In this document: positions 1 through 64,000 of the stretch, in pieces
How positions within the stretch are numbered: the first letter of the stretch is position 1
How the letters are laid out: each line of letters begins with the position of its first letter
From: an uncultured Caulobacterales bacterium
GTDB lineage: Bacteria > Pseudomonadota > Alphaproteobacteria > Caulobacterales > Maricaulaceae
Direction: 5' to 3'
Assembly: GCA_938003545.1 (NCBI GenBank)
Contig: CALKXY010000013.1
Coordinates: 30,248-94,247 of the forward strand
Length of the DNA stretch: 64,000 bases
Notes under the pieces: model-generated
Database searches by the model: none
Seen by the model: the letters and a program-made list of their open reading frames with translations, nothing else
Told to the model about the DNA's origin: nothing
Made by a program: the position numbers and the translations under genes

Positions 1-281
1 GTCTTAGGCATTTCGACCCAGAGGCGTTGAATGTTTTCAGCCGATAAAAGAGAGGCTGATTTAATGACCTCAGGCGTGCCATCCGCATTGAGGGATGTCG
101 GGTGATTGGCACTCACACCGAACAGTGCGCAAAGGACAGACACGACGACCAGAAATAAAATCAGATAGAAGAAGATAAAAACAGGGTCGGGTAACTTATT
201 CCCCGTCCGTTCCACCCAGGCCAGAAACCCTTTTGCGGGGTCTTTCGGTTTTGAGGATAGGTCTTGATTTGAATTGGACAT
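1..281 (-). CDS. AbgT family (p-aminobenzoyl-glutamate) transporter, N-terminal part, truncated by the window edge
   Basis: Reverse-strand reading from the ATG at 281: MSNSNQDLSSKPKDPAKGFLAWVERTGNKLPDPVFIFFYLILFLVVVSVLCALFGVSANHP..., resembling the AbgT N-terminus (WVERxGNKLPDP followed by a TM helix). Not in the ORF track because it runs off the window. Confidence 0.75.
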   Translation of the reverse strand, partial: MSNSNQDLSSKPKDPAKGFLAWVERTGNKLPDPVFIFFYLILFLVVVSVLCALFGVSANHPTSLNADGTPEVIKSASLLSAENIQRLWVEMPK

Positions 282-656
282 TAGAAAACCCCTGAAACGT
301 ATAACAACTGTTAAAACGTTTCTTGTCATCGACGCAAGGACGCGCTGCGGGAGAGTTTAGTATTCTGGCGATAGTTAAAACTATCACATATGAGCTTTGT
401 TTTATTCCGATTGAAATGACACGCTTTGAAAGAAGTCATGACACCTCGACTCGCAAGCCTTTGTGTAAAAAATAGTCAAGCGAGATAAAACACGTGACAA
501 ATTTTCATCACCTCCCTGCAGTTTTGATCATTGGCGATCATGATGTGTGACTCCTCTTATTTGGAAAATATATGAAGCGTGTGCGGGGACATAAGTCCGC
601 CGTCATAGTGGCAATAAGATAAATCTTTTGCTGAAAGCCAGAATTAAGGAAAGACA

Positions 657-1028
657 ATGTCTACCAAAGATACATTTAAATACCCTACATCTGCATCGAA
701 GATCAAAAAGTGCCTTGCTGTATGTTTTGTCGCAGCGACAAGCCTTTCTTTCGTACAATCAGCAACAGCTTATGAGGTAAATATCACGGAGCATTCCGTT
801 GAAATTGGACGAGTGGCCTTGAAAACGGAAGCAGGTCTTCAGGAAACATATCAGCGGCTGGTTAAGAAGGCAGAACGTGTTTGCAGATTGGGAACAACAG
901 TCAATGATGAAGGACGTGTCATTTCTTTTGAGGCCTGCAAATCCAATTTATTGGAGCAATTTGTAGAAAGTATCGAAGAGAAAACGCTTATCGCATATCA
1001 TAAAGAAATGGTCGGGGCTGCGACATAA
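657..1028 (+). CDS. UrcA family protein (secreted, signal peptide)
   Basis: Signal peptide and UrcA-like pattern: V.I......L.T..GL...Y.RL...A..VC, second Cys near the C-terminus. Confidence 0.65.
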   Translation: MSTKDTFKYPTSASKIKKCLAVCFVAATSLSFVQSATAYEVNITEHSVEIGRVALKTEAGLQETYQRLVKKAERVCRLGTTVNDEGRVISFEACKSNLLEQFVESIEEKTLIAYHKEMVGAAT

Positions 1029-1055
1029 GAGATCATAAGAGGCATTTTTGCATAA

Positions 1056-1081
1056 AAGGGCCGCATATGTTGCGGCCTTTC
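1056..1081 (+). terminator. Rho-independent terminator downstream of the UrcA-like gene
   Basis: Perfect stem GGCCGCA-tatgt-TGCGGCC followed by TTT. Confidence 0.6.
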
Positions 1082-1154
1082 GCGTGTTTATGGGTCACGA
1101 GGTAAACGCACTTTACCTCTCGCCATGTGCTGTTGGACCACCTATCTTCACCGC

Positions 1155-2105
1155 ATGAGCAAAAAGACCGAAATATTTGAATTTGATGATGCTGATTTGG
1201 TGCGTCGTTTGTGTGGGGCCAACCATGCAAACCTCGCGCTGATCGAAGAGGCTTTTAAGGTTTATATCGAGGCTCCCGGTGCCGCCGTGCATATCAATGG
1301 TGATGGCCCATCCGTTGCGCGCGCGGGCGAGCTGGTCAAAGAAATTTATCAACGTCTTGAGCGCGGTTGGCCGTGTGGGCCGACAGATATACGCGCGCTA
1401 ATCCGCGCTATGGGGAAAGGCAAAGTCAAAGCCGCGACCGTTGATGCCATAATTCCGTTTCCGCGCCGCAGCCCGATTGTACCGAAAACGCCGCGCCAAG
1501 AAAAATTTATTCATGCCATGCGTGATCAGACGATTACATTTGGTGTGGGTCCAGCGGGCACAGGGAAGACGTTTCTTGCGACGGCTTATGGCGCGTCTCT
1601 TTTGGCACGCGGCGAAATCACAAAGTTCATTGCGTGCCGTCCTGCGGTTGAAGCGGGCGAGCGGCTCGGGTTTTTGCCGGGCGATTTGAATGAGAAAGTC
1701 GATCCATATATGCAACCCATCTGGGATGCATTGCATATGGTGTTGGGCAAGGATGAAGTTGATCGCCGCCGCGCAACGGGGGATATCGAAATCGCGCCAC
1801 TGGCGTTTATGCGTGGACGGACATTGTCCGATGCTTTCGTTGTGATTGATGAAGCGCAGAATGCAACAATACCGCAGATGAAAATGGTGCTGACGCGCCT
1901 CGGGGAACGCGCGAAATATGCGGTCACGGGTGATATCACCCAGACGGACCTACCGCGCGGGCAAACCTCGGGCTTGGCTCATGCCCTCGGTATTTTGGAA
2001 GGCATCAAAGGGATTGAGCAGATCAAATTCCTCTCCAGCGACGTCGTCCGCCATCCGCTCGTCGGCAAGATTGTGAATGCTTATGAAAGTGGTCCGAAGG
2101 ATTAG
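1155..2105 (+). CDS. phoH: PhoH family ATPase
   Basis: GVGPAGTGKTFLA Walker A, VIDEAQNATIPQMKMVLTRLG, VTGDITQTDLP. Start chosen at MSKKTEIFEFDD within ORF 1125..2105. Confidence 0.93.
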   Translation: MSKKTEIFEFDDADLVRRLCGANHANLALIEEAFKVYIEAPGAAVHINGDGPSVARAGELVKEIYQRLERGWPCGPTDIRALIRAMGKGKVKAATVDAIIPFPRRSPIVPKTPRQEKFIHAMRDQTITFGVGPAGTGKTFLATAYGASLLARGEITKFIACRPAVEAGERLGFLPGDLNEKVDPYMQPIWDALHMVLGKDEVDRRRATGDIEIAPLAFMRGRTLSDAFVVIDEAQNATIPQMKMVLTRLGERAKYAVTGDITQTDLPRGQTSGLAHALGILEGIKGIEQIKFLSSDVVRHPLVGKIVNAYESGPKD

Positions 2106-2128
2106 AGGTTTGGCTGTATGGGCTCGCT

Positions 2129-2578
2129 ATGAAATGCGTCATCGACATTGCGGAAAAATCAGACGACTGGCCCCCTTGTTGTGACAGGATCGTGGCGCGC
2201 GCAGTGAATGCAGGCGAATGCCAACTCGAAGACCCGCGCGGCGGTGAGCTCTCCGTTGTGCTGACGGATGACGCGCAGGTGCAGGCTTTAAACCGCGACT
2301 ACCGGGGCAAAGATAAACCGACGAATGTGCTGTCCTTCCCGCAAACGGGTGAATTATTGGGCGACATTGTTTTAGCCCACGAGACGGTGGTCCGTGAAGC
2401 CGCGGATAAAGGCGTGCCGTTCGAGACGCACTTCACGCATCTCGTCATCCATGGCTGGCTGCATTTACAAGGTTTTGACCATGAAACTGAAGTTGAAGCT
2501 GTCGAGATGGAGTCCATTGAAATTGCAGCCCTCGCGACGCTCGGCATTGACAACCCGTATCAGGTAAACGACGACTAA
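2129..2578 (+). CDS. ybeY: Endoribonuclease YbeY (rRNA maturation)
   Basis: LNRDYRGKDKPTNVLSFP and HLVIHGWLHLQGFDHE zinc motif; follows phoH. Confidence 0.93.
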   Translation: MKCVIDIAEKSDDWPPCCDRIVARAVNAGECQLEDPRGGELSVVLTDDAQVQALNRDYRGKDKPTNVLSFPQTGELLGDIVLAHETVVREAADKGVPFETHFTHLVIHGWLHLQGFDHETEVEAVEMESIEIAALATLGIDNPYQVNDD

Positions 2579-2585
2579 TTTTATT

Positions 2586-3533
2586 ATGACCGATGAAAGC
2601 CGACTGCCGGCACCCCAAAAACGTAGTTTACGTAATCTTCTCAAACGCCCTAACCCAGAGGCCGTTGCAACACCGCGCGCATCGGATTTATCCCAGCGCC
2701 GTATGGTGACAGCGGCAGAGCGGTTTCACCGCTTGCGCGTTGATGATGTGATGGTACCGCGCGCAAATATTGTCTCCGTTGAGAGTACGTGCACGCTCAA
2801 AGATTTGTCCGATGCATTTAAAACGGCGGGTCATTCGCGTCTGCCTGTTTATAAAGAGACGCTCGACGAGCCCACAGGCATGGTCCACATTAAAGACTTG
2901 CTGCCCTATCTGATGCTAAACGCAAAGGGCCGAACCAATAAAACCTATCCTGATAAAAAAGTCCTGCAATATATAAAGCGCGAAGTTCTCTTCGTACCGC
3001 CCTCTATGTTGGCGCAAGACTTACTCCGGCGTATGCAAGGCCGACGTATTCACATGGCGATTGTCGTAGATGAATATGGCGGCACAGATGGCCTTGTGAC
3101 GATCGAAGACCTCATCGAAACCATCGTCGGCGACATAGATGACGAACATGATGAACAAGAGCCTGAGGTTCAAATCGTTACAGGCAAGGGCGGCCGCTCT
3201 GTCTGGGAGGCGGATGCGCGTATTCATATCGACGACTTTGAAAAAGCCTTGGGCCGTGATTTCGCAACCCCAGACGAAGAAGATGATGTTGATACGTTGG
3301 GCGGGCTTATTTTTACATTGGCGGGGCGGGTGCCAGAACGCGGCGAGATAATCCGCCATGCGTCAGGCCTAGAATTTGAAGTCATGGATGCAGATTCCCG
3401 TCGTGTGAAACGTCTGCGGATTTCCGACTCTAAACGCAAAATACCTGCTGCTGATGAGAGTGCCCCCAGTGAGAGTGCCTCCAGTCAGACAAAAGATAGC
3501 GCCGCATCAGACATTAAGCCTTCTGCGGGTTAA
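2586..3533 (+). CDS. corC: CorC/HlyC family CBS-domain protein
   Basis: [16 protein letters not shown], paired CBS domains, [25 protein letters not shown], transporter-associated C-terminal domain. Confidence 0.9.
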
Positions 3534-3536
3534 ATT

Positions 3537-5138
3537 ATGCAGATGCCGTTTTTACTAAAGTTAGACGGTTGGGCAGGTCGAGGGATAGGTGTTGGATTTG
3601 GGGCGCTGGCCGTCTTGGGACATGCCCCGTTTCATATCTGGCCGATTGCGCTTTTCTCCCTCGCCATACTTTTCGCGCGACTGCAATGGGCCGCTAAAAT
3701 TGAGCGCCCTGGGCGGCGCGGCTTTTCGGTCGCATTCTGGTGGGCCGTTGGATATTTCGCGGCAGGTACATTTTGGGTGGGCTCGGCCTTTATCGAACGC
3801 GGTGCAGAGTTCATTCCGATCATGCCGTTTATGGTTGCAGCTTTGGCGTTTCTACTCGCTGTGTTTTGGGCGCTGGCAGGCGCTTTTGCGGCCCGCACGC
3901 GCGTGTCAGATTTTTGGGCGATATTCGTTTTTGCAGCGGCTTTTACATTAGCTGAAATAACGCGCGGGCACATCTTTGGCGGATTTCCGTGGAATCTCCC
4001 TGCTTATATTTTTGAAGCTGGATCGCGCCCATCACAAGCGGCGCGTTGGCTCGGGGCTTATGGTTTGTCTGCTTTGGTCTTACTTATTAGTGCCGCGTTG
4101 GGGCGGGCCATATTCTGGCGCAAACGTGTTTACCCTGTAACAATGGCGGTCCTTCCTCTTCTCGTGATTTACGGGATTGGACATATGCGCTTGTCAAATG
4201 CTGAACTAGAGTTCCATCCTGACGTGCGCCTGCGCATTGTGTCCGTGCCATTTAAACAATCTGAAATGATGACGCCTGACACAGCCATTGGTGTGACCAA
4301 TGATTTCATTCGCGCGAGTATTTCCCCTGGTATCAAGGATGTGACTCATGTGGTCTGGCCCGAGGGGGCCGTTCGTGGGTTTGGCGGTCCAGCCATGGAT
4401 GACCCGAACTTGCTGAATGCGGTGGGTTCATTGTTTTCTGATGGAGATTCCACGCCGCCTGTGTGGCTGATGAACTCGCTTCAGACCGATATAGAGCAAG
4501 GACGCCTGCGATATTATAATGCATCCGTTGCAATTACATTTGACGCAAATGGTGTGGCGGCTGTGGCGGCGTCGAACCGAAAGCGAAAACTTGTGGCCTT
4601 TGGCGAACATATCCCATTTATGGATTGGTTCGAAGATGTGCAGTTTCCACTGATTTCGACAAATCTTGCGTCCATCTCGCCCGCAAAGAAAAAGACATTA
4701 GTTGATTTTCCTGGTCTTCCGCGTGTCTCCCCTCAGCTTTGTTACGAAGTCGCGTTTCCTGGCTTGACGCCAAATGATGCGCAAAACCCTGCGCAATTTA
4801 TCTTAAATCAATCTAATGATGCGTGGTTCGGGCGCAGCGCCGGACCAGCTCAACATGCCAATATCGCGCGATATAGAGCTATTGAAACAGGCCTACCAAT
4901 TGTGCGAGCTGCGTCGAATGGTATCAGTGGTGTATTCGACCCATATGGCCGCATTCACGGTAAGGTTGCAGTGAAGGATGTGTCTTTTCTTGATACACAC
5001 TTAATTAAACCATTGAAATTCAACAGTAAAATTAGAGTTCTTGAAATCCTGCTACTCTTGATAAGTTTATCAATATGCGTCATAAGCTCGCTCATTGGTA
5101 GACGTGGTGTGGGACTGCGTCGCGAATTTAAAAAGTAA
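3537..5138 (+). CDS. lnt: Apolipoprotein N-acyltransferase
   Basis: Multi-TM N-terminus plus nitrilase domain (VVWPEGA, AFGEHIPF, QLCYEVAFPG, NQSNDAWFG). Follows phoH-ybeY-corC. Confidence 0.93.
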   Translation: MQMPFLLKLDGWAGRGIGVGFGALAVLGHAPFHIWPIALFSLAILFARLQWAAKIERPGRRGFSVAFWWAVGYFAAGTFWVGSAFIERGAEFIPIMPFMVAALAFLLAVFWALAGAFAARTRVSDFWAIFVFAAAFTLAEITRGHIFGGFPWNLPAYIFEAGSRPSQAARWLGAYGLSALVLLISAALGRAIFWRKRVYPVTMAVLPLLVIYGIGHMRLSNAELEFHPDVRLRIVSVPFKQSEMMTPDTAIGVTNDFIRASISPGIKDVTHVVWPEGAVRGFGGPAMDDPNLLNAVGSLFSDGDSTPPVWLMNSLQTDIEQGRLRYYNASVAITFDANGVAAVAASNRKRKLVAFGEHIPFMDWFEDVQFPLISTNLASISPAKKKTLVDFPGLPRVSPQLCYEVAFPGLTPNDAQNPAQFILNQSNDAWFGRSAGPAQHANIARYRAIETGLPIVRAASNGISGVFDPYGRIHGKVAVKDVSFLDTHLIKPLKFNSKIRVLEILLLLISLSICVISSLIGRRGVGLRREFKK

Positions 5139-5229
5139 CACAAAACACGTTCGTCATCTGAGGTGGGGGCACCGAGACTTGAGTCATTGCGACTTTGGTC
5201 ATTTGGCACCGAACGTAGATGGGATAAAT

Positions 5230-5664
5230 ATGACTGAAAAACTTGGGCCACGTTCGCCGAACCCGGTGGACGTACACGTTGGTGCGCGCGTGCGCCTTCG
5301 ACGGAAAATACTTAAGATGAGTCAGGAAAAACTCGGTGAGCAGCTGGGTGTCACCTTCCAACAGGTTCAAAAATATGAACGTGGTGCAAACCGTGTTGGT
5401 GCATCCCGCCTTTGGAAACTTTCAGAGGTTCTAGATGTCCCTGTCGGATTTTTCTATGATGGTTTGTCCACGGAATATGGTGGACAATCTGACAACCCTG
5501 CTTTGTTGTCTCAAGGACCTGATAAGTCACCAATCGTCTATGACTTCATCAATTCCACCGATGGTGTAAGCCTTGCGAAGGCTGTGTTGAAAATCAAGAA
5601 TAAGGCCGTTCGTCGCCAAATTCTCGAACTCGCACGCTCTTTGGGTGATTCCGAAGAAGAATAG
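5230..5664 (+). CDS. XRE-family helix-turn-helix regulator
   Basis: VGARVRLRRKILKMSQEKLGEQLGVTFQQVQKYERGANRVGASRLWKLSEVLDVPVGFFYDG. Start at the internal ATG 5230. Confidence 0.9.
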   Translation: MTEKLGPRSPNPVDVHVGARVRLRRKILKMSQEKLGEQLGVTFQQVQKYERGANRVGASRLWKLSEVLDVPVGFFYDGLSTEYGGQSDNPALLSQGPDKSPIVYDFINSTDGVSLAKAVLKIKNKAVRRQILELARSLGDSEEE

Positions 5665-5741
5665 CACTTTATTGCGCGGCCCTTGCAGCCTATAGGCCCC
5701 TTCGTGGTCTCGGATGGGGCTTAATTTGCAATGGGTAAGGC

Positions 5742-6419
5742 ATGACCTTCGACCGCGCTTCAAATACATATCGAACATTCGGGCGGGCCAAGGGCCGCCC
5801 GCTATCTCCGCGTGTCCAAGCGGTTTGGGATGAAACACTCCCAAAACTGCAATGGGCAATTGGCGGGCCCCTTCCCGATCTTGGGGCGAAAGATGAGCTT
5901 TGGCTCGAGATCGGGTTCGGCGGCGCGGAGCATTTACTCTGGCAGGCAGAAGCCCATCCTGACATTCACCTCCTTGGTGCAGAGCCTTTTATGAATGGTG
6001 TGGCCAAAGCTGTGCGCGGCGCAGCTGAAGCTAATCTTGAAAACCTATCTTTGCATCATGGCGATGTTCGTGATGTCCTTGCGGCTTTGCCTGATAATGC
6101 GCTGTCGCGGATTTTTATTCTGTTCCCAGACCCGTGGCATAAATCCCGTCACCATAAACGCAGATTGTTGCGCTCTGAATTCATCGCAGAGCTTTACCGC
6201 GTTTTAAAGCCTGGCGGCGAGTTACGTTTTGCCTCTGACATCATACATTATGTCGACTGGACGCTAACGCGGCTCAAAAAGCATGGTGGCTGGACCTTTA
6301 CCCACGACGTCGGCTCGGATTGGCGCGTGCGCGGGGATGACTGGCCCGGCACCCGATATGAAGCCAAGGCAGGCCGCGAAGGCCGTCCTTGCCATTATTT
6401 TAAATTCCTAAAAACCTAA
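5742..6419 (+). CDS. trmB: tRNA (guanine-N7-)-methyltransferase
   Basis: WLEIGFGGAEHL, LFPDPWHKSRHHKRRL, LKPGGELRFASD. Confidence 0.93.
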   Translation: MTFDRASNTYRTFGRAKGRPLSPRVQAVWDETLPKLQWAIGGPLPDLGAKDELWLEIGFGGAEHLLWQAEAHPDIHLLGAEPFMNGVAKAVRGAAEANLENLSLHHGDVRDVLAALPDNALSRIFILFPDPWHKSRHHKRRLLRSEFIAELYRVLKPGGELRFASDIIHYVDWTLTRLKKHGGWTFTHDVGSDWRVRGDDWPGTRYEAKAGREGRPCHYFKFLKT

Positions 6420-6443
6420 CCCAAACTTAGAACTGGAACCGCT

Positions 6444-7157
6444 ATGCGTCCGAATAACCGTGCCTTGGATCAACTCCGCGATGTCTCCTTTGAAACAGGC
6501 GCTAACGCCTATGCCGAAGGGTCCTGCTTGGTGAAATTTGGCGGAACACATGTATTATGCACAGCCAGTATCGACGAAGGCATCCCGCGCTGGCTCAAAG
6601 GTAAAGGTCGCGGCTGGGTTACGGCAGAATATGGTATGCTTCCGCGCTCCACACATACACGAAATTCCCGTGAAGCCGCGCGTGGTAAGCAAAGCGGACG
6701 GACGATTGAAATTTCTCGTTTGATTGGACGTAGCTTGCGGGCCGTGATCGACTTAGAAAAATTAGGCGAACGCCAAATCATCATTGATTGTGATGTTATG
6801 CAAGCCGATGGCGGAACACGCACAGCGTCAATTTCTGGTGGATGGGTCGCACTTTGGTTGGCCTGCGAGAAACTTGTGACGGATGGTGAGTTGACGGAAA
6901 ACCCTGTCTTCGCAAATATGGCCGCCGTGTCTTGCGGTATCGTCGACAGCACTTGCCGTCTAGATCTGGAATATACCGAAGACAGCGCGGCTCAAGCTGA
7001 TGCTAACTTTGTTCTGACAGACAAAGGTGGCATTATTGAAGTCCAAGCCAGCGCCGAAGACACGCCGTTTTCAGCGGATGAAATGTCAGAACTCACGCGT
7101 CTCGCTGTGAAGGGCATCAAAGACCTTTGTGCGTTGCAGCAAGCTACGATTAAATAA
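6444..7157 (+). CDS. rph: Ribonuclease PH
   Basis: [82 protein letters not shown]. Confidence 0.96.
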
Positions 7158-7182
7158 CTCTCCCGTAAATCGGATTTTCCTC

Positions 7183-8745
7183 ATGACTGACCGCCACACG
7201 CTTTTGTCTTCAATCGCATCCGAAGCCGACCGCGATATCTCTATTGCATCGCTTTTTGAGGCAGAGACAGATCGGTTGTCGCGGTTCGTTATGCGTGAAG
7301 GTCCGTTGCGGGCTGATTTTTCCAAACAGGCCTTGGATGACGCGGCTTTGGCGGCGTTGCTAGATCTCGCGGCGAAATGCGATTTGGAAGAATGGCGCGC
7401 GAAACTTTTCTCGGGCGAACGGGTGAATACATCCGAAGACCGGGCCGTGCTTCACATGGCCCTACGCGGTGTTGGCGGAACGGCAGAGAATAAAGCTGAA
7501 GTTGCGGCAATGCGTCAGCGTCTGGCGGATTATGCCGACGCCATTCGCAGCGAAGGTAAGTTTAAAAATATCATTCACATCGGGATCGGCGGATCAGACC
7601 TCGGACCTCGCCTTGTTGCAGATGCGTTCGAAGCCAGTGCAGACCAAGCCCTTACTTTGCGTTTTGCAGAAAATGTTGACGGTGCATCAGTCAATGATGC
7701 GGTCAAAGGTTTGAACCCTGCGGAAACTTTAGCCGTTGTTGTCTCCAAGTCTTTCGGGACACAAGAAACGAAAATGAACGGCGAATCCGTGCGCGATTGG
7801 TTGGGCGAATTTGGCAGCTCAAATATGATTGCCGTGACGGCCAACCGCGATGGGGCCGAAGCCTTTGGCATATCAGGCGAGAATATCTTTGATTTTTGGG
7901 ATTGGGTTGGCGGACGCTATTCCGTTTGGTCTGCGGTCGGTTTGTCTTTGCAAATCGCATATGGTCCTGACGTCTTTGCCGATTTCCTCGACGGTGCGCG
8001 GGCGATGGATTTACATTTCCGCGATCAACCATTGCAGGAAAACTTGCCGGTCATGATGGCGTTGGTTGGCATATGGAATCGCAATGGCCTTGGTTATGGG
8101 TCGCAAGCCGTCATTCCTTATGCGCGTCGCTTGCGTAAATTCTCGGCCTTTCTCCAGCAGTTAGAAATGGAAAGTAACGGAAAATCCGCAACACGCGCAG
8201 GCAAAGCCACGACTCTAACCTGCCCTGTCATCTGGGGCGATGAAGGTACAAATGGTCAGCACGCCTTTTTCCAATGGTTGCATCAGGGGCCAAGCGAAGG
8301 CCGATATGGCGGCGCGCCCGTCGATTTCGTGGCTGTCCTAAAAGACCACGAAGATCGTCCTGCGCATCATACGGCGCTCCTTGCGAATTGTTTCGCACAA
8401 TCCGAAGCCTTGATGTTGGGTAAATCCGAAGATGTTGTGCGCGCAGAAATGGGCGGTCATGCGGATGTAGACGCGCTCGCGCCGCAAAAATCTTTTCCGG
8501 GTAATCGTCCATCAACGACACTTACACTGGACGCGTTATCGCCAAATGCTTTGGGTCATTTGATTGCGCTTTATGAGCATAAGACATTTGTCCAAGGTGT
8601 GATCTGGGATGTGAATAGCTTTGATCAATGGGGTGTGCAGTTGGGGAAAGTTCTCGCGACAACGATCTTGGACGAGATGGATGCAGGCCAATCCGGCATC
8701 CACGATGCATCGACCACTGCGTTGATGCAGCTAGCAATATCATAA
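7183..8745 (+). CDS. pgi: Glucose-6-phosphate isomerase
   Basis: HIGIGGSDLGPRL, VVSKSFGTQETKMN, GRYSVWSAVGL, WGDEGTNGQHAFFQWLHQG, EHKTFVQGVIWDVNSFDQWGVQLGK. Start at the internal ATG 7183. Confidence 0.96.
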   Translation: MTDRHTLLSSIASEADRDISIASLFEAETDRLSRFVMREGPLRADFSKQALDDAALAALLDLAAKCDLEEWRAKLFSGERVNTSEDRAVLHMALRGVGGTAENKAEVAAMRQRLADYADAIRSEGKFKNIIHIGIGGSDLGPRLVADAFEASADQALTLRFAENVDGASVNDAVKGLNPAETLAVVVSKSFGTQETKMNGESVRDWLGEFGSSNMIAVTANRDGAEAFGISGENIFDFWDWVGGRYSVWSAVGLSLQIAYGPDVFADFLDGARAMDLHFRDQPLQENLPVMMALVGIWNRNGLGYGSQAVIPYARRLRKFSAFLQQLEMESNGKSATRAGKATTLTCPVIWGDEGTNGQHAFFQWLHQGPSEGRYGGAPVDFVAVLKDHEDRPAHHTALLANCFAQSEALMLGKSEDVVRAEMGGHADVDALAPQKSFPGNRPSTTLTLDALSPNALGHLIALYEHKTFVQGVIWDVNSFDQWGVQLGKVLATTILDEMDAGQSGIHDASTTALMQLAIS

Positions 8746-8754
8746 TTTAAGTGC

Positions 8755-8874
8755 GGTAGTTAGGGCGGGCAGGGACCTACGTTGGGGGCAACCAGTGTAG
8801 CTCAACCTGCCCAGGCTACTGACGTTCATCCCCCCAGATGTGGACGCCTGTAACCTTGAAAATTTATTAAGGTT
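8755..8874 (+). ncRNA. Candidate structured RNA (possible three-way junction and downstream hairpin) in the pgi-DUF2167 spacer
   Basis: Hand fold: P1 8755-8767/8845-8855 (imperfect); P2 GGGCAGG 8767-8773 / CCTGCCC 8806-8812, containing CTAC/GTAG and GTTG-GGGG-CAAC; P3 CATC 8827-8830 / GATG 8837-8840 with loop CCCCCA. Downstream AACCTT/AAGGTT hairpin then T-rich. No folding program run. Confidence 0.4.
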
Positions 8875-8965
8875 TTTAAGCTGAATGCAAACTGAACATC
8901 TTTTGATCTAGCTCTAGACAGTGCCGAGCTACACGCCTAGCGTGTTGTTAAAATAGGGACTCATC

Positions 8966-9973
8966 ATGACTGACTTTAAAAAATGGACAACGTTTGTTGT
9001 TGTCTCACTCTTCGCGTTGACTTCATCGCAGGGTTTAGCTGCCGCTCAAGAGGCGACGTTGGAAAATCAAGTCAATGAGACTTTGCCACTCCTACCGATA
9101 TATGAACTAAATGCTGACACTTATGAAACAGAGGCAGAGAAAATAGAAGTCGAAGCCAGCATTGCGGAGGTAAATAATTTCAATGCTTCACTCTCGCCAA
9201 AGACAGGCGAAATAGAGCTCGCAAAAGCAGGCGTAACCTTAAATATGGGCGAGACACATTATTACTTAAATGCAAAAGATTCGCAGAAAATCCTTGTTGA
9301 TTTATGGGAAAACCCAGAAAATCCAAATGTTTTGGGAATGATTTTTGAACGTAATACAGACGGATATTCAAATGAATATGCCGTTGCAATTTATTTTGAA
9401 GCCACAGGTTATGTGTCTGATGAAGATGCGGCAACAATCGATTATGATGACCTACTTAAAGACATGAAAAAGCAAACGAAGCTAGAATCTAAAATGCGGA
9501 TTGCAGAAGGTTACGGCGGTTTAGAATTAATAGGCTGGGGTGCGAATCCAAAATATGATGCCGAAAACCATAATGTATCATGGGCGCAACTGATTAAATT
9601 CGAAGGCTATGACACAAATACACTCAATTATAATATGAGGTTTTTGGGTAGGAAGGGCGTTTTAGAATTTAATTATATAGCAGATGAAGAATCATTGCCT
9701 GTCTTGGAGGATGTCATGCCGACCATGTCTGAAATGGCCGCGTTTAAACCTGGGCACCAATATACGGACTTTAATCCTGCGACAGATAAAATAGCGACTT
9801 ATGGAGTAGCCGGCTTGGTAGCAGGGGGTGTTGTTGCCAAAAAACTGGGTCTTTTAGGTGTATTGCTACTGTTCCTAAAAAAGGGATGGATATTGATTAT
9901 TGCGGCTTTGGCGTTTGGCAGACGATTTTTTATGTCGATTTTCCGAGGCAAGTCTAGCGAAACAGGCGTATAA
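8966..9973 (+). CDS. DUF2167 family membrane protein
   Basis: Signal peptide, beta-rich domain with ...GLELIGWGANPKYDAENHNVSWAQLIKFEG..., C-terminal TM segments typical of DUF2167. Confidence 0.8.
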   Translation: MTDFKKWTTFVVVSLFALTSSQGLAAAQEATLENQVNETLPLLPIYELNADTYETEAEKIEVEASIAEVNNFNASLSPKTGEIELAKAGVTLNMGETHYYLNAKDSQKILVDLWENPENPNVLGMIFERNTDGYSNEYAVAIYFEATGYVSDEDAATIDYDDLLKDMKKQTKLESKMRIAEGYGGLELIGWGANPKYDAENHNVSWAQLIKFEGYDTNTLNYNMRFLGRKGVLEFNYIADEESLPVLEDVMPTMSEMAAFKPGHQYTDFNPATDKIATYGVAGLVAGGVVAKKLGLLGVLLLFLKKGWILIIAALAFGRRFFMSIFRGKSSETGV

Positions 9974-10224
9974 GACCTGTGGGACTCCGACGGGTCTGAT
10001 GTTGACGTTATACGTGATTTTATTCGGCGCACCAATGTGACGCGAATTCCATTTATCGACCAGACGCTCTTGTCGATGTCTATGCTTAGCTCATATGGAA
10101 AGGGATTTAACCCCAAACACCTAGCTCAGCCCTGCTTCGTTAATCGCGACGACTTGATCCATGAAAATGGTGTCTGCGGGAATCTAGTCTTTCCTCTTGC
10201 GCTTTGGCGCAGTAGGACGCGCAT

Positions 10225-11718
10225 ATGTCCAAGATGAATAAAAAGAACAAACCTTTCCGTCCCAAAGCGCGCCGCCCCCGCGGGTTTGAAGATCGCTCTG
10301 CCGAAACGCTGCGTGCCGAAGCGCGGCTAATTCAGGCGGCGTTCTCTGTCTATGATATTCATGGGTTCGAGCCGCTCCAAACCCCTGCCTTTGAATTTGC
10401 GGATGCGCTCGGAAAATTTCTGCCAGATGATGATCGCCCAAACACGGGCGTCTTCGCCTTGCAGGACGATGACGAACAATGGATGAGTCTGCGCTATGAC
10501 CTAACTGCACCGCTCGCACGTTTCGTGGCTGAAAATTATGATGCCCTCGCGAAACCTTATCGCCGCTATCAGGCGGGCAGTGTTTTCCGCAACGAAAAAC
10601 CCGGACCGGGACGCTTCCGCGAATTTACACAATGCGATGCCGATAGTGTTGGCGCAGCGGGCGCTGCCGCCGACGCAGAGATGATTATGCTAGCCGCCGA
10701 AGTTATGCGCGCGGCAGGGTTGAAAGACGGACAATATGCGATCCGCGTCAATAACCGTAAACTCCTCGACGGTATTCTGGAATCCTCTGGTGTACCCAAC
10801 ACAACTGAGGGCGCAGAACAACGCCTGCAAGTGTTGCGCGCAATTGATAAATTAGACCGCCTCGGGGCAGAGGGCGTCGAAGCCTTGCTGGGCGAAGGCC
10901 GCGAAGACGAGTCTGGCGATTATACGGACGGCGCGAAATTAAATGCAGCGGGTATTAAAGCCGTCTTGGGGTTCACAACGGCATCATCCGAAAACCGCGC
11001 GGACACAATCCGCACACTTGAAGGATTGATGGGCACATCTGAACGCGGCCTCGACGGCGTCAAAGAACTTATTCAAATCGACTCAATTTTAAATGCTGTC
11101 GGATTTGGCAATGACCGCGTCAGCTATGACACGTCTATTGTGCGCGGCCTGGGCTATTATACAGGCCCTGTGTTTGAAGCCGAACTCCTGACTGAAATTA
11201 AAGACCGCAAAGGTCGCCCTGTTCGTATCGGCTCTGTTGGCGGCGGCGGGCGCTATGATGACCTCGTCTCACGTTTCCGCGGCCAAGCTGTGCCTGCCAC
11301 AGGGTTCAGTTTTGGCGTCTCGCGTTTCTTGACGGCACTGGAACGGATGGACGCGCTGGAATCTTCCGTCAAACCTCCCGTGATTATTTGCGCCTTTGAT
11401 AAGGGCCTCATGGGCGAATATTTCAAACTCGCGGGCGAACTGCACGTCGAGGGTATCCGCGCCGAAGTCTTTGTCGGCGCAGGCAATGTCACCAAACAAA
11501 TGAAATATGCTGATCGCCGCAATGCCCAAGTCGCTGTCTTAATGGGCAGCGACGAAATGGACGCAGGCCAAGTGACACTTAAGGATCTATACGAGGGCGC
11601 AAAAGCTGCCGCTGCAATTGAATCAAATGAGGAATGGAAATCTTCTCGCCCCGCCCAAGAAACAGTCTCGCGCGCAAATTGGGTCGCGGCTGTGAAGGCG
11701 ATGTTGGCGGGTGCATAA
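10225..11718 (+). CDS. hisS: Histidyl-tRNA synthetase
   Basis: RPRGFEDRSAETL, SLRYDLTAPLARFVAEN, YRRYQAGSVFRNEKPGPGRFREFTQCDAD, GLGYYTGPVFEAE, GGGGRYDDLV. Confidence 0.95.
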   Translation: MSKMNKKNKPFRPKARRPRGFEDRSAETLRAEARLIQAAFSVYDIHGFEPLQTPAFEFADALGKFLPDDDRPNTGVFALQDDDEQWMSLRYDLTAPLARFVAENYDALAKPYRRYQAGSVFRNEKPGPGRFREFTQCDADSVGAAGAAADAEMIMLAAEVMRAAGLKDGQYAIRVNNRKLLDGILESSGVPNTTEGAEQRLQVLRAIDKLDRLGAEGVEALLGEGREDESGDYTDGAKLNAAGIKAVLGFTTASSENRADTIRTLEGLMGTSERGLDGVKELIQIDSILNAVGFGNDRVSYDTSIVRGLGYYTGPVFEAELLTEIKDRKGRPVRIGSVGGGGRYDDLVSRFRGQAVPATGFSFGVSRFLTALERMDALESSVKPPVIICAFDKGLMGEYFKLAGELHVEGIRAEVFVGAGNVTKQMKYADRRNAQVAVLMGSDEMDAGQVTLKDLYEGAKAAAAIESNEEWKSSRPAQETVSRANWVAAVKAMLAGA

Positions 11719-11819
11719 ATTTCGATAGGCACAATCATCTGTGTTTGGTATAAATTGCATGTGAATTTGTAAGTTTGAAAACTTAATCCGCGTCTTGCGC
11801 AAAATAAACACGTTCAGTT

Positions 11820-12118
11820 TCAATTACTTATAAAAATATCAAGAGATGCGTCCTTGGGTCTATATTTGTAGGCTAGTTTAAACTTGTCTTCTCACAACGG
11901 GCGACCAAGCGTACGTTGGCTTGTTCGGTGAGGAGCGGCGCTTGTCATTGGATGATGCTGGGTAACGTCAGCAAAGTTGGGTGGCCTATCGCGAGCTGAT
12001 TGAGCCTAGACTGTTCTGTTCGGCCGGTAGTGGAGAAAGGCGTCGTCGCGAGGGTCCCTCTGGGGCCGAAAACCACATTGTTATTCCGGTTCCGCCGGGC
12101 CCTGAAATACCCTCGCGA
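11820..12118 (+). ncRNA. Candidate structured intergenic RNA, copy A, downstream of hisS
   Basis: Conserved block tcaattActta...atcaagagaNNNNtccttgg shared with 63748. Long hairpin CTTCTCAC(11888)-AACGGG-CGACCAAGC / GCTTGTTCG-GTGAGGAG(11935). Second perfect 10-bp stem TCGCGAGGGT 12046-12055 / ACCCTCGCGA 12109-12118. Strand inferred; no known RNA family recognised. Confidence 0.4.
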
Positions 12119-12336
12119 ACATCCCGTAAAACGGAACATTTTTCTAACGAAGACAACAGAGACTAAGAGATACAGGAACTAAAGCGGTTCCGAGGATAGC
12201 GAAGCCCCCCGCCAGATGTTCACGCGTTTAACGCGGGATTATGCGATGAGCTTTGCGGTAATATTAGAGGGTCCGTAGATTGCGTTGTGATGCGCGGTGT
12301 TGAGTCTTGCTCTGAACGCGCCGTGGTTGTTTCCAA

Positions 12337-12392
12337 TAAAAAACCCCGCCTTGTGCAATTCGCTTTTGCGAAATGCACGATGGCAGGGCTCT
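12337..12392 (-). terminator. Rho-independent terminator of ctrA
   Basis: On the minus strand: GCCCTGCCATCGTGCATTTCGC-AAAA-GCGAATTGCACAAGGCGGGGTTTTTT. Confidence 0.85.
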
Positions 12393-12433
12393 TTGTGAGA
12401 CATGGGAGGATGTCCCGTATATTTAGATGTCGC

Positions 12434-13129
12434 CTAGGCTGACATTTTTTCTTTGGCTGGATCACGTAGAACATATCCACGGCCCCAAACGGTTTCGATG
12501 TAATGTTCGCCTGCTGTTGCGGCTGCGAGTTTCTTACGCAGCTTACAGATGAATACGTCGATGATTTTCAATTCTGGCTCGTCCATGCCGCCATAAAGGT
12601 GGTTGAGGAACATCTCTTTTGTGAGGGTCGTGCCCTTACGTAGGGAGAGCAGCTCTAGCATTTGGTATTCTTTGCCCGTTAGGTGGACGCGGTGATCGCC
12701 AACTTCGACAGTTTTCGCATCAAGGTTCACTTTGATGTCGCCTGTTGTGATAATGGACTGGCTGTGGCCTTTGGAGCGGCGAACAACGGCGTGGATACGC
12801 GCAACAAGTTCGTCTTTATGGAAAGGCTTTGTCATGAAGTCATCAGCGCCAGTGCCGAGACCGCGAACTTTGCTGTCGATGTCATTTGTACCTGACAGGA
12901 TAAAGATCGGTGTGTTGACCTTTGCCATGCGTAATGTTTTCAACACGTCAAAGCCTGGCATGTCCGGAAGGTTGAGGTCGAGCAGGATAATATCATAGTC
13001 ATAGAGCTTGCCGAGATCGACACCCTCTTCGCCTAGATCCGTTGTGTAAACATTAAAGCCCTCAGACTTGAGCATCAGCTCAATGCCTTGTGCCGTGGCC
13101 ATGTCATCTTCAATTAGAAGAACTCGCAT
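12434..13129 (-). CDS. ctrA: Cell cycle response regulator CtrA
   Basis: [67 protein letters not shown]...; C-terminal winged helix [40 protein letters not shown] is characteristic of CtrA. Confidence 0.96.
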
Positions 13130-13469
13130 TTTGTCCCCTCCCAGGCGATTCGAGATCCCGTCGAACGCCGAGATATAGTTAATAGAACCTCTGACGTAGG
13201 GGCATTGCGTAAATCAAGTGTTAACGACAATAACAAGACTGTTAGCGGATAGCAGAGAGCGTTTTCAGAATCGGGTCCGTAACGAACGTCTTAACGGGGC
13301 GAATGTGCCTTCATTTTCGCTTAACCACACTTTTTCATCAGAACGTAAACCTAACAGGGTATGACTAATCAAGAATGGCGATGGGCCGGACACGGGAGAC
13401 AACTCTCGGACGACCTTTCGATAAGAGTGAGCAAGGTATTAGGTGATACCTCAAAGGGTGGAATAAAGA

Positions 13470-13844
13470 ATGGCGCATTCAAGCGAACGTAATCTTGTGA
13501 AGACGCGGTTTCAGATCGAAGATCTTCAGAAACGTATTTCAGTGTTGAGCGCCACGCGTGAAGATCTTGAGCGTCAAGTGCGTAAGCTGAATGATAGCGT
13601 CCCCGAAGATGAAATTGATGCGAGCGCGCAAAAAGAAGGCTATGTTGCTTATGGCAGTTACGCCAAGTCAGTTATCGCACGTAAAGAAAACTTACGCCGT
13701 ACATTGGGCGACATTGGCGCGCAAAGCGGACAGCTCGCGGATCAGCTTAAAGTCGCACTTGATGCGTTGGACAGCTTCGAACGGATTAAAGCCCGCCGTC
13801 TAGCTGCAAAAGCCGAGCGCGCAATGGCCCGTAAATCCGCCTAA
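13470..13844 (+). CDS. FliJ-like coiled-coil protein, divergent from ctrA
   Basis: Coiled-coil protein of 124 aa; ...EDEIDASAQKEGYVAYGSYAKSVIARKENLRRTLGDIGAQ... resembles rhizobial FliJ-like proteins next to ctrA. Confidence 0.5.
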   Translation: MAHSSERNLVKTRFQIEDLQKRISVLSATREDLERQVRKLNDSVPEDEIDASAQKEGYVAYGSYAKSVIARKENLRRTLGDIGAQSGQLADQLKVALDALDSFERIKARRLAAKAERAMARKSA

Positions 13845-13870
13845 GCTCTTAACGGCCAGACATTTTAAAG

Positions 13871-13897
13871 CGGTTCCGTGAGGGGCCGTTTTTTTTT
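13871..13897 (+). terminator. Rho-independent terminator after the FliJ-like gene
   Basis: CGGTTCC-gtga-GGGGCCG then a run of T. Confidence 0.75.
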
Positions 13898-13899
13898 GG

Positions 13900-14181
13900 C
13901 TAACTATCATCATCGCCTTCGACCCAATCGTAAAGTTCGCTGAAACCTGATGCGTCTGCAATGACGTCCCATTCCGTTTCGGGGGCATCGGCAGGTTGGA
14001 CCCAGAACATCATGGCCATGACGGCCATCGCCGCAACACCGCCCATCGCCCATATCGGGCGGCGCGTCGTTGACGTATTGGCAGGTTGAGCTGTTTCAGC
14101 TGCCGCGAGAATCTTTGCGGATAAATTTCCGCGCGGGGCAGGGGCTTGGTTTTGGGCTAACATATGATCAAGATCGGTCAT
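13900..14181 (-). CDS. Small single-TM protein, possible anti-sigma factor
   Basis: 93 aa, one TM helix (WAMGGVAAMAVMAMMFWV); start overlaps the end of the upstream ECF sigma gene. Confidence 0.5.
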   Translation of the reverse strand: MTDLDHMLAQNQAPAPRGNLSAKILAAAETAQPANTSTTRRPIWAMGGVAAMAVMAMMFWVQPADAPETEWDVIADASGFSELYDWVEGDDDS

Positions 14182-14708
14182 ATTGATAAGCTCGCTTTCT
14201 GGTCGAGGAGGTTCGTTTTGAGTTTTGCGCGTGCGCGCGACAACAGGCTTTCATAAGCCTTTTCATTGATGTTTAGGGCCGCCGCGCCATCGGCTTGGCT
14301 GGCATGTTGGTAGTAAGACAAGACAAGAGCCGCGCGTTGCCGTTCGGGCAACGTCAATATTGCGGCTTGTACCCGTTGTGCTGTTTCGGTTCGGACAATT
14401 TCTATATCTGCGCGAGGCGCGGGGTCTGTTCGGTCAGGTACGGTATCAGAATAAATCGGCCGTTTTCGGCGACGATCATCAATAGATAACCGCGTTGCGA
14501 CGCGCCGCAACCACGTCAAGATACTCGCGTCGCCATCGGTTTTCCAACGGGGTGCGGCTTGCCAAAAGCGCAAGAATGTTTCTTGCGCAATATCTTCAGC
14601 TTGGCTGCGGTCACCTGTCATATGCCACGCCAGGCCATGCAATCGGGTCAAATGTCGATCCATCAAAGCTGAGAGGGCGGCAGAGTCTCCAGCCTGCAAA
14701 GCAGGCAA
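14178..14708 (-). CDS. ECF-type RNA polymerase sigma factor
   Basis: DRSQAEDIAQETFLRFWQ (region 2), LPERQRAALVLSYYQHASQADGAAALNINEKAYESLLSRARAKLK (region 4). Start uncertain. Confidence 0.9.
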   Translation of the reverse strand: MPALQAGDSAALSALMDRHLTRLHGLAWHMTGDRSQAEDIAQETFLRFWQAAPRWKTDGDASILTWLRRVATRLSIDDRRRKRPIYSDTVPDRTDPAPRADIEIVRTETAQRVQAAILTLPERQRAALVLSYYQHASQADGAAALNINEKAYESLLSRARAKLKTNLLDQKASLSI

Positions 14709-14737
14709 GAGGTCGATATCTGGATCAGAACGCAGAG

Positions 14738-15358
14738 TTATTCTCCGCGCTTCACACCATGTTTGCCTCTACGGCCTTTGCGCTGTCGGCCTTCGCCTTT
14801 GACTAAAATGCCATCGCCATTTGCATCCATGCGGGCGAATAATTGATCTGATATGAGGAGGTGTTCATCGAGAGACACAAAGCCATCGCCATTTGCATCG
14901 GGGCGTGGACGCTCGGCTCTGCGAGATTTTCGATCTTCGCGTTTGTCTCCACGCTTAGCTTTACGACTTTCGCGCATGGCGGCTTTTTCATCCGTACTGA
15001 TTTTTCCGTCGCCATCCGTATCGAATTTTTTGAGACGCTCAACTTTGTGGGCGTCTGATGTTTTCCGTTTGGTACTCATTTCCGCAGGCGAGAGACTGCC
15101 GTCCTTATTGCTGTCCAAACGTTCAAATCTTCGTTCTGCGCGTTTATCGTGACGCGCTTTTTTTAGAGCTTGGCGCTCATCCGTGCTGAGAAAATTATCA
15201 TTGTTCAAATCTGCTGCGGCGAAACGCTCCATCGCAGTTTCTGTGAACTCGGCTTTCGTAACCTGGCCGTCTTTGTTCAAATCTGCTTTAGGGCCAGCAG
15301 CGATTAAGAGCGTTGCACCTGATGCGATCAAGGCAGTTGTAAGAATTTTACGTGTCAT
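14738..15358 (-). CDS. Secreted multi-EF-hand protein
   Basis: Signal peptide and six EF-hand loops: DLNKDGQVTKAE, DLNNDNFLSTDE, DSNKDGSLSPAE, DTDGDGKISTDE, DANGDGFVSLDE, DANGDGILVKGE. Confidence 0.88.
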   Translation of the reverse strand: MTRKILTTALIASGATLLIAAGPKADLNKDGQVTKAEFTETAMERFAAADLNNDNFLSTDERQALKKARHDKRAERRFERLDSNKDGSLSPAEMSTKRKTSDAHKVERLKKFDTDGDGKISTDEKAAMRESRKAKRGDKREDRKSRRAERPRPDANGDGFVSLDEHLLISDQLFARMDANGDGILVKGEGRQRKGRRGKHGVKRGE

Positions 15359-15443
15359 TTTGTGTCTCCACTAAGAGGGGTTTACACATAACACACGGAT
15401 GACACAGACAAATCCTTCGCGCAGGACTGATGTGTAAATGCTT

Positions 15444-16151
15444 TTAAGCGACCGCTCTGCGAGCGGCTTGGTCGCGCATTTGTTCGAGTAAGCGGGTCTC
15501 AATGTGTAAGTCATCGACATGTCCCGCATAGGGGGTTGGCGCACCTAGATGTTCGCGGACTGTGTCAGATAACATTAATGCCGTTTCTACGGCGTCGCAT
15601 TTCTCGCCAGTTGAGAGCACGAGGGGGTCAAAATCTGGAGCCCGTCGGCGGACAGCATCTACCATCCAGAACGCGCGCATAAAGTCATCGCCTTGTGTGT
15701 CATAAGAGACAACGGAGACATCGGAGGCCGCTCCTAATCGGACATGCGCAGGCGTGCATCCGACCTCTGGAACCACAAAAACCCAGTCGTAAGATAGGGA
15801 TAAAGCCGCCAAGAGGCCTAAGGCATCTTCCAGACTTTGAGGGCCTACGGCACCTGCTGTAAAATGCTCATTTGATGTTATGTAGAGTGCATCGCTGACC
15901 TGTGCGTTACCGCGGGCAACGTCGTCCAATGTGCGAGCGTGCACGATACCGGAACGCCTCAAAAGCTCTCCGCCAACAGCATCGAGGATTAAAACAGTTT
16001 CGCCGTAGCTGGCAGCTTTGCGGCCTAGTTTTACGACCAGATCATAGGTTGCGTCCGACTCACCGCTGGCCGTGAAGAGGCTAACGAGCCGGCATGCCGG
16101 TTCATATGTGTCGCCTTGGACCCGTCGGGCCTTATGTTTGAGCTGGGCCAT
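15444..16151 (-). CDS. MinD/FlhG-like P-loop-fold protein with degenerate Walker A
   Basis: CRLVSLFTASGESDATYDLVVKLGRKAASYGETVLILDAVGG resembles the MinD/ParA N-terminus (strand, loop, helix, VLxxDA) but lacks the lysines of the deviant Walker A. Later YDWVFVVPEVG resembles Walker B. Confidence 0.5.
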   Translation of the reverse strand: MAQLKHKARRVQGDTYEPACRLVSLFTASGESDATYDLVVKLGRKAASYGETVLILDAVGGELLRRSGIVHARTLDDVARGNAQVSDALYITSNEHFTAGAVGPQSLEDALGLLAALSLSYDWVFVVPEVGCTPAHVRLGAASDVSVVSYDTQGDDFMRAFWMVDAVRRRAPDFDPLVLSTGEKCDAVETALMLSDTVREHLGAPTPYAGHVDDLHIETRLLEQMRDQAARRAVA

Positions 16152-16320
16152 GACGCCCTTTCGAATTCACCAAATACCAATCGGGTCTTTGCCCGTTTCG
16201 CTATATTTACCTGCAACGACCTAAATTTTGGCGAACAAGCGTGGTAAATCTGGATTAATCTGACATTTACGAAGGTTTAAAAAATGCAGTCCGAAATTTG
16301 GAAATGAAGGTTGAAGGCAT

Positions 16321-16350
16321 AAAAAAACCGTCCTGGAGGGACGGTTTTTA
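16321..16350 (-). terminator. Rho-independent terminator (sciP side; could act in both directions)
   Basis: aaaaaaaccgtccTGGAgggacggttttt: A-tract, stem, T-tract. Confidence 0.75.
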
Positions 16351-16373
16351 GAAAAATAATTTATATGCGCGCG

Positions 16374-16664
16374 TTAGCGATATTGTTGTACCCGCGTTGT
16401 CCGAAGACCTGCAATACCGTAGCTTTCAATCGACCGTTGCCACGACATAAATTCTTCAGCGGAAAGTCCGTAGCGTTCCAAGGCGCCGTCTAGTGTCAAG
16501 AGACCGCCTCGGACGGCCGCAACAACTTCTGCTTTTCTGCGGATTACCCACCGAACAGTGTTCGGCTTGGGGAGGTCAGCTAAGGTCAAAGGTGTGCCCT
16601 CTGGTCCGATGACGACATTTTCGCGTTTTATTTTGCGATCTAACATGTGCTTTTGCCCATTCAT
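16374..16664 (-). CDS. sciP: SciP (DUF1153) CtrA inhibitory protein
   Basis: VIGPEGTPLTLADLPKPNTVRWVIRRKAEVVAAVRGGLLTLDGALERYGLSAEEFMSWQRSIESYGIAGLRTTRVQQYR matches the conserved SciP/DUF1153 sequence. Confidence 0.92.
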   Translation of the reverse strand: MNGQKHMLDRKIKRENVVIGPEGTPLTLADLPKPNTVRWVIRRKAEVVAAVRGGLLTLDGALERYGLSAEEFMSWQRSIESYGIAGLRTTRVQQYR

Positions 16665-16929
16665 TTAGTCCGCCCACACAGACCTGTTTTTGTTATGTCA
16701 TTCATCTAAGCGACAGGGTCTTAAAAACAGTTTAAAGAAGCGCAAAAAAAGTGTTTAGATACAATCGTTTACGAAGGTTAATGGAATCGGAATTATCGTT
16801 AACAAGCACTTACATGGTTCGGCAGCGAATTGATTCTATTGAGTCTTTTGTTCGCGGCTGCTGCGGCCCTTGTATCGACTTGGGACATAACCCGCCCTAT
16901 ATGCGCGAGAGAAAAAAGGTGTATTTTTT

Positions 16930-18093
16930 TTGGATGACATGGCTCAAACGTTGAAAAGCTCTAAAAATTCACTCGGATTCAATAAATCCGAAGCTGAAAC
17001 ACGTGTCGTTGTGGCGATGAGTGGTGGCGTGGACAGCTCTGTTTGCGCGGCATTGCTCGCGCGCGAGGGATATGACGTCATCGGCGTGACCCTGCAGCTC
17101 TATGATCACGGCGAGGCGATCAAAAAAGCGAAAGCCTGTTGTGCAGGCCAAGACATCTATGATGCCAAGCGCGTTGCCGAGGATATGGGGTTCCCGCATT
17201 ATGTCTTGGATTATGAATCTAATTTCCGCGAGCAAGTAATTGAGGATTTCGCCGATACATATCTGAAAGGAGCGACTCCTATTCCCTGTGTGCGTTGTAA
17301 TCAGACTGTCAAATTTAAAGACCTTCTACAGGTTGCCCGTGACCTTGGTGCGGATTGCATGGCGACAGGGCATTATATTAAACGTGTCGAGGGTGCGGAT
17401 GGGCCAGAGCTTCACCGCGCATATGATGGCGGGAAAGATCAATCTTATTTCTTGTTCGCGACAACGCGCGATCAGTTAGATTTTCTGCGTTTTCCGTTAG
17501 GTCATTTGGATAAAAGCGAAACGCGCCGCCTTGCGGTCGAGCTTGGCCTAAATGTTGCGGCAAAGCCTGATAGTCAGGATATCTGTTTTGTCCCGACAGG
17601 GAAATATACAGATGTGATTGAAAAACTTCGCCCAGAAGCCGCGAAGCCCGGAGATATTGTTCATCAAGACGGGACGGTGCTCGGCCGTCACCGCGGGGTC
17701 ATGTATTATACGATTGGTCAACGTCGGGGGTTAGGCCTCAAAGACGGTTCGGGGTCTGATCCGTTATTTGTGGTCGCGATTGATGCGGATAGCCATCAAG
17801 TGATTGTTGGTCCGCGTTCGGCGCTAGACCGTGATACATTGTGGATGGACGATGTGAACTGGCTGGGCGAAGGGGAATTTGGGGCGCATCTAGATGGAAC
17901 AAAAATCCGCGTGAAAGTTCGGTCTACGCGTCCTCCTGCTCCAGCGCGGTTGGAATTGCGCGGGAATAACATGGTTGTTGTCTTGGATGAACCTGATGTT
18001 GGGCTGTCACCTGGTCAGGCCTGTGTGTTCTATGAAGACCGCAATGATGCGGCGCGGACGCTTGGCGGTGGGTGGATTACGCAGACGGCGTAA
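16930..18093 (+). CDS. mnmA: tRNA-specific 2-thiouridylase
   Basis: [58 protein letters not shown]. Confidence 0.95.
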
Positions 18094-18188
18094 AACATTT
18101 GCGAGATAGCGAAAAATTACGACCCGTTAACTAGCTCTCCACGGAAGGAGGGATTAAGTTCACCTGTCTACACTTACAGGAGAGACTT

Positions 18189-18392
18189 ATGGCCATAATG
18201 AAAACAATCGAAGTAATGAGCGAGAGCAGTGAGAGCTTTGAAGCCGCTATTGAGCATGCCGTTGAGCGTACAGGCAAAACTGTCAAAAATATCCGTTCCG
18301 CCTATGTGAACGAAATGTCGACATCCATCAAAGGTAAAAAGATTGATAAGTACCGCGTTAACGTAAAGATCACATTTGAAGTTGGTGAATAA
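18189..18392 (+). CDS. Dodecin family flavin-binding protein
   Basis: 67 aa: IEVMSESSESFEAAIEHAVERTGKTVKNIRSAYVNEMSTSIKGKKIDKYRVNVKITFEV. Confidence 0.92.
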   Translation: MAIMKTIEVMSESSESFEAAIEHAVERTGKTVKNIRSAYVNEMSTSIKGKKIDKYRVNVKITFEVGE

Positions 18393-18439
18393 TTTTAGGC
18401 TCTACGTTTTAAAAGCGTAGACATCTTGAATATGAATTA

Positions 18440-18475
18440 AGGGCTGCCCGTTTTGAACGGGCAGCCCTTTTTTTG
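18440..18475 (+). terminator. Rho-independent terminator of the dodecin gene
   Basis: AAGGGCTGCCCG-ttttgaa-CGGGCAGCCCTTTTTTT. Confidence 0.9.
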
Positions 18476-18687
18476 CCAAAACCTCTGCCGAGATGAAACG
18501 GATAGAGAGGTGGATAGAAAACCCTGCGCGTCTCTGTAACCATTCATGCATTTGGTATGATTTTATTTAGGCGGCCTGTTTTGGGTCAAAATAGAATGGC
18601 GTTAATGCGTCTATATCCATTTCACTTGCTGGTATTGCCTGTCTACGCTCTGTAATGAGGCGCAAAGAATTTTCGAAAGGCTTCCCC

Positions 18688-19869
18688 ATGTCATCTGATT
18701 CCGTTGTTATTGTTGGTCTTGCGCGTACGCCGATGGGGGCGTTTCAAGGGGCGTTTTCTACCGTTACCGCGCCGCAACTCGGATCTGCTGCGATTAAGGC
18801 GGCTATGGCTGAAGCGAACGTTGCGCCTGAAGATGTTGATCAAGTTGTGATGGGCTGTGTCCTGCCTGCGGGTCAGGGACAAGCGCCCGCACGTCAAGCT
18901 GCACTCGGGGCTGATCTACCACTTTCGACCGAGGCGACGACGGTTAACAAAATGTGCGGGTCGGGTATGCAAGCCGCCATAATGGCGCATGACGCGATTA
19001 AAGCTGGATCGATCGATATTGCGGTTGCAGGCGGTATGGAGAGCATGACGAACGCGCCATATTTGCTGCCGAAAGCGCGTGGCGGTATGCGTATGGGTAA
19101 TCAGGCAGTTATCGATTCCATGATGCATGATGGGTTGACCGATGCTTACGATAATAAAGCGATGGGCGTGTTTGCAGATCAAATTGCATCTGAATATCAA
19201 TTTACGCGTGAACAGCAGGATGCCTATGCGATAGAATCTGTACGCCGCGCACAAGCCGCCGAAGCCGATGGAAAATTTGACCGCGAGATGACATCTGTCA
19301 CAGTCAAAGGGCGCAAAGGCGACACGGTTGTGTCTAAAGATGAAGGCCCGTCCAATGCGCGTCCCGAAAAAATCCCGAGCTTGCGCCCCGTCTTTAATAA
19401 AGAAGGCACTGTTACAGCCGCGAATGCCAGTTCAATAAATGACGGTGCTGCGGCATTGGTTTTGATGCGCCGAAGTGAAGCCGAAAAGGGCGGTCATAAA
19501 ATTCTCGCTGAAATCGTATCACATGCGGCCCACGCGCATGAGCCCTCTAAATTTACGACGGCTCCTGTCCATGCGATGCATAAAGCATTGGGTAAAGCAG
19601 GCTGGTCTGCTGAAGATGTTGACCTCTGGGAAATCAACGAAGCCTTCGCCGTGGTCCCGATGATCGCAATGCAAGAGCTTGGCTTGGATCATAACGTGGT
19701 CAATGTGAATGGTGGCGGTTGTGTCTTGGGCCATCCTATCGGCGCATCAGGTGCGCGCATCATGGCGACATTGATTGCGGAAATGGAAAAACGTGACGCC
19801 AAGACAGGCATGGCCTCACTTTGTATTGGCGGCGGGGAAGCCACGGCGATGTGTTTGAAACGGGATTAA
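18688..19869 (+). CDS. Acetyl-CoA C-acetyltransferase (thiolase)
   Basis: VIVGLARTPMGAFQGAFS, VNKMCGSGMQAAIMA, GGMESMTNAPYLL, INEAFAVVPM, NVNGGGCVLGHPIGASGAR, SLCIGGGEATAM. Start at the internal ATG 18688. Confidence 0.94.
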   Translation: MSSDSVVIVGLARTPMGAFQGAFSTVTAPQLGSAAIKAAMAEANVAPEDVDQVVMGCVLPAGQGQAPARQAALGADLPLSTEATTVNKMCGSGMQAAIMAHDAIKAGSIDIAVAGGMESMTNAPYLLPKARGGMRMGNQAVIDSMMHDGLTDAYDNKAMGVFADQIASEYQFTREQQDAYAIESVRRAQAAEADGKFDREMTSVTVKGRKGDTVVSKDEGPSNARPEKIPSLRPVFNKEGTVTAANASSINDGAAALVLMRRSEAEKGGHKILAEIVSHAAHAHEPSKFTTAPVHAMHKALGKAGWSAEDVDLWEINEAFAVVPMIAMQELGLDHNVVNVNGGGCVLGHPIGASGARIMATLIAEMEKRDAKTGMASLCIGGGEATAMCLKRD

Positions 19870-19870
19870 G

Positions 19871-20323
19871 GTGCTCGTGCGTTTACTGATTTCGGTCGTT
19901 TTATCTGCTGGGGCCGCAGGATGCGCATCGATCCCAAATGTTTTTTCAAATGATTTACCTGCTCCCGTTACGCCAGCGGAGGTGCAGGCTGTAAAGTATT
20001 CGAAAGACAACTTAGAATCATATGGCATTCTAACGTTTGCTAGGCGTAGTCCGAGTGCGGTTCTGCAAAACGATCAAAACATATATAATTGCGCAGATTT
20101 CGGGTCTGCCTTGAAAGCACAGGCCTTTTTTCTTTCAAATGGAGGGCCTCATGTTGATCCAAATGATTTGGATCGGGATGGCGATGGTTTTGCCTGTGAA
20201 TGGGACCCACGTATATTCAGCACGAAATCGACTTATGTACGGCAAGGCTCGAATTGCCATTGGGTCGAGGGGTATTATCGCAAGAGCGGAACATATGTTT
20301 CAGGTCACCAGCGATGTCGCTGA
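19871..20323 (+). CDS. Excalibur-domain lipoprotein
   Basis: GTG start; lipobox LSAGAAGCAS; excalibur motif YNCADFGSALKAQAFFLSNGG...DPNDLDRDGDGFACEWDP; C-terminal GYYRKSGTYVSGHQR. Confidence 0.75.
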   Translation: MLVRLLISVVLSAGAAGCASIPNVFSNDLPAPVTPAEVQAVKYSKDNLESYGILTFARRSPSAVLQNDQNIYNCADFGSALKAQAFFLSNGGPHVDPNDLDRDGDGFACEWDPRIFSTKSTYVRQGSNCHWVEGYYRKSGTYVSGHQRCR

Positions 20324-20360
20324 TGACTTTTTTGTATTTGATGTTCGTCGTATCTTTTGC

Positions 20361-21242
20361 CTAAGCCAACGCTGTCTCAAACAAGGCTAGCTTGCGCGCC
20401 CACGCCTTATTCGCTGCAGTTTCGTTATAGACCGCACTATCGGGCGGGCACCATCCATGTTGAGTGCCTGCATAGACTTCGATTTCTGCATTGTTTTCTG
20501 TCGCAGCGAAGGCGTCTTTCAATATTTTTTTGTTGTCGGGATCGCGTTCGTCATCATTCGCTGCGACCGCGATGAGATAATCGGCGCTCATTTTCGGAAT
20601 AAGGAGGTGCGGGCTGTCCGCTTTTTCGGTTGCTAAACCGCCGCCATGGAATGAAGCGCCTGCGCCGATACGGTCGGGCAGGGTTGCCGCCGTGATCATC
20701 GTCATTGGCCCGCCCATGCAATAGCCTGTTGTGCCAATCTGGCGTGAGGTATCGACAGCAGGTTGCGCATCAAGCCATTTCACGAAGGCTCTGGCATCTG
20801 TTCGGTTCGTATCCTGAGACAGAGCCCGCGCATAAGGAATGATTTTGGAACGGACCTCAGGATCGCGGAAGGTTTGACCAACCTCAACCAGTGGCGCTTT
20901 GACCTGACGGTAATAGGGATTGACGACCAATGCGGCATAACCATCTGCAGCCAAACGTTTTGCCATCATTTTAAACGCGGGACGTAGGCCAACAATGTCA
21001 GGCCATATAAGGACGGCTGCATGAGCGCCGGAGGCAGGATGCGCGAAATAGGCGTCTGCAGTGCCGTCCGGCGTGTCGATCATCACGTCAGATTCGGTTA
21101 TACCTTCTGCGGTTTCGCCGGGCGCGCAACCCGCAAAAGCAAGAGAAATTGCGGCGCCGCCTGCTAAGAGATTGAAGTCTCGCCGCGTCAGTATTTTCTC
21201 GTAGAAGCCCTGATTTTCTAGTTCGGTAATGTCATCGCACAT
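20361..21242 (-). CDS. Dienelactone hydrolase family protein (Tat-type signal)
   Basis: LTRRDFNLLAGGAAISLAFAGCAPG signal; GTTGYCMGGPMTMITAA nucleophile elbow; QHGWCPPDSAVYNETAA. Confidence 0.88.
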   Translation of the reverse strand: MCDDITELENQGFYEKILTRRDFNLLAGGAAISLAFAGCAPGETAEGITESDVMIDTPDGTADAYFAHPASGAHAAVLIWPDIVGLRPAFKMMAKRLAADGYAALVVNPYYRQVKAPLVEVGQTFRDPEVRSKIIPYARALSQDTNRTDARAFVKWLDAQPAVDTSRQIGTTGYCMGGPMTMITAATLPDRIGAGASFHGGGLATEKADSPHLLIPKMSADYLIAVAANDDERDPDNKKILKDAFAATENNAEIEVYAGTQHGWCPPDSAVYNETAANKAWARKLALFETALA

Positions 21243-21308
21243 TTGATCTCTCCTACGGTGGAGAGATCAAGTTATGCTGAAAGGCGGCTAGTCGCAAGCG
21301 CGGCTTAG

Positions 21309-22952
21309 TTAATGCCCGCCGCCAAATGCGCCCGTGATCACGCTGTAATCCGTGGCAATTTGATATTCTGGATCATCATCTGAATCGATGATGAGCTGGC
21401 CTGCACGATTTAGCAATTTATGACAATCGCGCGTGAGGTGACGTAATCGAATGGCTTTTCCAGCTTGTGTGTATTTTGCCGCCAGACCTTCGATAGCTTG
21501 CAAAGCGGATTGATCTACGACGCGGGAATTTGCGAAATCAACGATAACCATATCGGGGTCATTTTTGATGTCGAACAGATCATTGAAACCTTCGATAGAC
21601 CCGAAAAATAAAGGGCCTTCAATTTTATAAACCTTGGCCTCGCCTTCTTCTTCCGCTTCTGCGTCGATGTGTTTTGCGGCGCTCCATGCATAAGCAAGTG
21701 CCGAAACAATGACGCCAACGACAACTGCAACAGCCAGATCATGATACACTGTCACAACAGTAACCAACACAATGACGAGCGCGTCGATAAGTGGGATCCG
21801 GCGCATGATCGTCAGGGACTGCCATGCGAATGTACCGATTACGACCATGAACATCACGCCGACCAAGGCCGCGAGCGGGATCATGCCGATAAATCTCGAT
21901 CCAACTAGAATGAACGCCAGTAGGAAGAGTGATGCACTAATGCCCGACAGGCGTGTTCGGCCTCCAGATTTCACATTGATCATGGACTGCCCAATCATGG
22001 CGCAACCGCCCATGCCACCAAAGAAACCTGTGACGGTATTTGCAATACCTTGCGCGACGCATTCTTGTGACGCGCCGCCGCGTTCTTCTTTGATCTCGCC
22101 GACAAGGTTTAGTGTCAACAAACTTTCAATCAATCCAATAGCGGCCAGTACGAGCGCATATGGGAATATGATTTGGAGTGTATCAACGTTCAATGGAACG
22201 GATGGTATATGCAAGGAAGGTAAGCCACCTTTTATTGAGGCTAAATCGCTGACGGTTTGAACATTCAGATTTAATCCGATGACAAGGGCCGTCACAAGCC
22301 CAATGCCGACAAGTGGGGCTGGGATGGCTTTGGTCACTTTCGGTGTCACCCAAATTAGGAACATTGTGAGAGCAACAAGGCCCAGCATCAGCATGAGCGG
22401 CGTTCCTGTGAGCCATGTGCCTTCTAGTATATGAAATGGTCCGTAATGTTCGCCGGGAATGCGGACGGGTGGTTCGGATTGGAACTGCGAAAGTTGAGCC
22501 ATGCCGATCACAATGGCGAGGCCGTTCACGAAGCCGAGCATGACAGGATGGGGCACAAGGCGAATGAATTTACCGAGCTTAAACACGCCCGCCCCGATTT
22601 GCATAATCCCCATAAGGACAACGGTTGCGAAGAGATACTCAACGCCATGATCCGCCACGAGGGCAACCATGACAACGGCTAGTGCACCTGTAGCGCCGGA
22701 TATCATTCCGGGACGTCCGCCGATGATGGCTGTAATCAGTCCAACAATAAATGCCGCATAGAGACCCACGAGAGGTTCGACCCCTGCCACAAATGCAAAG
22801 GCCACCGCTTCTGGCACTAAGGCCAAAGCAACAGTTAAGCCTGCGAGGAGTTCGACCTTCACGCGGTTCGGCGTAAAGGTCAGCGGCCCTGCAGTTTTAC
22901 GGGCGGGAATTGATATAGAGTCGGCGAAAGCCGCAAGCGTTGAACGGATCAT
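21309..22952 (-). CDS. SulP family anion transporter with STAS domain
   Basis: Multi-TM: LLAGLTVALALVPEAVAFAFVAGVEPLVGLYAAFIVGLITAIIGGRPGMISGATGALAVV; GGMGGCAMIGQSMINVKSGGRTRLSG; C-terminal STAS. Confidence 0.93.
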   Translation of the reverse strand: MIRSTLAAFADSISIPARKTAGPLTFTPNRVKVELLAGLTVALALVPEAVAFAFVAGVEPLVGLYAAFIVGLITAIIGGRPGMISGATGALAVVMVALVADHGVEYLFATVVLMGIMQIGAGVFKLGKFIRLVPHPVMLGFVNGLAIVIGMAQLSQFQSEPPVRIPGEHYGPFHILEGTWLTGTPLMLMLGLVALTMFLIWVTPKVTKAIPAPLVGIGLVTALVIGLNLNVQTVSDLASIKGGLPSLHIPSVPLNVDTLQIIFPYALVLAAIGLIESLLTLNLVGEIKEERGGASQECVAQGIANTVTGFFGGMGGCAMIGQSMINVKSGGRTRLSGISASLFLLAFILVGSRFIGMIPLAALVGVMFMVVIGTFAWQSLTIMRRIPLIDALVIVLVTVVTVYHDLAVAVVVGVIVSALAYAWSAAKHIDAEAEEEGEAKVYKIEGPLFFGSIEGFNDLFDIKNDPDMVIVDFANSRVVDQSALQAIEGLAAKYTQAGKAIRLRHLTRDCHKLLNRAGQLIIDSDDDPEYQIATDYSVITGAFGGGH

Positions 22953-23034
22953 GAAATCTTACCAAATGGTGGTTTGCCGCGCCTTAAGCCCGCAACCCCA
23001 TTAGAGCAAGCTGTTCAAGCGCCTGCGGCTGAAA

Positions 23035-23724
23035 TCAACCTTCTGGCCTAAGGGCATATCCTGCGGAGCGAACGGTCCGAATGGGATCTTTACGTTCATT
23101 TATTTTAAGGGCTTTTCTAAGGCGTCCAATATGGACATCGACGGTCCTGACCTCGACATAGACATCATGCCCCCAAACCGCATCGAGCAACTGCTCGCGT
23201 GAGAACACTTGTCCTGGGCGCCGCATGAAATGTTCGAGGAGACGAAACTCTGTTGGGCCTAGATGGATATCTGTGCCAGACCTAGAAACACGGTGCGCTT
23301 TCGTATCAATTTGCAAATCACCTACGATGATCGCATCCGATAGAACATTGGATTGCATTCGTCTCAAAAGCGCACGAATGCGCGCGAAAAGTTCTGGAAT
23401 AGAGAACGGTTTGACGAGGTAATCATCCGCGCCGATGTCCAGTCCTGTGACGCGGTCATCTTCCTCGCCTCTGGCAGAGAGCATAATAATGGGCACGCTT
23501 GCAGTGGCGTCTTTTCGTCTCAACCTGCGACAGACTTCAACGCCTGAGAGTTTAGGTAACATCCAATCTAGTAAAATCAGGTCAGGGAGGCGTTCATTCA
23601 CCATCAATATGGCCATATCACCGTCTTCGGCTAGAGCCGTTTCAAACCCTTCTTTTTGAAGATTATATTCGAGCAATGTGGAGATTGCGGTTTCGTCTTC
23701 GACGATCAGGACATAGGGGGTCAT
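23035..23724 (-). CDS. phoB: Phosphate regulon response regulator PhoB-like
   Basis: LIVEDETAISTLLEYNLQKEGF; LDWMLPKLSGVEVCRRLR; C-terminal GPTEFRLLEHFMRRPGQVFSREQLLDAVWGHDVYVEVRTVDVHIGRLRKAL. Confidence 0.9.
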   Translation of the reverse strand: MTPYVLIVEDETAISTLLEYNLQKEGFETALAEDGDMAILMVNERLPDLILLDWMLPKLSGVEVCRRLRRKDATASVPIIMLSARGEEDDRVTGLDIGADDYLVKPFSIPELFARIRALLRRMQSNVLSDAIIVGDLQIDTKAHRVSRSGTDIHLGPTEFRLLEHFMRRPGQVFSREQLLDAVWGHDVYVEVRTVDVHIGRLRKALKINERKDPIRTVRSAGYALRPEG

Positions 23725-23736
23725 AATATCTCAGGC

Positions 23737-25149
23737 TTATGCTTTAGAACTTGTTGCAGCAAAGACGACTGAAAAGGATGTTCCAGAGGTTTCATCTTCC
23801 ATGCGTTCTGTATCTTTTATATGGCTGCCATGCACAGATTGAACGAATAATCCGGCGCGGTGACGCATAACAATATGCTTTACGATGGCGAGACCAAGGC
23901 CTGTGCCTTTTTCTTGCGCGGGTAAATCGCCCGCAACTCTGTAAAAGCGTTCCCCAATACGCGGTAAATGTGTCCGAGAAAACCCGGGGCCATTGTCAGA
24001 AATCACAGCGCGCCAAACGGGGTTTTCATAGGGAGCAAGATTTACAATGCGGCGGAATCCAGCCCCTTTACGTAGCGGAAGTGGGAAGGCCTCGCCGCCC
24101 CAACGGGGGAACTTTTTCAACTCCGCGCGAACGGTTGAGCCTTTAGGGGACAGTTTTATCGCATTTTCTAACAAGTTCAGAAAAAGTTGAACGCATTCAT
24201 CTGTTTTCCCAAATGTTGTCGCGGGTGTTCCGCTTGGTAAGTCAACAGCGAGTGTGACGTCACGAGATTTAGCCAAGGGGTCGAGCGAGTCTTTTGCGGC
24301 TTCTATGGCTTTACGTAGATCGGCTGTCTCTGACGGTGCGATGTGTTCACTGCTTTCAATACTGCGTAATGAGAGCAAGTCCGTCACGAGGCGTTGCATG
24401 CGGTCGGCTTGTTCAGCCATGATATCAAGGAATTTTTCTCGCGCGATGGGGTCGTCTTTTGCATGCCCTTGTAGCGTTTCAATATAACCTTTGAGGGAGG
24501 CTATGGGCGTTTTTAATTCATGACTTGCATTGGCAAGAAAATCGGCCCGTTGTTCTCGGGCTTTTGCAGCCTGTGTCCGGTCGGCAAGTACAGCGAATAC
24601 AACATTATCTTTTGCGTTGTCGTGTTGAACAGAAATCGCTCTGGAAAAATCAATGTCTAAATATCGTTCTGTTGGCTGTAGGACGTGAATTGATAAAGAT
24701 TCAGGTATTTCGCCATTGAAGGCACGTTCGATTTCTGGGCGCACGGATGATGTGCGTAAATAAGCACCCACTGGGCGCCCAACCATGTTTGGTGACAGCA
24801 TGGTTTGCGCGGCTTCATTTGCATGAATAATTTTCGCGCTTTTATCTAAGGCAATGATAGCGCGAGGAAGGGAGTCTGTAATTTCCTCGAGAGTTTCGCT
24901 TCGCAGCCGTTCCATATCAGTGTTTGAGAACTGCAGTTTCGGTGACGTCGAAAGTGGCCGGATCGAGCGGAAGTAAATCCAAAGTGAAATAATCTCGAAA
25001 ATAATAACGCAGGCCGTAGCCAAGATTGGTGCTTGCGTTAAAATTGCGAGCATTAAGACTGAGCCAACAGCAATAGCGGCAATGATCAACCCATCAGGGG
25101 TTTGGGATTTTTTAAGAGGTGTTGATGGCACAAGCGTTAGCGTGTCCAA
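23737..25149 (-). CDS. phoR: Sensor histidine kinase PhoR-like
   Basis: PAS-like segment, FLANASHELKTPIASLKGYIETLQGHA, NLLENAIKLSPKGS, VISDNGPGFSRTHLPRIGERFYR, GTGLGLAIVKHI. Confidence 0.88.
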   Translation of the reverse strand: MDTLTLVPSTPLKKSQTPDGLIIAAIAVGSVLMLAILTQAPILATACVIIFEIISLWIYFRSIRPLSTSPKLQFSNTDMERLRSETLEEITDSLPRAIIALDKSAKIIHANEAAQTMLSPNMVGRPVGAYLRTSSVRPEIERAFNGEIPESLSIHVLQPTERYLDIDFSRAISVQHDNAKDNVVFAVLADRTQAAKAREQRADFLANASHELKTPIASLKGYIETLQGHAKDDPIAREKFLDIMAEQADRMQRLVTDLLSLRSIESSEHIAPSETADLRKAIEAAKDSLDPLAKSRDVTLAVDLPSGTPATTFGKTDECVQLFLNLLENAIKLSPKGSTVRAELKKFPRWGGEAFPLPLRKGAGFRRIVNLAPYENPVWRAVISDNGPGFSRTHLPRIGERFYRVAGDLPAQEKGTGLGLAIVKHIVMRHRAGLFVQSVHGSHIKDTERMEDETSGTSFSVVFAATSSKA

Positions 25150-25412
25150 TACGAATGAGTTTTCCTATTTGCGATCTATCGGAAAGACTGCCGTAAAGAC
25201 AAGGTCTTTAAATGATGTGGTCAGGTTTTTTATGGATGTGGTACAAAATTTATGTGGTCTTTTGATGCGTTTGACACGTATTTTTTACAAGCTGTGTGAA
25301 ATTTCACGAGACGTTGGCTATATTTAATATATTTATGGCTGGAAGGCTAAATTATTATCGTTTTTCAATAATTGTTGATTGACTTTCGCTATATAAACCG
25401 TAGGTAAGCTAC

Positions 25413-26879
25413 ATGTGGCTAAGATACAGTATATCGAATAATTTTCGTTTCGCGGCGTCCAGTGCCGTGGTGGCTATAATCATAAGCGGTTGTGCTTCAC
25501 TTGATCTGAAGCCCGAAGCGACGGTTGTCGCGCCTCAGGCTAAAGTCATAGAGGATGTGCCTCCGCCGCAAGATTGGATTGTGCCAGCGCCCGATGCGCT
25601 TCCAACAACGGATTGGGTGCGGGCTTTCCCTGATGCAGCCCTTATCGAATTAGTTGACGAGGCCTTGCAGAATAATACGAATATCGGCGCGGCATATGCG
25701 CGCCTTGATGCTGCTATCGCAAATGAAAAAATTAGTCGCTCCCGCCGATTGCCGACTGTGTCTGGGAGTGGTGGTGTGTCGCGAACAGAGCGTGCGGCGG
25801 ATTTTGCTCCAGATAATACGGCAATAAATATCGGCCTCAGTGCCAGCTGGGAGCCTGATCTTTGGGGGCGTATCTCTGATAATATTGGCGTATCTGAGCT
25901 AGAGTCTGAAGCGACGGCTAGTGACATTGCTGGTGCGCGCTTATCTATCACGGGGCAGGTTGCGCAAACTTGGTTTAGCTTAATCGAAGCCCGGCTCTTG
26001 GCGGATTTGTCAGAGCGCGATATTGAAACGCAAGAACGTGCTTTGCGGTTGACTCAACGCCGCTTCGAATCTGGTGTTTCAGGTAGTTCCGATGTTCGCC
26101 TTGCGCGGTCTTCATTCGCGCAAGCTGAGGCGTTGCAGGCCTCTCGGAAACAGCGTCTGTCAGCTTTGTCTCGTCAGTTGGAGGTTTTGCTTACGCGTTA
26201 CCCCGCGAGCGCCATAGAGGCTGCTGTTGATTTGCCTGAATTGCCGTCTCTGACGGGTGTAGGCGCGCCAACTTATATCTTATCTCAGCGTCCAGATCTG
26301 ATTTCAGCGGAGCAACGGTTAGCCTCGCAAGGTATTCAGATTGATTTAGCACGCAAAGCTCTTTTGCCTAGTTTATCGCTGTCTGGGTCTACATCAGCGG
26401 CAGGCGGAGGCCTTAGTAGTTTCTTTGATGTTGATGCGCTTGTGGCAAATATTGCGTCAAATTTAACCGCCCCAATTTTTCAAGGCGGGCGCCTGCGTGC
26501 GAATGTTGAGGTTCAAGAGGCGCTGTTGAGGCAACAGCTTCAAACTTATGTCGGTACGGTTTTAAATGCATATTTTGACGTTGAAAATGCGTTGGACGCG
26601 GAAGGCCGACTTTTAGAGCAGGAAACCGCACTGCGTGTTTCTGTTGACGAGGCTTTTCGGGCTGAGGAACGTCTGGAGTTGCGCTACACGGAAGGGCTAG
26701 CCACCATTTTGCAGCTATTGGATGCCCAGTCGCGTCGTATATCTGCTGAAGGTCAACTTATCTCTGCGCGTGCAGAGAGACTGCAGAACAGAGTTCGTTT
26801 ACATGTCGCATTAGGCGGGGGCGCATATGGCGACGTGCCACCTGACGCTTTACCTGCCTTCTTAAGGGATCAAGGATAA
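25413..26879 (+). CDS. RND efflux outer membrane lipoprotein (NodT family)
   Basis: Lipobox SGCAS; paired OEP repeats; SWEPDLWGRIS; ILSQRPDLISAEQRL; LLDAQSRRISAEGQL. Confidence 0.92.
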   Translation: MWLRYSISNNFRFAASSAVVAIIISGCASLDLKPEATVVAPQAKVIEDVPPPQDWIVPAPDALPTTDWVRAFPDAALIELVDEALQNNTNIGAAYARLDAAIANEKISRSRRLPTVSGSGGVSRTERAADFAPDNTAINIGLSASWEPDLWGRISDNIGVSELESEATASDIAGARLSITGQVAQTWFSLIEARLLADLSERDIETQERALRLTQRRFESGVSGSSDVRLARSSFAQAEALQASRKQRLSALSRQLEVLLTRYPASAIEAAVDLPELPSLTGVGAPTYILSQRPDLISAEQRLASQGIQIDLARKALLPSLSLSGSTSAAGGGLSSFFDVDALVANIASNLTAPIFQGGRLRANVEVQEALLRQQLQTYVGTVLNAYFDVENALDAEGRLLEQETALRVSVDEAFRAEERLELRYTEGLATILQLLDAQSRRISAEGQLISARAERLQNRVRLHVALGGGAYGDVPPDALPAFLRDQG

Positions 26880-26883
26880 CACC

Positions 26884-28332
26884 ATGGTCAACACAAAAAG
26901 CGATTATTCTGTGCCTGAACGTAAAGGTGGCTTTTTAAGGAAGTTCCTTGTGGTCGCGATTCCGTTTGGGATTATCGCCGCGTTTTTTATCGTAACTTCA
27001 ATTTTCATCGCTTTGACGAAAAAGCCCAAAGAGAAGAAACGTAATTTCAATACGCTGGCTGTGATTGCAGATTATGCGAAGGTGGAAGATGTGCGGCTCG
27101 CCGTCCGTACGCAAGGCGAGGCGCGTCCGCAGATTGAAATTGACCTCGTTCCACAAGTCGGTGGTAAAATCGTCTATGTGTCGCCTAATTTTGTTGAGGG
27201 CGGTATTTTTCGCAAAGGCGAAGTCCTCGTGCGGGTTGAAGATGCTGATTTTAAAGTTGCCGTGATCCGCGCAGAAGCAAACGTTGCGCAAGCGCAGCAA
27301 GTGCTCGTCCGTGAGCAAGCTGAAGGCGAAATTGCGCGTCAGGATTATGAAGAATTAGGCCGTGGTGATCCGAGTCCGCTGGCATTGCGTGAGCCTCAAA
27401 AAGCGCAAGCGCGCGCCTCATTGCAAGCCGCTGAAGCTGAACTTGAAGGCGTGAAGTTAAATTTGTCTCGAACCGCTGTTATCGCGCCTTTTTCAGGACG
27501 CGTCAGAACGAAATCATCTGACATCGGTCAATTCGTGACACCGGGTAGTCGTTTAGCTCGTATTTTTTCGACAGATGTTGTCGAGGTGCGCTTACCTCTA
27601 TCTGATGATCAATTGTCAAAACTAGACTTGCCGCTGGCCTATTTTGCTAAAGATCGCGCAACCGCACCTAAGGTAGATTTGAGTGCACGCGTTGCAGGTG
27701 AAACGCGGCATTGGGATGGTCGTATTATGCGGACAGATGCAACTTATGACACGCAAACGCGTGCACTTTTTGCAATTGCTGAGGTTTTTGATCCTTATGG
27801 GAAGGGCGCATCTGAAGATGGTGTACCGTTGGCCCCAGGCCTTTTCGTTGATGCAGACATTGCAGGTAAATCATTTGAAAACGTTATTGTGATCCCGCGT
27901 GACGGACTTCGGCCACAAGATCGTGTATTTGTCGTTGATGATAAAGGTCAGGCAGAAGTGCGTGATGTTTCTGTTTTAGACACAGACCCAATGCGCGCGC
28001 TTTTGAAATCTGGCGTCGCGGCAGGTGAGTTGGTTGTGTTGTCTCCGATGGAAGCCTCTCGCGTCGATATCACGCTTAAGGTTTTAGATGCGAACAACCC
28101 TGAAAAAGTTCTTGTTGATCCGCCTAAGCCGGACTGGATGACAAAGCAGAACGCCGAAGATGGCGGCGATGATAAGAAGAAGAAAAAGAAACGGCGCTGG
28201 GGTAAAAAACCTGACGGGGATGACAAGAACAGCGACGCAGACAAGGATGCGGAAGAGAGCAACGCTGATAAAACGTCTAATGCAAAAGATTCAGTGACCG
28301 AAAATGAGCCAAGCAAGACACAGGAAAATTAA
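26884..28332 (+). CDS. RND efflux periplasmic adaptor (MFP) with charged C-terminal tail
   Basis: VVPQVGGKIVYVSPNFVEGGIFRKGEVLVRVEDADFKVAV; alpha-hairpin; TAVIAPFSGRVRTKSSDIGQFV; C-terminal KKKKKKRRWGKKPDGDDKNSDADKDAEE. Confidence 0.92.
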   Translation: MVNTKSDYSVPERKGGFLRKFLVVAIPFGIIAAFFIVTSIFIALTKKPKEKKRNFNTLAVIADYAKVEDVRLAVRTQGEARPQIEIDLVPQVGGKIVYVSPNFVEGGIFRKGEVLVRVEDADFKVAVIRAEANVAQAQQVLVREQAEGEIARQDYEELGRGDPSPLALREPQKAQARASLQAAEAELEGVKLNLSRTAVIAPFSGRVRTKSSDIGQFVTPGSRLARIFSTDVVEVRLPLSDDQLSKLDLPLAYFAKDRATAPKVDLSARVAGETRHWDGRIMRTDATYDTQTRALFAIAEVFDPYGKGASEDGVPLAPGLFVDADIAGKSFENVIVIPRDGLRPQDRVFVVDDKGQAEVRDVSVLDTDPMRALLKSGVAAGELVVLSPMEASRVDITLKVLDANNPEKVLVDPPKPDWMTKQNAEDGGDDKKKKKKRRWGKKPDGDDKNSDADKDAEESNADKTSNAKDSVTENEPSKTQEN

Positions 28333-28335
28333 ACC

Positions 28336-31300
28336 ATGAAAAACCTCATTGCATGGTTTGTTAAAAATCCAGTTGCTGCCAATCTTTTGATGGTGGCAAT
28401 GTTTGTTTCTGGTGCCTTTGGATATATGAGTTTGGAGCGTGAGTTCCTCCCAGGCACCACAATCAATGGCATGACCGTTAGTGTCGTATGGAACGGCGCA
28501 TCCCCGCGTGATGTGAATGAGCAAATTGTGACACGCGTCGAAGAGGCTGTCGATGGTTTAGATGGTATTGATTATATAGAAGCCACCGCCAGTGAGGGTG
28601 GCGCATCTATAAATATTCGAACAAAGCTTGGCATTGATTACGAAAAAATGTTGGATCAGGTGAAAAACCGTGTTGATGGCATTCAAAATTTACCACCTGA
28701 CGCCTTTCGCCCCCAAGTTTTCCGCTGGGATGCAGAAGTCGATATTATGTATCTTGCGCTTTATGGGCAGGTTGATCGTCTAACCCTCCAACGCGCTGGT
28801 AATGATTTGCGTTTAAAATTGACGCAGCTGCCTGGTTTGCAGCTCACAGAACAAATTTCAAAAGTGCCAGAACAGGTAACCATTGAAATTTCTGAAGATG
28901 CTTTACTCCGCTATAACCTGACGTTTAGCCAAGTGAGCCAAGCGATTTCGGCTAGTTCCGTAAACCTATCGGCAGGGACTGTTGAAACGACGGGCGGAAA
29001 TTTACAATTGCGAGCTCGGAACCTCGCGGATTCGAAAGCAGAGTTCGAGAAGATTATCATTCGGCAAAGCTCAAGCGGCGGCATCGTACGGGTTGGCGAC
29101 GTGGCGAATGTCATTGATGGTTTTGATGATGACAAATTTGCAGCTGCGTTCCGCGGGCAACCTGCCGCTATTTTTCGTGTCATTTCACCTGAGACTTCAA
29201 ACATCACCGAAGCTGGCGAAGCTATTCGGGCTTTTGAAAAAGAGATACAGGCGTCCCTCCCGCCTGACCTGACATTTAGTATCTGGTTCGATGGCTCCAC
29301 GATGTTCGATAGTCGTATGACGCTAATCTCAAGTAACGCACTGTCTGGGATGGCGTTGGTTCTTATCGTTCTGATGTTGTTCCTTCGCCCTAAGGTCGCG
29401 ATTTGGGTCACTCTGGGTATTGCTGCGGCTTTCGCTGGGGCGCTCGCCATTGCACCTGCGATTGGTATTACGCTGAATATGATTTCGCTTTTCGCCTTCC
29501 TCCTTGTGATTGGGATTGTGGTGGATGATGCGATTGTTGTGGGCGAAAGTGTGCACTTTCATGTCGAAAACGGCATTGATGGTGAACGCGGCGCTGTGGC
29601 AGGTGCAGGCATGGTTGTTAAACCTGTCTATTTCGCGGTGATCACAACTATCATGATGTTTGTCCCGATGATGCTGTTGTCTGGACCTATTCGGTCTATG
29701 TTTGAGCAAATTAGCTTGGTCGTCATTGCAGTTCTAATTTTCTCTTTAATTGAAGCCTTCTTTATTCTGCCGGCTCATTTACGTCATCTGAAACCTGTTG
29801 ATCCAGAAAAGGTAACGGGCATTCTGAAGTTTCAGCATAATTTGGCGGAAAGTCTCAATACATTTGCTCGGAAGATTTTCCGACCGCTCGTCGCAACCTT
29901 ACTGCACTTCCGCTATATTACGGTTTCAGTCTTCCTTGGCTTGATGGTCATGGCTGTCATGCTTCTTGGATCAGGGGTCGCGCCATCTGCGTTTTTGCCT
30001 GAAGTCGAGGGAGATATGATTCAGGTGAATATTCGTTTCCCTGAAGGCACAACATTTGAGCGCCGTGAACAGGTACGCCAACAAGTGGATAGCGGCATTG
30101 ATCGACTTAATGCAGATTCTGAAAAACTCTTCGGAACGGAAGAGGGTATCATTTCCCATCCTGGAACGATCACCGAAGGACGAGGCGTTCAAGGGTTTTT
30201 AGGTTTGCTGGACAGTAGTAAACGTAACAACGTTTCAACGCGCGAAATTGCAGATAAACTCGAAGAATATGTAGGTCCAGTTAGCGATGCGTTCCGCGTA
30301 GATTACGGTTTCACTGAAGGCGGTTTTGGAGGTGGTGGCGGCCTGTTTTTTGCTGTCGCATCGGATGATGAGGATGATCTTAAGGCGGCGGTGTTAGATC
30401 TTAAAGAGGAAGTCTCTACCTTTTCTGGTGTTGTCGGAACATGGGACAATCTTGAAAGCTCTGCATCTGAAATTCGTTTCAACATGAAACCGGGCGCAGA
30501 AAGTCTCGGCATCACATTGCAAGATGTAACACGTCAAGTGCGGCAGGCTTTTTTCGGTCAAGAAGTACAACGTTTGCCAAGAAACGGAGAAGATGTCCGT
30601 GTGATGGTGCGGTATCCGCTCGCGGCACGTGAGAGTATTGATAGCTTGAATGATCTTCGTATCCGTGGCGCGAATGGCGTAGAAGTGCCTCTTTATTCGG
30701 TGGCTGAAGTCAGTTTCGCAGAAGGGGTTTCGCGCATACGTCGCCGTGACCGTAAACAGGTCGGTTACACGGGTGGTCGCGTGCGCGGTGAACCACAAGT
30801 TCAAGGTGAAGTAAGAGCGCAGTTGGAAGAAGAATTCTTTCCTGCCTGGAAATTGCGTCACCCCAATGTCGAAAAAGTTGAGGTTGGTGAAGATGAAATT
30901 CAGACAACCCTGGTCAGAGAATTGAGCATTAGCGGTATTGCAATTTTGTTCATGATGTATGGATTGCTCGCGATTGCCTTTAAATCCTACGCTCAACCTT
31001 TGTTGATTATGATTGCGATTCCTTTCGCCTTTATCGGGATGATTTTTGGTAACCTCATTACAGGTGTTCCATTTGGTATGATGAGTGTATTTGGATTCTT
31101 TGCAGCGTCCGGCGTGGCGGTGAATGATAACCTTGTTCTGATCGATTATGTGAACCGGCTTCGTGCGAAAGGTGTTGGAGCGTATCAAGCCATGTTGGAT
31201 GCTTGCGTTGCGCGTTTCCGGCCAATCCTACTGACGTCCGTCACAACTTTCGTTGGCATCATGCCAATTTTGTTTGAGACATCGACACAAAGTGAGTTCC

Positions 31301-31566
31301 TCAAGCCTATGGTTGTGGCACTGGCATTTGGGGTGTTGTTTGATTTCTTCCTGACCTTGATGTTAGTCCCTGCGTTATATGGCGTGGGTGTTGACATTAG
31401 CCGTTTCTTCAAGGGGCTTTGGACGGGTGAGAAACAAGCTCCCCTCGGGTCACAATATGATCCAGATATGATCTTGGCACTTGAAGACATGGAGATTGCC
31501 AGTGACGTCGATCCTATGGACACACATAATACGGGCGGCAATAAAATGCCTGCGCCTGCAGAGTAA
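28336..31566 (+). CDS. RND efflux inner-membrane permease
   Basis: 1076 aa: FVKNPVAANLLMVAMFVSGAFGYMSLEREFLPG; GIVVDDAIVVGESVHFHVENG; SGVAVNDNLVLIDYVNRLRAKG. Confidence 0.95.
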   Translation: MKNLIAWFVKNPVAANLLMVAMFVSGAFGYMSLEREFLPGTTINGMTVSVVWNGASPRDVNEQIVTRVEEAVDGLDGIDYIEATASEGGASINIRTKLGIDYEKMLDQVKNRVDGIQNLPPDAFRPQVFRWDAEVDIMYLALYGQVDRLTLQRAGNDLRLKLTQLPGLQLTEQISKVPEQVTIEISEDALLRYNLTFSQVSQAISASSVNLSAGTVETTGGNLQLRARNLADSKAEFEKIIIRQSSSGGIVRVGDVANVIDGFDDDKFAAAFRGQPAAIFRVISPETSNITEAGEAIRAFEKEIQASLPPDLTFSIWFDGSTMFDSRMTLISSNALSGMALVLIVLMLFLRPKVAIWVTLGIAAAFAGALAIAPAIGITLNMISLFAFLLVIGIVVDDAIVVGESVHFHVENGIDGERGAVAGAGMVVKPVYFAVITTIMMFVPMMLLSGPIRSMFEQISLVVIAVLIFSLIEAFFILPAHLRHLKPVDPEKVTGILKFQHNLAESLNTFARKIFRPLVATLLHFRYITVSVFLGLMVMAVMLLGSGVAPSAFLPEVEGDMIQVNIRFPEGTTFERREQVRQQVDSGIDRLNADSEKLFGTEEGIISHPGTITEGRGVQGFLGLLDSSKRNNVSTREIADKLEEYVGPVSDAFRVDYGFTEGGFGGGGGLFFAVASDDEDDLKAAVLDLKEEVSTFSGVVGTWDNLESSASEIRFNMKPGAESLGITLQDVTRQVRQAFFGQEVQRLPRNGEDVRVMVRYPLAARESIDSLNDLRIRGANGVEVPLYSVAEVSFAEGVSRIRRRDRKQVGYTGGRVRGEPQVQGEVRAQLEEEFFPAWKLRHPNVEKVEVGEDEIQTTLVRELSISGIAILFMMYGLLAIAFKSYAQPLLIMIAIPFAFIGMIFGNLITGVPFGMMSVFGFFAASGVAVNDNLVLIDYVNRLRAKGVGAYQAMLDACVARFRPILLTSVTTFVGIMPILFETSTQSEFLKPMVVALAFGVLFDFFLTLMLVPALYGVGVDISRFFKGLWTGEKQAPLGSQYDPDMILALEDMEIASDVDPMDTHNTGGNKMPAPAE

Positions 31567-31596
31567 TTAAAATAGAAACGTCTCGGAGGACAAAAC

Positions 31597-33678
31597 GTGA
31601 CACTTAAATCAATTATGGGGACGAGCTTTGCTGTCCTCGCTCTCTCTCTAGCCGCGTGTAGTGACAAGAGTGCGGACATAACAGCCGACAATACGATTAA
31701 ATCCGCAACAACAGAAACAAAAACGGCTGTACTCGGTACATTTGGCGTCTCAACAGAAAATATTGATTCCTCCGTAAAGCCGGGAGATAATTTTTACGAG
31801 CATGTCAATGGCGGTTGGCTGAAGACGATGGAAATCCCTGCCGATCGCTCTCGCTTTGGGGCATTTAACGTGTTGAGCGATCAAGCTGAAGCACGGGTCC
31901 GCACGATTATTGAAACGGCTGCGAGCAAATCAAACCCAAGCGCCGATGAAAAACGTATTGGTGATTTCTACAATGCCTATCTCAATATGGATGTGATCGA
32001 AGAGAAAGATCTCTCTCCTATCAAAGATGATTTGGACCGCATTGGGGCCGCAAAAACGCATGATGATATTCTTGCGCTGATGTCGGACGCCTCCATGGGC
32101 CTCGACTCCCCTGTCGCGCCATATGTCTATATCGATGCAAAAAAGAACGATGAATATATCGTCTATATGACGCAATCTGGCCTCTCTCTGCCGAACCGCG
32201 ATTATTACTTTGATGATAGCGAAAAGGGACAGAAAATCCTGTCTGGCTATCGCGACCTTGCCGCCACGATGTTGACTGAAGCTGGCGTGGAAAACGCCGA
32301 GACGCGTGCAGAAGCTGTCGTCGCGTTTGAAACGGCTTTGGCTGAAGGACACTGGACCCGCGTGAAACAACGTGACCGTGATTTAACGTATAATAAGATG
32401 AGCACAAAGGAACTCGCCGAAATGGCGCCTGGTGTGAATTGGGACATGATGATGAAATCATTAGGTTTGGGCGGACAAGACACTGTGATTATTCGCGAAA
32501 AATCTGCGGTTGAAAATGCAGTAAAAGTGTTCGCAGATACATCTGTAGATGTCTTGAAAGATTATCTGACGGTAAGTTTGATGAACGGGCATTCTGCTTA
32601 TCTTCCTGCGCGTATTGATGATGCAAATTTTGAGTTTTACGGCAAAACGTTACGCGGTCAGGAAGAACAACGTCCTCGCTGGAAACGGGCAGTTTCTGCG
32701 GTCAATGGAACGCTCGGTGAAGTCGTCGGCAAGGTTTATGTTAAAGAACACTTCCCGCCGAATTCCAAAGTGCAAATGGATACGCTTGTCGAAAATATTC
32801 GTGGCGCATTCAAAGATGGCATCGACGGCTTGGAATGGATGGGCGACGATACAAAAGTGCAAGCGCAATATAAACTATCTAAGTTTAACCCAAAAATTGG
32901 CTACCCTGACAAATGGGAAACATACAAAGGTTTGAGCGTAGATCGTGATGATCTGATCGGCACTATCCAATCCGCGCGGGCGTGGTCGTGGGAAGATCAA
33001 ATTGGTCAACTCGGCCAACCTATTGATCGTGACGAATGGGGTATGACACCACAGACTGTGAACGCCTATTACAACTCAATTTTGAACGAGATTGTTTTCC
33101 CAGCGGCGATTTTGGACGCACCATTCTTTGATCCGAACGCTGATGCTGCCGTCAATTATGGCGGTATTGGTGCAGTTATTGGCCATGAAATGGGACATGG
33201 TTTTGATGACCAAGGTCGGAAATCTGATGGTGACGGCATTCAACGTGATTGGTGGACGGAAGCTGATGCTAAAGCCTATGAAGGTCGTGCTAAAATTCTT
33301 GCGGATCAATATAGCGAATTTGAGCCTTTACCGGGCGAGAATTTAGATGGTAATCTTGGTCTGGGTGAGAACATTGGTGATCTAACGGGCGTCACTATGG
33401 CCTATGAGGCCTATAAACGGTCGCTAAACGGCAAAGAAGCTCCAGTGATTGATGGATATACAGGTGACCAACGCTTCTTCATGGCATGGGCGCAGGTCTG
33501 GGCCATCAAATGGCGCGACGAAGCCTTGTCTGCTCAAATTAAAAATGGTCCGCATAGCCCAGGTGAATATCGTGCGAATGGTATCGTGCGCAATTTCCAA
33601 CCTTGGTATGATGCGTTTAACATAACGTCTGACGACGCTATGTATCTGGCACCAGAAGACCGTGTCAAAATTTGGTAA
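31597..33678 (+). CDS. M13 family metallopeptidase (PepO/neprilysin-like), lipoprotein
   Basis: Lipobox SLAACSD; KPGDNFYEHVNGGWL; NEIVFPAAILDAPFFD; VIGHEMGHGFDDQGRKSDGDG; GENIGDLTGVTMAYEAY. Confidence 0.94.
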   Translation: MTLKSIMGTSFAVLALSLAACSDKSADITADNTIKSATTETKTAVLGTFGVSTENIDSSVKPGDNFYEHVNGGWLKTMEIPADRSRFGAFNVLSDQAEARVRTIIETAASKSNPSADEKRIGDFYNAYLNMDVIEEKDLSPIKDDLDRIGAAKTHDDILALMSDASMGLDSPVAPYVYIDAKKNDEYIVYMTQSGLSLPNRDYYFDDSEKGQKILSGYRDLAATMLTEAGVENAETRAEAVVAFETALAEGHWTRVKQRDRDLTYNKMSTKELAEMAPGVNWDMMMKSLGLGGQDTVIIREKSAVENAVKVFADTSVDVLKDYLTVSLMNGHSAYLPARIDDANFEFYGKTLRGQEEQRPRWKRAVSAVNGTLGEVVGKVYVKEHFPPNSKVQMDTLVENIRGAFKDGIDGLEWMGDDTKVQAQYKLSKFNPKIGYPDKWETYKGLSVDRDDLIGTIQSARAWSWEDQIGQLGQPIDRDEWGMTPQTVNAYYNSILNEIVFPAAILDAPFFDPNADAAVNYGGIGAVIGHEMGHGFDDQGRKSDGDGIQRDWWTEADAKAYEGRAKILADQYSEFEPLPGENLDGNLGLGENIGDLTGVTMAYEAYKRSLNGKEAPVIDGYTGDQRFFMAWAQVWAIKWRDEALSAQIKNGPHSPGEYRANGIVRNFQPWYDAFNITSDDAMYLAPEDRVKIW

Positions 33679-33700
33679 GTTGATTAGATTTAACTGTTTC

Positions 33701-33735
33701 AAGCCCGTTGCGATCTTTCGCAGCGGGCTTTTTTG
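33701..33735 (+). terminator. Rho-independent terminator after the M13 peptidase
   Basis: AAGCCCGttgcgatctttcgcagCGGGCTTTTTTG. Confidence 0.85.
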
Positions 33736-33803
33736 TTTCTGTATGGACCTATGTCTGTCACTAAGGATTTGATAGATTTGGCTCAAATCAGAGGAGCCAT
33801 AAA

Positions 33804-34034
33804 TTGGCAAGCGCAGGTACAGCCCTCATTATTGGCGCGGGTGATGATACGGGCTCGGCAATTGCTAAGGCGTTTGCTCATAAAGGGTTGACCGTTTGCG
33901 TAACACGCCGCCCGCGTCACGTTGATAGGCTCGAGGTATTGGTCGATCCGGGCTGAAGGTGGACAGGCCCATGCAAAGCCATGCGACGCGCGGGATGAAG
34001 CCGCCATGATTGTTTGTTCGAAAAGATTGAAACG
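33804..34034 (+). pseudogene. Truncated, frameshifted SDR-family oxidoreductase remnant
   Basis: Frame 1 LASAGTALIIGAGDDTGSAIAKAFAHKGLTVCVTRRPRHVDRLEVLVDPG*; frame 2 IRAEGGQAHAKPCDARDEAAMI; frame 3 DCLFEKIETL*. Together these follow an SDR N-terminus broken by two frameshifts. Confidence 0.75.
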
Positions 34035-34053
34035 CTCTGATTTTGGAGCGCAA

Positions 34054-35685
34054 TTATTCTGCCGCCTGCGCGAGGGCCCAATCTGCCTTGATCATATCGG
34101 CTGCTTTTTCAGCAATCATGATCGTCGGCGCATTTGTATTTCCAGATATAACTTGCGGCATGATTGACGCATCCACCACGCGCAGGCCATCTACCCCATG
34201 AACTTTCAATTGCGGATCGACGACGGACATTGGATCAGCCGCCAAAGATGGTCCCATTTTGCATGTGCCGACAGGGTGGTAGACCGTGTCCGCCCGCGCA
34301 ATAATATCTGCACGTAAATCGGCTTCACTGACGGCGTCGGCTCCATAAAGTGGGGTGCCTCGCGCGGCGTCTAATGGGGGTGATTGCATGATTTGCTGCG
34401 TAACGCGCGCTGCTTGATACAGTTTCTCTACATCATCAGGATGTGTCAAAAATGCAGGATCAATTGCAGGTGCATCAGATGGGTTGGCAGAGTTTAACGT
34501 GACTGTGCCGCGGCTTTTCGGGCGCAACAGGCAAACATGGGTCGAAAAGCCATGCCCCCATTGCAATTTACGTCCATGATCATCAACGATCGCGATGACG
34601 AAATGTAGCTGGACATCAGGTGAAGGCTCGTTCCGATCTATATAGAGAAAGGCTCCGCTTTCTGCGAGATTAGACGAGAGCAGGCCCGTTCCTTTTTTGC
34701 GGTAGTTAGAAAACGCCTTGATCATATTCAATGCCCCACGGAAGGAAAACCCAAAGGTCTCCTTGGACAGGTCTCGCTTGCCCTTATAGGCAGAGAGCCA
34801 GTCGATATGGTCTTGCAGATTTTCGCCAACGCCAGGCAGATCATGAATTAGTTCAATACCGTGGGGTGTTAAATTCTTTGCGGCTCCGATACCTGAAAGT
34901 AACAAGAGCTGAGGGGAACCAAATGCGCCGCAAGAGATAATCACTTCTCGCGCGGCTTTGAGCTCAATGACCTCTTTCTTTTTCCGCAAATGCACACCCG
35001 TTGCACGACCACTTTCTATCAGAATTTTTTCGGCCAAGACCTCTGTTACAACATGTAGGTTCGGGCGATCCATTGCAGGTTCGAGGAAGGCTTTAGCCGT
35101 CGACCAGCGCAGGCCTTGTTTATGCGTCACATCGTAATAGCCTGCGCCTTCTTGGACGCCGCCGTTGAAATCATCATTGATCGGAATTTGTAACGTCTGG
35201 CAAGCGTCAAGAAATCCTGTGTTTAAGGGCGAACCGTCGCGGCGTTCAACGCGCAATGGGCCGCCTGTACCATGATAGCTATCTGCGCCTTGGTCTCGGT
35301 CCTCGGATTTTTTGAAATAGGGCAGTACATCGTCATAGGACCAACCAGAGTTTCCTAATGCGGCCCAATTGTCATAATCTGTGCGATGTCCGCGAATATA
35401 GATCATGGCATTCGTGCTGGAGGAGCCGCCCAGAACTTTGCCGCGAGGCTGATACCCTTTGCGCCCGCCTAGGCCTTTTTGTGGAACTGTCTCAAATGCC
35501 CAATTCCGCTTTTTTGTAATCATATTGACGATCGTTAGGCCAGGCGTCGATACGCTCCAATGTTTATGCGTCGGGCCTGCTTCTAAGAGGCAGACGCTCA
35601 CATTTGGGTCTTCTGAGAGGCGCGCCGCGAGCGTGCAACCCGCGCTGCCCGCGCCGACAATGATGTAATCAAACTCTCTTTTCAT
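34054..35685 (-). CDS. GMC family FAD-dependent oxidoreductase (choline/alcohol dehydrogenase-like)
   Basis: [96 protein letters not shown]. Confidence 0.95.
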
Positions 35686-37139
35686 TAGAGAATTTTCTTC
35701 ATCAAACCGATCATTTTGCGAGTCTTATCTGTGTAAGGTGGGAAGAGGTTTTTCCCTTGGCTCCATTTGGATTGAATAAAGACACCCTTCATATGAGAGA
35801 AACTCTGGAAGCCGGCTTCGCCGTGATAGGCTCCCATTCCTGATGGACCTACGCCGCCAAATGGGATGTCTTCTTGGACGACGTGCCAGGCCGTTTCATT
35901 TACAGATACGCCGCCTGATATGGACTCGCGCAGAACCTTGTCGCGATTGGCTTTATTCTCGCCGAACCAATAAAGCGCCAAGGGACGGTCGCCTTTTTGT
36001 ATAGTGGTCAGAGCATCATCCAATGTTTCTGACGCAACAACGGGGAGGAGAGGTCCGAAGATCTCTTCTTGCATGATTTTCATATCTGGCGTCGTGTTCG
36101 TGACGACGGTGAGCGGCACGCGGCGTTCTTTGGCGAGCTGCTGCTTATCATCATCTCCCGCTGTACGGATTGTTGCACCTTTATTTTCTGCATCCTCCAG
36201 CAGGTCTTGAAGACGCGCATAATGCCCGTCGGCGATGATCGTTGTGTAATCTTCATTACCTGCAACAGTCGGGTAAAACTCTTCGGCTTTTGAAATCATG
36301 GCGTCCGAAAAGGCGTTGATCTTGGCTTCTGGCATCAGGACATAATCTGGTGCGACGCAGGTCTGTCCGGCATTGATCAATTTCCCATTGGTGATCCGTG
36401 CAACGGCCGTTTCCATTTTGACGCTCTCGTCAATAATAACGGGTGATTTACCGCCAAGTTCGAGGGTGACAGGGACGAGGTTTTCACCTGCGGCTTTCCC
36501 GACGATGCGGCCCACACTCGTTGAACCTGTGAAGACAAGATGATCAAAGGTGAGGCCTGAGAAAGCCGCCGCTACATCTACGCCGCCCGTCGCAACGAAG
36601 ACTTCTTCATCCGTAAAGCCTTTCGCCAGAACCTCTTTCAGAAGTTGGCTCATACGAGGCGTATATTCGCTGGGTTTGATCATGGCGCGGTTACCAGCCC
36701 CAATTGCGCCGATTAACGGCATGATCGCGAGCTGAAGGGGGTAATTCCAAGGGCTAATAATTCCAATTACGCCAAGAGGCTGCGGGATGATCACGTTCTT
36801 AGCGGGTTTATATTGCATCGCTGTGGGCGCTTTGCGCGTCTTCATCCACTTTGGTGTGTGTTTGATGGCATGAGAAATACCGCCCTGAATGACGAGAAAT
36901 TCAGCAATGATTGTATCTTCAGCCGCCCGATGCCCAAAATCATCGCTGATGGCTTTAACAAATTCAGCTTCATGACCAAGGATAAGGTCGCGCAACGTTT
37001 GCAACTTGGCTTTCCGCGACGCCCAATCTGAATTTGGTTGCGCATCAAAGGCTGCGCGTTGCGCAGCGAGGATGGCATTGAGTTCAGCTGGTTTTGTCGT
37101 ATTTGCGCTATCGGGTTTGTCTGGATTGATGCGGACCAT
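35685..37139 (-). CDS. Coniferyl aldehyde dehydrogenase-like aldehyde dehydrogenase
   Basis: [99 protein letters not shown]. Confidence 0.92.
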
Positions 37140-37178
37140 TTTGTATTTCCCTCATATTTCTTTTGTACTGTCTACACG

Positions 37179-37209
37179 AAAAAGGGTGCGGCCCGAAGAC
37201 CACACCCTG
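37179..37209 (-). terminator. Rho-independent terminator of the TonB-dependent receptor gene
   Basis: Minus strand AGGGTGTGGTCTTCGGGCCGCACCCTTTTTCG. Confidence 0.75.
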
Positions 37210-37240
37210 AATTTAGCTCATGCCGTATTGTCGCGTGCGG

Positions 37241-39868
37241 TTAGAAGTTTTTCCTAACCGTAGCGCCAAACATACGCGGCTCTTGGATAAAGGCCGAACG
37301 AGACCCAGTCCGGAAGACAGTGTTAAATGTCACGCCGCGTGTTCGTTCATTCGTCAAGTTAGTCGCCCAAAGCTCAAACGCATACCCATCTTCTTCATTG
37401 GTAATACCAATGCGCGAGTTGATTTTCGTATTGCTCGGTTGAATATCGAATGGGTTCGGTGCCTGCGTTGCAAGAACGACAGCCTGCGTCGATGTCCGGC
37501 GATCACTCTCGTAACGCAATTGCGCATTTAAGAAGTAGTTTAGGTTTTCCGTTAGCCTACCTTCATAATTTGCACCTAAGATACCTACGGCATCAGGAGC
37601 ATTCGTGAGTGAGTTTCCGCAAAGTGAAGTCACGTTGATCGGAACATCTTCTCTGAGCGCCGCAGAGTCGCCACCTTCAGCACAATCATCTGGATAGCTG
37701 GCATCGAGAAGCGTCAGTGCACCATTCAATGTCAACCCATCAGTAGGACGGGCCACAGCTTCGATCTCAATACCTGTAGAGTTCGCTTTCGGCACGTTAA
37801 ACGTCGTGAACTGCGCACCTGTAAATTCGAGAACTTGGAAGTTATCGAAGTTTTGGATGAAGCCAGCGACGTTCAATGTCAGACGATTGTCCAAAAGACG
37901 AGACTTGAAGCCAATTTCATAGGCATCGACTTCCTCAGACAGGAAGCTCGGGTCTGCACCACCTGAAGCGGCAGTTGAGTCCAAGTTGAACCCACCCGAT
38001 TTATAACCATGGGTAAAGCTGGCGTAGGTCGAAACAGAAGGCGTGATTTCATAACCAATTTTACCCGTATAAATCAGCTCTTCATCCTTGAATGTATCGT
38101 CAAATGTACGTGGCAACGGGAGAGCTGCTGCTTGCGGTAGGTCAGCAGGTGCTAGAAATGCCAAGCAACCCAGTCCAAAAATATTTGTACCAATTGCAGC
38201 GGGTGCCAATGGAAAATCTAAGTCAACGCGGACCAGTTCACCATTTTCGATTACAGGCACAGGCCTGAGGTTTTGCAATGTAGCGGGACAAATTTGATTA
38301 TTCACATTGGACTGTGAAAAACTGCCGTCTTTGCTTTCGTCCGAATAACGAAGTCCAATTGTTAAGGAAAGCTGGTCCGTAACGTCGAATGTATTGTGTG
38401 TGAAAACAGAGAAACTCTTACTGTCTTGCGCATAATTTTGAGTGATGGAGGTTCCCGCAGGATCAACGCCCAGTGCCGTTAAAATTTCTTGTCCATCTGC
38501 GTCTGTAAGGAAAGCACCATCTGCGTCTGTGGCGAACGTCCCAGAAAGCAGAGTGAGTGGGTTAGCCCCAAATCCGTTGTTAAACAAAGCTCCAACTAAC
38601 TCGCCATAATCTTCACCTAATTCAAAATTGGTCTGTTGGGTGATGTCTTCATCTGAATAATAGGCACCGACCAACCAACTAAGGCGATCATTCATCGCTG
38701 AGCCTTGAATACGCAATTCATGCGTCATCGTATCGATTTCAACAGGACTATTTATGACGTTAAAAACATCCAAACCAGAGAAATCAGAATCATAGTTTTC
38801 GGTTGCGTCATATTTACGCAAAGAGCCGATATAGATTACATCAGCATTATCGCTGATGGGGTATTCCAGTTCAGCCGTAAAACCCGTTTGGTCGCTGCGC
38901 GGGCTGGGTTGGAATGAGGCTCCGGCGATAAGATTATCAACAGCCGCTTGCGCGCCATCATCATCATTTGCGCCAATGGCAACATCGGGGCCAACCATAC
39001 CGCCGCGTGGGCCTAGGCCAACGTCAGTAAATGAACCCCGTGTTTCCACACCAGATTGCTGAACTTCTAAAGCGGCGCCAACGGGCGCGGAGCTTTCGGA
39101 GTGGTCGACCAATAGGCGACCTTTGAAGCCATTATCGGCTTCCCAACCGACTTGTCCCCGCAACATAAATTGATCAATACCGTTGGAAGAGCCAATGCGG
39201 TCTCCGTCCCGATCAAAGAGTTTGATATATCCATTCCTGTTGCGATACGCACCGGTTAGTCGCACTGCGACTTTGTCTTCGACAAGCGGAATATTCACGG
39301 CCCCTTGAAGGCTTTGATGATCCAGATTGCCGAATGTTGCGTTCACGAAACCGCCGAATTCTGACAGCTCGGGGCGTTTGTTGGTAATGTTCAGTGCGCC
39401 CGCGGACGTGTTACGTCCGAAGAGTGTACCTTGCGGGCCGCGTAGGACTTCGACGCGTTCAACGTCAACGAATTCGCCAAGTGCGATACCTGGGCGAGAT
39501 TGATATGCGCCATCGATAAAGACACCAACTGCGGACTCAAAACCAATATTATTCGATGTTGTACCGACGCCGCGAATACGCAGCACCACTGTCCCCGAAG
39601 CTGTTTGTGCTTGTGAAGATGCAAAACTAGGCGCGACGATGGATAGGTTTTGGACGTTTACAACGCCTTGCTTCTCCAAGACTTCAGGTTGTAAAACAGT
39701 CACTGCGATTGGCACATCTTGTAGAGCTTCTGGACGACGTGTCGCCGTTGAAATAATTACATCTTCTCCAAAAGATGTATCTTGACCTGTTTGGGCGAAT
39801 GCGGTGGATGCGGACATTAAGGCTGTGGTTGATAAAAGCGCAAGGCCTGCGCTGGCAAACTTATTCAT
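37241..39868 (-). CDS. TonB-dependent receptor
   Basis: Signal peptide; plug domain IISTATRRPEALQDVPIAVTVL...RVEVLRGPQGTLFGRNTSAGALNITNKRP; beta-barrel ending ...RMFGATVRKNF. Confidence 0.96.
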   Translation of the reverse strand: MNKFASAGLALLSTTALMSASTAFAQTGQDTSFGEDVIISTATRRPEALQDVPIAVTVLQPEVLEKQGVVNVQNLSIVAPSFASSQAQTASGTVVLRIRGVGTTSNNIGFESAVGVFIDGAYQSRPGIALGEFVDVERVEVLRGPQGTLFGRNTSAGALNITNKRPELSEFGGFVNATFGNLDHQSLQGAVNIPLVEDKVAVRLTGAYRNRNGYIKLFDRDGDRIGSSNGIDQFMLRGQVGWEADNGFKGRLLVDHSESSAPVGAALEVQQSGVETRGSFTDVGLGPRGGMVGPDVAIGANDDDGAQAAVDNLIAGASFQPSPRSDQTGFTAELEYPISDNADVIYIGSLRKYDATENYDSDFSGLDVFNVINSPVEIDTMTHELRIQGSAMNDRLSWLVGAYYSDEDITQQTNFELGEDYGELVGALFNNGFGANPLTLLSGTFATDADGAFLTDADGQEILTALGVDPAGTSITQNYAQDSKSFSVFTHNTFDVTDQLSLTIGLRYSDESKDGSFSQSNVNNQICPATLQNLRPVPVIENGELVRVDLDFPLAPAAIGTNIFGLGCLAFLAPADLPQAAALPLPRTFDDTFKDEELIYTGKIGYEITPSVSTYASFTHGYKSGGFNLDSTAASGGADPSFLSEEVDAYEIGFKSRLLDNRLTLNVAGFIQNFDNFQVLEFTGAQFTTFNVPKANSTGIEIEAVARPTDGLTLNGALTLLDASYPDDCAEGGDSAALREDVPINVTSLCGNSLTNAPDAVGILGANYEGRLTENLNYFLNAQLRYESDRRTSTQAVVLATQAPNPFDIQPSNTKINSRIGITNEEDGYAFELWATNLTNERTRGVTFNTVFRTGSRSAFIQEPRMFGATVRKNF

Positions 39869-40018
39869 TAAACTCTCCCCGAGTTATATAAGACAACATC
39901 CCGAATTTTTCCGGTGACGTTGGAAGCTTGATTTACGAAATATTAATTCGTTACAAGTGGGAAAGCTGAAATGTTCTGCCAACAAATATGCATAAGCAAA
40001 GTTTTTTATACTTAGGCT

Positions 40019-41182
40019 CTAGTTTCGTCCGGCCTTTATTAAAGCGGCAAACATATGTCGTGTGCGCCCGCTGAGATCGTCTTCGCAGGCTGCAATTTGT
40101 GAATAACGACGGCGGAGTTTTCCGGGCGCGTCTTTCAGGCGCCCGACGCCCCAGCGTTCTGTTGCGGCGTAAATCCGCGATAGACGGCCCGCGGCACCCG
40201 ATAGCGGTACAAAGCCAGTCACAACATCCGCAGAGGCGCTGGCGTAGTGACGTTTATATCCATCTAAACCTTCGCCCATATCAATGCGTCGATACCCTGT
40301 CTCTTGGCTGGAATCGATTAAGGCCTCTAGCAGCTGAATGCCGGGCGCGTATTCCGAGAGAGCGTCATCATAGGCGACCATCCAACTATGAAAGACAGTC
40401 CCATCTGACAGGCCTAAGTCAATTGCGGCGAGACGGTCCCCGAAATAAAGGGCATGCATGTCGCAACGTAGATTTGCTTTTTGGCCGCGCTCCCATAGGG
40501 TTCTGATCAAATCCTGTGTCCAATCTGCCGATAGGACATCATATTTCCCCGTTTGTGTAAATTTTTCTCGCTTCCACGCGATAAGGGTTTGGTAAACATC
40601 AATATCGCGCGAATAAAGTTCCACGCGTCTTGGGCCAATGTCTTCTTCGGATTTGCGGGTACGACGGCGATTAGATTTCAAATGTCGACGATATGATCCG
40701 TCGCGCGCGGCGCGCCATTCATCCGCTGTCGTATCTATATCGATGGCTGCAGTTTCTGTTTTTGACAAAATTTGCGTTGCCCGCAGACGCGACGGGTCTG
40801 TCGCGCAGCTGAAATGGAAAGCGCCTATGTCTGATCCAGTTAGCAGTGCGTCATAGGTGAGGGTGTCATCAGATGTTATAATGCCGTGGTAATCACTCAT
40901 AGGCGCACCAACGGGCCGCGCAAAACGTTGCCCTTGCAACGGTAGAAAGGCCGTAGGGGCTCCGTCAGGCCCATATTGGCATATAATGCGCACGTCAGGA
41001 CGTAGTTCAGATAAAAGTTTTGTATAATCGGGGTGGAAATACGGTGACTGCAAGGACGGTTTACTTGCGCGCATGCGCGTCCATCCAGCCCAATCGGCCT
41101 CGCTCATTTCGTCGGGTCGCTTTAGCAAATTACGCGACGTCATATGTCTATCGGTCTGTCCCACACTCGGCTGATAATGCAT
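40019..41182 (-). CDS. GNAT/FemAB-like (CelD/BioF2-type) acetyltransferase
   Basis: ...RRTRKSEEDIGPRRVELYSRDIDVYQTLIAWKREKFTQTG...FGDRLAAIDLGLSDGTVFHSWMVAYDDALSEYAPGIQLLEALI. Confidence 0.8.
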   Translation of the reverse strand: MHYQPSVGQTDRHMTSRNLLKRPDEMSEADWAGWTRMRASKPSLQSPYFHPDYTKLLSELRPDVRIICQYGPDGAPTAFLPLQGQRFARPVGAPMSDYHGIITSDDTLTYDALLTGSDIGAFHFSCATDPSRLRATQILSKTETAAIDIDTTADEWRAARDGSYRRHLKSNRRRTRKSEEDIGPRRVELYSRDIDVYQTLIAWKREKFTQTGKYDVLSADWTQDLIRTLWERGQKANLRCDMHALYFGDRLAAIDLGLSDGTVFHSWMVAYDDALSEYAPGIQLLEALIDSSQETGYRRIDMGEGLDGYKRHYASASADVVTGFVPLSGAAGRLSRIYAATERWGVGRLKDAPGKLRRRYSQIAACEDDLSGRTRHMFAALIKAGRN

Positions 41183-41267
41183 GAAGGCTAAAAACGGATT
41201 AAAGTCGGCGCTTTTATCTGCACTAAAAGTTATTGACGGCAGTCATGAAATTATCGGATGAAACCCA

Positions 41268-42194
41268 ATGGCTGGCCATTCGCATTCACATCACGATCAT
41301 GACCACGGACATAGTCATGGAAGCGGACATCACAGTCACGCGCCAACAGTGAATGAGAATAACCGCTGGCGCGTTGGGCTGGCTGCACTTTTGACGGGTG
41401 CATTTATGATCGCAGAAGTCGCAGGCGGTCTCATCTCGGGCTCACTCGCTCTGCTGGCGGACGCGGGACATATGCTCACGGATTTTGCGGCCCTAGCGAT
41501 GGCGTGGGGCGCGTTTAAAATTGCGCAACGTCCTGCGAATTGGCGTCATACGTTCGGTTATGATCGTTTCTCAATCCTTGTAGCTTTCGTGAATGGATTG
41601 ACGTTGTTCGGTGTCGCAGCTTGGATTGTCTGGGAAGCCTTCCATCGATTTATGGAGCCGGGCGACATTCTTGCGGGCCCGATGCTTTGGGTCGCCATTG
41701 CAGGTTTGTGCGTCAATTTGATCGTCTTTTGGATATTAATGGGAGCGGATCAGCATAATTTGAATATTCGCGGAGCCGTACTGCATGTCCTTGGTGATCT
41801 TTTGGGGTCAGTTGCCGCCATTGCGGCCGCCGTAATCATCCTGACGACGGGATGGGTCTTAGCTGATCCTATTCTCTCGGTTTTAGTGGCTCTGCTTATT
41901 CTGAAATCCGCATGGGGATTAGTTTGCGAGTCTGCACATATTCTGCTGCAAGGCGCACCTGATAGTCTCGACAGACGTGAAATTAAAAAAGATTTATTAG
42001 CCGAAATTCCTGACCTTCGCCGCGTTGATCATGTCCATGCATGGGCTGTTACGCCTGAACGTCCAATCATAACGCTCAACGCCTATATCGACCCAGCCGC
42101 GCGCGTTGAGCCTGTTGCGCTGGCGATAAAAGCGCGTTTAGCCGAGCGATTTAACATTGATCACGCCACCGTCGATGTCATGCGCGAGGGTTAG
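41268..42194 (+). CDS. Cation diffusion facilitator (zinc/cobalt/cadmium efflux)
   Basis: His-rich N-terminus HSHSHHDHDHGHSHGSGHHSH; SLALLADAGHMLTDFAALAMAW; VLGDLLGSVAAI. Confidence 0.95.
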   Translation: MAGHSHSHHDHDHGHSHGSGHHSHAPTVNENNRWRVGLAALLTGAFMIAEVAGGLISGSLALLADAGHMLTDFAALAMAWGAFKIAQRPANWRHTFGYDRFSILVAFVNGLTLFGVAAWIVWEAFHRFMEPGDILAGPMLWVAIAGLCVNLIVFWILMGADQHNLNIRGAVLHVLGDLLGSVAAIAAAVIILTTGWVLADPILSVLVALLILKSAWGLVCESAHILLQGAPDSLDRREIKKDLLAEIPDLRRVDHVHAWAVTPERPIITLNAYIDPAARVEPVALAIKARLAERFNIDHATVDVMREG

Positions 42195-42736
42195 TTTAAG
42201 TCGAACCCCTCACGGAAACGTCTAAGGAACTCTTTTTGATTTATGTCTGGCGCATCACCCGAACTCGCGACCTGCACAAGCATTTCGGCTAAATCTTTCG
42301 CATCTTCTTTCCCAACATATTTTCGAAGCACTTTTGTCATCGGCGTGATTGCGGATTCAGGTAGAACGATGTCATACGTTAATCCATCCATTTGGCGGAT
42401 CATGCCGTCAGCCATGTCAGGCGTTAGCTGCATGTTCGTTATAAGCTGAGCTTCCATTGTGGCTCTTGCATTATCCTCAATACGGCGTGACTGTCCTGCG
42501 CGTGCAATCATAATCATGAGGACAGTTGCAGCTTCGACAAGTGTTTCTATCAGATCAAATCCACGTTTATTATGCGCTTTTTTGAAGCGTCGCTGACGTG
42601 GCAAGTTCTTGGCGTGAATCGCAACCCCTCGCACAGTGTTGGCAGCGTCACTAATGTTTTTCCGATTGGCCGATAAACGAAGCGCCCAAAAAAGCGCCGT
42701 GCCAACAAGGGCTACAAAACCGAGTATAATATGCAT
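42191..42736 (-). CDS. Hypothetical membrane-anchored protein
   Basis: 181-aa ORF with N-terminal TM helix; convergent 4-nt overlap with the CDF gene. Confidence 0.6.
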   Translation of the reverse strand: MHIILGFVALVGTALFWALRLSANRKNISDAANTVRGVAIHAKNLPRQRRFKKAHNKRGFDLIETLVEAATVLMIMIARAGQSRRIEDNARATMEAQLITNMQLTPDMADGMIRQMDGLTYDIVLPESAITPMTKVLRKYVGKEDAKDLAEMLVQVASSGDAPDINQKEFLRRFREGFDLN

Positions 42737-42798
42737 TAATCAGCTTTAGCGTGAAATACTTTCAAATTCGTTTTTACGCACAAACTTTCAAATTTATC

Positions 42799-43548
42799 CT
42801 ACCGACAACTGCGACTTGGTCCCATATCTAGGTGGAAGTGATCGGCGTGCGCGGCATTATAGTCTGGCGATAAGGTCACTTGAAATAAGTCACAAGCTGC
42901 CGTGCGAGCTTCGCGTAGGAAGTTGGCTTTTTTGCGGGGGCCATCCCAGTGATTTATAATCTGTATCAATGTTCCGTCCGCGAGTTCAAAGGCGGATACA
43001 TCCCAAGCGTTTGCAAAAGCATGTTCAGACCATTTACCTGATCCATTGCCGCGCTGCCGGCGGCAAGAATAGCTGCCGTAATGATGGATTTTCGCAAGCG
43101 GTTGATCGAAATGTTTACGGGCAAGCGCATCGACTTCGCGTTGCCATAGATAAACAGCGACAGAGAGCGGGCATTGCATATTGCTCTCGCCTGGGGCGAA
43201 CATTGTTTGTTCTGTGCCATATACAACGCGCGCGACATCCCAGCCGCATACGTCTTTACCTGCGCCTGACTTTGGACGCTTTGGGTCGGCAGGTATCGAT
43301 TTATAATCAACGCTATCGCGCGCGACGCTCATGCAGATGTCAGAAGATTTCAGATTAAGCGCAAGAAGTTGGTGCCGTGTTGCTATGCCTAAGGGGTTCG
43401 ACGTGTCCAACGGTTTCCAGAACAAATGCTGCGGTGGTACGTAACGGTCTATCGCCCAGATACCTCCGCCGATAATGACAGCGAAGAATGCTGTGACGAT
43501 CGTGCCCCATATCCAATCGCCCCGGTCCCGTTTCATACGAGCAAACAC
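42799..43548 (-). CDS. Extensin-like C-terminal domain protein (putative peptidase-fold envelope protein)
   Basis: MQCPLSVAVYLWQREVDALARKHF...IHHYGSYSCRRQRGNGSGKWSEHAFANAWDVSAFELADGTLIQIINHWDG...HADHFHLDMGPSRSC. Confidence 0.88.
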   Translation of the reverse strand: MFARMKRDRGDWIWGTIVTAFFAVIIGGGIWAIDRYVPPQHLFWKPLDTSNPLGIATRHQLLALNLKSSDICMSVARDSVDYKSIPADPKRPKSGAGKDVCGWDVARVVYGTEQTMFAPGESNMQCPLSVAVYLWQREVDALARKHFDQPLAKIHHYGSYSCRRQRGNGSGKWSEHAFANAWDVSAFELADGTLIQIINHWDGPRKKANFLREARTAACDLFQVTLSPDYNAAHADHFHLDMGPSRSCR

Positions 43549-43554
43549 CCAACT

Positions 43555-44388
43555 TTATTTAACCAAACAAATGACCTGCGCGACGCGGCGGTCTCGTCGT
43601 AGCTTATCGGCAGATTGCCCGTAAGAGTCCAAGGATAAAGGCTCTACGCCTATTCCGGGGGATGTAATAATGCCGCGAAGGTAGCGAGGTGCAACAGAGT
43701 AAATCCGGCCTCGGCGCGGGGATTCGGCGCTGACGACACCGATGATTTCGCCGTCTTTATCCAGTACGGGCGCGCCAGATAATCCGCCTAGAGAGCCGCT
43801 GAGATTGCGAGAGCGACCCAACTCAGACCATGCCAAAATGGCTTCATCATTGGTGTAACGCCCGCGCACTTTCATGCGGTTGCGGGCAAGAAGACTTCCG
43901 ACGACCTCACCAGGTTTGCCCTGCGGGTAGCCGATAAAATAGCCGACTTCACCTAGTTGTCTTTGGCTTTCCAAATCAGCCGGGAGAGGTTTGCGGGACC
44001 ATTCGGATGTTAAAACCGCCAGATCCGAATTTTGTACAATTTGCGTTTTTACGGGGACAATGCGACCTGACCCAACACGTAGACCCACATGGTTACAACT
44101 ATCGACGACGTGGCGAGCGGTGAGCCACATGCCATTCTTATCGATTGAAAAGGCTGTACCCGTTCCGGATTGCCGTGGGGCAACGTCGACTAACACAATT
44201 TCATCCCGTGGGGAATCAGAAGGAAGGAGAGGGCCAAGCTCTGGACTGTCGGGTGGGTCGGCCACGACAATATCTTGTTCGACGCCATAGGCCGTCCAAA
44301 CGAAAACGATCAGAACGAGGCCGTAGATTATCCAATCAGGAAACCGTTTTTTCGCCTTGGCTTGATATCCGTTGGGACGTCGTGCCAT
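43555..44388 (-). CDS. Trypsin-like serine protease, membrane anchored
   Basis: N-terminal TM; GTGTAFSIDKNGMWLTARHVVDSC (His), VQNSDLAVLTS (Asp), GGLSGAPVLDKDGEIIGVVSA (Ser). Confidence 0.88.
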   Translation of the reverse strand: MARRPNGYQAKAKKRFPDWIIYGLVLIVFVWTAYGVEQDIVVADPPDSPELGPLLPSDSPRDEIVLVDVAPRQSGTGTAFSIDKNGMWLTARHVVDSCNHVGLRVGSGRIVPVKTQIVQNSDLAVLTSEWSRKPLPADLESQRQLGEVGYFIGYPQGKPGEVVGSLLARNRMKVRGRYTNDEAILAWSELGRSRNLSGSLGGLSGAPVLDKDGEIIGVVSAESPRRGRIYSVAPRYLRGIITSPGIGVEPLSLDSYGQSADKLRRDRRVAQVICLVK

Positions 44389-44391
44389 GAA

Positions 44392-44808
44392 TTATCCCGC
44401 AATAGCGAAAGCAAGGATAAGCGAGCCCGCAATTTTAAAGGCTGCTAAAACCAATGTAGGCGCAATTTCATCTCGTTCAATCCGCTCAGGCATCCCGCGG
44501 AAAATAATATAATCTGTCATGCGGAAGAGGAAAAGCTGGAAAATTAGAGCGAAGGCCGTCCAAAGCCCAACATCGAACAATGAAAATTTATTGATCAGAC
44601 ACGCGGCAACAGGCAATGCTAGGCTAATCACTAAAGCTGAAAAATGAATGGCCGCGGCTATATTTCCAGATTGAACTAATTCAATTTCTTTGTGAGGGGT
44701 TAGGCTTACGTATGTGAAAATGGCAGCCATATAAATTGCTGCTACCATAAGTAGGTAGAAAATTAGATGTGGGAAGCCAGCCGCGAGGCTTTCAAATGCA
44801 GGCTGCAT
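44392..44808 (-). CDS. DUF350 family membrane protein
   Basis: Four predicted TM helices; TPHKEIELVQSGNIAAAIHFSALVISLALPVA; IERDEIAPTLVLAAFKIAGSLILAFAIAG. Confidence 0.85.
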   Translation of the reverse strand: MQPAFESLAAGFPHLIFYLLMVAAIYMAAIFTYVSLTPHKEIELVQSGNIAAAIHFSALVISLALPVAACLINKFSLFDVGLWTAFALIFQLFLFRMTDYIIFRGMPERIERDEIAPTLVLAAFKIAGSLILAFAIAG

Positions 44809-44938
44809 GAAGGGTCCGTTATGTTATCGTTGTGCCCGTGACATTCGGCCCCACATTGCGCGAATATCTCCGAGTTCTGTTTTCAAGTTTTGTTTGTCCG
44901 GCGCAAGTTTTTTGTGCGACCTATCAACACTTAAGTGA

Positions 44939-46102
44939 TTAATTTTCGGCGAGCTTGGCTTCTTTTCGCAAAGTGCTTGCGCGTTTCTTCTCGCTATCGC
45001 TTTTTAATTGCCCGCAGGCCGCGAAGATATCTTGTCCACGCGTTTTACGAATGGGGCTGGCATAGCCAGCGGCATTGACCATGTCGGAGAAAGATTTGAT
45101 CGTTTCCATGTCTGAACACACATAGTCTGAACCGGGCCAAGGGTTGAACGGAATGAGGTTCACTTTGCAGGGAATACCGCGCAGTAATTTGATAAGTTGT
45201 TTGGCGTGCCAAGGTTGGTCGTTGACACCTTTTAGCATTACATATTCAAATGTGATCCGGCGCGAGTTGGAAAGGCCCGGATAATCGCGGCAGGCTTGCA
45301 TTAGCTCTTTCAGCGGATATTTCTTATTGATGGGCATGATTTGACTGCGCAATTCATCATTCGCAGCATGTAGAGAGATCGCAAGCTGAGCGCCAGTACG
45401 AGCCCCCATTGGGCCAATTTCTGGTACCACGCCAGATGTGGAGACCGTGATACGGCGACGGCCAATGCCGAGGCCCTCGGGGTCGCAAATCGTATCCAGC
45501 GAGTCCCCGACCATATCTGTATTATAGAGCGGCTCTCCCATACCCATGAAGACGATATTGGTGAGTTTGCGGTTTTCTTGTGTTGTGGGCCATTCGCCCA
45601 GATCGTCGCGGGCAATAATAACTTGCAGGACGATTTCGCGGGCTGTTAGATTGCGGACCAATCGCTGTGTGCCTGTGTGGCAAAATGTGCACGTTAATGT
45701 GCACCCGACTTGGCTGGACACGCAAAGCGCGCCTGTTTTTGAAACGTCGGGGATGAAAACACTCTCGACCTCTACGCCTGGCGACATGCGGATGAGGTAT
45801 TTGCGTGTTCCGTCAACGGAGATCAGACGCTCAACGATTTCCGGACGGTCAAGTGTGAAAGCCGCTTCTAGCTTCACGCGTAGAGGCTTGGCGATATTTG
45901 TCATTTGATCAAAAGATGTGACGCCGTAATTGTAGATCCAATGAAAGATTTGTTTCGTTCGCATGCGAACTTTTTTTGGTTCAATACCGATACGCAATAA
46001 TTCTTCTGAAATATCGTCACGGCCCATACCCACGAGATGCACTTTTGTACTCGTAGGCGCAGCAATGATTGGCGCATTATCGATGAGGGTCGTTGTGGAC
46101 AT
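44939..46102 (-). CDS. rlmN: 23S rRNA (adenine-C2)/tRNA methyltransferase RlmN
   Basis: [32 protein letters not shown] radical SAM motif; [33 protein letters not shown]-like segment. Confidence 0.96.
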
Positions 46103-46175
46103 GGCGGGCCTCTATCATGTGCATGCCCAAGCGCAAAGCGGTGACTTCATAGCGCGAATCCGCTACGACTTTCTT

Positions 46176-47582
46176 ATGACAACCAACACACCCGAATTTA
46201 CAGTCAGCGAACTCGCCAACTCGCTCAAACGCACGGTTGAAGAGACCTATGGTCATGTGCGTGTGCGCGGGGAGTTAGGGCGGACGACGATTGCGAAATC
46301 GGGTCATTGCTATTTGGATATCAAAGATGACCGCGCGGTGATCAATTCCATCATTTGGAAAGGTGTTATGAACCGCCTCTCCATGCGGCCCGAAGAGGGC
46401 ATGGAGGTGATTTGCGAGGGCAAGCTCTCGACCTATCCAGGGCGGTCTAATTATCAGCTCATCATTGAGAAAATGGAACTGGCGGGCGCAGGTGCGCTTA
46501 TGGCTCTGTTTGAGAAACGTAAGAAAATGCTGGCGGCAGAAGGTTTATTTGACGAAGGACGAAAGGTTGAATTACCTTTTTTGCCTAAGACAATCGGCGT
46601 TGTTACATCGCCAACTGGGTCTGTCATTCGTGATATTTTGCACCGGATTACAGATCGGTTCCCCAGCCATGTCCTCGTTTGGCCCGTGCTTGTGCAGGGC
46701 GACAAAGCGGCGGAACAGATTGCAGGCGCAATTAATGGGTTCAACCATGCCGAGGGATTTCCACGTCCAGATGTGTTGATCGTCGCGCGCGGTGGTGGAT
46801 CAATGGAAGACCTCTGGTGTTTTAATGAGGAAATCGTGGCCCGCGCGGCGGCAAATTCCAAAATCCCGCTGATTTCTGCCGTGGGGCATGAAACGGATTG
46901 GACGTTGATTGATTTCGTCGCGGATTACCGCGCGCCCACACCGACAGGGGCCGCCGAAGTCGCTGTGCCTGTACGTGCGGATTATGTTGAAACCGTTGAA
47001 GATTATGGTCTGCGGTTATTGCGGGCGCTGCGTCGTTCGACGTCTGAACGCGCGACGACTTTGCGCGCCGCGCGCCTGCCGCGGATTGACGCAGTGCTGG
47101 CCCCCGCGCGGCAAAGACTAGATAGTGCGCGGGCAACGCTGCCGCCGATTTCGCGCCTATTGGAGCCTAAGCAAAACCGCCTGACCCGCCAAGGCCAAGC
47201 TCTGCAGTCCGCTATGCGCTTTACGAAACAACGACAGTCAACGGACCTAACACGCCAATCTGAAACGCTCACAAGATATGCTCGAACGGCTGAATCTGCG
47301 TTGAAACGACAGATTGAAACGCAATCCCGCCGCCTTGACCGGGCAGGGAAGCTGCTCGACGCCTATTCATATCAAGGCGTCTTGGATCGAGGTTACGCGA
47401 TGGTGCGGGATGCGGACGGCAAAGTCGTGCGGACGAAATCTGCGGTAATATCAGGGCAGGGCGTGAGCCTCACTTTTGCGGATGGCGAAGTTGGTGCGGT
47501 GATTTCAGGTAAATCTGCACCGAAACCCAAGCGCAAATCTGCAACGCAGCCTTCTGATAAAAAACAGGCGAACCTGTTTTAA
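46176..47582 (+). CDS. xseA: Exodeoxyribonuclease VII large subunit
   Basis: FTVSELANSLKRTVEETYGHVRVRGELGR; VTSPTGSVIRDILHRITDRFP; VARGGGSMEDLWCFNEEIVARAAANSKIPLISAVGHETDWTLIDFVADYRAPTPTGAAE. Start at the internal ATG 46176. Confidence 0.95.
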   Translation: MTTNTPEFTVSELANSLKRTVEETYGHVRVRGELGRTTIAKSGHCYLDIKDDRAVINSIIWKGVMNRLSMRPEEGMEVICEGKLSTYPGRSNYQLIIEKMELAGAGALMALFEKRKKMLAAEGLFDEGRKVELPFLPKTIGVVTSPTGSVIRDILHRITDRFPSHVLVWPVLVQGDKAAEQIAGAINGFNHAEGFPRPDVLIVARGGGSMEDLWCFNEEIVARAAANSKIPLISAVGHETDWTLIDFVADYRAPTPTGAAEVAVPVRADYVETVEDYGLRLLRALRRSTSERATTLRAARLPRIDAVLAPARQRLDSARATLPPISRLLEPKQNRLTRQGQALQSAMRFTKQRQSTDLTRQSETLTRYARTAESALKRQIETQSRRLDRAGKLLDAYSYQGVLDRGYAMVRDADGKVVRTKSAVISGQGVSLTFADGEVGAVISGKSAPKPKRKSATQPSDKKQANLF

Positions 47583-47602
47583 TCCTGCGCCTTTCAGCCT
47601 AA

Positions 47603-47824
47603 GTGAAGTGCATGACAGGTTTCTTTAAAAATCAGGGCGAGGCTAAAATCCATTTTGGCGCGTCAGACTTCACAATCATGGAAACAGGCAGCTATGTCCT
47701 GTGCTCCGTCACAGGCGAGAAAATCCTGCTCGAAATGCTCCGTTATTGGAATGCCGACAGGCAAGAAGCGTATAAAGACGCCGCCGCGAGCCTAGAAGGT
47801 TTCAAACGCGCAGGCGCGATTTAA
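47603..47824 (+). CDS. DUF2093 domain protein
   Basis: FGASDFTIMETGSYVLCSVTGEKILLEMLRYWNADRQEAYKDAAASLEGFK. Confidence 0.85.
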   Translation: MKCMTGFFKNQGEAKIHFGASDFTIMETGSYVLCSVTGEKILLEMLRYWNADRQEAYKDAAASLEGFKRAGAI

Positions 47825-47825
47825 C

Positions 47826-49205
47826 GTGCGCTGGCTGTTCGCCATACTCGCGATTGGTTTGACGGCTTGTTCTGCTGAACCTGAAGCTGAGGCACAGATT
47901 CCTTGTCTGCAGGGTTTTGAGACTGGGCCCATTGTTGTAAATAATAAGACGTTTGCAGCAAAAGAGAATGCGATAAAAAGAAGACAAGAACTCTTCTCCA
48001 ACGCTTTTGCCGAAGCTCTTGCAAAACTTCGTACTAATCCAAACGAGACGAATATCAGAGAGGCAAGAAACCTGCTTCAACAAGCTGATTGTGAGAACTT
48101 TCCAGAAAGCCAAATGGTAAATCGGCAAGCCTTGCGCAGTCTGTTAAGAGGTGACGAAGCAAAATCTACTGTGAACTTGGCGCAGATCAACTCTGTCGAA
48201 GGACTTCTGGCTGAAATTCGTAAAAATGCTGATCGAGTGTCCGAAGCGAATAAAAGCCGCGAGACAGATCATGAATGGCGCGGAGCTACTGAAAATGATA
48301 CCGAAATTTCTAAATACAGAAGAATATTGAGTGAAATAGATAACCTCGAGCTTTTTTTATCTGGTGACCTTAATGGTAATCAGAGAGAGACATTAATCGC
48401 GGAAAGAAACGCATTGTTAGCTGAGGCTCTCTCTATCAGAGAAACATCTCTCACCTGCCACGGCATCGCCAAACAAGGCGGTCTTGTTGTCTGCCAAACG
48501 GTCCCCAACGCTAAAGTCGACGTTGGCCGTTCCGAAAACGATACTTACACGCAAACCGCTGATGCAAATGGTATTGTCATCGTCGGTTTTGATCGCGATG
48601 AACCTGCTGCGTTTGTTCGCGTTGGCGATGAGCGCATCGATTTCGACATTACACCCCGCGAATATGACACCTCTCGCATTGATGGACTGCCGAAGAAATT
48701 CGTCAGCGAATATACGGCGGAACAGCTCAAACAAATCCGTGCGGCGAGTGCGCTCAAGAAAGTGGGTTTTGCGTCCAAGGTTGACGAGATTGGGTTTAAA
48801 GATGGGTTTATCTATCCCGTCACGACCCACACCAAGACGACGAATTTCGGTGCGCAGCGTATTCTCAATGGTGACCCGAAAAGCCCGCATTTCGGTGTCG
48901 ACCTCGCCGCGCCGACAGGCACGCCCATCCTTGCGCCCGCTGATGGCATCGTTAGCCTCGCCAGCGAAGAGATGTATTTCGAAGGCTCCCTGATCATGAT
49001 CGATCACGGACAGGGCCTGATTTCATATTACCTGCATAATCAAGATGTGATGGTCGAAGAAGGTCAGCGCGTTGCCCAAGGCGAGCAGATCGGAACCGTT
49101 GGGTCCCGAGGTCGTTCGACAGGACCGCATTTGTGCTGGCGTCTCAAATGGCGCGGAAGAAACCTCGATCCAGAATTACTGACGGAGTGGCCGCAACGTG
49201 GTTAA
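47826..49205 (+). CDS. M23 family peptidase lipoprotein with long N-terminal extension
   Basis: GTG start; lipobox GLTACSA; C-terminal M23: PHFGVDLAAPTGTPILAPADGIVSLA...IMIDHGQGLISYYLHNQDVMVEEGQRVAQGEQIGTVGSRGRSTGPHLCWRLKWRG. Confidence 0.9.
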   Translation: MRWLFAILAIGLTACSAEPEAEAQIPCLQGFETGPIVVNNKTFAAKENAIKRRQELFSNAFAEALAKLRTNPNETNIREARNLLQQADCENFPESQMVNRQALRSLLRGDEAKSTVNLAQINSVEGLLAEIRKNADRVSEANKSRETDHEWRGATENDTEISKYRRILSEIDNLELFLSGDLNGNQRETLIAERNALLAEALSIRETSLTCHGIAKQGGLVVCQTVPNAKVDVGRSENDTYTQTADANGIVIVGFDRDEPAAFVRVGDERIDFDITPREYDTSRIDGLPKKFVSEYTAEQLKQIRAASALKKVGFASKVDEIGFKDGFIYPVTTHTKTTNFGAQRILNGDPKSPHFGVDLAAPTGTPILAPADGIVSLASEEMYFEGSLIMIDHGQGLISYYLHNQDVMVEEGQRVAQGEQIGTVGSRGRSTGPHLCWRLKWRGRNLDPELLTEWPQRG

Positions 49206-49521
49206 ACAACCCGACGATTGTCAAACTATGGTCGAGGTCCGCGAAGGCGTAGATGCGCTGGACCGCGAACTCGTGCGCCTGCTCGTGACACGTCAAGGCT
49301 ATATGCATGCTGCCGCGCGCATTAAACCAAACCGCGCCGCTGTATATGATTCAGACCGTATCGAAGATGTTGTCGCAAAAGTCTTGATTGAAGCGAAAGG
49401 CAAAGGCCTCTCGCCCGACATCGCAGAACCAGTATGGCGAAAGTTGATCGAACGCTGTATCGCGCATGAATTTGGCGTTTATGATGAGACGCGCTCTGAG
49501 GATGCTCAGAAAACCGCCTAA
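49198..49521 (+). CDS. Chorismate mutase
   Basis: VREGVDALDRELVRLLVTRQGYMHAAARIKPNRAAVYDSDRIEDVVAKVLIEAKGKGLSPDIAEPVWRKLIERCIAHEF. Confidence 0.88.
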   Translation: MVKQPDDCQTMVEVREGVDALDRELVRLLVTRQGYMHAAARIKPNRAAVYDSDRIEDVVAKVLIEAKGKGLSPDIAEPVWRKLIERCIAHEFGVYDETRSEDAQKTA

Positions 49522-50408
49522 TTCTTAGGTTTCCGGTAGAGCGCCTTCGGCCAGCGGCGATGGACCCAAAACCATTGGGCAGGATTTTCGCGAATACGGG
49601 CTTCGATGAATGCGTTGACCTGCGTCACGCCAGATAAAACGTCTGCGTCCCGTTCTCCTGTTTTTTGCAGGGTAATCGGAGGATGAAATGTCACCACGAA
49701 CTTTGATCTATTCCGTGTTACCGACATCGGTAAAAGGGGACGACCTGTTTTCAACGCCAACCTCACGGCCCCTTGTGCGGTCATGGCAGGTTCGCCGAAA
49801 AACGGAACTTCGACACCTGTATTGAATTTTTGATCATTCAGAAGCGCGACACTTTCGCCGTTCTTCAAGGCTTCAAATAATTCTCGTCCGCCCGCATGGC
49901 TGGATTTTTTGACAAGGTATTTCGTCCCATAGGCTTCGCGTTGTTTGCGTACGCGCGCGTCGATCAGAGGGTTGTTGATCTTGCGATAGGTGATGCGAAC
50001 GTTGTGGTTTGATTGGGTCAAAACCGTCGCCATGATTTCCCAATTGGCAAAGTGCCCTGTCACAATAATGGCGGGTTGATTGGCTTCAAATATATCTAGG
50101 CCAATGATCTCGACACGGCTGTTGGGGGTAAAAGGCTTTAGGCGATCTGTGAGAGGGAACTCGGTGAGTGTACGTCCTAAATTATCCCATTGTGCCCGCA
50201 TGAGGGATTTGATTTCAGTGTCCGATTTGTCGGGGAAAGCTGTTCGTAAACCGGTTTCGGCGATCTGTTTTTTGGATGTCAGTGGCCCTAAGCCTCTGAC
50301 TAAAAATGCACCTAAGCCTGACACAAATCCAAAGGGTAAACAGCGCATTGCGCCCGTCATGACATCATAGGCGAAAGCCTCTACGCGATCTTGAAAACTT
50401 GGCGTCAT
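49518..50408 (-). CDS. Lipid A biosynthesis acyltransferase (LpxL/HtrB-like)
   Basis: IIVTGHFANWEIMATVL; LVKKSSHAGGRELFEALKNGESVALLNDQKFNTGVEVPFFGEPAMTAQGAVRLALKTGRPLLPM. Confidence 0.9.
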   Translation of the reverse strand: MTPSFQDRVEAFAYDVMTGAMRCLPFGFVSGLGAFLVRGLGPLTSKKQIAETGLRTAFPDKSDTEIKSLMRAQWDNLGRTLTEFPLTDRLKPFTPNSRVEIIGLDIFEANQPAIIVTGHFANWEIMATVLTQSNHNVRITYRKINNPLIDARVRKQREAYGTKYLVKKSSHAGGRELFEALKNGESVALLNDQKFNTGVEVPFFGEPAMTAQGAVRLALKTGRPLLPMSVTRNRSKFVVTFHPPITLQKTGERDADVLSGVTQVNAFIEARIRENPAQWFWVHRRWPKALYRKPKN

Positions 50409-51400
50409 TTGGCGGCTTCGATGATAGGGTGCAGTAGGCGGCGCAGGGTGAGCTCGTCTTCGAATACGACGGACACAGGCCAGATTTGCACGCCCTTCCG
50501 ATAGCCTTTGGGAAGGCGGACATAATCTTTTTCTGTCGTAATTAGTCCTGCGTCCATTTCCGATGCGAGTAAGAATAAGCTCTCAATATCTGAATCCTTA
50601 TATTTGTAGTGATCTGCAAAGCCTTCCGTCTCGATGACATTCGCGCCTGCACGTTTCAGGCTATCGAAAAATTTGGCAGGGCGGCCAATCCCAGCAAAGG
50701 CATAAAGCGGACCTTTCGGGGCAGGCAGTCGCGGGGCCAAATAGGCGGGAATGGTAATGATGCCCCCGAGTTGTGTACGCAAGATTTCAGAGATTTCATA
50801 TTCTGGCGTTGGTTTCATCAAGATGACCGCATCCGTGCGGTTGAGCGCGGCGTCCAAATCCTCTCGCAAGGGACCTGCGGGGAAAACGCACCCATTTCCA
50901 AAACCAACTTCGGCATCAACAACGAGCAAAGATAATGTTTTAACGAGCGACGGGTTCTGATGTCCGTCGTCCATGATGATAACTTTTGCGCCATTCACAA
51001 CGGCGGTGCGCGCGCCTTCATCGCGTCCAGCCGCGACCCAGACAGGGCCATATCGGCGCAGGAGTATAGGTTCGTCGCCAACATCGGCGGCAGTGTGGTC
51101 AGGTTCAACTGCTGTAGGGCCTTTCTCGCGTCCGCCATAACCGCGCGAGAGGCCATGCGCTTGCACATTCATACGCCGCATGGATTGCAGGAGATAAGAC
51201 ACCACAGGCGTCTTTCCCGTTCCGCCCATCGTCGCATTGCCAACGCAAATGACGGGAACACCCGGGTCTAAGGCTTCCGTTGTTTCCAACCGCCGTGCGG
51301 CGGCCTTGGCATAAAGCCAACCGAATGGACGCAAGACAGTTCGTAGAGCCGTCTTGGCTTCTGGGCCGGATGTGTGGTTCCAAAAATCGGGCGCTTTCAT
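50405..51400 (-). CDS. lpxK: Tetraacyldisaccharide 4'-kinase
   Basis: VPVICVGNATMGGTGKTPVVSYLL; HGLSRGYGGREKGP; IIMDDGHQNPSLVK; VVDAEVGFGNGCVFPAGPLRE. Confidence 0.95.
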   Translation of the reverse strand: MKAPDFWNHTSGPEAKTALRTVLRPFGWLYAKAAARRLETTEALDPGVPVICVGNATMGGTGKTPVVSYLLQSMRRMNVQAHGLSRGYGGREKGPTAVEPDHTAADVGDEPILLRRYGPVWVAAGRDEGARTAVVNGAKVIIMDDGHQNPSLVKTLSLLVVDAEVGFGNGCVFPAGPLREDLDAALNRTDAVILMKPTPEYEISEILRTQLGGIITIPAYLAPRLPAPKGPLYAFAGIGRPAKFFDSLKRAGANVIETEGFADHYKYKDSDIESLFLLASEMDAGLITTEKDYVRLPKGYRKGVQIWPVSVVFEDELTLRRLLHPIIEAAK

Positions 51401-52653
51401 ATTAACGCTCTTAATTGGGCAACCGTATATTCCAACACACCATTACTCTCTTCGGCGACAAGTTTTGCACGTGCAGCCATTTGCTGTGCGGCCGCGCGGT
51501 CGTTTGTCAAAGCTAGCGCAGTGTCGCCGAGGCTTTTGCCAGAGGTAACGCGCATGGCGGCGTTTGCAGCAAAAAATTGCGCATATATGTCGGTGAAACT
51601 CCCCACATGCGGGCCTGTCAATATTGGCACGCCTGCGCGTGCGGCTTCGAGCGGGTTATGTCCTGTCAGGGTTGAATGCAGTGACCCACCAATAAAGGCG
51701 AGATCCGCTAAATCTAACGCTAACCCCATCTCGCCCAATGTATCCATGAGGTAGATGGATGTGTCTTCGGAGGGCGTTTCACCTTTGGATCGTTGCGCAA
51801 TTTTATGACCTGAACACATCGCGGCAATTTCGTCGCCGCGTTCAGGGTGCCTCGGCATGAGAATGAGGAGCATATCCGCGCGCTTGCTTAGCCCCGTTTC
51901 ATGTGCCGTCAGGATATCGGCCTCTTCTTCGGCATGGGTGCTGGCCGCGAGCCAGATGGATCGCCGTCCTGTCGCCGCCTTCAGACGGTTGGATTCTGTC
52001 TTATCATAACTAAGCGCAGGCGCGGCTGTTTTTAAATTCCCGATCTGGCTAACAACATTCCCGCCTAAAAATGACAGGGCATTATGGGTGAGTGTGTCTG
52101 CGGGCAATATTGTGTCGAAACATGAAAATATCTGCCGTGCAAATTTACGTTTGGCGCGCCAACGGTCAATTGAGGCTTGATTCATCCGTGCATTAATCAG
52201 TGCCATTTTCGCGCCACTCGCCTGTGTTTGTAGCACAAGGTTTGGCCAGATTTCACTCTCGGCCCAAATCGCTAAATCAGGCTGCCAATGGGCGAGAAAA
52301 CGGTCAACAAAACTCGGCCCATCTAACGGAACCATTTGATGCATAGCGCGGGGCGGCAGACGGTCCGCCATAATCTTGGCAGAGGTCAGAGTTCCGCTGG
52401 TCACCAAAACATGTAGCTTTGGGTCATCGCTCAAGAGGCGTTCAATGAGCGGCAGCAACATTGAGGTTTCGCCTACGCTCGCGCCGTGCATCCAAATTAA
52501 CGTGCCGTCTGGGCGTGGGCGAGAGGCAATGCCTTTGCGTTCGCTGATGCGGGCAATGTCTTCCTTACCAGCCTTCAACCGTCTTTTTAGGATATAGCCC
52601 GCGAAGGGTTCCAATCCGCTCATGAGGCGTCGATATGTCCCTGCCCAGCTCAT
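51397..52653 (-). CDS. waaA: 3-deoxy-D-manno-octulosonic acid transferase
   Basis: SERKGIASRPRPDGTLIWMHGASVGETSMLLPLIERLL; WAESEIWPNLVLQTQ; FIGGSLHSTLTGHNPLEAARAGVPILTGPH. Confidence 0.95.
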   Translation of the reverse strand: MSWAGTYRRLMSGLEPFAGYILKRRLKAGKEDIARISERKGIASRPRPDGTLIWMHGASVGETSMLLPLIERLLSDDPKLHVLVTSGTLTSAKIMADRLPPRAMHQMVPLDGPSFVDRFLAHWQPDLAIWAESEIWPNLVLQTQASGAKMALINARMNQASIDRWRAKRKFARQIFSCFDTILPADTLTHNALSFLGGNVVSQIGNLKTAAPALSYDKTESNRLKAATGRRSIWLAASTHAEEEADILTAHETGLSKRADMLLILMPRHPERGDEIAAMCSGHKIAQRSKGETPSEDTSIYLMDTLGEMGLALDLADLAFIGGSLHSTLTGHNPLEAARAGVPILTGPHVGSFTDIYAQFFAANAAMRVTSGKSLGDTALALTNDRAAAQQMAARAKLVAEESNGVLEYTVAQLRALI

Positions 52654-53369
52654 TTGGCTCTCTCAGATGCAGGATCGATAGGGGCATGACCCATGGCCAT
52701 GTCGGCTTCGGCGAGCAGGTCATTCATTTCGGTTTCGATTGAAAGACGAAATTGTTCCAAATCTGTGTCTTCGGTTTCGGATGGAATGTTTACAGGTGTT
52801 CCCCAAAGGATGAGGCCTCTGCCAAAGAGTTTGGGAAGAATAAAGCGATCCCAGCTGTTAAATTGCTTGCGGCGCTGTACTGCGAATGTGCAGGGCATGA
52901 TCGGCGCGCCCGTTGCGCGCGCGAGGCGCAGCGGACCTTCGCCTAAACGTTGCCGCGGACCGCGCGGGCCATCTGGCGTGATTACGACACAGCCGCCGCC
53001 CCGTATAGCAGTTAATGCGCCCGCCGCTGCGGCGTCTCCGCCTTTGGACTTGCCAGCTTTTTTGGCACTGCCGCGTATCGTTTTCAGTCCAAGGGCCTTG
53101 CACGTTGCCGCTACGACTGCACCGTCGCGGGACCTAGAAATCATGACATAGGGGTCTAGCTCATTCGCTTTCCAGGCTGAAGTTAGCATTAAGAATCGCG
53201 AGTGCCATGTCAGCGCGATAACTCCCTCATGTTGACCCAAAATATGCGTGACGCGTTCTGCGTGGCGAATATCCCATTTTGTGGTGCGTTTGATCAAGCG
53301 CATATATTGCGCGACGGACCAGCCGAGGGCGGATTGAATGGCTGGACGCCGCAAAAGACGTTTGAACAC
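52650..53369 (-). CDS. DUF374 family lysophospholipid acyltransferase-like protein
   Basis: ALTWHSRFLMLTSAW; MISRSRDGAVVAATCKALGLKTIRGSAKKAGKSKGGDAA; CVVITPDGPRGPRQRLGEGPLRLARATGAPIMP. Confidence 0.92.
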   Translation of the reverse strand: MFKRLLRRPAIQSALGWSVAQYMRLIKRTTKWDIRHAERVTHILGQHEGVIALTWHSRFLMLTSAWKANELDPYVMISRSRDGAVVAATCKALGLKTIRGSAKKAGKSKGGDAAAAGALTAIRGGGCVVITPDGPRGPRQRLGEGPLRLARATGAPIMPCTFAVQRRKQFNSWDRFILPKLFGRGLILWGTPVNIPSETEDTDLEQFRLSIETEMNDLLAEADMAMGHAPIDPASERAK

Positions 53370-53398
53370 GCGCGGCCTCCCTGTTAGCGAACCGTTAT

Positions 53399-54076
53399 AT
53401 GACTGACCTAAGCGATCAACCTCTAGACCTCAACAACCCGCGTGACCGGAAACAGGCGCGGCGTGACCTCGTTTGGGGCGATCACGGCTTTTTACGCACA
53501 CGTTTTCCGAATCGGCATGATTTGGGCGGCGGTATGTATCGCGAGAATCAACCGTCACCTGAACGGATTGCAGTGCTGGCGGACGAAGGGATTAAGACGA
53601 TCCTGAACCTGCGCGGCCCGAGCCCCAAAGGGTTTTACCTGTTGGAATGCGAAGCCTGCGAGACACACAACATCGAATTGATCGACTTTCGCGTCTACTC
53701 CCGTGACGTACATACGGTTGAGAAAATTCGCGGTGCGAGGGACCTATTCGAACGGATCGAATACCCTGCCGTCATGCATTGCAAATCAGGCGCAGACCGC
53801 ACTGGATTTATGGGCGTTCTCTATCGGCACTTTCATATGGGCGACACGATTGCCCAGGCCCTTGCCAGTGAATTGACGCTCAAAAAGCTTCACGTGAAGC
53901 AAGGCAAGACGGGTATGTTGGACTTCTTCTTTGACGATTACCTGAAATACGCCGAGGGTAACGACATTACATTTATGGAGTGGGTCGAAACGGTTTATGA
54001 TCCCGTCGACGTGAAAGCGCGTTTTATGGATCACTGGACGGGTAACCCGATTAGCGAGCTGTTGCGGCGGGAGTAG
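53399..54076 (+). CDS. ctpA: Tyrosine/dual-specificity phosphatase family protein, CtpA-like
   Basis: YRENQPSPERIAVLADEGIKTILNLRGPSPKGFYLLE; catalytic CX5R: VMHCKSGADRTGFMG. Symbol is by analogy with Caulobacter CtpA plus lipid A gene context. Confidence 0.75.
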   Translation: MTDLSDQPLDLNNPRDRKQARRDLVWGDHGFLRTRFPNRHDLGGGMYRENQPSPERIAVLADEGIKTILNLRGPSPKGFYLLECEACETHNIELIDFRVYSRDVHTVEKIRGARDLFERIEYPAVMHCKSGADRTGFMGVLYRHFHMGDTIAQALASELTLKKLHVKQGKTGMLDFFFDDYLKYAEGNDITFMEWVETVYDPVDVKARFMDHWTGNPISELLRRE

Positions 54077-54078
54077 TC

Positions 54079-55842
54079 CTAGCGGGATAGTCCTGCATAA
54101 AGGCCGCCGCGTTGTCGCAGTTCTGCGTCTGTGCCTGTCTCAACCACGCGGCCATCATCAACAACGCATATCTTATCGGCTTTGCGGATTGTCTCTAATC
54201 TATGCGCGATGACGAGGGTTGTTCGGCCTTCGCTTAAGCGTTCCAGCGCGGCTTGGACTTTGGCTTCGCTTTCCGTGTCGAGCGCAGATGTGGCTTCATC
54301 GAGCAGAAGGATAGGCGCATCGCGCAGGATGGCGCGCGCGATGGAGAGGCGCTGCTTTTGCCCGCCCGATAATCCCGCACCCTCTTCGCCCAGAACCGTG
54401 TCATAACCATTCGGCAGGCGGGATATAAAATCATGGGCATCGGCGGCTTTTGCCGCGTGGATGATGGCGTCGCGATCCGCCTCTAAATCCCCCAAAGCTA
54501 TATTTGCGGCAATGGTGTCGTTGAACAATACAGCGTCTTGCGAGACGACAGCGATATGGCGGCGGAGACTAGACTGTGTGATCTCGCGCACATCTTGCCC
54601 GTCGATCATCACGACGCCGCTTGTGACATCATAAAGGCGCGGGATGAGATGCATGATTGTGGACTTTCCGCCGCCTGACGGCCCGACTAAAGCCGTCGTT
54701 TTTCCGGGTTCTGCGGTCAGATAAAACCCGTCCAACGCAACGGTGCCATCAGGATATGAAAACCCAACATCAAGCAATTCAATACGGCCTTCGATGACGT
54801 TGAGGTCAGAGGCGATAATCGCGTCTTCTAATGTCGGCTGTGTATCGATCACCTCGAAAATACGCCCAACAGAACTCAGGCTTTCTTGGATGACATTATT
54901 CAGCGTGCCAAGCGCACGAAGGCGCGGTGCGAGGATGAGCAGCCCGCCCAAAACGCCCGCAATTTGTCCGCCTGTCGCCGTGCCTGATCCAAATTGCCAG
55001 ACTCCGAAAATAACAACGGCAGCGATGACGAGGCCGCCGACGACTTCGAGGATCGGGTCAACCCGCGCCTGTTGCGTGATGAGTTTGAGGTAGAGGCGAA
55101 TACGTTCGGAGAAGCTGGCATCAAGGCGGCTTTGTTCACGAGCTTCTAAGCCATAGGTTTTGACAAGTTGTCCTGCGCCGAGGCTTTCTTTTAATTCTGC
55201 CGTCATGCGGCCAATATGTTCCTGAACCTCGCGTGCATTCCCGCGCAGACGTTTAGAAATCTCGATAATAGGCCAGAGGGCGAGGCCAAAGACGACCATA
55301 AAAATTGAAAGCTGCCAGTTGAGAAAGAGCATCGCACCGATAGAAAAAATCACGGTCAATACGTCTTTGACCAAATTGCCCAGCACGCGCACCAATCCGG
55401 CGGAGACGACAGTGACGTCATTGGTGAATTTTGCGATTAATTCGCCGGTTGGCTCGGACTGACTATCCGCAAAATCTCGGGCATGGGCCGCCCGCAGCAT
55501 TTGCGTCTGCATCTTGCCGACTGTGTTCAAGGCAATGGTGTTGGTAAGAATGCGCTGGATATAGCCGCCAATCCCTGCGGCGAATGTCAGGCCTAATATA
55601 ACAGGCAGCACGATCACGGCGTAGCGTTTGGCTTGTGCGGCGCTGTCACTGGAATTTGCGCCAGCATCTAATCCGCTGGCGGCGTCAATAATGAGGCTGA
55701 TGAGATAGACATATCCGGCTGTGGCAGCCGCGAAGAGGGCCATGAAAAGGACGGCCAATATGAGCCGCCCCTTTTGAGGCCAAATATAGTCACGCCAAAG
55801 GCGTGCAATGCGAGCGCGGTCGGTCTGGGCGGTATCGGACAC
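54079..55842 (-). CDS. ABC transporter, MsbA-like (fused TMD-NBD)
   Basis: TMD plus ALVGPSGGGKSTIMHLIPRLYD, GLSGGQKQRLSIARAILRDAPILLLDEATSALDTESEAKVQAAL. Confidence 0.93.
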   Translation of the reverse strand: MSDTAQTDRARIARLWRDYIWPQKGRLILAVLFMALFAAATAGYVYLISLIIDAASGLDAGANSSDSAAQAKRYAVIVLPVILGLTFAAGIGGYIQRILTNTIALNTVGKMQTQMLRAAHARDFADSQSEPTGELIAKFTNDVTVVSAGLVRVLGNLVKDVLTVIFSIGAMLFLNWQLSIFMVVFGLALWPIIEISKRLRGNAREVQEHIGRMTAELKESLGAGQLVKTYGLEAREQSRLDASFSERIRLYLKLITQQARVDPILEVVGGLVIAAVVIFGVWQFGSGTATGGQIAGVLGGLLILAPRLRALGTLNNVIQESLSSVGRIFEVIDTQPTLEDAIIASDLNVIEGRIELLDVGFSYPDGTVALDGFYLTAEPGKTTALVGPSGGGKSTIMHLIPRLYDVTSGVVMIDGQDVREITQSSLRRHIAVVSQDAVLFNDTIAANIALGDLEADRDAIIHAAKAADAHDFISRLPNGYDTVLGEEGAGLSGGQKQRLSIARAILRDAPILLLDEATSALDTESEAKVQAALERLSEGRTTLVIAHRLETIRKADKICVVDDGRVVETGTDAELRQRGGLYAGLSR

Positions 55843-55859
55843 AATGGCCGCGCTTGGGA

Positions 55860-56975
55860 CTACCCAATAACGCCGTCCCCATCTGGGTCGATCAAGTCAT
55901 GGGCATGCAGGATGAAATAGCGCATATGTGCGTTATCGACAGTGCGTTGCGCGGCAGATTTCCACGCTTTGCGGGCGTCTTCTTTATTGGCAAATGCGCC
56001 AACGAAATCGACGTCTGTCAGGTCTTTAAACTCAGTTCGATTTGGATCGACCAACTCACCGCCAATGACGAGGTGAAGGAGTTGAACGGAATTCATTCCA
56101 GCAGTATCTTTTTTACGATCAGACATACGAGTCCCCAAAAATTTGTAATCTCGGCCTTTTGTGAATTGGGCCAGATGTGGTTTCACTTCGGCCAATAACA
56201 AAGCGTGCAGTGTCGGGCCAGCACAAATCACGCCCAACCCCGAAGTCGTTTCAGTGTCGAAATGTGGGCTTTGGCCGCGAATGTCTGTGATAACGGCTCC
56301 AGCCTCTGTTGCGATTAAGGCCGCAGCGGCCACGTCCCAATCGGATTTCGGCGTAAAAGCTATGGTTGCGTCTGCATGTCCGCTGGCGACCATGCAAATT
56401 CGATAGGCCATTGAATTCGCGATGCTGACCTTCATATCGGGGAATCCTAGTCGCCGAAATTTACGCGGGTAGCCGACCATATTTATGTCTTTGATTTCGG
56501 CAGGGTTTGTGGCCGTTATCGGTTTTCCGTTCAGGGTCGCGCCGCCGCCGAGGCACGCTTCATACAACTCATCCATCAGGGGGTTAAACACGACGCCTGC
56601 GATAGATTGTCCCTTTTCAATGATCGCGACAGACACTGCAAAATTTGGAGTGCGGTCAATGAAAGCGCGGGTGCCATCAATCGGGTCCACGACGAAACTG
56701 CGCGGGCAATCATGACGGGAATGATCGTCTTTGGTTTCCTCGGATAGCCAGCCATAGCTGGGACGTGCCGCCCGTAAGGTTTTGTCGAGGAAGTCATTGA
56801 CGGCTATATCGGCGTCCGTGACGGGAGAGCTATCGGACTTGTTCCAAGTTTTGGAATCATTCGCTTCAAATGCGGTCTTTGCAATTGCGCCTGCGTCCAG
56901 TACGGCTTGGCGAAGCAAGGCCAAGTCTTCCTGCGGTAGGACGCAGCTTGGATCGAGTGTGCTAGGCGCCAGCAA
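55860..56975 (-). CDS. 3'(2'),5'-bisphosphate nucleotidase (CysQ-like) in frame with a DUF4170 domain
   Basis: CysQ part: DADIAVNDFL, WLSEETKDD, FVVDPIDGTRAFIDRTPNFAVSVAI, SDWDVAAAALIATEAGA. DUF4170 part: LLHLVIGGELVDPNRTEFKDLTDVDFVGAFANKEDARKAWKSAAQRTVDNAHMRYFILHAHDL. Confidence 0.88.
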   Translation of the reverse strand: MLAPSTLDPSCVLPQEDLALLRQAVLDAGAIAKTAFEANDSKTWNKSDSSPVTDADIAVNDFLDKTLRAARPSYGWLSEETKDDHSRHDCPRSFVVDPIDGTRAFIDRTPNFAVSVAIIEKGQSIAGVVFNPLMDELYEACLGGGATLNGKPITATNPAEIKDINMVGYPRKFRRLGFPDMKVSIANSMAYRICMVASGHADATIAFTPKSDWDVAAAALIATEAGAVITDIRGQSPHFDTETTSGLGVICAGPTLHALLLAEVKPHLAQFTKGRDYKFLGTRMSDRKKDTAGMNSVQLLHLVIGGELVDPNRTEFKDLTDVDFVGAFANKEDARKAWKSAAQRTVDNAHMRYFILHAHDLIDPDGDGVIG

Positions 56976-58326
56976 GGGTTAATCCTTCGCAGAGGATAGA
57001 GGGTGCATTCGTCGCTCCGTCCAGTTTTAAATCATTTGCTGGGATCATGGTTTTAAACATCTCGCGTAAGTTACCCGCGATGGTGACTTCTGAAACTGGA
57101 AATCCACGTTGGCCGTTTTCAATTTTATATCCAGAGACACCAACTGAATAATCGCCTGTATTAGAGTTTAGGCTAGGGCCGAACATTTCTGAAATTAGGA
57201 AGCCTTCACCGATGTCAGCCATTAGTTGCTCTGGTGATTTTTCGCCCGCCGCCAACCATGTATTTGTGGCGGAAACGCCGGGCGGAGAGCCAATCCCGCG
57301 CGTGGCGTGGCCCGTCGGGGCGATTCCCAGTTGTCGCGCGCTGGACATGTTCAGTAGCCATGTCTGTAAAACGCCGTCTTTGACGATATGGCGCTTTTTC
57401 ACGTTTAGGCCTTCGCCGTCCCAAGGGCGTGATCCATCGCCGCGTACCAAGAAAGGGTCGTCAATAATCTGGATATGCGGCGCGCAAATAGCTTGGCCTA
57501 AATCCTCTTTTAGGAAGGATACGCCGCGCGTAATCGCAGGTCCGGAAATCGCGCCAAGGAGCGCCGCGATCAACCCGCCTGAAAGCCGTTCGTCAAAAAG
57601 GATCGGAAAACTTGCGGAAGGAATTTGACGACCGCCCAAACGTGCAACGGCGCGTTGGCCCGCTTTGCGCCCGATTGTGGCAGGGTCAGGGAGTGCGTTG
57701 AGATAACGTGTGCTCTCAAAATCATAATCGCGTTCCATTGCACCACCTTGCGAGGCGATTGCGGAAACGGACAGGCCGTGACGCGACGCGCGCCACCCGT
57801 CGCGAAAACCTTGGCTGGATGCAAAGGCAAAGGCGCTGGTCGACCAACTGGCGTTTGCGCCTTCGGCTTGCGCAACGCCGTCAATAGATAGGGCGGCGGC
57901 TTCGAGTTCATGCGCGCGGGCTTTGAGTGTGGCTGGATCAATTTCTGCATCATCCCAAACATCCAGCGCCGTTGCGCCGCCAGGTTTTGAGAGGAGTTCA
58001 ACGTCAGGTAGGCCGCAATAAGGATCTTCTGGCGCCAGTTTCGCCATCGCCACTGCACGTTCTGCAAGGGTGCGAACGCTGTCTATGGAGAGGTCCGAAG
58101 ATGAGACGCAGGCCTGTCGTTTTCCGATCATAACGCGCAAGCCAATATCGCGGCCTTCGCTGCTGTCGATATCTTCCAACGCATTATCCCGCACGGCAAT
58201 GCCAATACTACGGCCACGTGTGGCAACGGCGTCAGCTTGTTCGGCTCCCGCGTCTTTGGCAGCCTTTAGTAAGGCTTCCAAAGTTGGGTAGAGAACGTCA
58301 GCCGTCAGAGGATCGGATTTGGACAT
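56962..58326 (-). CDS. pmbA: TldD/PmbA family metalloprotease
   Basis: NALEDIDSSEGRDIGLRVMIGKRQACVSSSDLS; LNVKKRHIVKDGVLQTWLLNMSSARQLG; GVSATNTWL; NTGDYSVGVSGYKIENGQRGFPVSEVTIAGNL. Confidence 0.93.
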   Translation of the reverse strand: MSKSDPLTADVLYPTLEALLKAAKDAGAEQADAVATRGRSIGIAVRDNALEDIDSSEGRDIGLRVMIGKRQACVSSSDLSIDSVRTLAERAVAMAKLAPEDPYCGLPDVELLSKPGGATALDVWDDAEIDPATLKARAHELEAAALSIDGVAQAEGANASWSTSAFAFASSQGFRDGWRASRHGLSVSAIASQGGAMERDYDFESTRYLNALPDPATIGRKAGQRAVARLGGRQIPSASFPILFDERLSGGLIAALLGAISGPAITRGVSFLKEDLGQAICAPHIQIIDDPFLVRGDGSRPWDGEGLNVKKRHIVKDGVLQTWLLNMSSARQLGIAPTGHATRGIGSPPGVSATNTWLAAGEKSPEQLMADIGEGFLISEMFGPSLNSNTGDYSVGVSGYKIENGQRGFPVSEVTIAGNLREMFKTMIPANDLKLDGATNAPSILCEGLTLAGA

Positions 58327-58332
58327 ATATAT

Positions 58333-58731
58333 TTAAGCCGCAGAAAATGTGAAAATAAGGATGAGGATGTAAAGCGCCTGCCCGATAAAGGTGATGAGGG
58401 TCAATAGAGTCCCAACCAAACGCCCTTGAGAAAACGCTCCAGCCATACCCATTGCATGTAAAACGCGTCCGATGAAGAACGCTGCGCCAAAGATGTGCAA
58501 TGCAATCGGATGCGCGCCCAACATGGCAAGCCCAATCAAGCCGAGTAAGGCAAGCGGGGCATTTTCAGTGAAATTCCCATGCGCGCGAATGCGCGATAAC
58601 ATCAAATCATTCCCGCCGTCGCCAAGGCTGATTTTTTCACCCAGACGAATTTTTCCGACGCGGTACATAAGCAGCGGCGCGAGGAGCATATTAAGTGCGA
58701 TGTAAAGTGCGACGATTTGAAAAAGTGTCAT
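58333..58731 (-). CDS. MAPEG family membrane protein
   Basis: RVGKIRLGEKISLGDGGNDLMLSRIRAHGNFTENAPLALLGLIGLAMLGAHPIALHIFGAAFFIGRVLHAMGM. Confidence 0.9.
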   Translation of the reverse strand: MTLFQIVALYIALNMLLAPLLMYRVGKIRLGEKISLGDGGNDLMLSRIRAHGNFTENAPLALLGLIGLAMLGAHPIALHIFGAAFFIGRVLHAMGMAGAFSQGRLVGTLLTLITFIGQALYILILIFTFSAA

Positions 58732-58761
58732 GTGATATTCCCCAGAGGTTCGTTGTTTTAA

Positions 58762-59445
58762 TTAATTATCTTGCAGATCGAGTTTAGCAGCATCGGCCAA
58801 GACTTTTCTGTGCGTTTCAGGCGGTTGTGCGCCTTGAACGGCGATTTGACCGCTATAGATGAAGAAGGGCACGCCCGATACGCCCAACCCACGGAAAAAG
58901 AGGATTTCATTTTGAATGTCCACTTTGTCCTGATCCCCCGCCAAAAGGTCACGCACACGTTCCGCATCCATGCCAATGTCGCCTGCAATGCGGCAAAGGA
59001 TGTTAGTATCGCCAATATCTTCGCCATTTTCCATATAGGCGCGAAAGATATGTTCGGCGCAGGTCGGGCCCAAGTCTTGACCTTGCGCCCAGCGCATTAA
59101 ACGATGCGCATTAAGTGTATTGGGACGGCGCGTGATAGCTTTAAAATCAAAGGTAATTCCAGCGTCTGGACCTGCGGCTTCTAAATGCGCGCGCATGGAT
59201 ACCCATTTAGAGTCGGGTTTGTCACCAAACTTATTTTTCATATAGTCGCGATAATCTGCGCCGCCCTCGGGGACGGTTGCGTCTAGCATATAGGGACGAA
59301 AGGCGAGGTTTGGTCGCGGCTTTGTTTTATCTGCGGCTTGCAAAAATTGCTTATACCCCAACCAGCACCATGGGCAGACGAAATCAGACACAAAGTCGAC
59401 TTCGACGGGTACATTCGCAGGTTTGGAGGATTTACGTTTAGCCAT
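58762..59445 (-). CDS. DsbA/FrnE family oxidoreductase
   Basis: VDFVSDFVCPWCWLGYKQFLQA (CPWC); PNTLNAHRLMRWAQGQ; VSGVPFFIYSGQIAVQGAQPPE. Confidence 0.92.
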   Translation of the reverse strand: MAKRKSSKPANVPVEVDFVSDFVCPWCWLGYKQFLQAADKTKPRPNLAFRPYMLDATVPEGGADYRDYMKNKFGDKPDSKWVSMRAHLEAAGPDAGITFDFKAITRRPNTLNAHRLMRWAQGQDLGPTCAEHIFRAYMENGEDIGDTNILCRIAGDIGMDAERVRDLLAGDQDKVDIQNEILFFRGLGVSGVPFFIYSGQIAVQGAQPPETHRKVLADAAKLDLQDN

Positions 59446-59495
59446 TAGGCTCGCTCTACCGCGCGGGGCAGGGCGAGTCCAATAGCGAAAGCTAG

Positions 59496-59987
59496 CTATC
59501 GTCGCTTACGTTTGTAATAGGCTTTGGCATTGGCACAGCGTTGCGCGAAATCGTCTGATCCGACGAGTGTGCGCTCCATCTCTTCAGCCTTAGTGATTTC
59601 GGACGCCGTTAGACCTTGCGATTGAAGTGTCTGGCGCAGTGTCTCTCTGTCTTGCGCCTTGCCGTAGAGCCTGACTGCAGCGCGATATTCTGCTAGGGTT
59701 AGTTCGTATTTCAGCACATGCGTCACGCAGAGGCAGACGTCTCGGCTACCCTCGCTGCTACTGGCTGTGCCGCGACTTTGGCGGCAGGCCAGATTGAGAG
59801 CTTTGTCATCTTCAAATGTATTGGCATCGCGGGCGAGTGTGGGTCGGGTTGAGATTATAGGCGTGGTTTGCGCGGTGGCTGTGAAGGCCTGCGGGTTAAA
59901 TGTCCAAGGTGTGAATGCCCCAAGCGAAAGCAAGCCGAGCAATACGGCGGATATAATATGTTTATGTTGCGTGAGAATGCGCCCCAC
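59496..59987 (-). CDS. Hypothetical secreted protein
   Basis: 163-aa ORF with signal-like N-terminus and several Cys; no family recognised. Confidence 0.55.
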   Translation of the reverse strand: MGRILTQHKHIISAVLLGLLSLGAFTPWTFNPQAFTATAQTTPIISTRPTLARDANTFEDDKALNLACRQSRGTASSSEGSRDVCLCVTHVLKYELTLAEYRAAVRLYGKAQDRETLRQTLQSQGLTASEITKAEEMERTLVGSDDFAQRCANAKAYYKRKRR

Positions 59988-60063
59988 ATCAGCCTCCCTA
60001 GTAGCTATTCTTGACCTCTATTAACTATGATTAGGGCAGAAATTTGTTCCTTTAGGTGTGGTT

Positions 60064-60603
60064 TTATTTTTGTGTGCGGACGTTGTCTATAGATTGTGCT
60101 AAAAATTTCATCACGGCGGCCGTTTCCGTCTCGTTCAAACCGCGCGTCAGGCGTGTATTGAAGTCGCGAAAATCGGCCATGACGTCTTCGCGTACAGACC
60201 AGCCTTTATCGGTGAGATGCACGGTGCGTTGGCGGCGGTCGCCATAGGACTGTTTACGCATGATCAACTCGGCTGCTTCCATACGGTCCACCAATCCTGT
60301 GATTGCGGCATTACGACGACCTGTGCCTTCGGATAATTCGGTCAGCGTGCAGCCATCATCATAGCCAAGATAGACCAGCACAGCCGCCTGTGCGCGGCCC
60401 AAACCTGATCCTTCAGCCAGCGCGCGGTCTGCGGCTTGCGCCAATTGAAGATAGGTTCGATCGAGAACAAAAAAGAGACGTCGGTCGACTGTGCGGGCAA
60501 TAGCCATGTAATTTTCCGTTATCGCGGTCATATTTGACGTCTTTGGCTCAACTACGCCTATGATACAACTAAACCTGCGTTGAACGCGGCCTGATGCGCG
60601 CAT
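60064..60603 (-). CDS. MarR family transcriptional regulator
   Basis: GLGRAQAAVLVYLGYDDGCTLTELSEGTGRRNAAITGLVDRMEAAELIMRKQSYGDRRQRTVHLTDKGWSVREDV. A start at an internal Met is possible. Confidence 0.92.
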   Translation of the reverse strand: MRASGRVQRRFSCIIGVVEPKTSNMTAITENYMAIARTVDRRLFFVLDRTYLQLAQAADRALAEGSGLGRAQAAVLVYLGYDDGCTLTELSEGTGRRNAAITGLVDRMEAAELIMRKQSYGDRRQRTVHLTDKGWSVREDVMADFRDFNTRLTRGLNETETAAVMKFLAQSIDNVRTQK

Positions 60604-60924
60604 ATATCACGTATCATCGCCTGCGCAGCTATAGTCTCCAGAAATAATAAAGGCTCCTGCACAATATGCAGAAGCCTCATTTTGAAGTTTGGGTCTCGTC
60701 GGGACGCACTGCCCGATTTCAAGATAGATATGTCTTTACCCGCGTTCGATTTTTACGAAGGTGCTGATCTAACAGCTTTGGGAAGACCCCTCAAAACAGA
60801 TAAACAAATTGCACCTCCTCTCAAAAACGCGGCCCCACAATGGGACGGCTCTTATGAGACTTTAGTGACGTGCAATTCGCATTTTGACAAGTCCGAAAAT
60901 TCAAGCGAAGGGAAAGTGTCGCGA

Positions 60925-61494
60925 TTAGCTTTCGATAAAGTCTAGGGCGACGCCGTTATTGCAATAACGCAAACCTGTTGGCGCAGGTCCATCTTTGAAT
61001 ACATGACCCTGATGTCCGCCGCAGCGTGAACAGTGATATTCCGTGCGCGCCGCGAATAATTTGCGGTCGACTTTGGTGCCTAATGCGTCCTCGATGGGTT
61101 GGAAAAAGGACGGCCAGCCCGTGCCTGAATCAAATTTCTTATCCGATGTGAATAATGGCAAGGCACAACCTGCACAGACATATGTGCCGACGGCTTTGTT
61201 GTCATTTAGCTCCGAAGAGAACGGGCGTTCCGTACCTTCTTTGCGTAACACACGAAATTCAGTATCGGTCAGGCGCTCGGACCATTCACGCTCTGTGAGG
61301 TTGGCCCAATCGATATTTGAAGTGGATGTATTTGTCACTTTACCCTCCGAGGCTTCCGCCCTTGATTGTGTTTGCGAGCACGCCGTTAAAGCCAAGGCTC
61401 CGACTGATAAACTCAATTCACGTCTGGTCAGCATGGAAAAATCTCCGTTTCTAGCCAGCACTATACAGCTACATACGTCTGACACGCCATACAC
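60925..61494 (-). CDS. msrB: Peptide-methionine (R)-S-oxide reductase, exported
   Basis: SLSVGALALTACSQ export signal; LTDTEFRVLRKEGTERPFSSELNDNKAVGTYVCAGCALPLFTSDKKFDSGTGWPSFFQPI; TEYHCSRCGGHQGHVFKDGPAPTGLRYCNNGVAL. Confidence 0.95.
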   Translation of the reverse strand: MYGVSDVCSCIVLARNGDFSMLTRRELSLSVGALALTACSQTQSRAEASEGKVTNTSTSNIDWANLTEREWSERLTDTEFRVLRKEGTERPFSSELNDNKAVGTYVCAGCALPLFTSDKKFDSGTGWPSFFQPIEDALGTKVDRKLFAARTEYHCSRCGGHQGHVFKDGPAPTGLRYCNNGVALDFIES

Positions 61495-61518
61495 GATGCC
61501 GTTACGGTTGGGTGAGTT

Positions 61519-62478
61519 TCATCCCGAATGTGTTATAATCGATACGAGTGTTGGGCCTAGGAAAGCGAACATCACCAGAAGCCCTGCTGAAAAGTTCGAC
61601 TTGAACCTCTTCAAAGCATTTTGAGCGTTTTCAGGTTTTAAAGTAATCAACTGCCAAATGAGGTGAAACACCAGTGGCAGCGTAAATACTGACAGGAAGA
61701 TTGCGTCGAATTGATTATAGATGTTCCAATACACTGAAAATATGAGGGCTAAAAATGCGGCATAAGATACGCCCACACCCAACTTAACCTGTCCCCCAAA
61801 CTTCCGCGCAGTGCTCTTAATTCCCACCATTGCGTCGTCTTCAATGTCCTGACACGCATAGATCGTGTCATATCCCACCGTCCAAAACATCAGGCTGATA
61901 TAGAGGATAAACAGCGGTAGGCTGACAGTTCCCGTCTTTGCGGCATAGGCGACCAAAACGGCCCAATTAAATGTCAGTCCCAGCCAAACTTGCGGGAACC
62001 ATGTGATCCGCTTCATAAAGGGGTAGGCGGCCACCAAGGGTAAGGCGAGCAGGGCTATAGCTTTCGCGAGGAGCGGTAGGCAGAGCCACACCAAAAACCC
62101 AACACCGATTTGCGCAAATGTCCAGATCCACGCTTGTTTGGTTGTGATTGTGCCAGCGGGCAGGGGCCGCAGTGCCGTGCGCTCGACCTGCGCATCCAAA
62201 TCCTGATCGACTATATCATTATAGGTACACCCCGCCCCGCGCATCGCAATCGATCCGATCAGAATCAACACCGCCCAGATTAAGTCCGTCCAACTTAAGC
62301 CGTGGCTCAAGCCTGCAAAGGCCAGCCCAATCCAACCCGGCAAAGCTAGTAACCAATAACCCACAGGGCGGTCCAATCGTGACAGCTGCAAATAGGGACG
62401 AATCCCCAGCGGTGCGCGGTTCACCCAGTGGGTTTTCGTGCTGTCGGCAATGGCTTCAATATCGGTGACAGGTGGCAT
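61519..62478 (-). CDS. ubiA: 4-hydroxybenzoate octaprenyltransferase
   Basis: RPYLQLSRLDRPVGYWLLALPGWIGLAFA; RGAGCTYNDIVDQDLDAQVERTALRPLPAG; YDTIYACQDIEDDAMVGIKSTARKFG. Confidence 0.94.
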   Translation of the reverse strand: MPPVTDIEAIADSTKTHWVNRAPLGIRPYLQLSRLDRPVGYWLLALPGWIGLAFAGLSHGLSWTDLIWAVLILIGSIAMRGAGCTYNDIVDQDLDAQVERTALRPLPAGTITTKQAWIWTFAQIGVGFLVWLCLPLLAKAIALLALPLVAAYPFMKRITWFPQVWLGLTFNWAVLVAYAAKTGTVSLPLFILYISLMFWTVGYDTIYACQDIEDDAMVGIKSTARKFGGQVKLGVGVSYAAFLALIFSVYWNIYNQFDAIFLSVFTLPLVFHLIWQLITLKPENAQNALKRFKSNFSAGLLVMFAFLGPTLVSIITHSG

Positions 62479-62499
62479 AATGCGCTCTATAGCAGGCTC

Positions 62500-63228
62500 A
62501 TGCGCGAAAACTATACGCTTCCGAGATTACATATTGCCGATGATGTGTCGGAGGGCGCGCAGATAGACCTGCCGCGCGAGGCTGCACATTATTTAACCAA
62601 TGTGATCCGAAAATCCGTCGGCGATTCTGTCCGTATTTTTAACGGCGCAGCGGGGGAATGGCGGGCAGAGATCGTATCTGTCGGGAAACGCGCGGCGACT
62701 CTATCGGTCATGGAGCAGTTGCGCAGTCCAATGGCCTCGCCGGATGTTACGCTTATCTTTGCGCCCGTTCGAAAACACCGCACGGCCTTTATTATTGAAA
62801 AAGGTACAGAGTTGGGCGTGCAGACGTTCCAACCCGTCCTCACCTCGCGTACGCAATTCCCGCGCCTCAATGTCGACAAAGCCAGCTTGCAAGCCATAGA
62901 GGCGGCAGAGCAAACAGAACGCCTCGATGTGCCCCACATCCGCGATGCTAAACCGCTCTTGGATGTCTTGGCTGCATGGGACGGCACGCCGATATTATTT
63001 GCGGATGAAGCGGGTGATGCAAATGCTGCGCGCGAGGTTTGCGCCAAACTCCCCGCACCCATCGCCATTATCATTGGCCCCGAAGGTGGGTTCACGGAGG
63101 CCGAACGGGCAGAGTTGCGCGGGATGCCCAATGTCCACCCTGTGACGCTGGGCCCAAGGATACTGCGGGCCGATACGGCAGCGGTGGCTTTGTTAAGTGT
63201 GTGGCAGAGTGTGAGCGGAGATTGGTAA
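62500..63228 (+). CDS. rsmE: 16S rRNA (uracil-N3)-methyltransferase
   Basis: EAAHYLTNVIRKSVGDSVRIFNGAAGEW; FAPVRKHRTAFIIEKGTELGVQTFQPVLTSRTQ; IAIIIGPEGGFTEAERAEL; LGPRILRADTAAVALLSVWQ. Confidence 0.94.
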   Translation: MRENYTLPRLHIADDVSEGAQIDLPREAAHYLTNVIRKSVGDSVRIFNGAAGEWRAEIVSVGKRAATLSVMEQLRSPMASPDVTLIFAPVRKHRTAFIIEKGTELGVQTFQPVLTSRTQFPRLNVDKASLQAIEAAEQTERLDVPHIRDAKPLLDVLAAWDGTPILFADEAGDANAAREVCAKLPAPIAIIIGPEGGFTEAERAELRGMPNVHPVTLGPRILRADTAAVALLSVWQSVSGDW

Positions 63229-63260
63229 AGTTTGTCTGATGAAGCTTACAGGGATACGAA

Positions 63261-63692
63261 ATGGTCGACGGCAATAAATTGATCGCGCTTTTAGCTAAAT
63301 GCCCTTGTGGCGGGGTGACGGTCAAATTGGACCACACGCCTGACTTCATTAATGATTGTAATTGCAGTTTGTGTACCCGTTTGAACGCGCGATGGGGGTA
63401 TTTTAATACATCTGATGTGTACGTCACAGGGGCGACGCATACATATGTTAGGCCTGATAGACTTAACCCTGTTGTCGAAATCCATAGTTGTAAAACTTGT
63501 TCAACGACCACCCATTGGTGCCTGACGGAAAGTCATCAAAAAACAACAGGTGTTAGTGACGCAATGGGCGTCAATATGGATATCTTTGCAGATGATGATT
63601 TGCGCGGCGTAGAAATGCGGTTTCCAGATGGTGCGGCGTGGAGTGGTGAGGGGCCATATACATATCGAAAACCTAGTTTGATTTTGGAGTAA
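63261..63692 (+). CDS. GFA (glutathione-dependent formaldehyde-activating) family protein
   Basis: AKCPCGGVTVKL; CNCSLCTRLNARWGYFNTSDVYV; HSCKTCSTTTHWCL. Confidence 0.85.
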   Translation: MVDGNKLIALLAKCPCGGVTVKLDHTPDFINDCNCSLCTRLNARWGYFNTSDVYVTGATHTYVRPDRLNPVVEIHSCKTCSTTTHWCLTESHQKTTGVSDAMGVNMDIFADDDLRGVEMRFPDGAAWSGEGPYTYRKPSLILE

Positions 63693-63747
63693 TGAAAAAG
63701 CTTTGAAATAATGATCCTTGTTTTGCAGAAATAATAATCATTCCACT

Positions 63748-63863
63748 TCAATTGCTTACTGCAAAAATCAAGAGAATGATCCTTGGTCCCAAAAGCTATG
63801 ATACATTACAGAAGTTCTTTCGGACACGGGACAGGCGAGGCCTCGCTTGCTGGTACCGAGAGA
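63748..63863 (+). ncRNA. Candidate structured intergenic RNA, copy B (may continue past the window)
   Basis: tcaattGctta...aaaaatcaagagaNNNNtccttgg matches copy A at 11820; hairpin TCTTTCGG(63816)-acacggga-CAGGCGAG-gc-CTCGCTTG-ctggta-CCGAGAGA(63863). Confidence 0.4.
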
Positions 63864-64000
63864 CGGTGGGGTTAAGCGTCGGATGGTGAGACATCTGGAG
63901 GTGCTGGGCCTTTTGGAGTGAGAGCCGACCGCCTTGTCTAATGGCATGACTTGCGGGGACAAACAGGCCGCTGCATCAAAAACCGCTGCCGCGTGGCCGT

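Follow-up and report, generated by a model that had tools for sequence, protein, structure and literature searches.

A high-copy family of structured RNA genes with a linked small protein gene in Litorimonas and related bacteria

The intergenic DNA downstream of hisS in the 64,000-nucleotide stretch analysed here (the window), which belongs to a 2.3 Mb draft genome of 52 contigs (G000), resembles a second region that runs into the end of the window, and the question raised is whether the two encode a structured RNA and what sort of genetic element they represent. A first-pass annotation made from the letters alone had described them as a two-copy element having a conserved leader and a hairpin with ACGGG in an internal loop. 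On checking, the letters, the stems and the distances were found as described, with ACGGG at 11897 and 63826, that is 77 and 78 nt from the start of the shared block, and 59 nt from atcaag in copies A and B alike. The gap from ctta to atcaagaga had been given as 15-16 nt and is actually 7 and 8 nt; the search pattern proposed with the long gap (run as N{10,20}) gave zero matches. With a shortened pattern and the gap set to N{5,12}, 5 places were found in the genome against 0 for the reversed control. The count of two copies was wrong, as DNA similarity locates copy A (11776-12203) at about 20 further places in its own genome, and copy B has 47 matches there. It may be noted that some of the places for A are halves of one copy, since many copies in this draft lie at contig ends. 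Copy number, the division into classes, a palindromic loop, a 3′ CCC partner for ACGGG, a linked protein gene and recombination at the copies are all additions to what that annotation contained. The features of the two loci are collected in Table 1.

Table 1. Coordinates of the features of copies A and B in the window
Feature	Position	Strand	Basis or remark
Leader of copy A	11776..11884	+	Conserved upstream block, common with class B; similarity of the G000 copies begins here
Leader motifs [A/G]TCC of copy A	11786 (-101), 11850 (-37)	+	Motif count in 117 leaders
-10-like box of copy A	~11874-11879	+	Promoter activity inferred
Class A structured RNA gene	11885..12143	+	Covariation, covariance model match; start and end inferred
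Hairpin 1	11888..11935	+	Outer stem CTTCTCAC 11889-11896 / GTGAGGAG 11928-11935; pairs 2-9/46-53 of A2 change double-sided
ACGGGC internal loop of hairpin 1	11897-11902	+	Sequence
Apical loop AGCGTACGTT, self-complementary, core CGTACG 11910-11915	11908..11917	+	Proposed kissing-dimer site
Long 3′ domain	12046..12125	+	Inverted-repeat arms 12046-12068/12096-12118
3′ ACATCCC tail	12119-12125	+	Can pair with GGG of hairpin 1; covaries with the 5′ GGG motif between lineages
3′ block TAAGAGATACAGGA-hairpin-TCCGAGGA	12164..12203	+	Alignments; ORF-bearing copies
Copy B, class B	63706..64000	+	Leader 63706-63812; RNA from ~63814; truncated by contig end, which is the window end
Self-complementary loop GCGAGGCCTCGC of copy B	63835..63846	+	Position equivalent to the copy A loop

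The loci belong to a family of dispersed structured RNA genes, present in about 50 or more copies per genome in Litorimonas (Maricaulales, Robiginitomaculaceae) and its relatives. This family is real, high-copy and structured, and was uncatalogued until now. In the Rfam 15 covariance search no match was obtained for the window at gathering cut-offs, nor for 11700-12440 with E up to 5. Judged by sequence, copies A and B are two classes (A and B) of one putative RNA gene family. A covariance model (R2), for which A-type copies alone served as the training set, matches copy A with E = 6e-35 and still finds copy B with E = 3e-4, which puts the resemblance first noticed between the two beyond chance. 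These are the sole matches below E = 0.1 in the window (next best 0.18), spanning 11887-12026 and 63815-63927. Both classes share one plan: the leader is followed by hairpin 1, in which GGG precedes an inner hairpin whose loop is self-complementary; then come a branched middle part, a long helix containing CGCG, a tail AC-NN-CCC and finally a T-rich stretch. The class A RNA is about 260 nt long without inserts.

The copy number and patchy distribution are established by searches of related genomes. By DNA similarity, further class A copies occur in 8 sister genomes with ~67-85% identity, and G004 has only weak 60-nt matches at the same level. G013 (complete-quality, 9 contigs) is a better basis for counting class A than G000, and 15 of its loci pass the covariance model. 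Class B matches number 52 in G008, 39 in G013 and 26 in G010; copy B has matches in 10 of the 18 genus genomes, and within the genus class B is found only in genomes having class A (p = 0.0015). In the family, 22 of 137 genomes from 5 genera carry the RNA, and R2 adds four more. Elsewhere in the order there was no RNA match apart from one weak 46-nt hit, and none was found in 384 other genomes of the class. Weak members were missed because the search filters are strict, G046 being an example. At least four genomes of the same genus with ≥90% completeness (G001, G006, G014, G017) lack the RNA. The copies are intergenic and lie in every orientation relative to the neighbouring genes; regulation of neighbour genes was rejected on account of this random orientation.

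That the stems of the element keep their pairing as the sequence changes had been proposed from two copies, with more copies having compensating stems as the test for a family. Many such copies were found, and extensive compensation in both classes establishes the structure. For 33 Litorimonas copies of class A, RNAalifold gives 35 pairs with 15 compensated on both sides. With 63 copies of several genera, 26 of 34 pairs are compensated; the first structure was used in fitting that alignment, which therefore leans towards it. Class B has double-sided changes in 38 of 83 pairs (13 copies, aligned without structure). When the alignment cells of 27 A pairs are counted, 1247 are Watson-Crick, 313 G-U, 15 A-C and 61 other. 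Therefore, this bias of wobbles over mismatches marks the plus strand as the one under selection, whether in the form of RNA or of single-stranded nucleic acid. At the 3′ end of copy A there is a conserved ATCCC followed by a small hairpin and TTTTT, which is terminator-like; its stem varies with compensation among the A copies (CCCG/CGGG, CCCA/TGGG), and the terminator scan left this weak hairpin unflagged. A likeness of AAGAGATACAGG to a group I intron core, seen by eye, was dropped as P8 would not fit between the R-like and S-like motifs.

Two irregularities of the RNA body may be recorded separately. A hairpin of 90-100 nt with ends like GTGCAATTCTGTTT...AAACAGAATTGCAC is inserted in the A RNA at either or both of two fixed points in L032, L040, L050, L051, L056, L066 and L079 (from G000, G008, G010 and G013), as if a second small mobile hairpin were living within the first. 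Also, in L066 / L108 (G013:C1:1577873-1578069) part of the RNA is tandemly duplicated, giving two pattern matches 62 nt apart.

The ACGGG of the first-pass annotation adjoins the hairpin carrying the palindromic loop, the self-complementarity of which is established. In class A, 16 of 19 distinct loop variants contain a perfect Watson-Crick palindrome of at least 6 nt as against 7.1% of control windows, the inner variants being GTGCAC, CGTACG, CGATCG, TGTACA, TGATCA and GACGTC. In class B, 8 of 11 variants are palindromic as against 13% of controls (GCGAGGCCTCGC, GAGCTC and AGCGCT). Binomial odds for these counts are not to be taken literally as the variants are related by descent; about nine distinct palindromic cores are retained. 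A loop which is nearly always self-complementary despite sequence change suggests homodimerisation, and two RNA molecules probably kiss at this loop, which is an inference and has not been demonstrated. Pairing is possible between the GGG of the same motif and the CCC of the 3′ tail, and the flanks of the two change in step: GGGAC/GTCCC (g25 and g15), GGGGC/GCCCC (G004), AGGGC/GCCCT (G110), TGGGC/GCCCA (G003), ACGGG/CCCGT, and GGGACAG/CTGTCCC in class B. Outside GGG/CCC the agreement among the Litorimonas A copies is imperfect and one pair fails in some G110 copies, so the predicted pairing of GGG near the 5′ end with CCC at the 3′ end of the RNA is graded as supported, not proven.

The shared block had also been suggested to be a common promoter or leader, and this is borne out to the extent that motifs with promoter geometry occupy fixed positions in it. 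Counted from the RNA start, the motif [A/G]TCC-N-N-[G/C] occurs at -37 and again near -101 (background 0.0027 per nt), the two being 64-65 nt apart in 22 of the 30 copies having both. In other genera a TATATT-like box lies ~17 nt past the proximal motif. A scan of the leader for the sigma-70 consensus found nothing, which implies an alternative -35 recognition. The leader common to A and B thus looks like a promoter from its motifs alone; its activity and the transcription of the RNA are inferred in the absence of expression data. The leader of copy B (63705-63784) also has three direct repeats like GAAATAATGATCCTT at intervals of 23 and 42 nt, which look like phased protein-binding sites.

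One or two A copies per genome run into a gene starting AGGAGG-N4-ATG-CCC-CGA-GGA..., the product of which is a basic, helical protein of 100-180 aa. In these copies the partner gene has its ribosome-binding site and start (AGGAGG..ATGCCCCGAGGA) where copy A has its 3′ block (Table 1); copy A itself has no ORF, and solo copies retain ATACAGGA-hairpin-TCCGAGGA at the partner-gene position. A profile search of the 137 family genomes gave 17 partner genes in 12 genomes of three genera. In 14 of the 17 the model places the RNA directly upstream, in two more (L297, L306) its 3′ part is there, and the remaining one begins near a contig start. The partner gene occurs only directly behind the RNA, and the linkage is exclusive. 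Counted by genome, 11 have both RNA and protein, 1 protein only, 15 RNA only and 110 neither (p = 1.6e-8), and the lone genome with protein only does contain the RNA when searched without filters. The identity among the proteins is 21-48%, which indicates fast evolution. No match worth the name was found in Pfam, PHROGs, NCBIfam, PADLOC or PDB. The structure model is a plain helical hairpin of two long helices (pLDDT 81, pTM 0.42), for which a fold search of PDB returned nothing at E < 0.9. We infer, having no binding data, that the protein binds the RNA or the RNA dimer. In genus g25, one RNA copy (L181, G126) has behind it a pair of small ORFs, ~98 and ~91 aa long, which do not resemble the MPR protein family and may have replaced the usual partner.

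Sequence exchange among the copies is evident from their similarities, and homogenisation within genomes is established. Copies are more alike within genomes (82%) than between them (73%), and 23 of 33 have their nearest relative in the same genome as against a shuffled mean of 6.8. Locus pairs between species mostly have one flank in common, and two pairs have both; as several copies share one flank between species, many insertions are old. A locus of G013 (L059) joins the upstream flank of L073 to the downstream flank of L070, two G010 copies with 98% identity across 653 nt. Likewise the hisS side of copy A matches L078 of G010 and its ctrA side matches L054 of G013. The hisS-ctrA adjacency (window 11718-12434) is seen only in G000, with copy A exactly at the junction. 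In 16 sister genomes in which ctrA was recovered, hisS was not found in the fetched flanks, and the idea of a hisS/ctrA site preserved in the genus was rejected. Copies often lie at gene-order changes; it may be noted that repeat misassembly could mimic such exchange of flanks. RNA-templated copying, considered for the identical tract of L070 and L073 that starts 2 nt before the RNA, was rejected because the tracts of other pairs begin anywhere from -108 to -1, so ordinary recombination suffices.

Mobility, and any enzyme responsible for it, remain inferred. No target-site duplication was found above the mismatched-pair control; as the exact ends of the element are not known, a short one could be missed. 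No terminal inverted repeats were reported around copy A, and no empty site was proven. With neither terminal inverted repeats nor target-site duplication found, the family does not qualify as a MITE or a classical insertion sequence derivative. The copies have no linked transposase, recombinase or reverse transcriptase. A reverse transcriptase was rejected as the driver since RVT_1 was found in just 6 of the 18 genus genomes and is missing from the copy-rich G013, and with the same absence membership of the group II introns, retrons or other retroelements is not met. Derivation from REP/RAYT or IS200/IS605 repeats is also not met, as Y1_Tnp (PF01797) occurs in 0 of 18 genus genomes in a search that detected its controls. 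Neither phage and plasmid records, searched as DNA and as protein, nor viral contigs, searched with a DNA pattern, gave a match, so nothing points to a phage or plasmid as the vehicle. Two other repeats lie near some copies: a dispersed palindromic repeat GTCATCCCGCAC...GTGCGGGGTGACA within tens of nt downstream of six G010 copies (L071, L072, L076, L077, L080, L081), and a further upstream repeat TTTTGGAGTTTTTCAACAGTATT common to L027, L032 and L038 of G000.

To rationalize these observations, we lean, with no great margin of confidence, towards a ribonucleoprotein element that is selfish, or was domesticated recently, and has many solo RNAs derived from it. Each copy would make, from its own promoter-like leader, a multi-domain RNA of 260-450 nt, in which the GGG of the 5′ hairpin would pair with the CCC at the 3′ end and the self-complementary loop would let two RNAs kiss. 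The A copies with the gene for the small basic two-helix protein (one or two per genome) would be the parent copies. The ~15-20 solo A and 25-50 B RNAs in each genome would derive from such copies and rely for their spread on them or on host enzymes. Recombination would then copy sequence tracts among the loci, homogenising the copies and rearranging the chromosome. A more specific proposal is put forward only tentatively: in a selfish element of a new kind, the self-dimerising RNA would assemble with the one small helical protein into a particle able to spread RNA-gene copies by the dozen through a chromosome, although the element has no transposase, nuclease or reverse transcriptase that can be recognised.

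Considerably less likely is a particle that serves the host, with RNA in many copies for a high dose as for rRNA, kept alike by gene conversion, its dimers or assemblies working for the cell and the protein a core component. Strong purifying selection on the RNA structure, the exclusive protein partner across three genera and the retention of some loci at common positions between species would suit it. Yet the RNA is missing from the four well-completed genomes named above and from most of the family, the partner protein evolves fast, and the neighbours and orientation of the copies are random. We consider it improbable that the fold is a single-stranded DNA signal, like REP or IS200-type ends, for a transposase or recombinase, with the RNA incidental. 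The repeat-like intergenic spread and the contig breaks and recombination at copies are compatible with such a DNA-level repeat, and G-T pairs can form in single-stranded DNA too, but the excess of G-U over A-C and the promoter-like leader at a fixed distance fit RNA better, the Y1 transposase is absent from all 18 genomes, and the fold is far more elaborate than the known REP-like hairpins. An RNA-protein defence system or a toxin-antitoxin pair of type III layout, with the many orphan RNAs as spare antitoxin, is suggested by the order of RNA, terminator-like hairpin, ribosome-binding site and small protein gene, but has very little to recommend it given a partner without Pfam, NCBIfam, PADLOC or PDB match, an RNA body that is no tandem array in the alignments and dozens of orphan RNAs per genome, which is atypical; membership of type III proper (ToxN-like toxin with tandem-repeat RNA) is not met.

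Returning to the ribonucleoprotein element, comparison with known systems may be useful. BOX repeats are built of short modules, HEARO and omega RNAs are few-hundred-nt structured RNAs with many stand-alone copies and a minority linked to an ORF, as is the case for the Litorimonas RNA, and ColE1 RNA I/RNA II with Rop combine kissing RNA loops with a small helical-hairpin protein. The ColE1/Rop likeness is a resemblance only, as there is no sequence or fold match and the Litorimonas loop is self-complementary and chromosomal. The HEARO and IscB-IsrB omega RNA elements (PMC9755519; HEARO in PMC12286853) are among the closest known systems, but the partner here is a 100-180-aa helical protein and not an HNH or RuvC nuclease; with no Rfam HEARO match and no Pfam match for the linked protein, membership is not met. 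The pneumococcal BOX, with RUP and SPRITE, are parasitic-looking structured intergenic repeats of few related species with a slow insertion rate, and some large BOX copies have ORFs and transcription (PMC3049150). The Litorimonas RNA is alike in being an intergenic structured repeat of few related species with some ORF-bearing copies, but unlike BOX it is multi-domain, with a long-range helix, a palindromic loop, a promoter-like leader and one exclusively linked protein family. With many structured copies between genes, a range of few related species and no transposase of its own, it fits the description of a BOX-like parasitic intergenic repeat, a label that does not mean BOX itself, the modules of which were not compared. 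OLE, ROOL and GOLLD, large ornate RNAs found in bacteria and without a known function, assemble into homo-oligomers; intermolecular kissing loops have been described for ROOL, and OLE has dedicated partner proteins (PMC12286853). The Litorimonas RNA may self-associate like them, with oligomerisation predicted from the palindromic loops only; unlike them it is shorter, has tens of copies per genome and has no Rfam covariance match. By the tests run, its spread appears to resemble that of BOX repeats (PMC3049150) and HEARO elements, and it belongs to none of the systems compared.

The family stands out by its strong covariation and its unusually high copy number, by a protein partner that is both exclusive and uncatalogued, and by the predicted kissing dimer. 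It is carried by a type strain in culture, L. cladophorae KCTC 23968, so that transcription, dimerisation, binding and mobility are open to testing. Should the family prove mobile, it would represent an element that spreads with no known enzyme; should it not, a lineage-specific RNA-protein machine present at tens of gene copies. Either way, many of the assembly breaks and changes of gene order at these loci in the genus are explained by the family.
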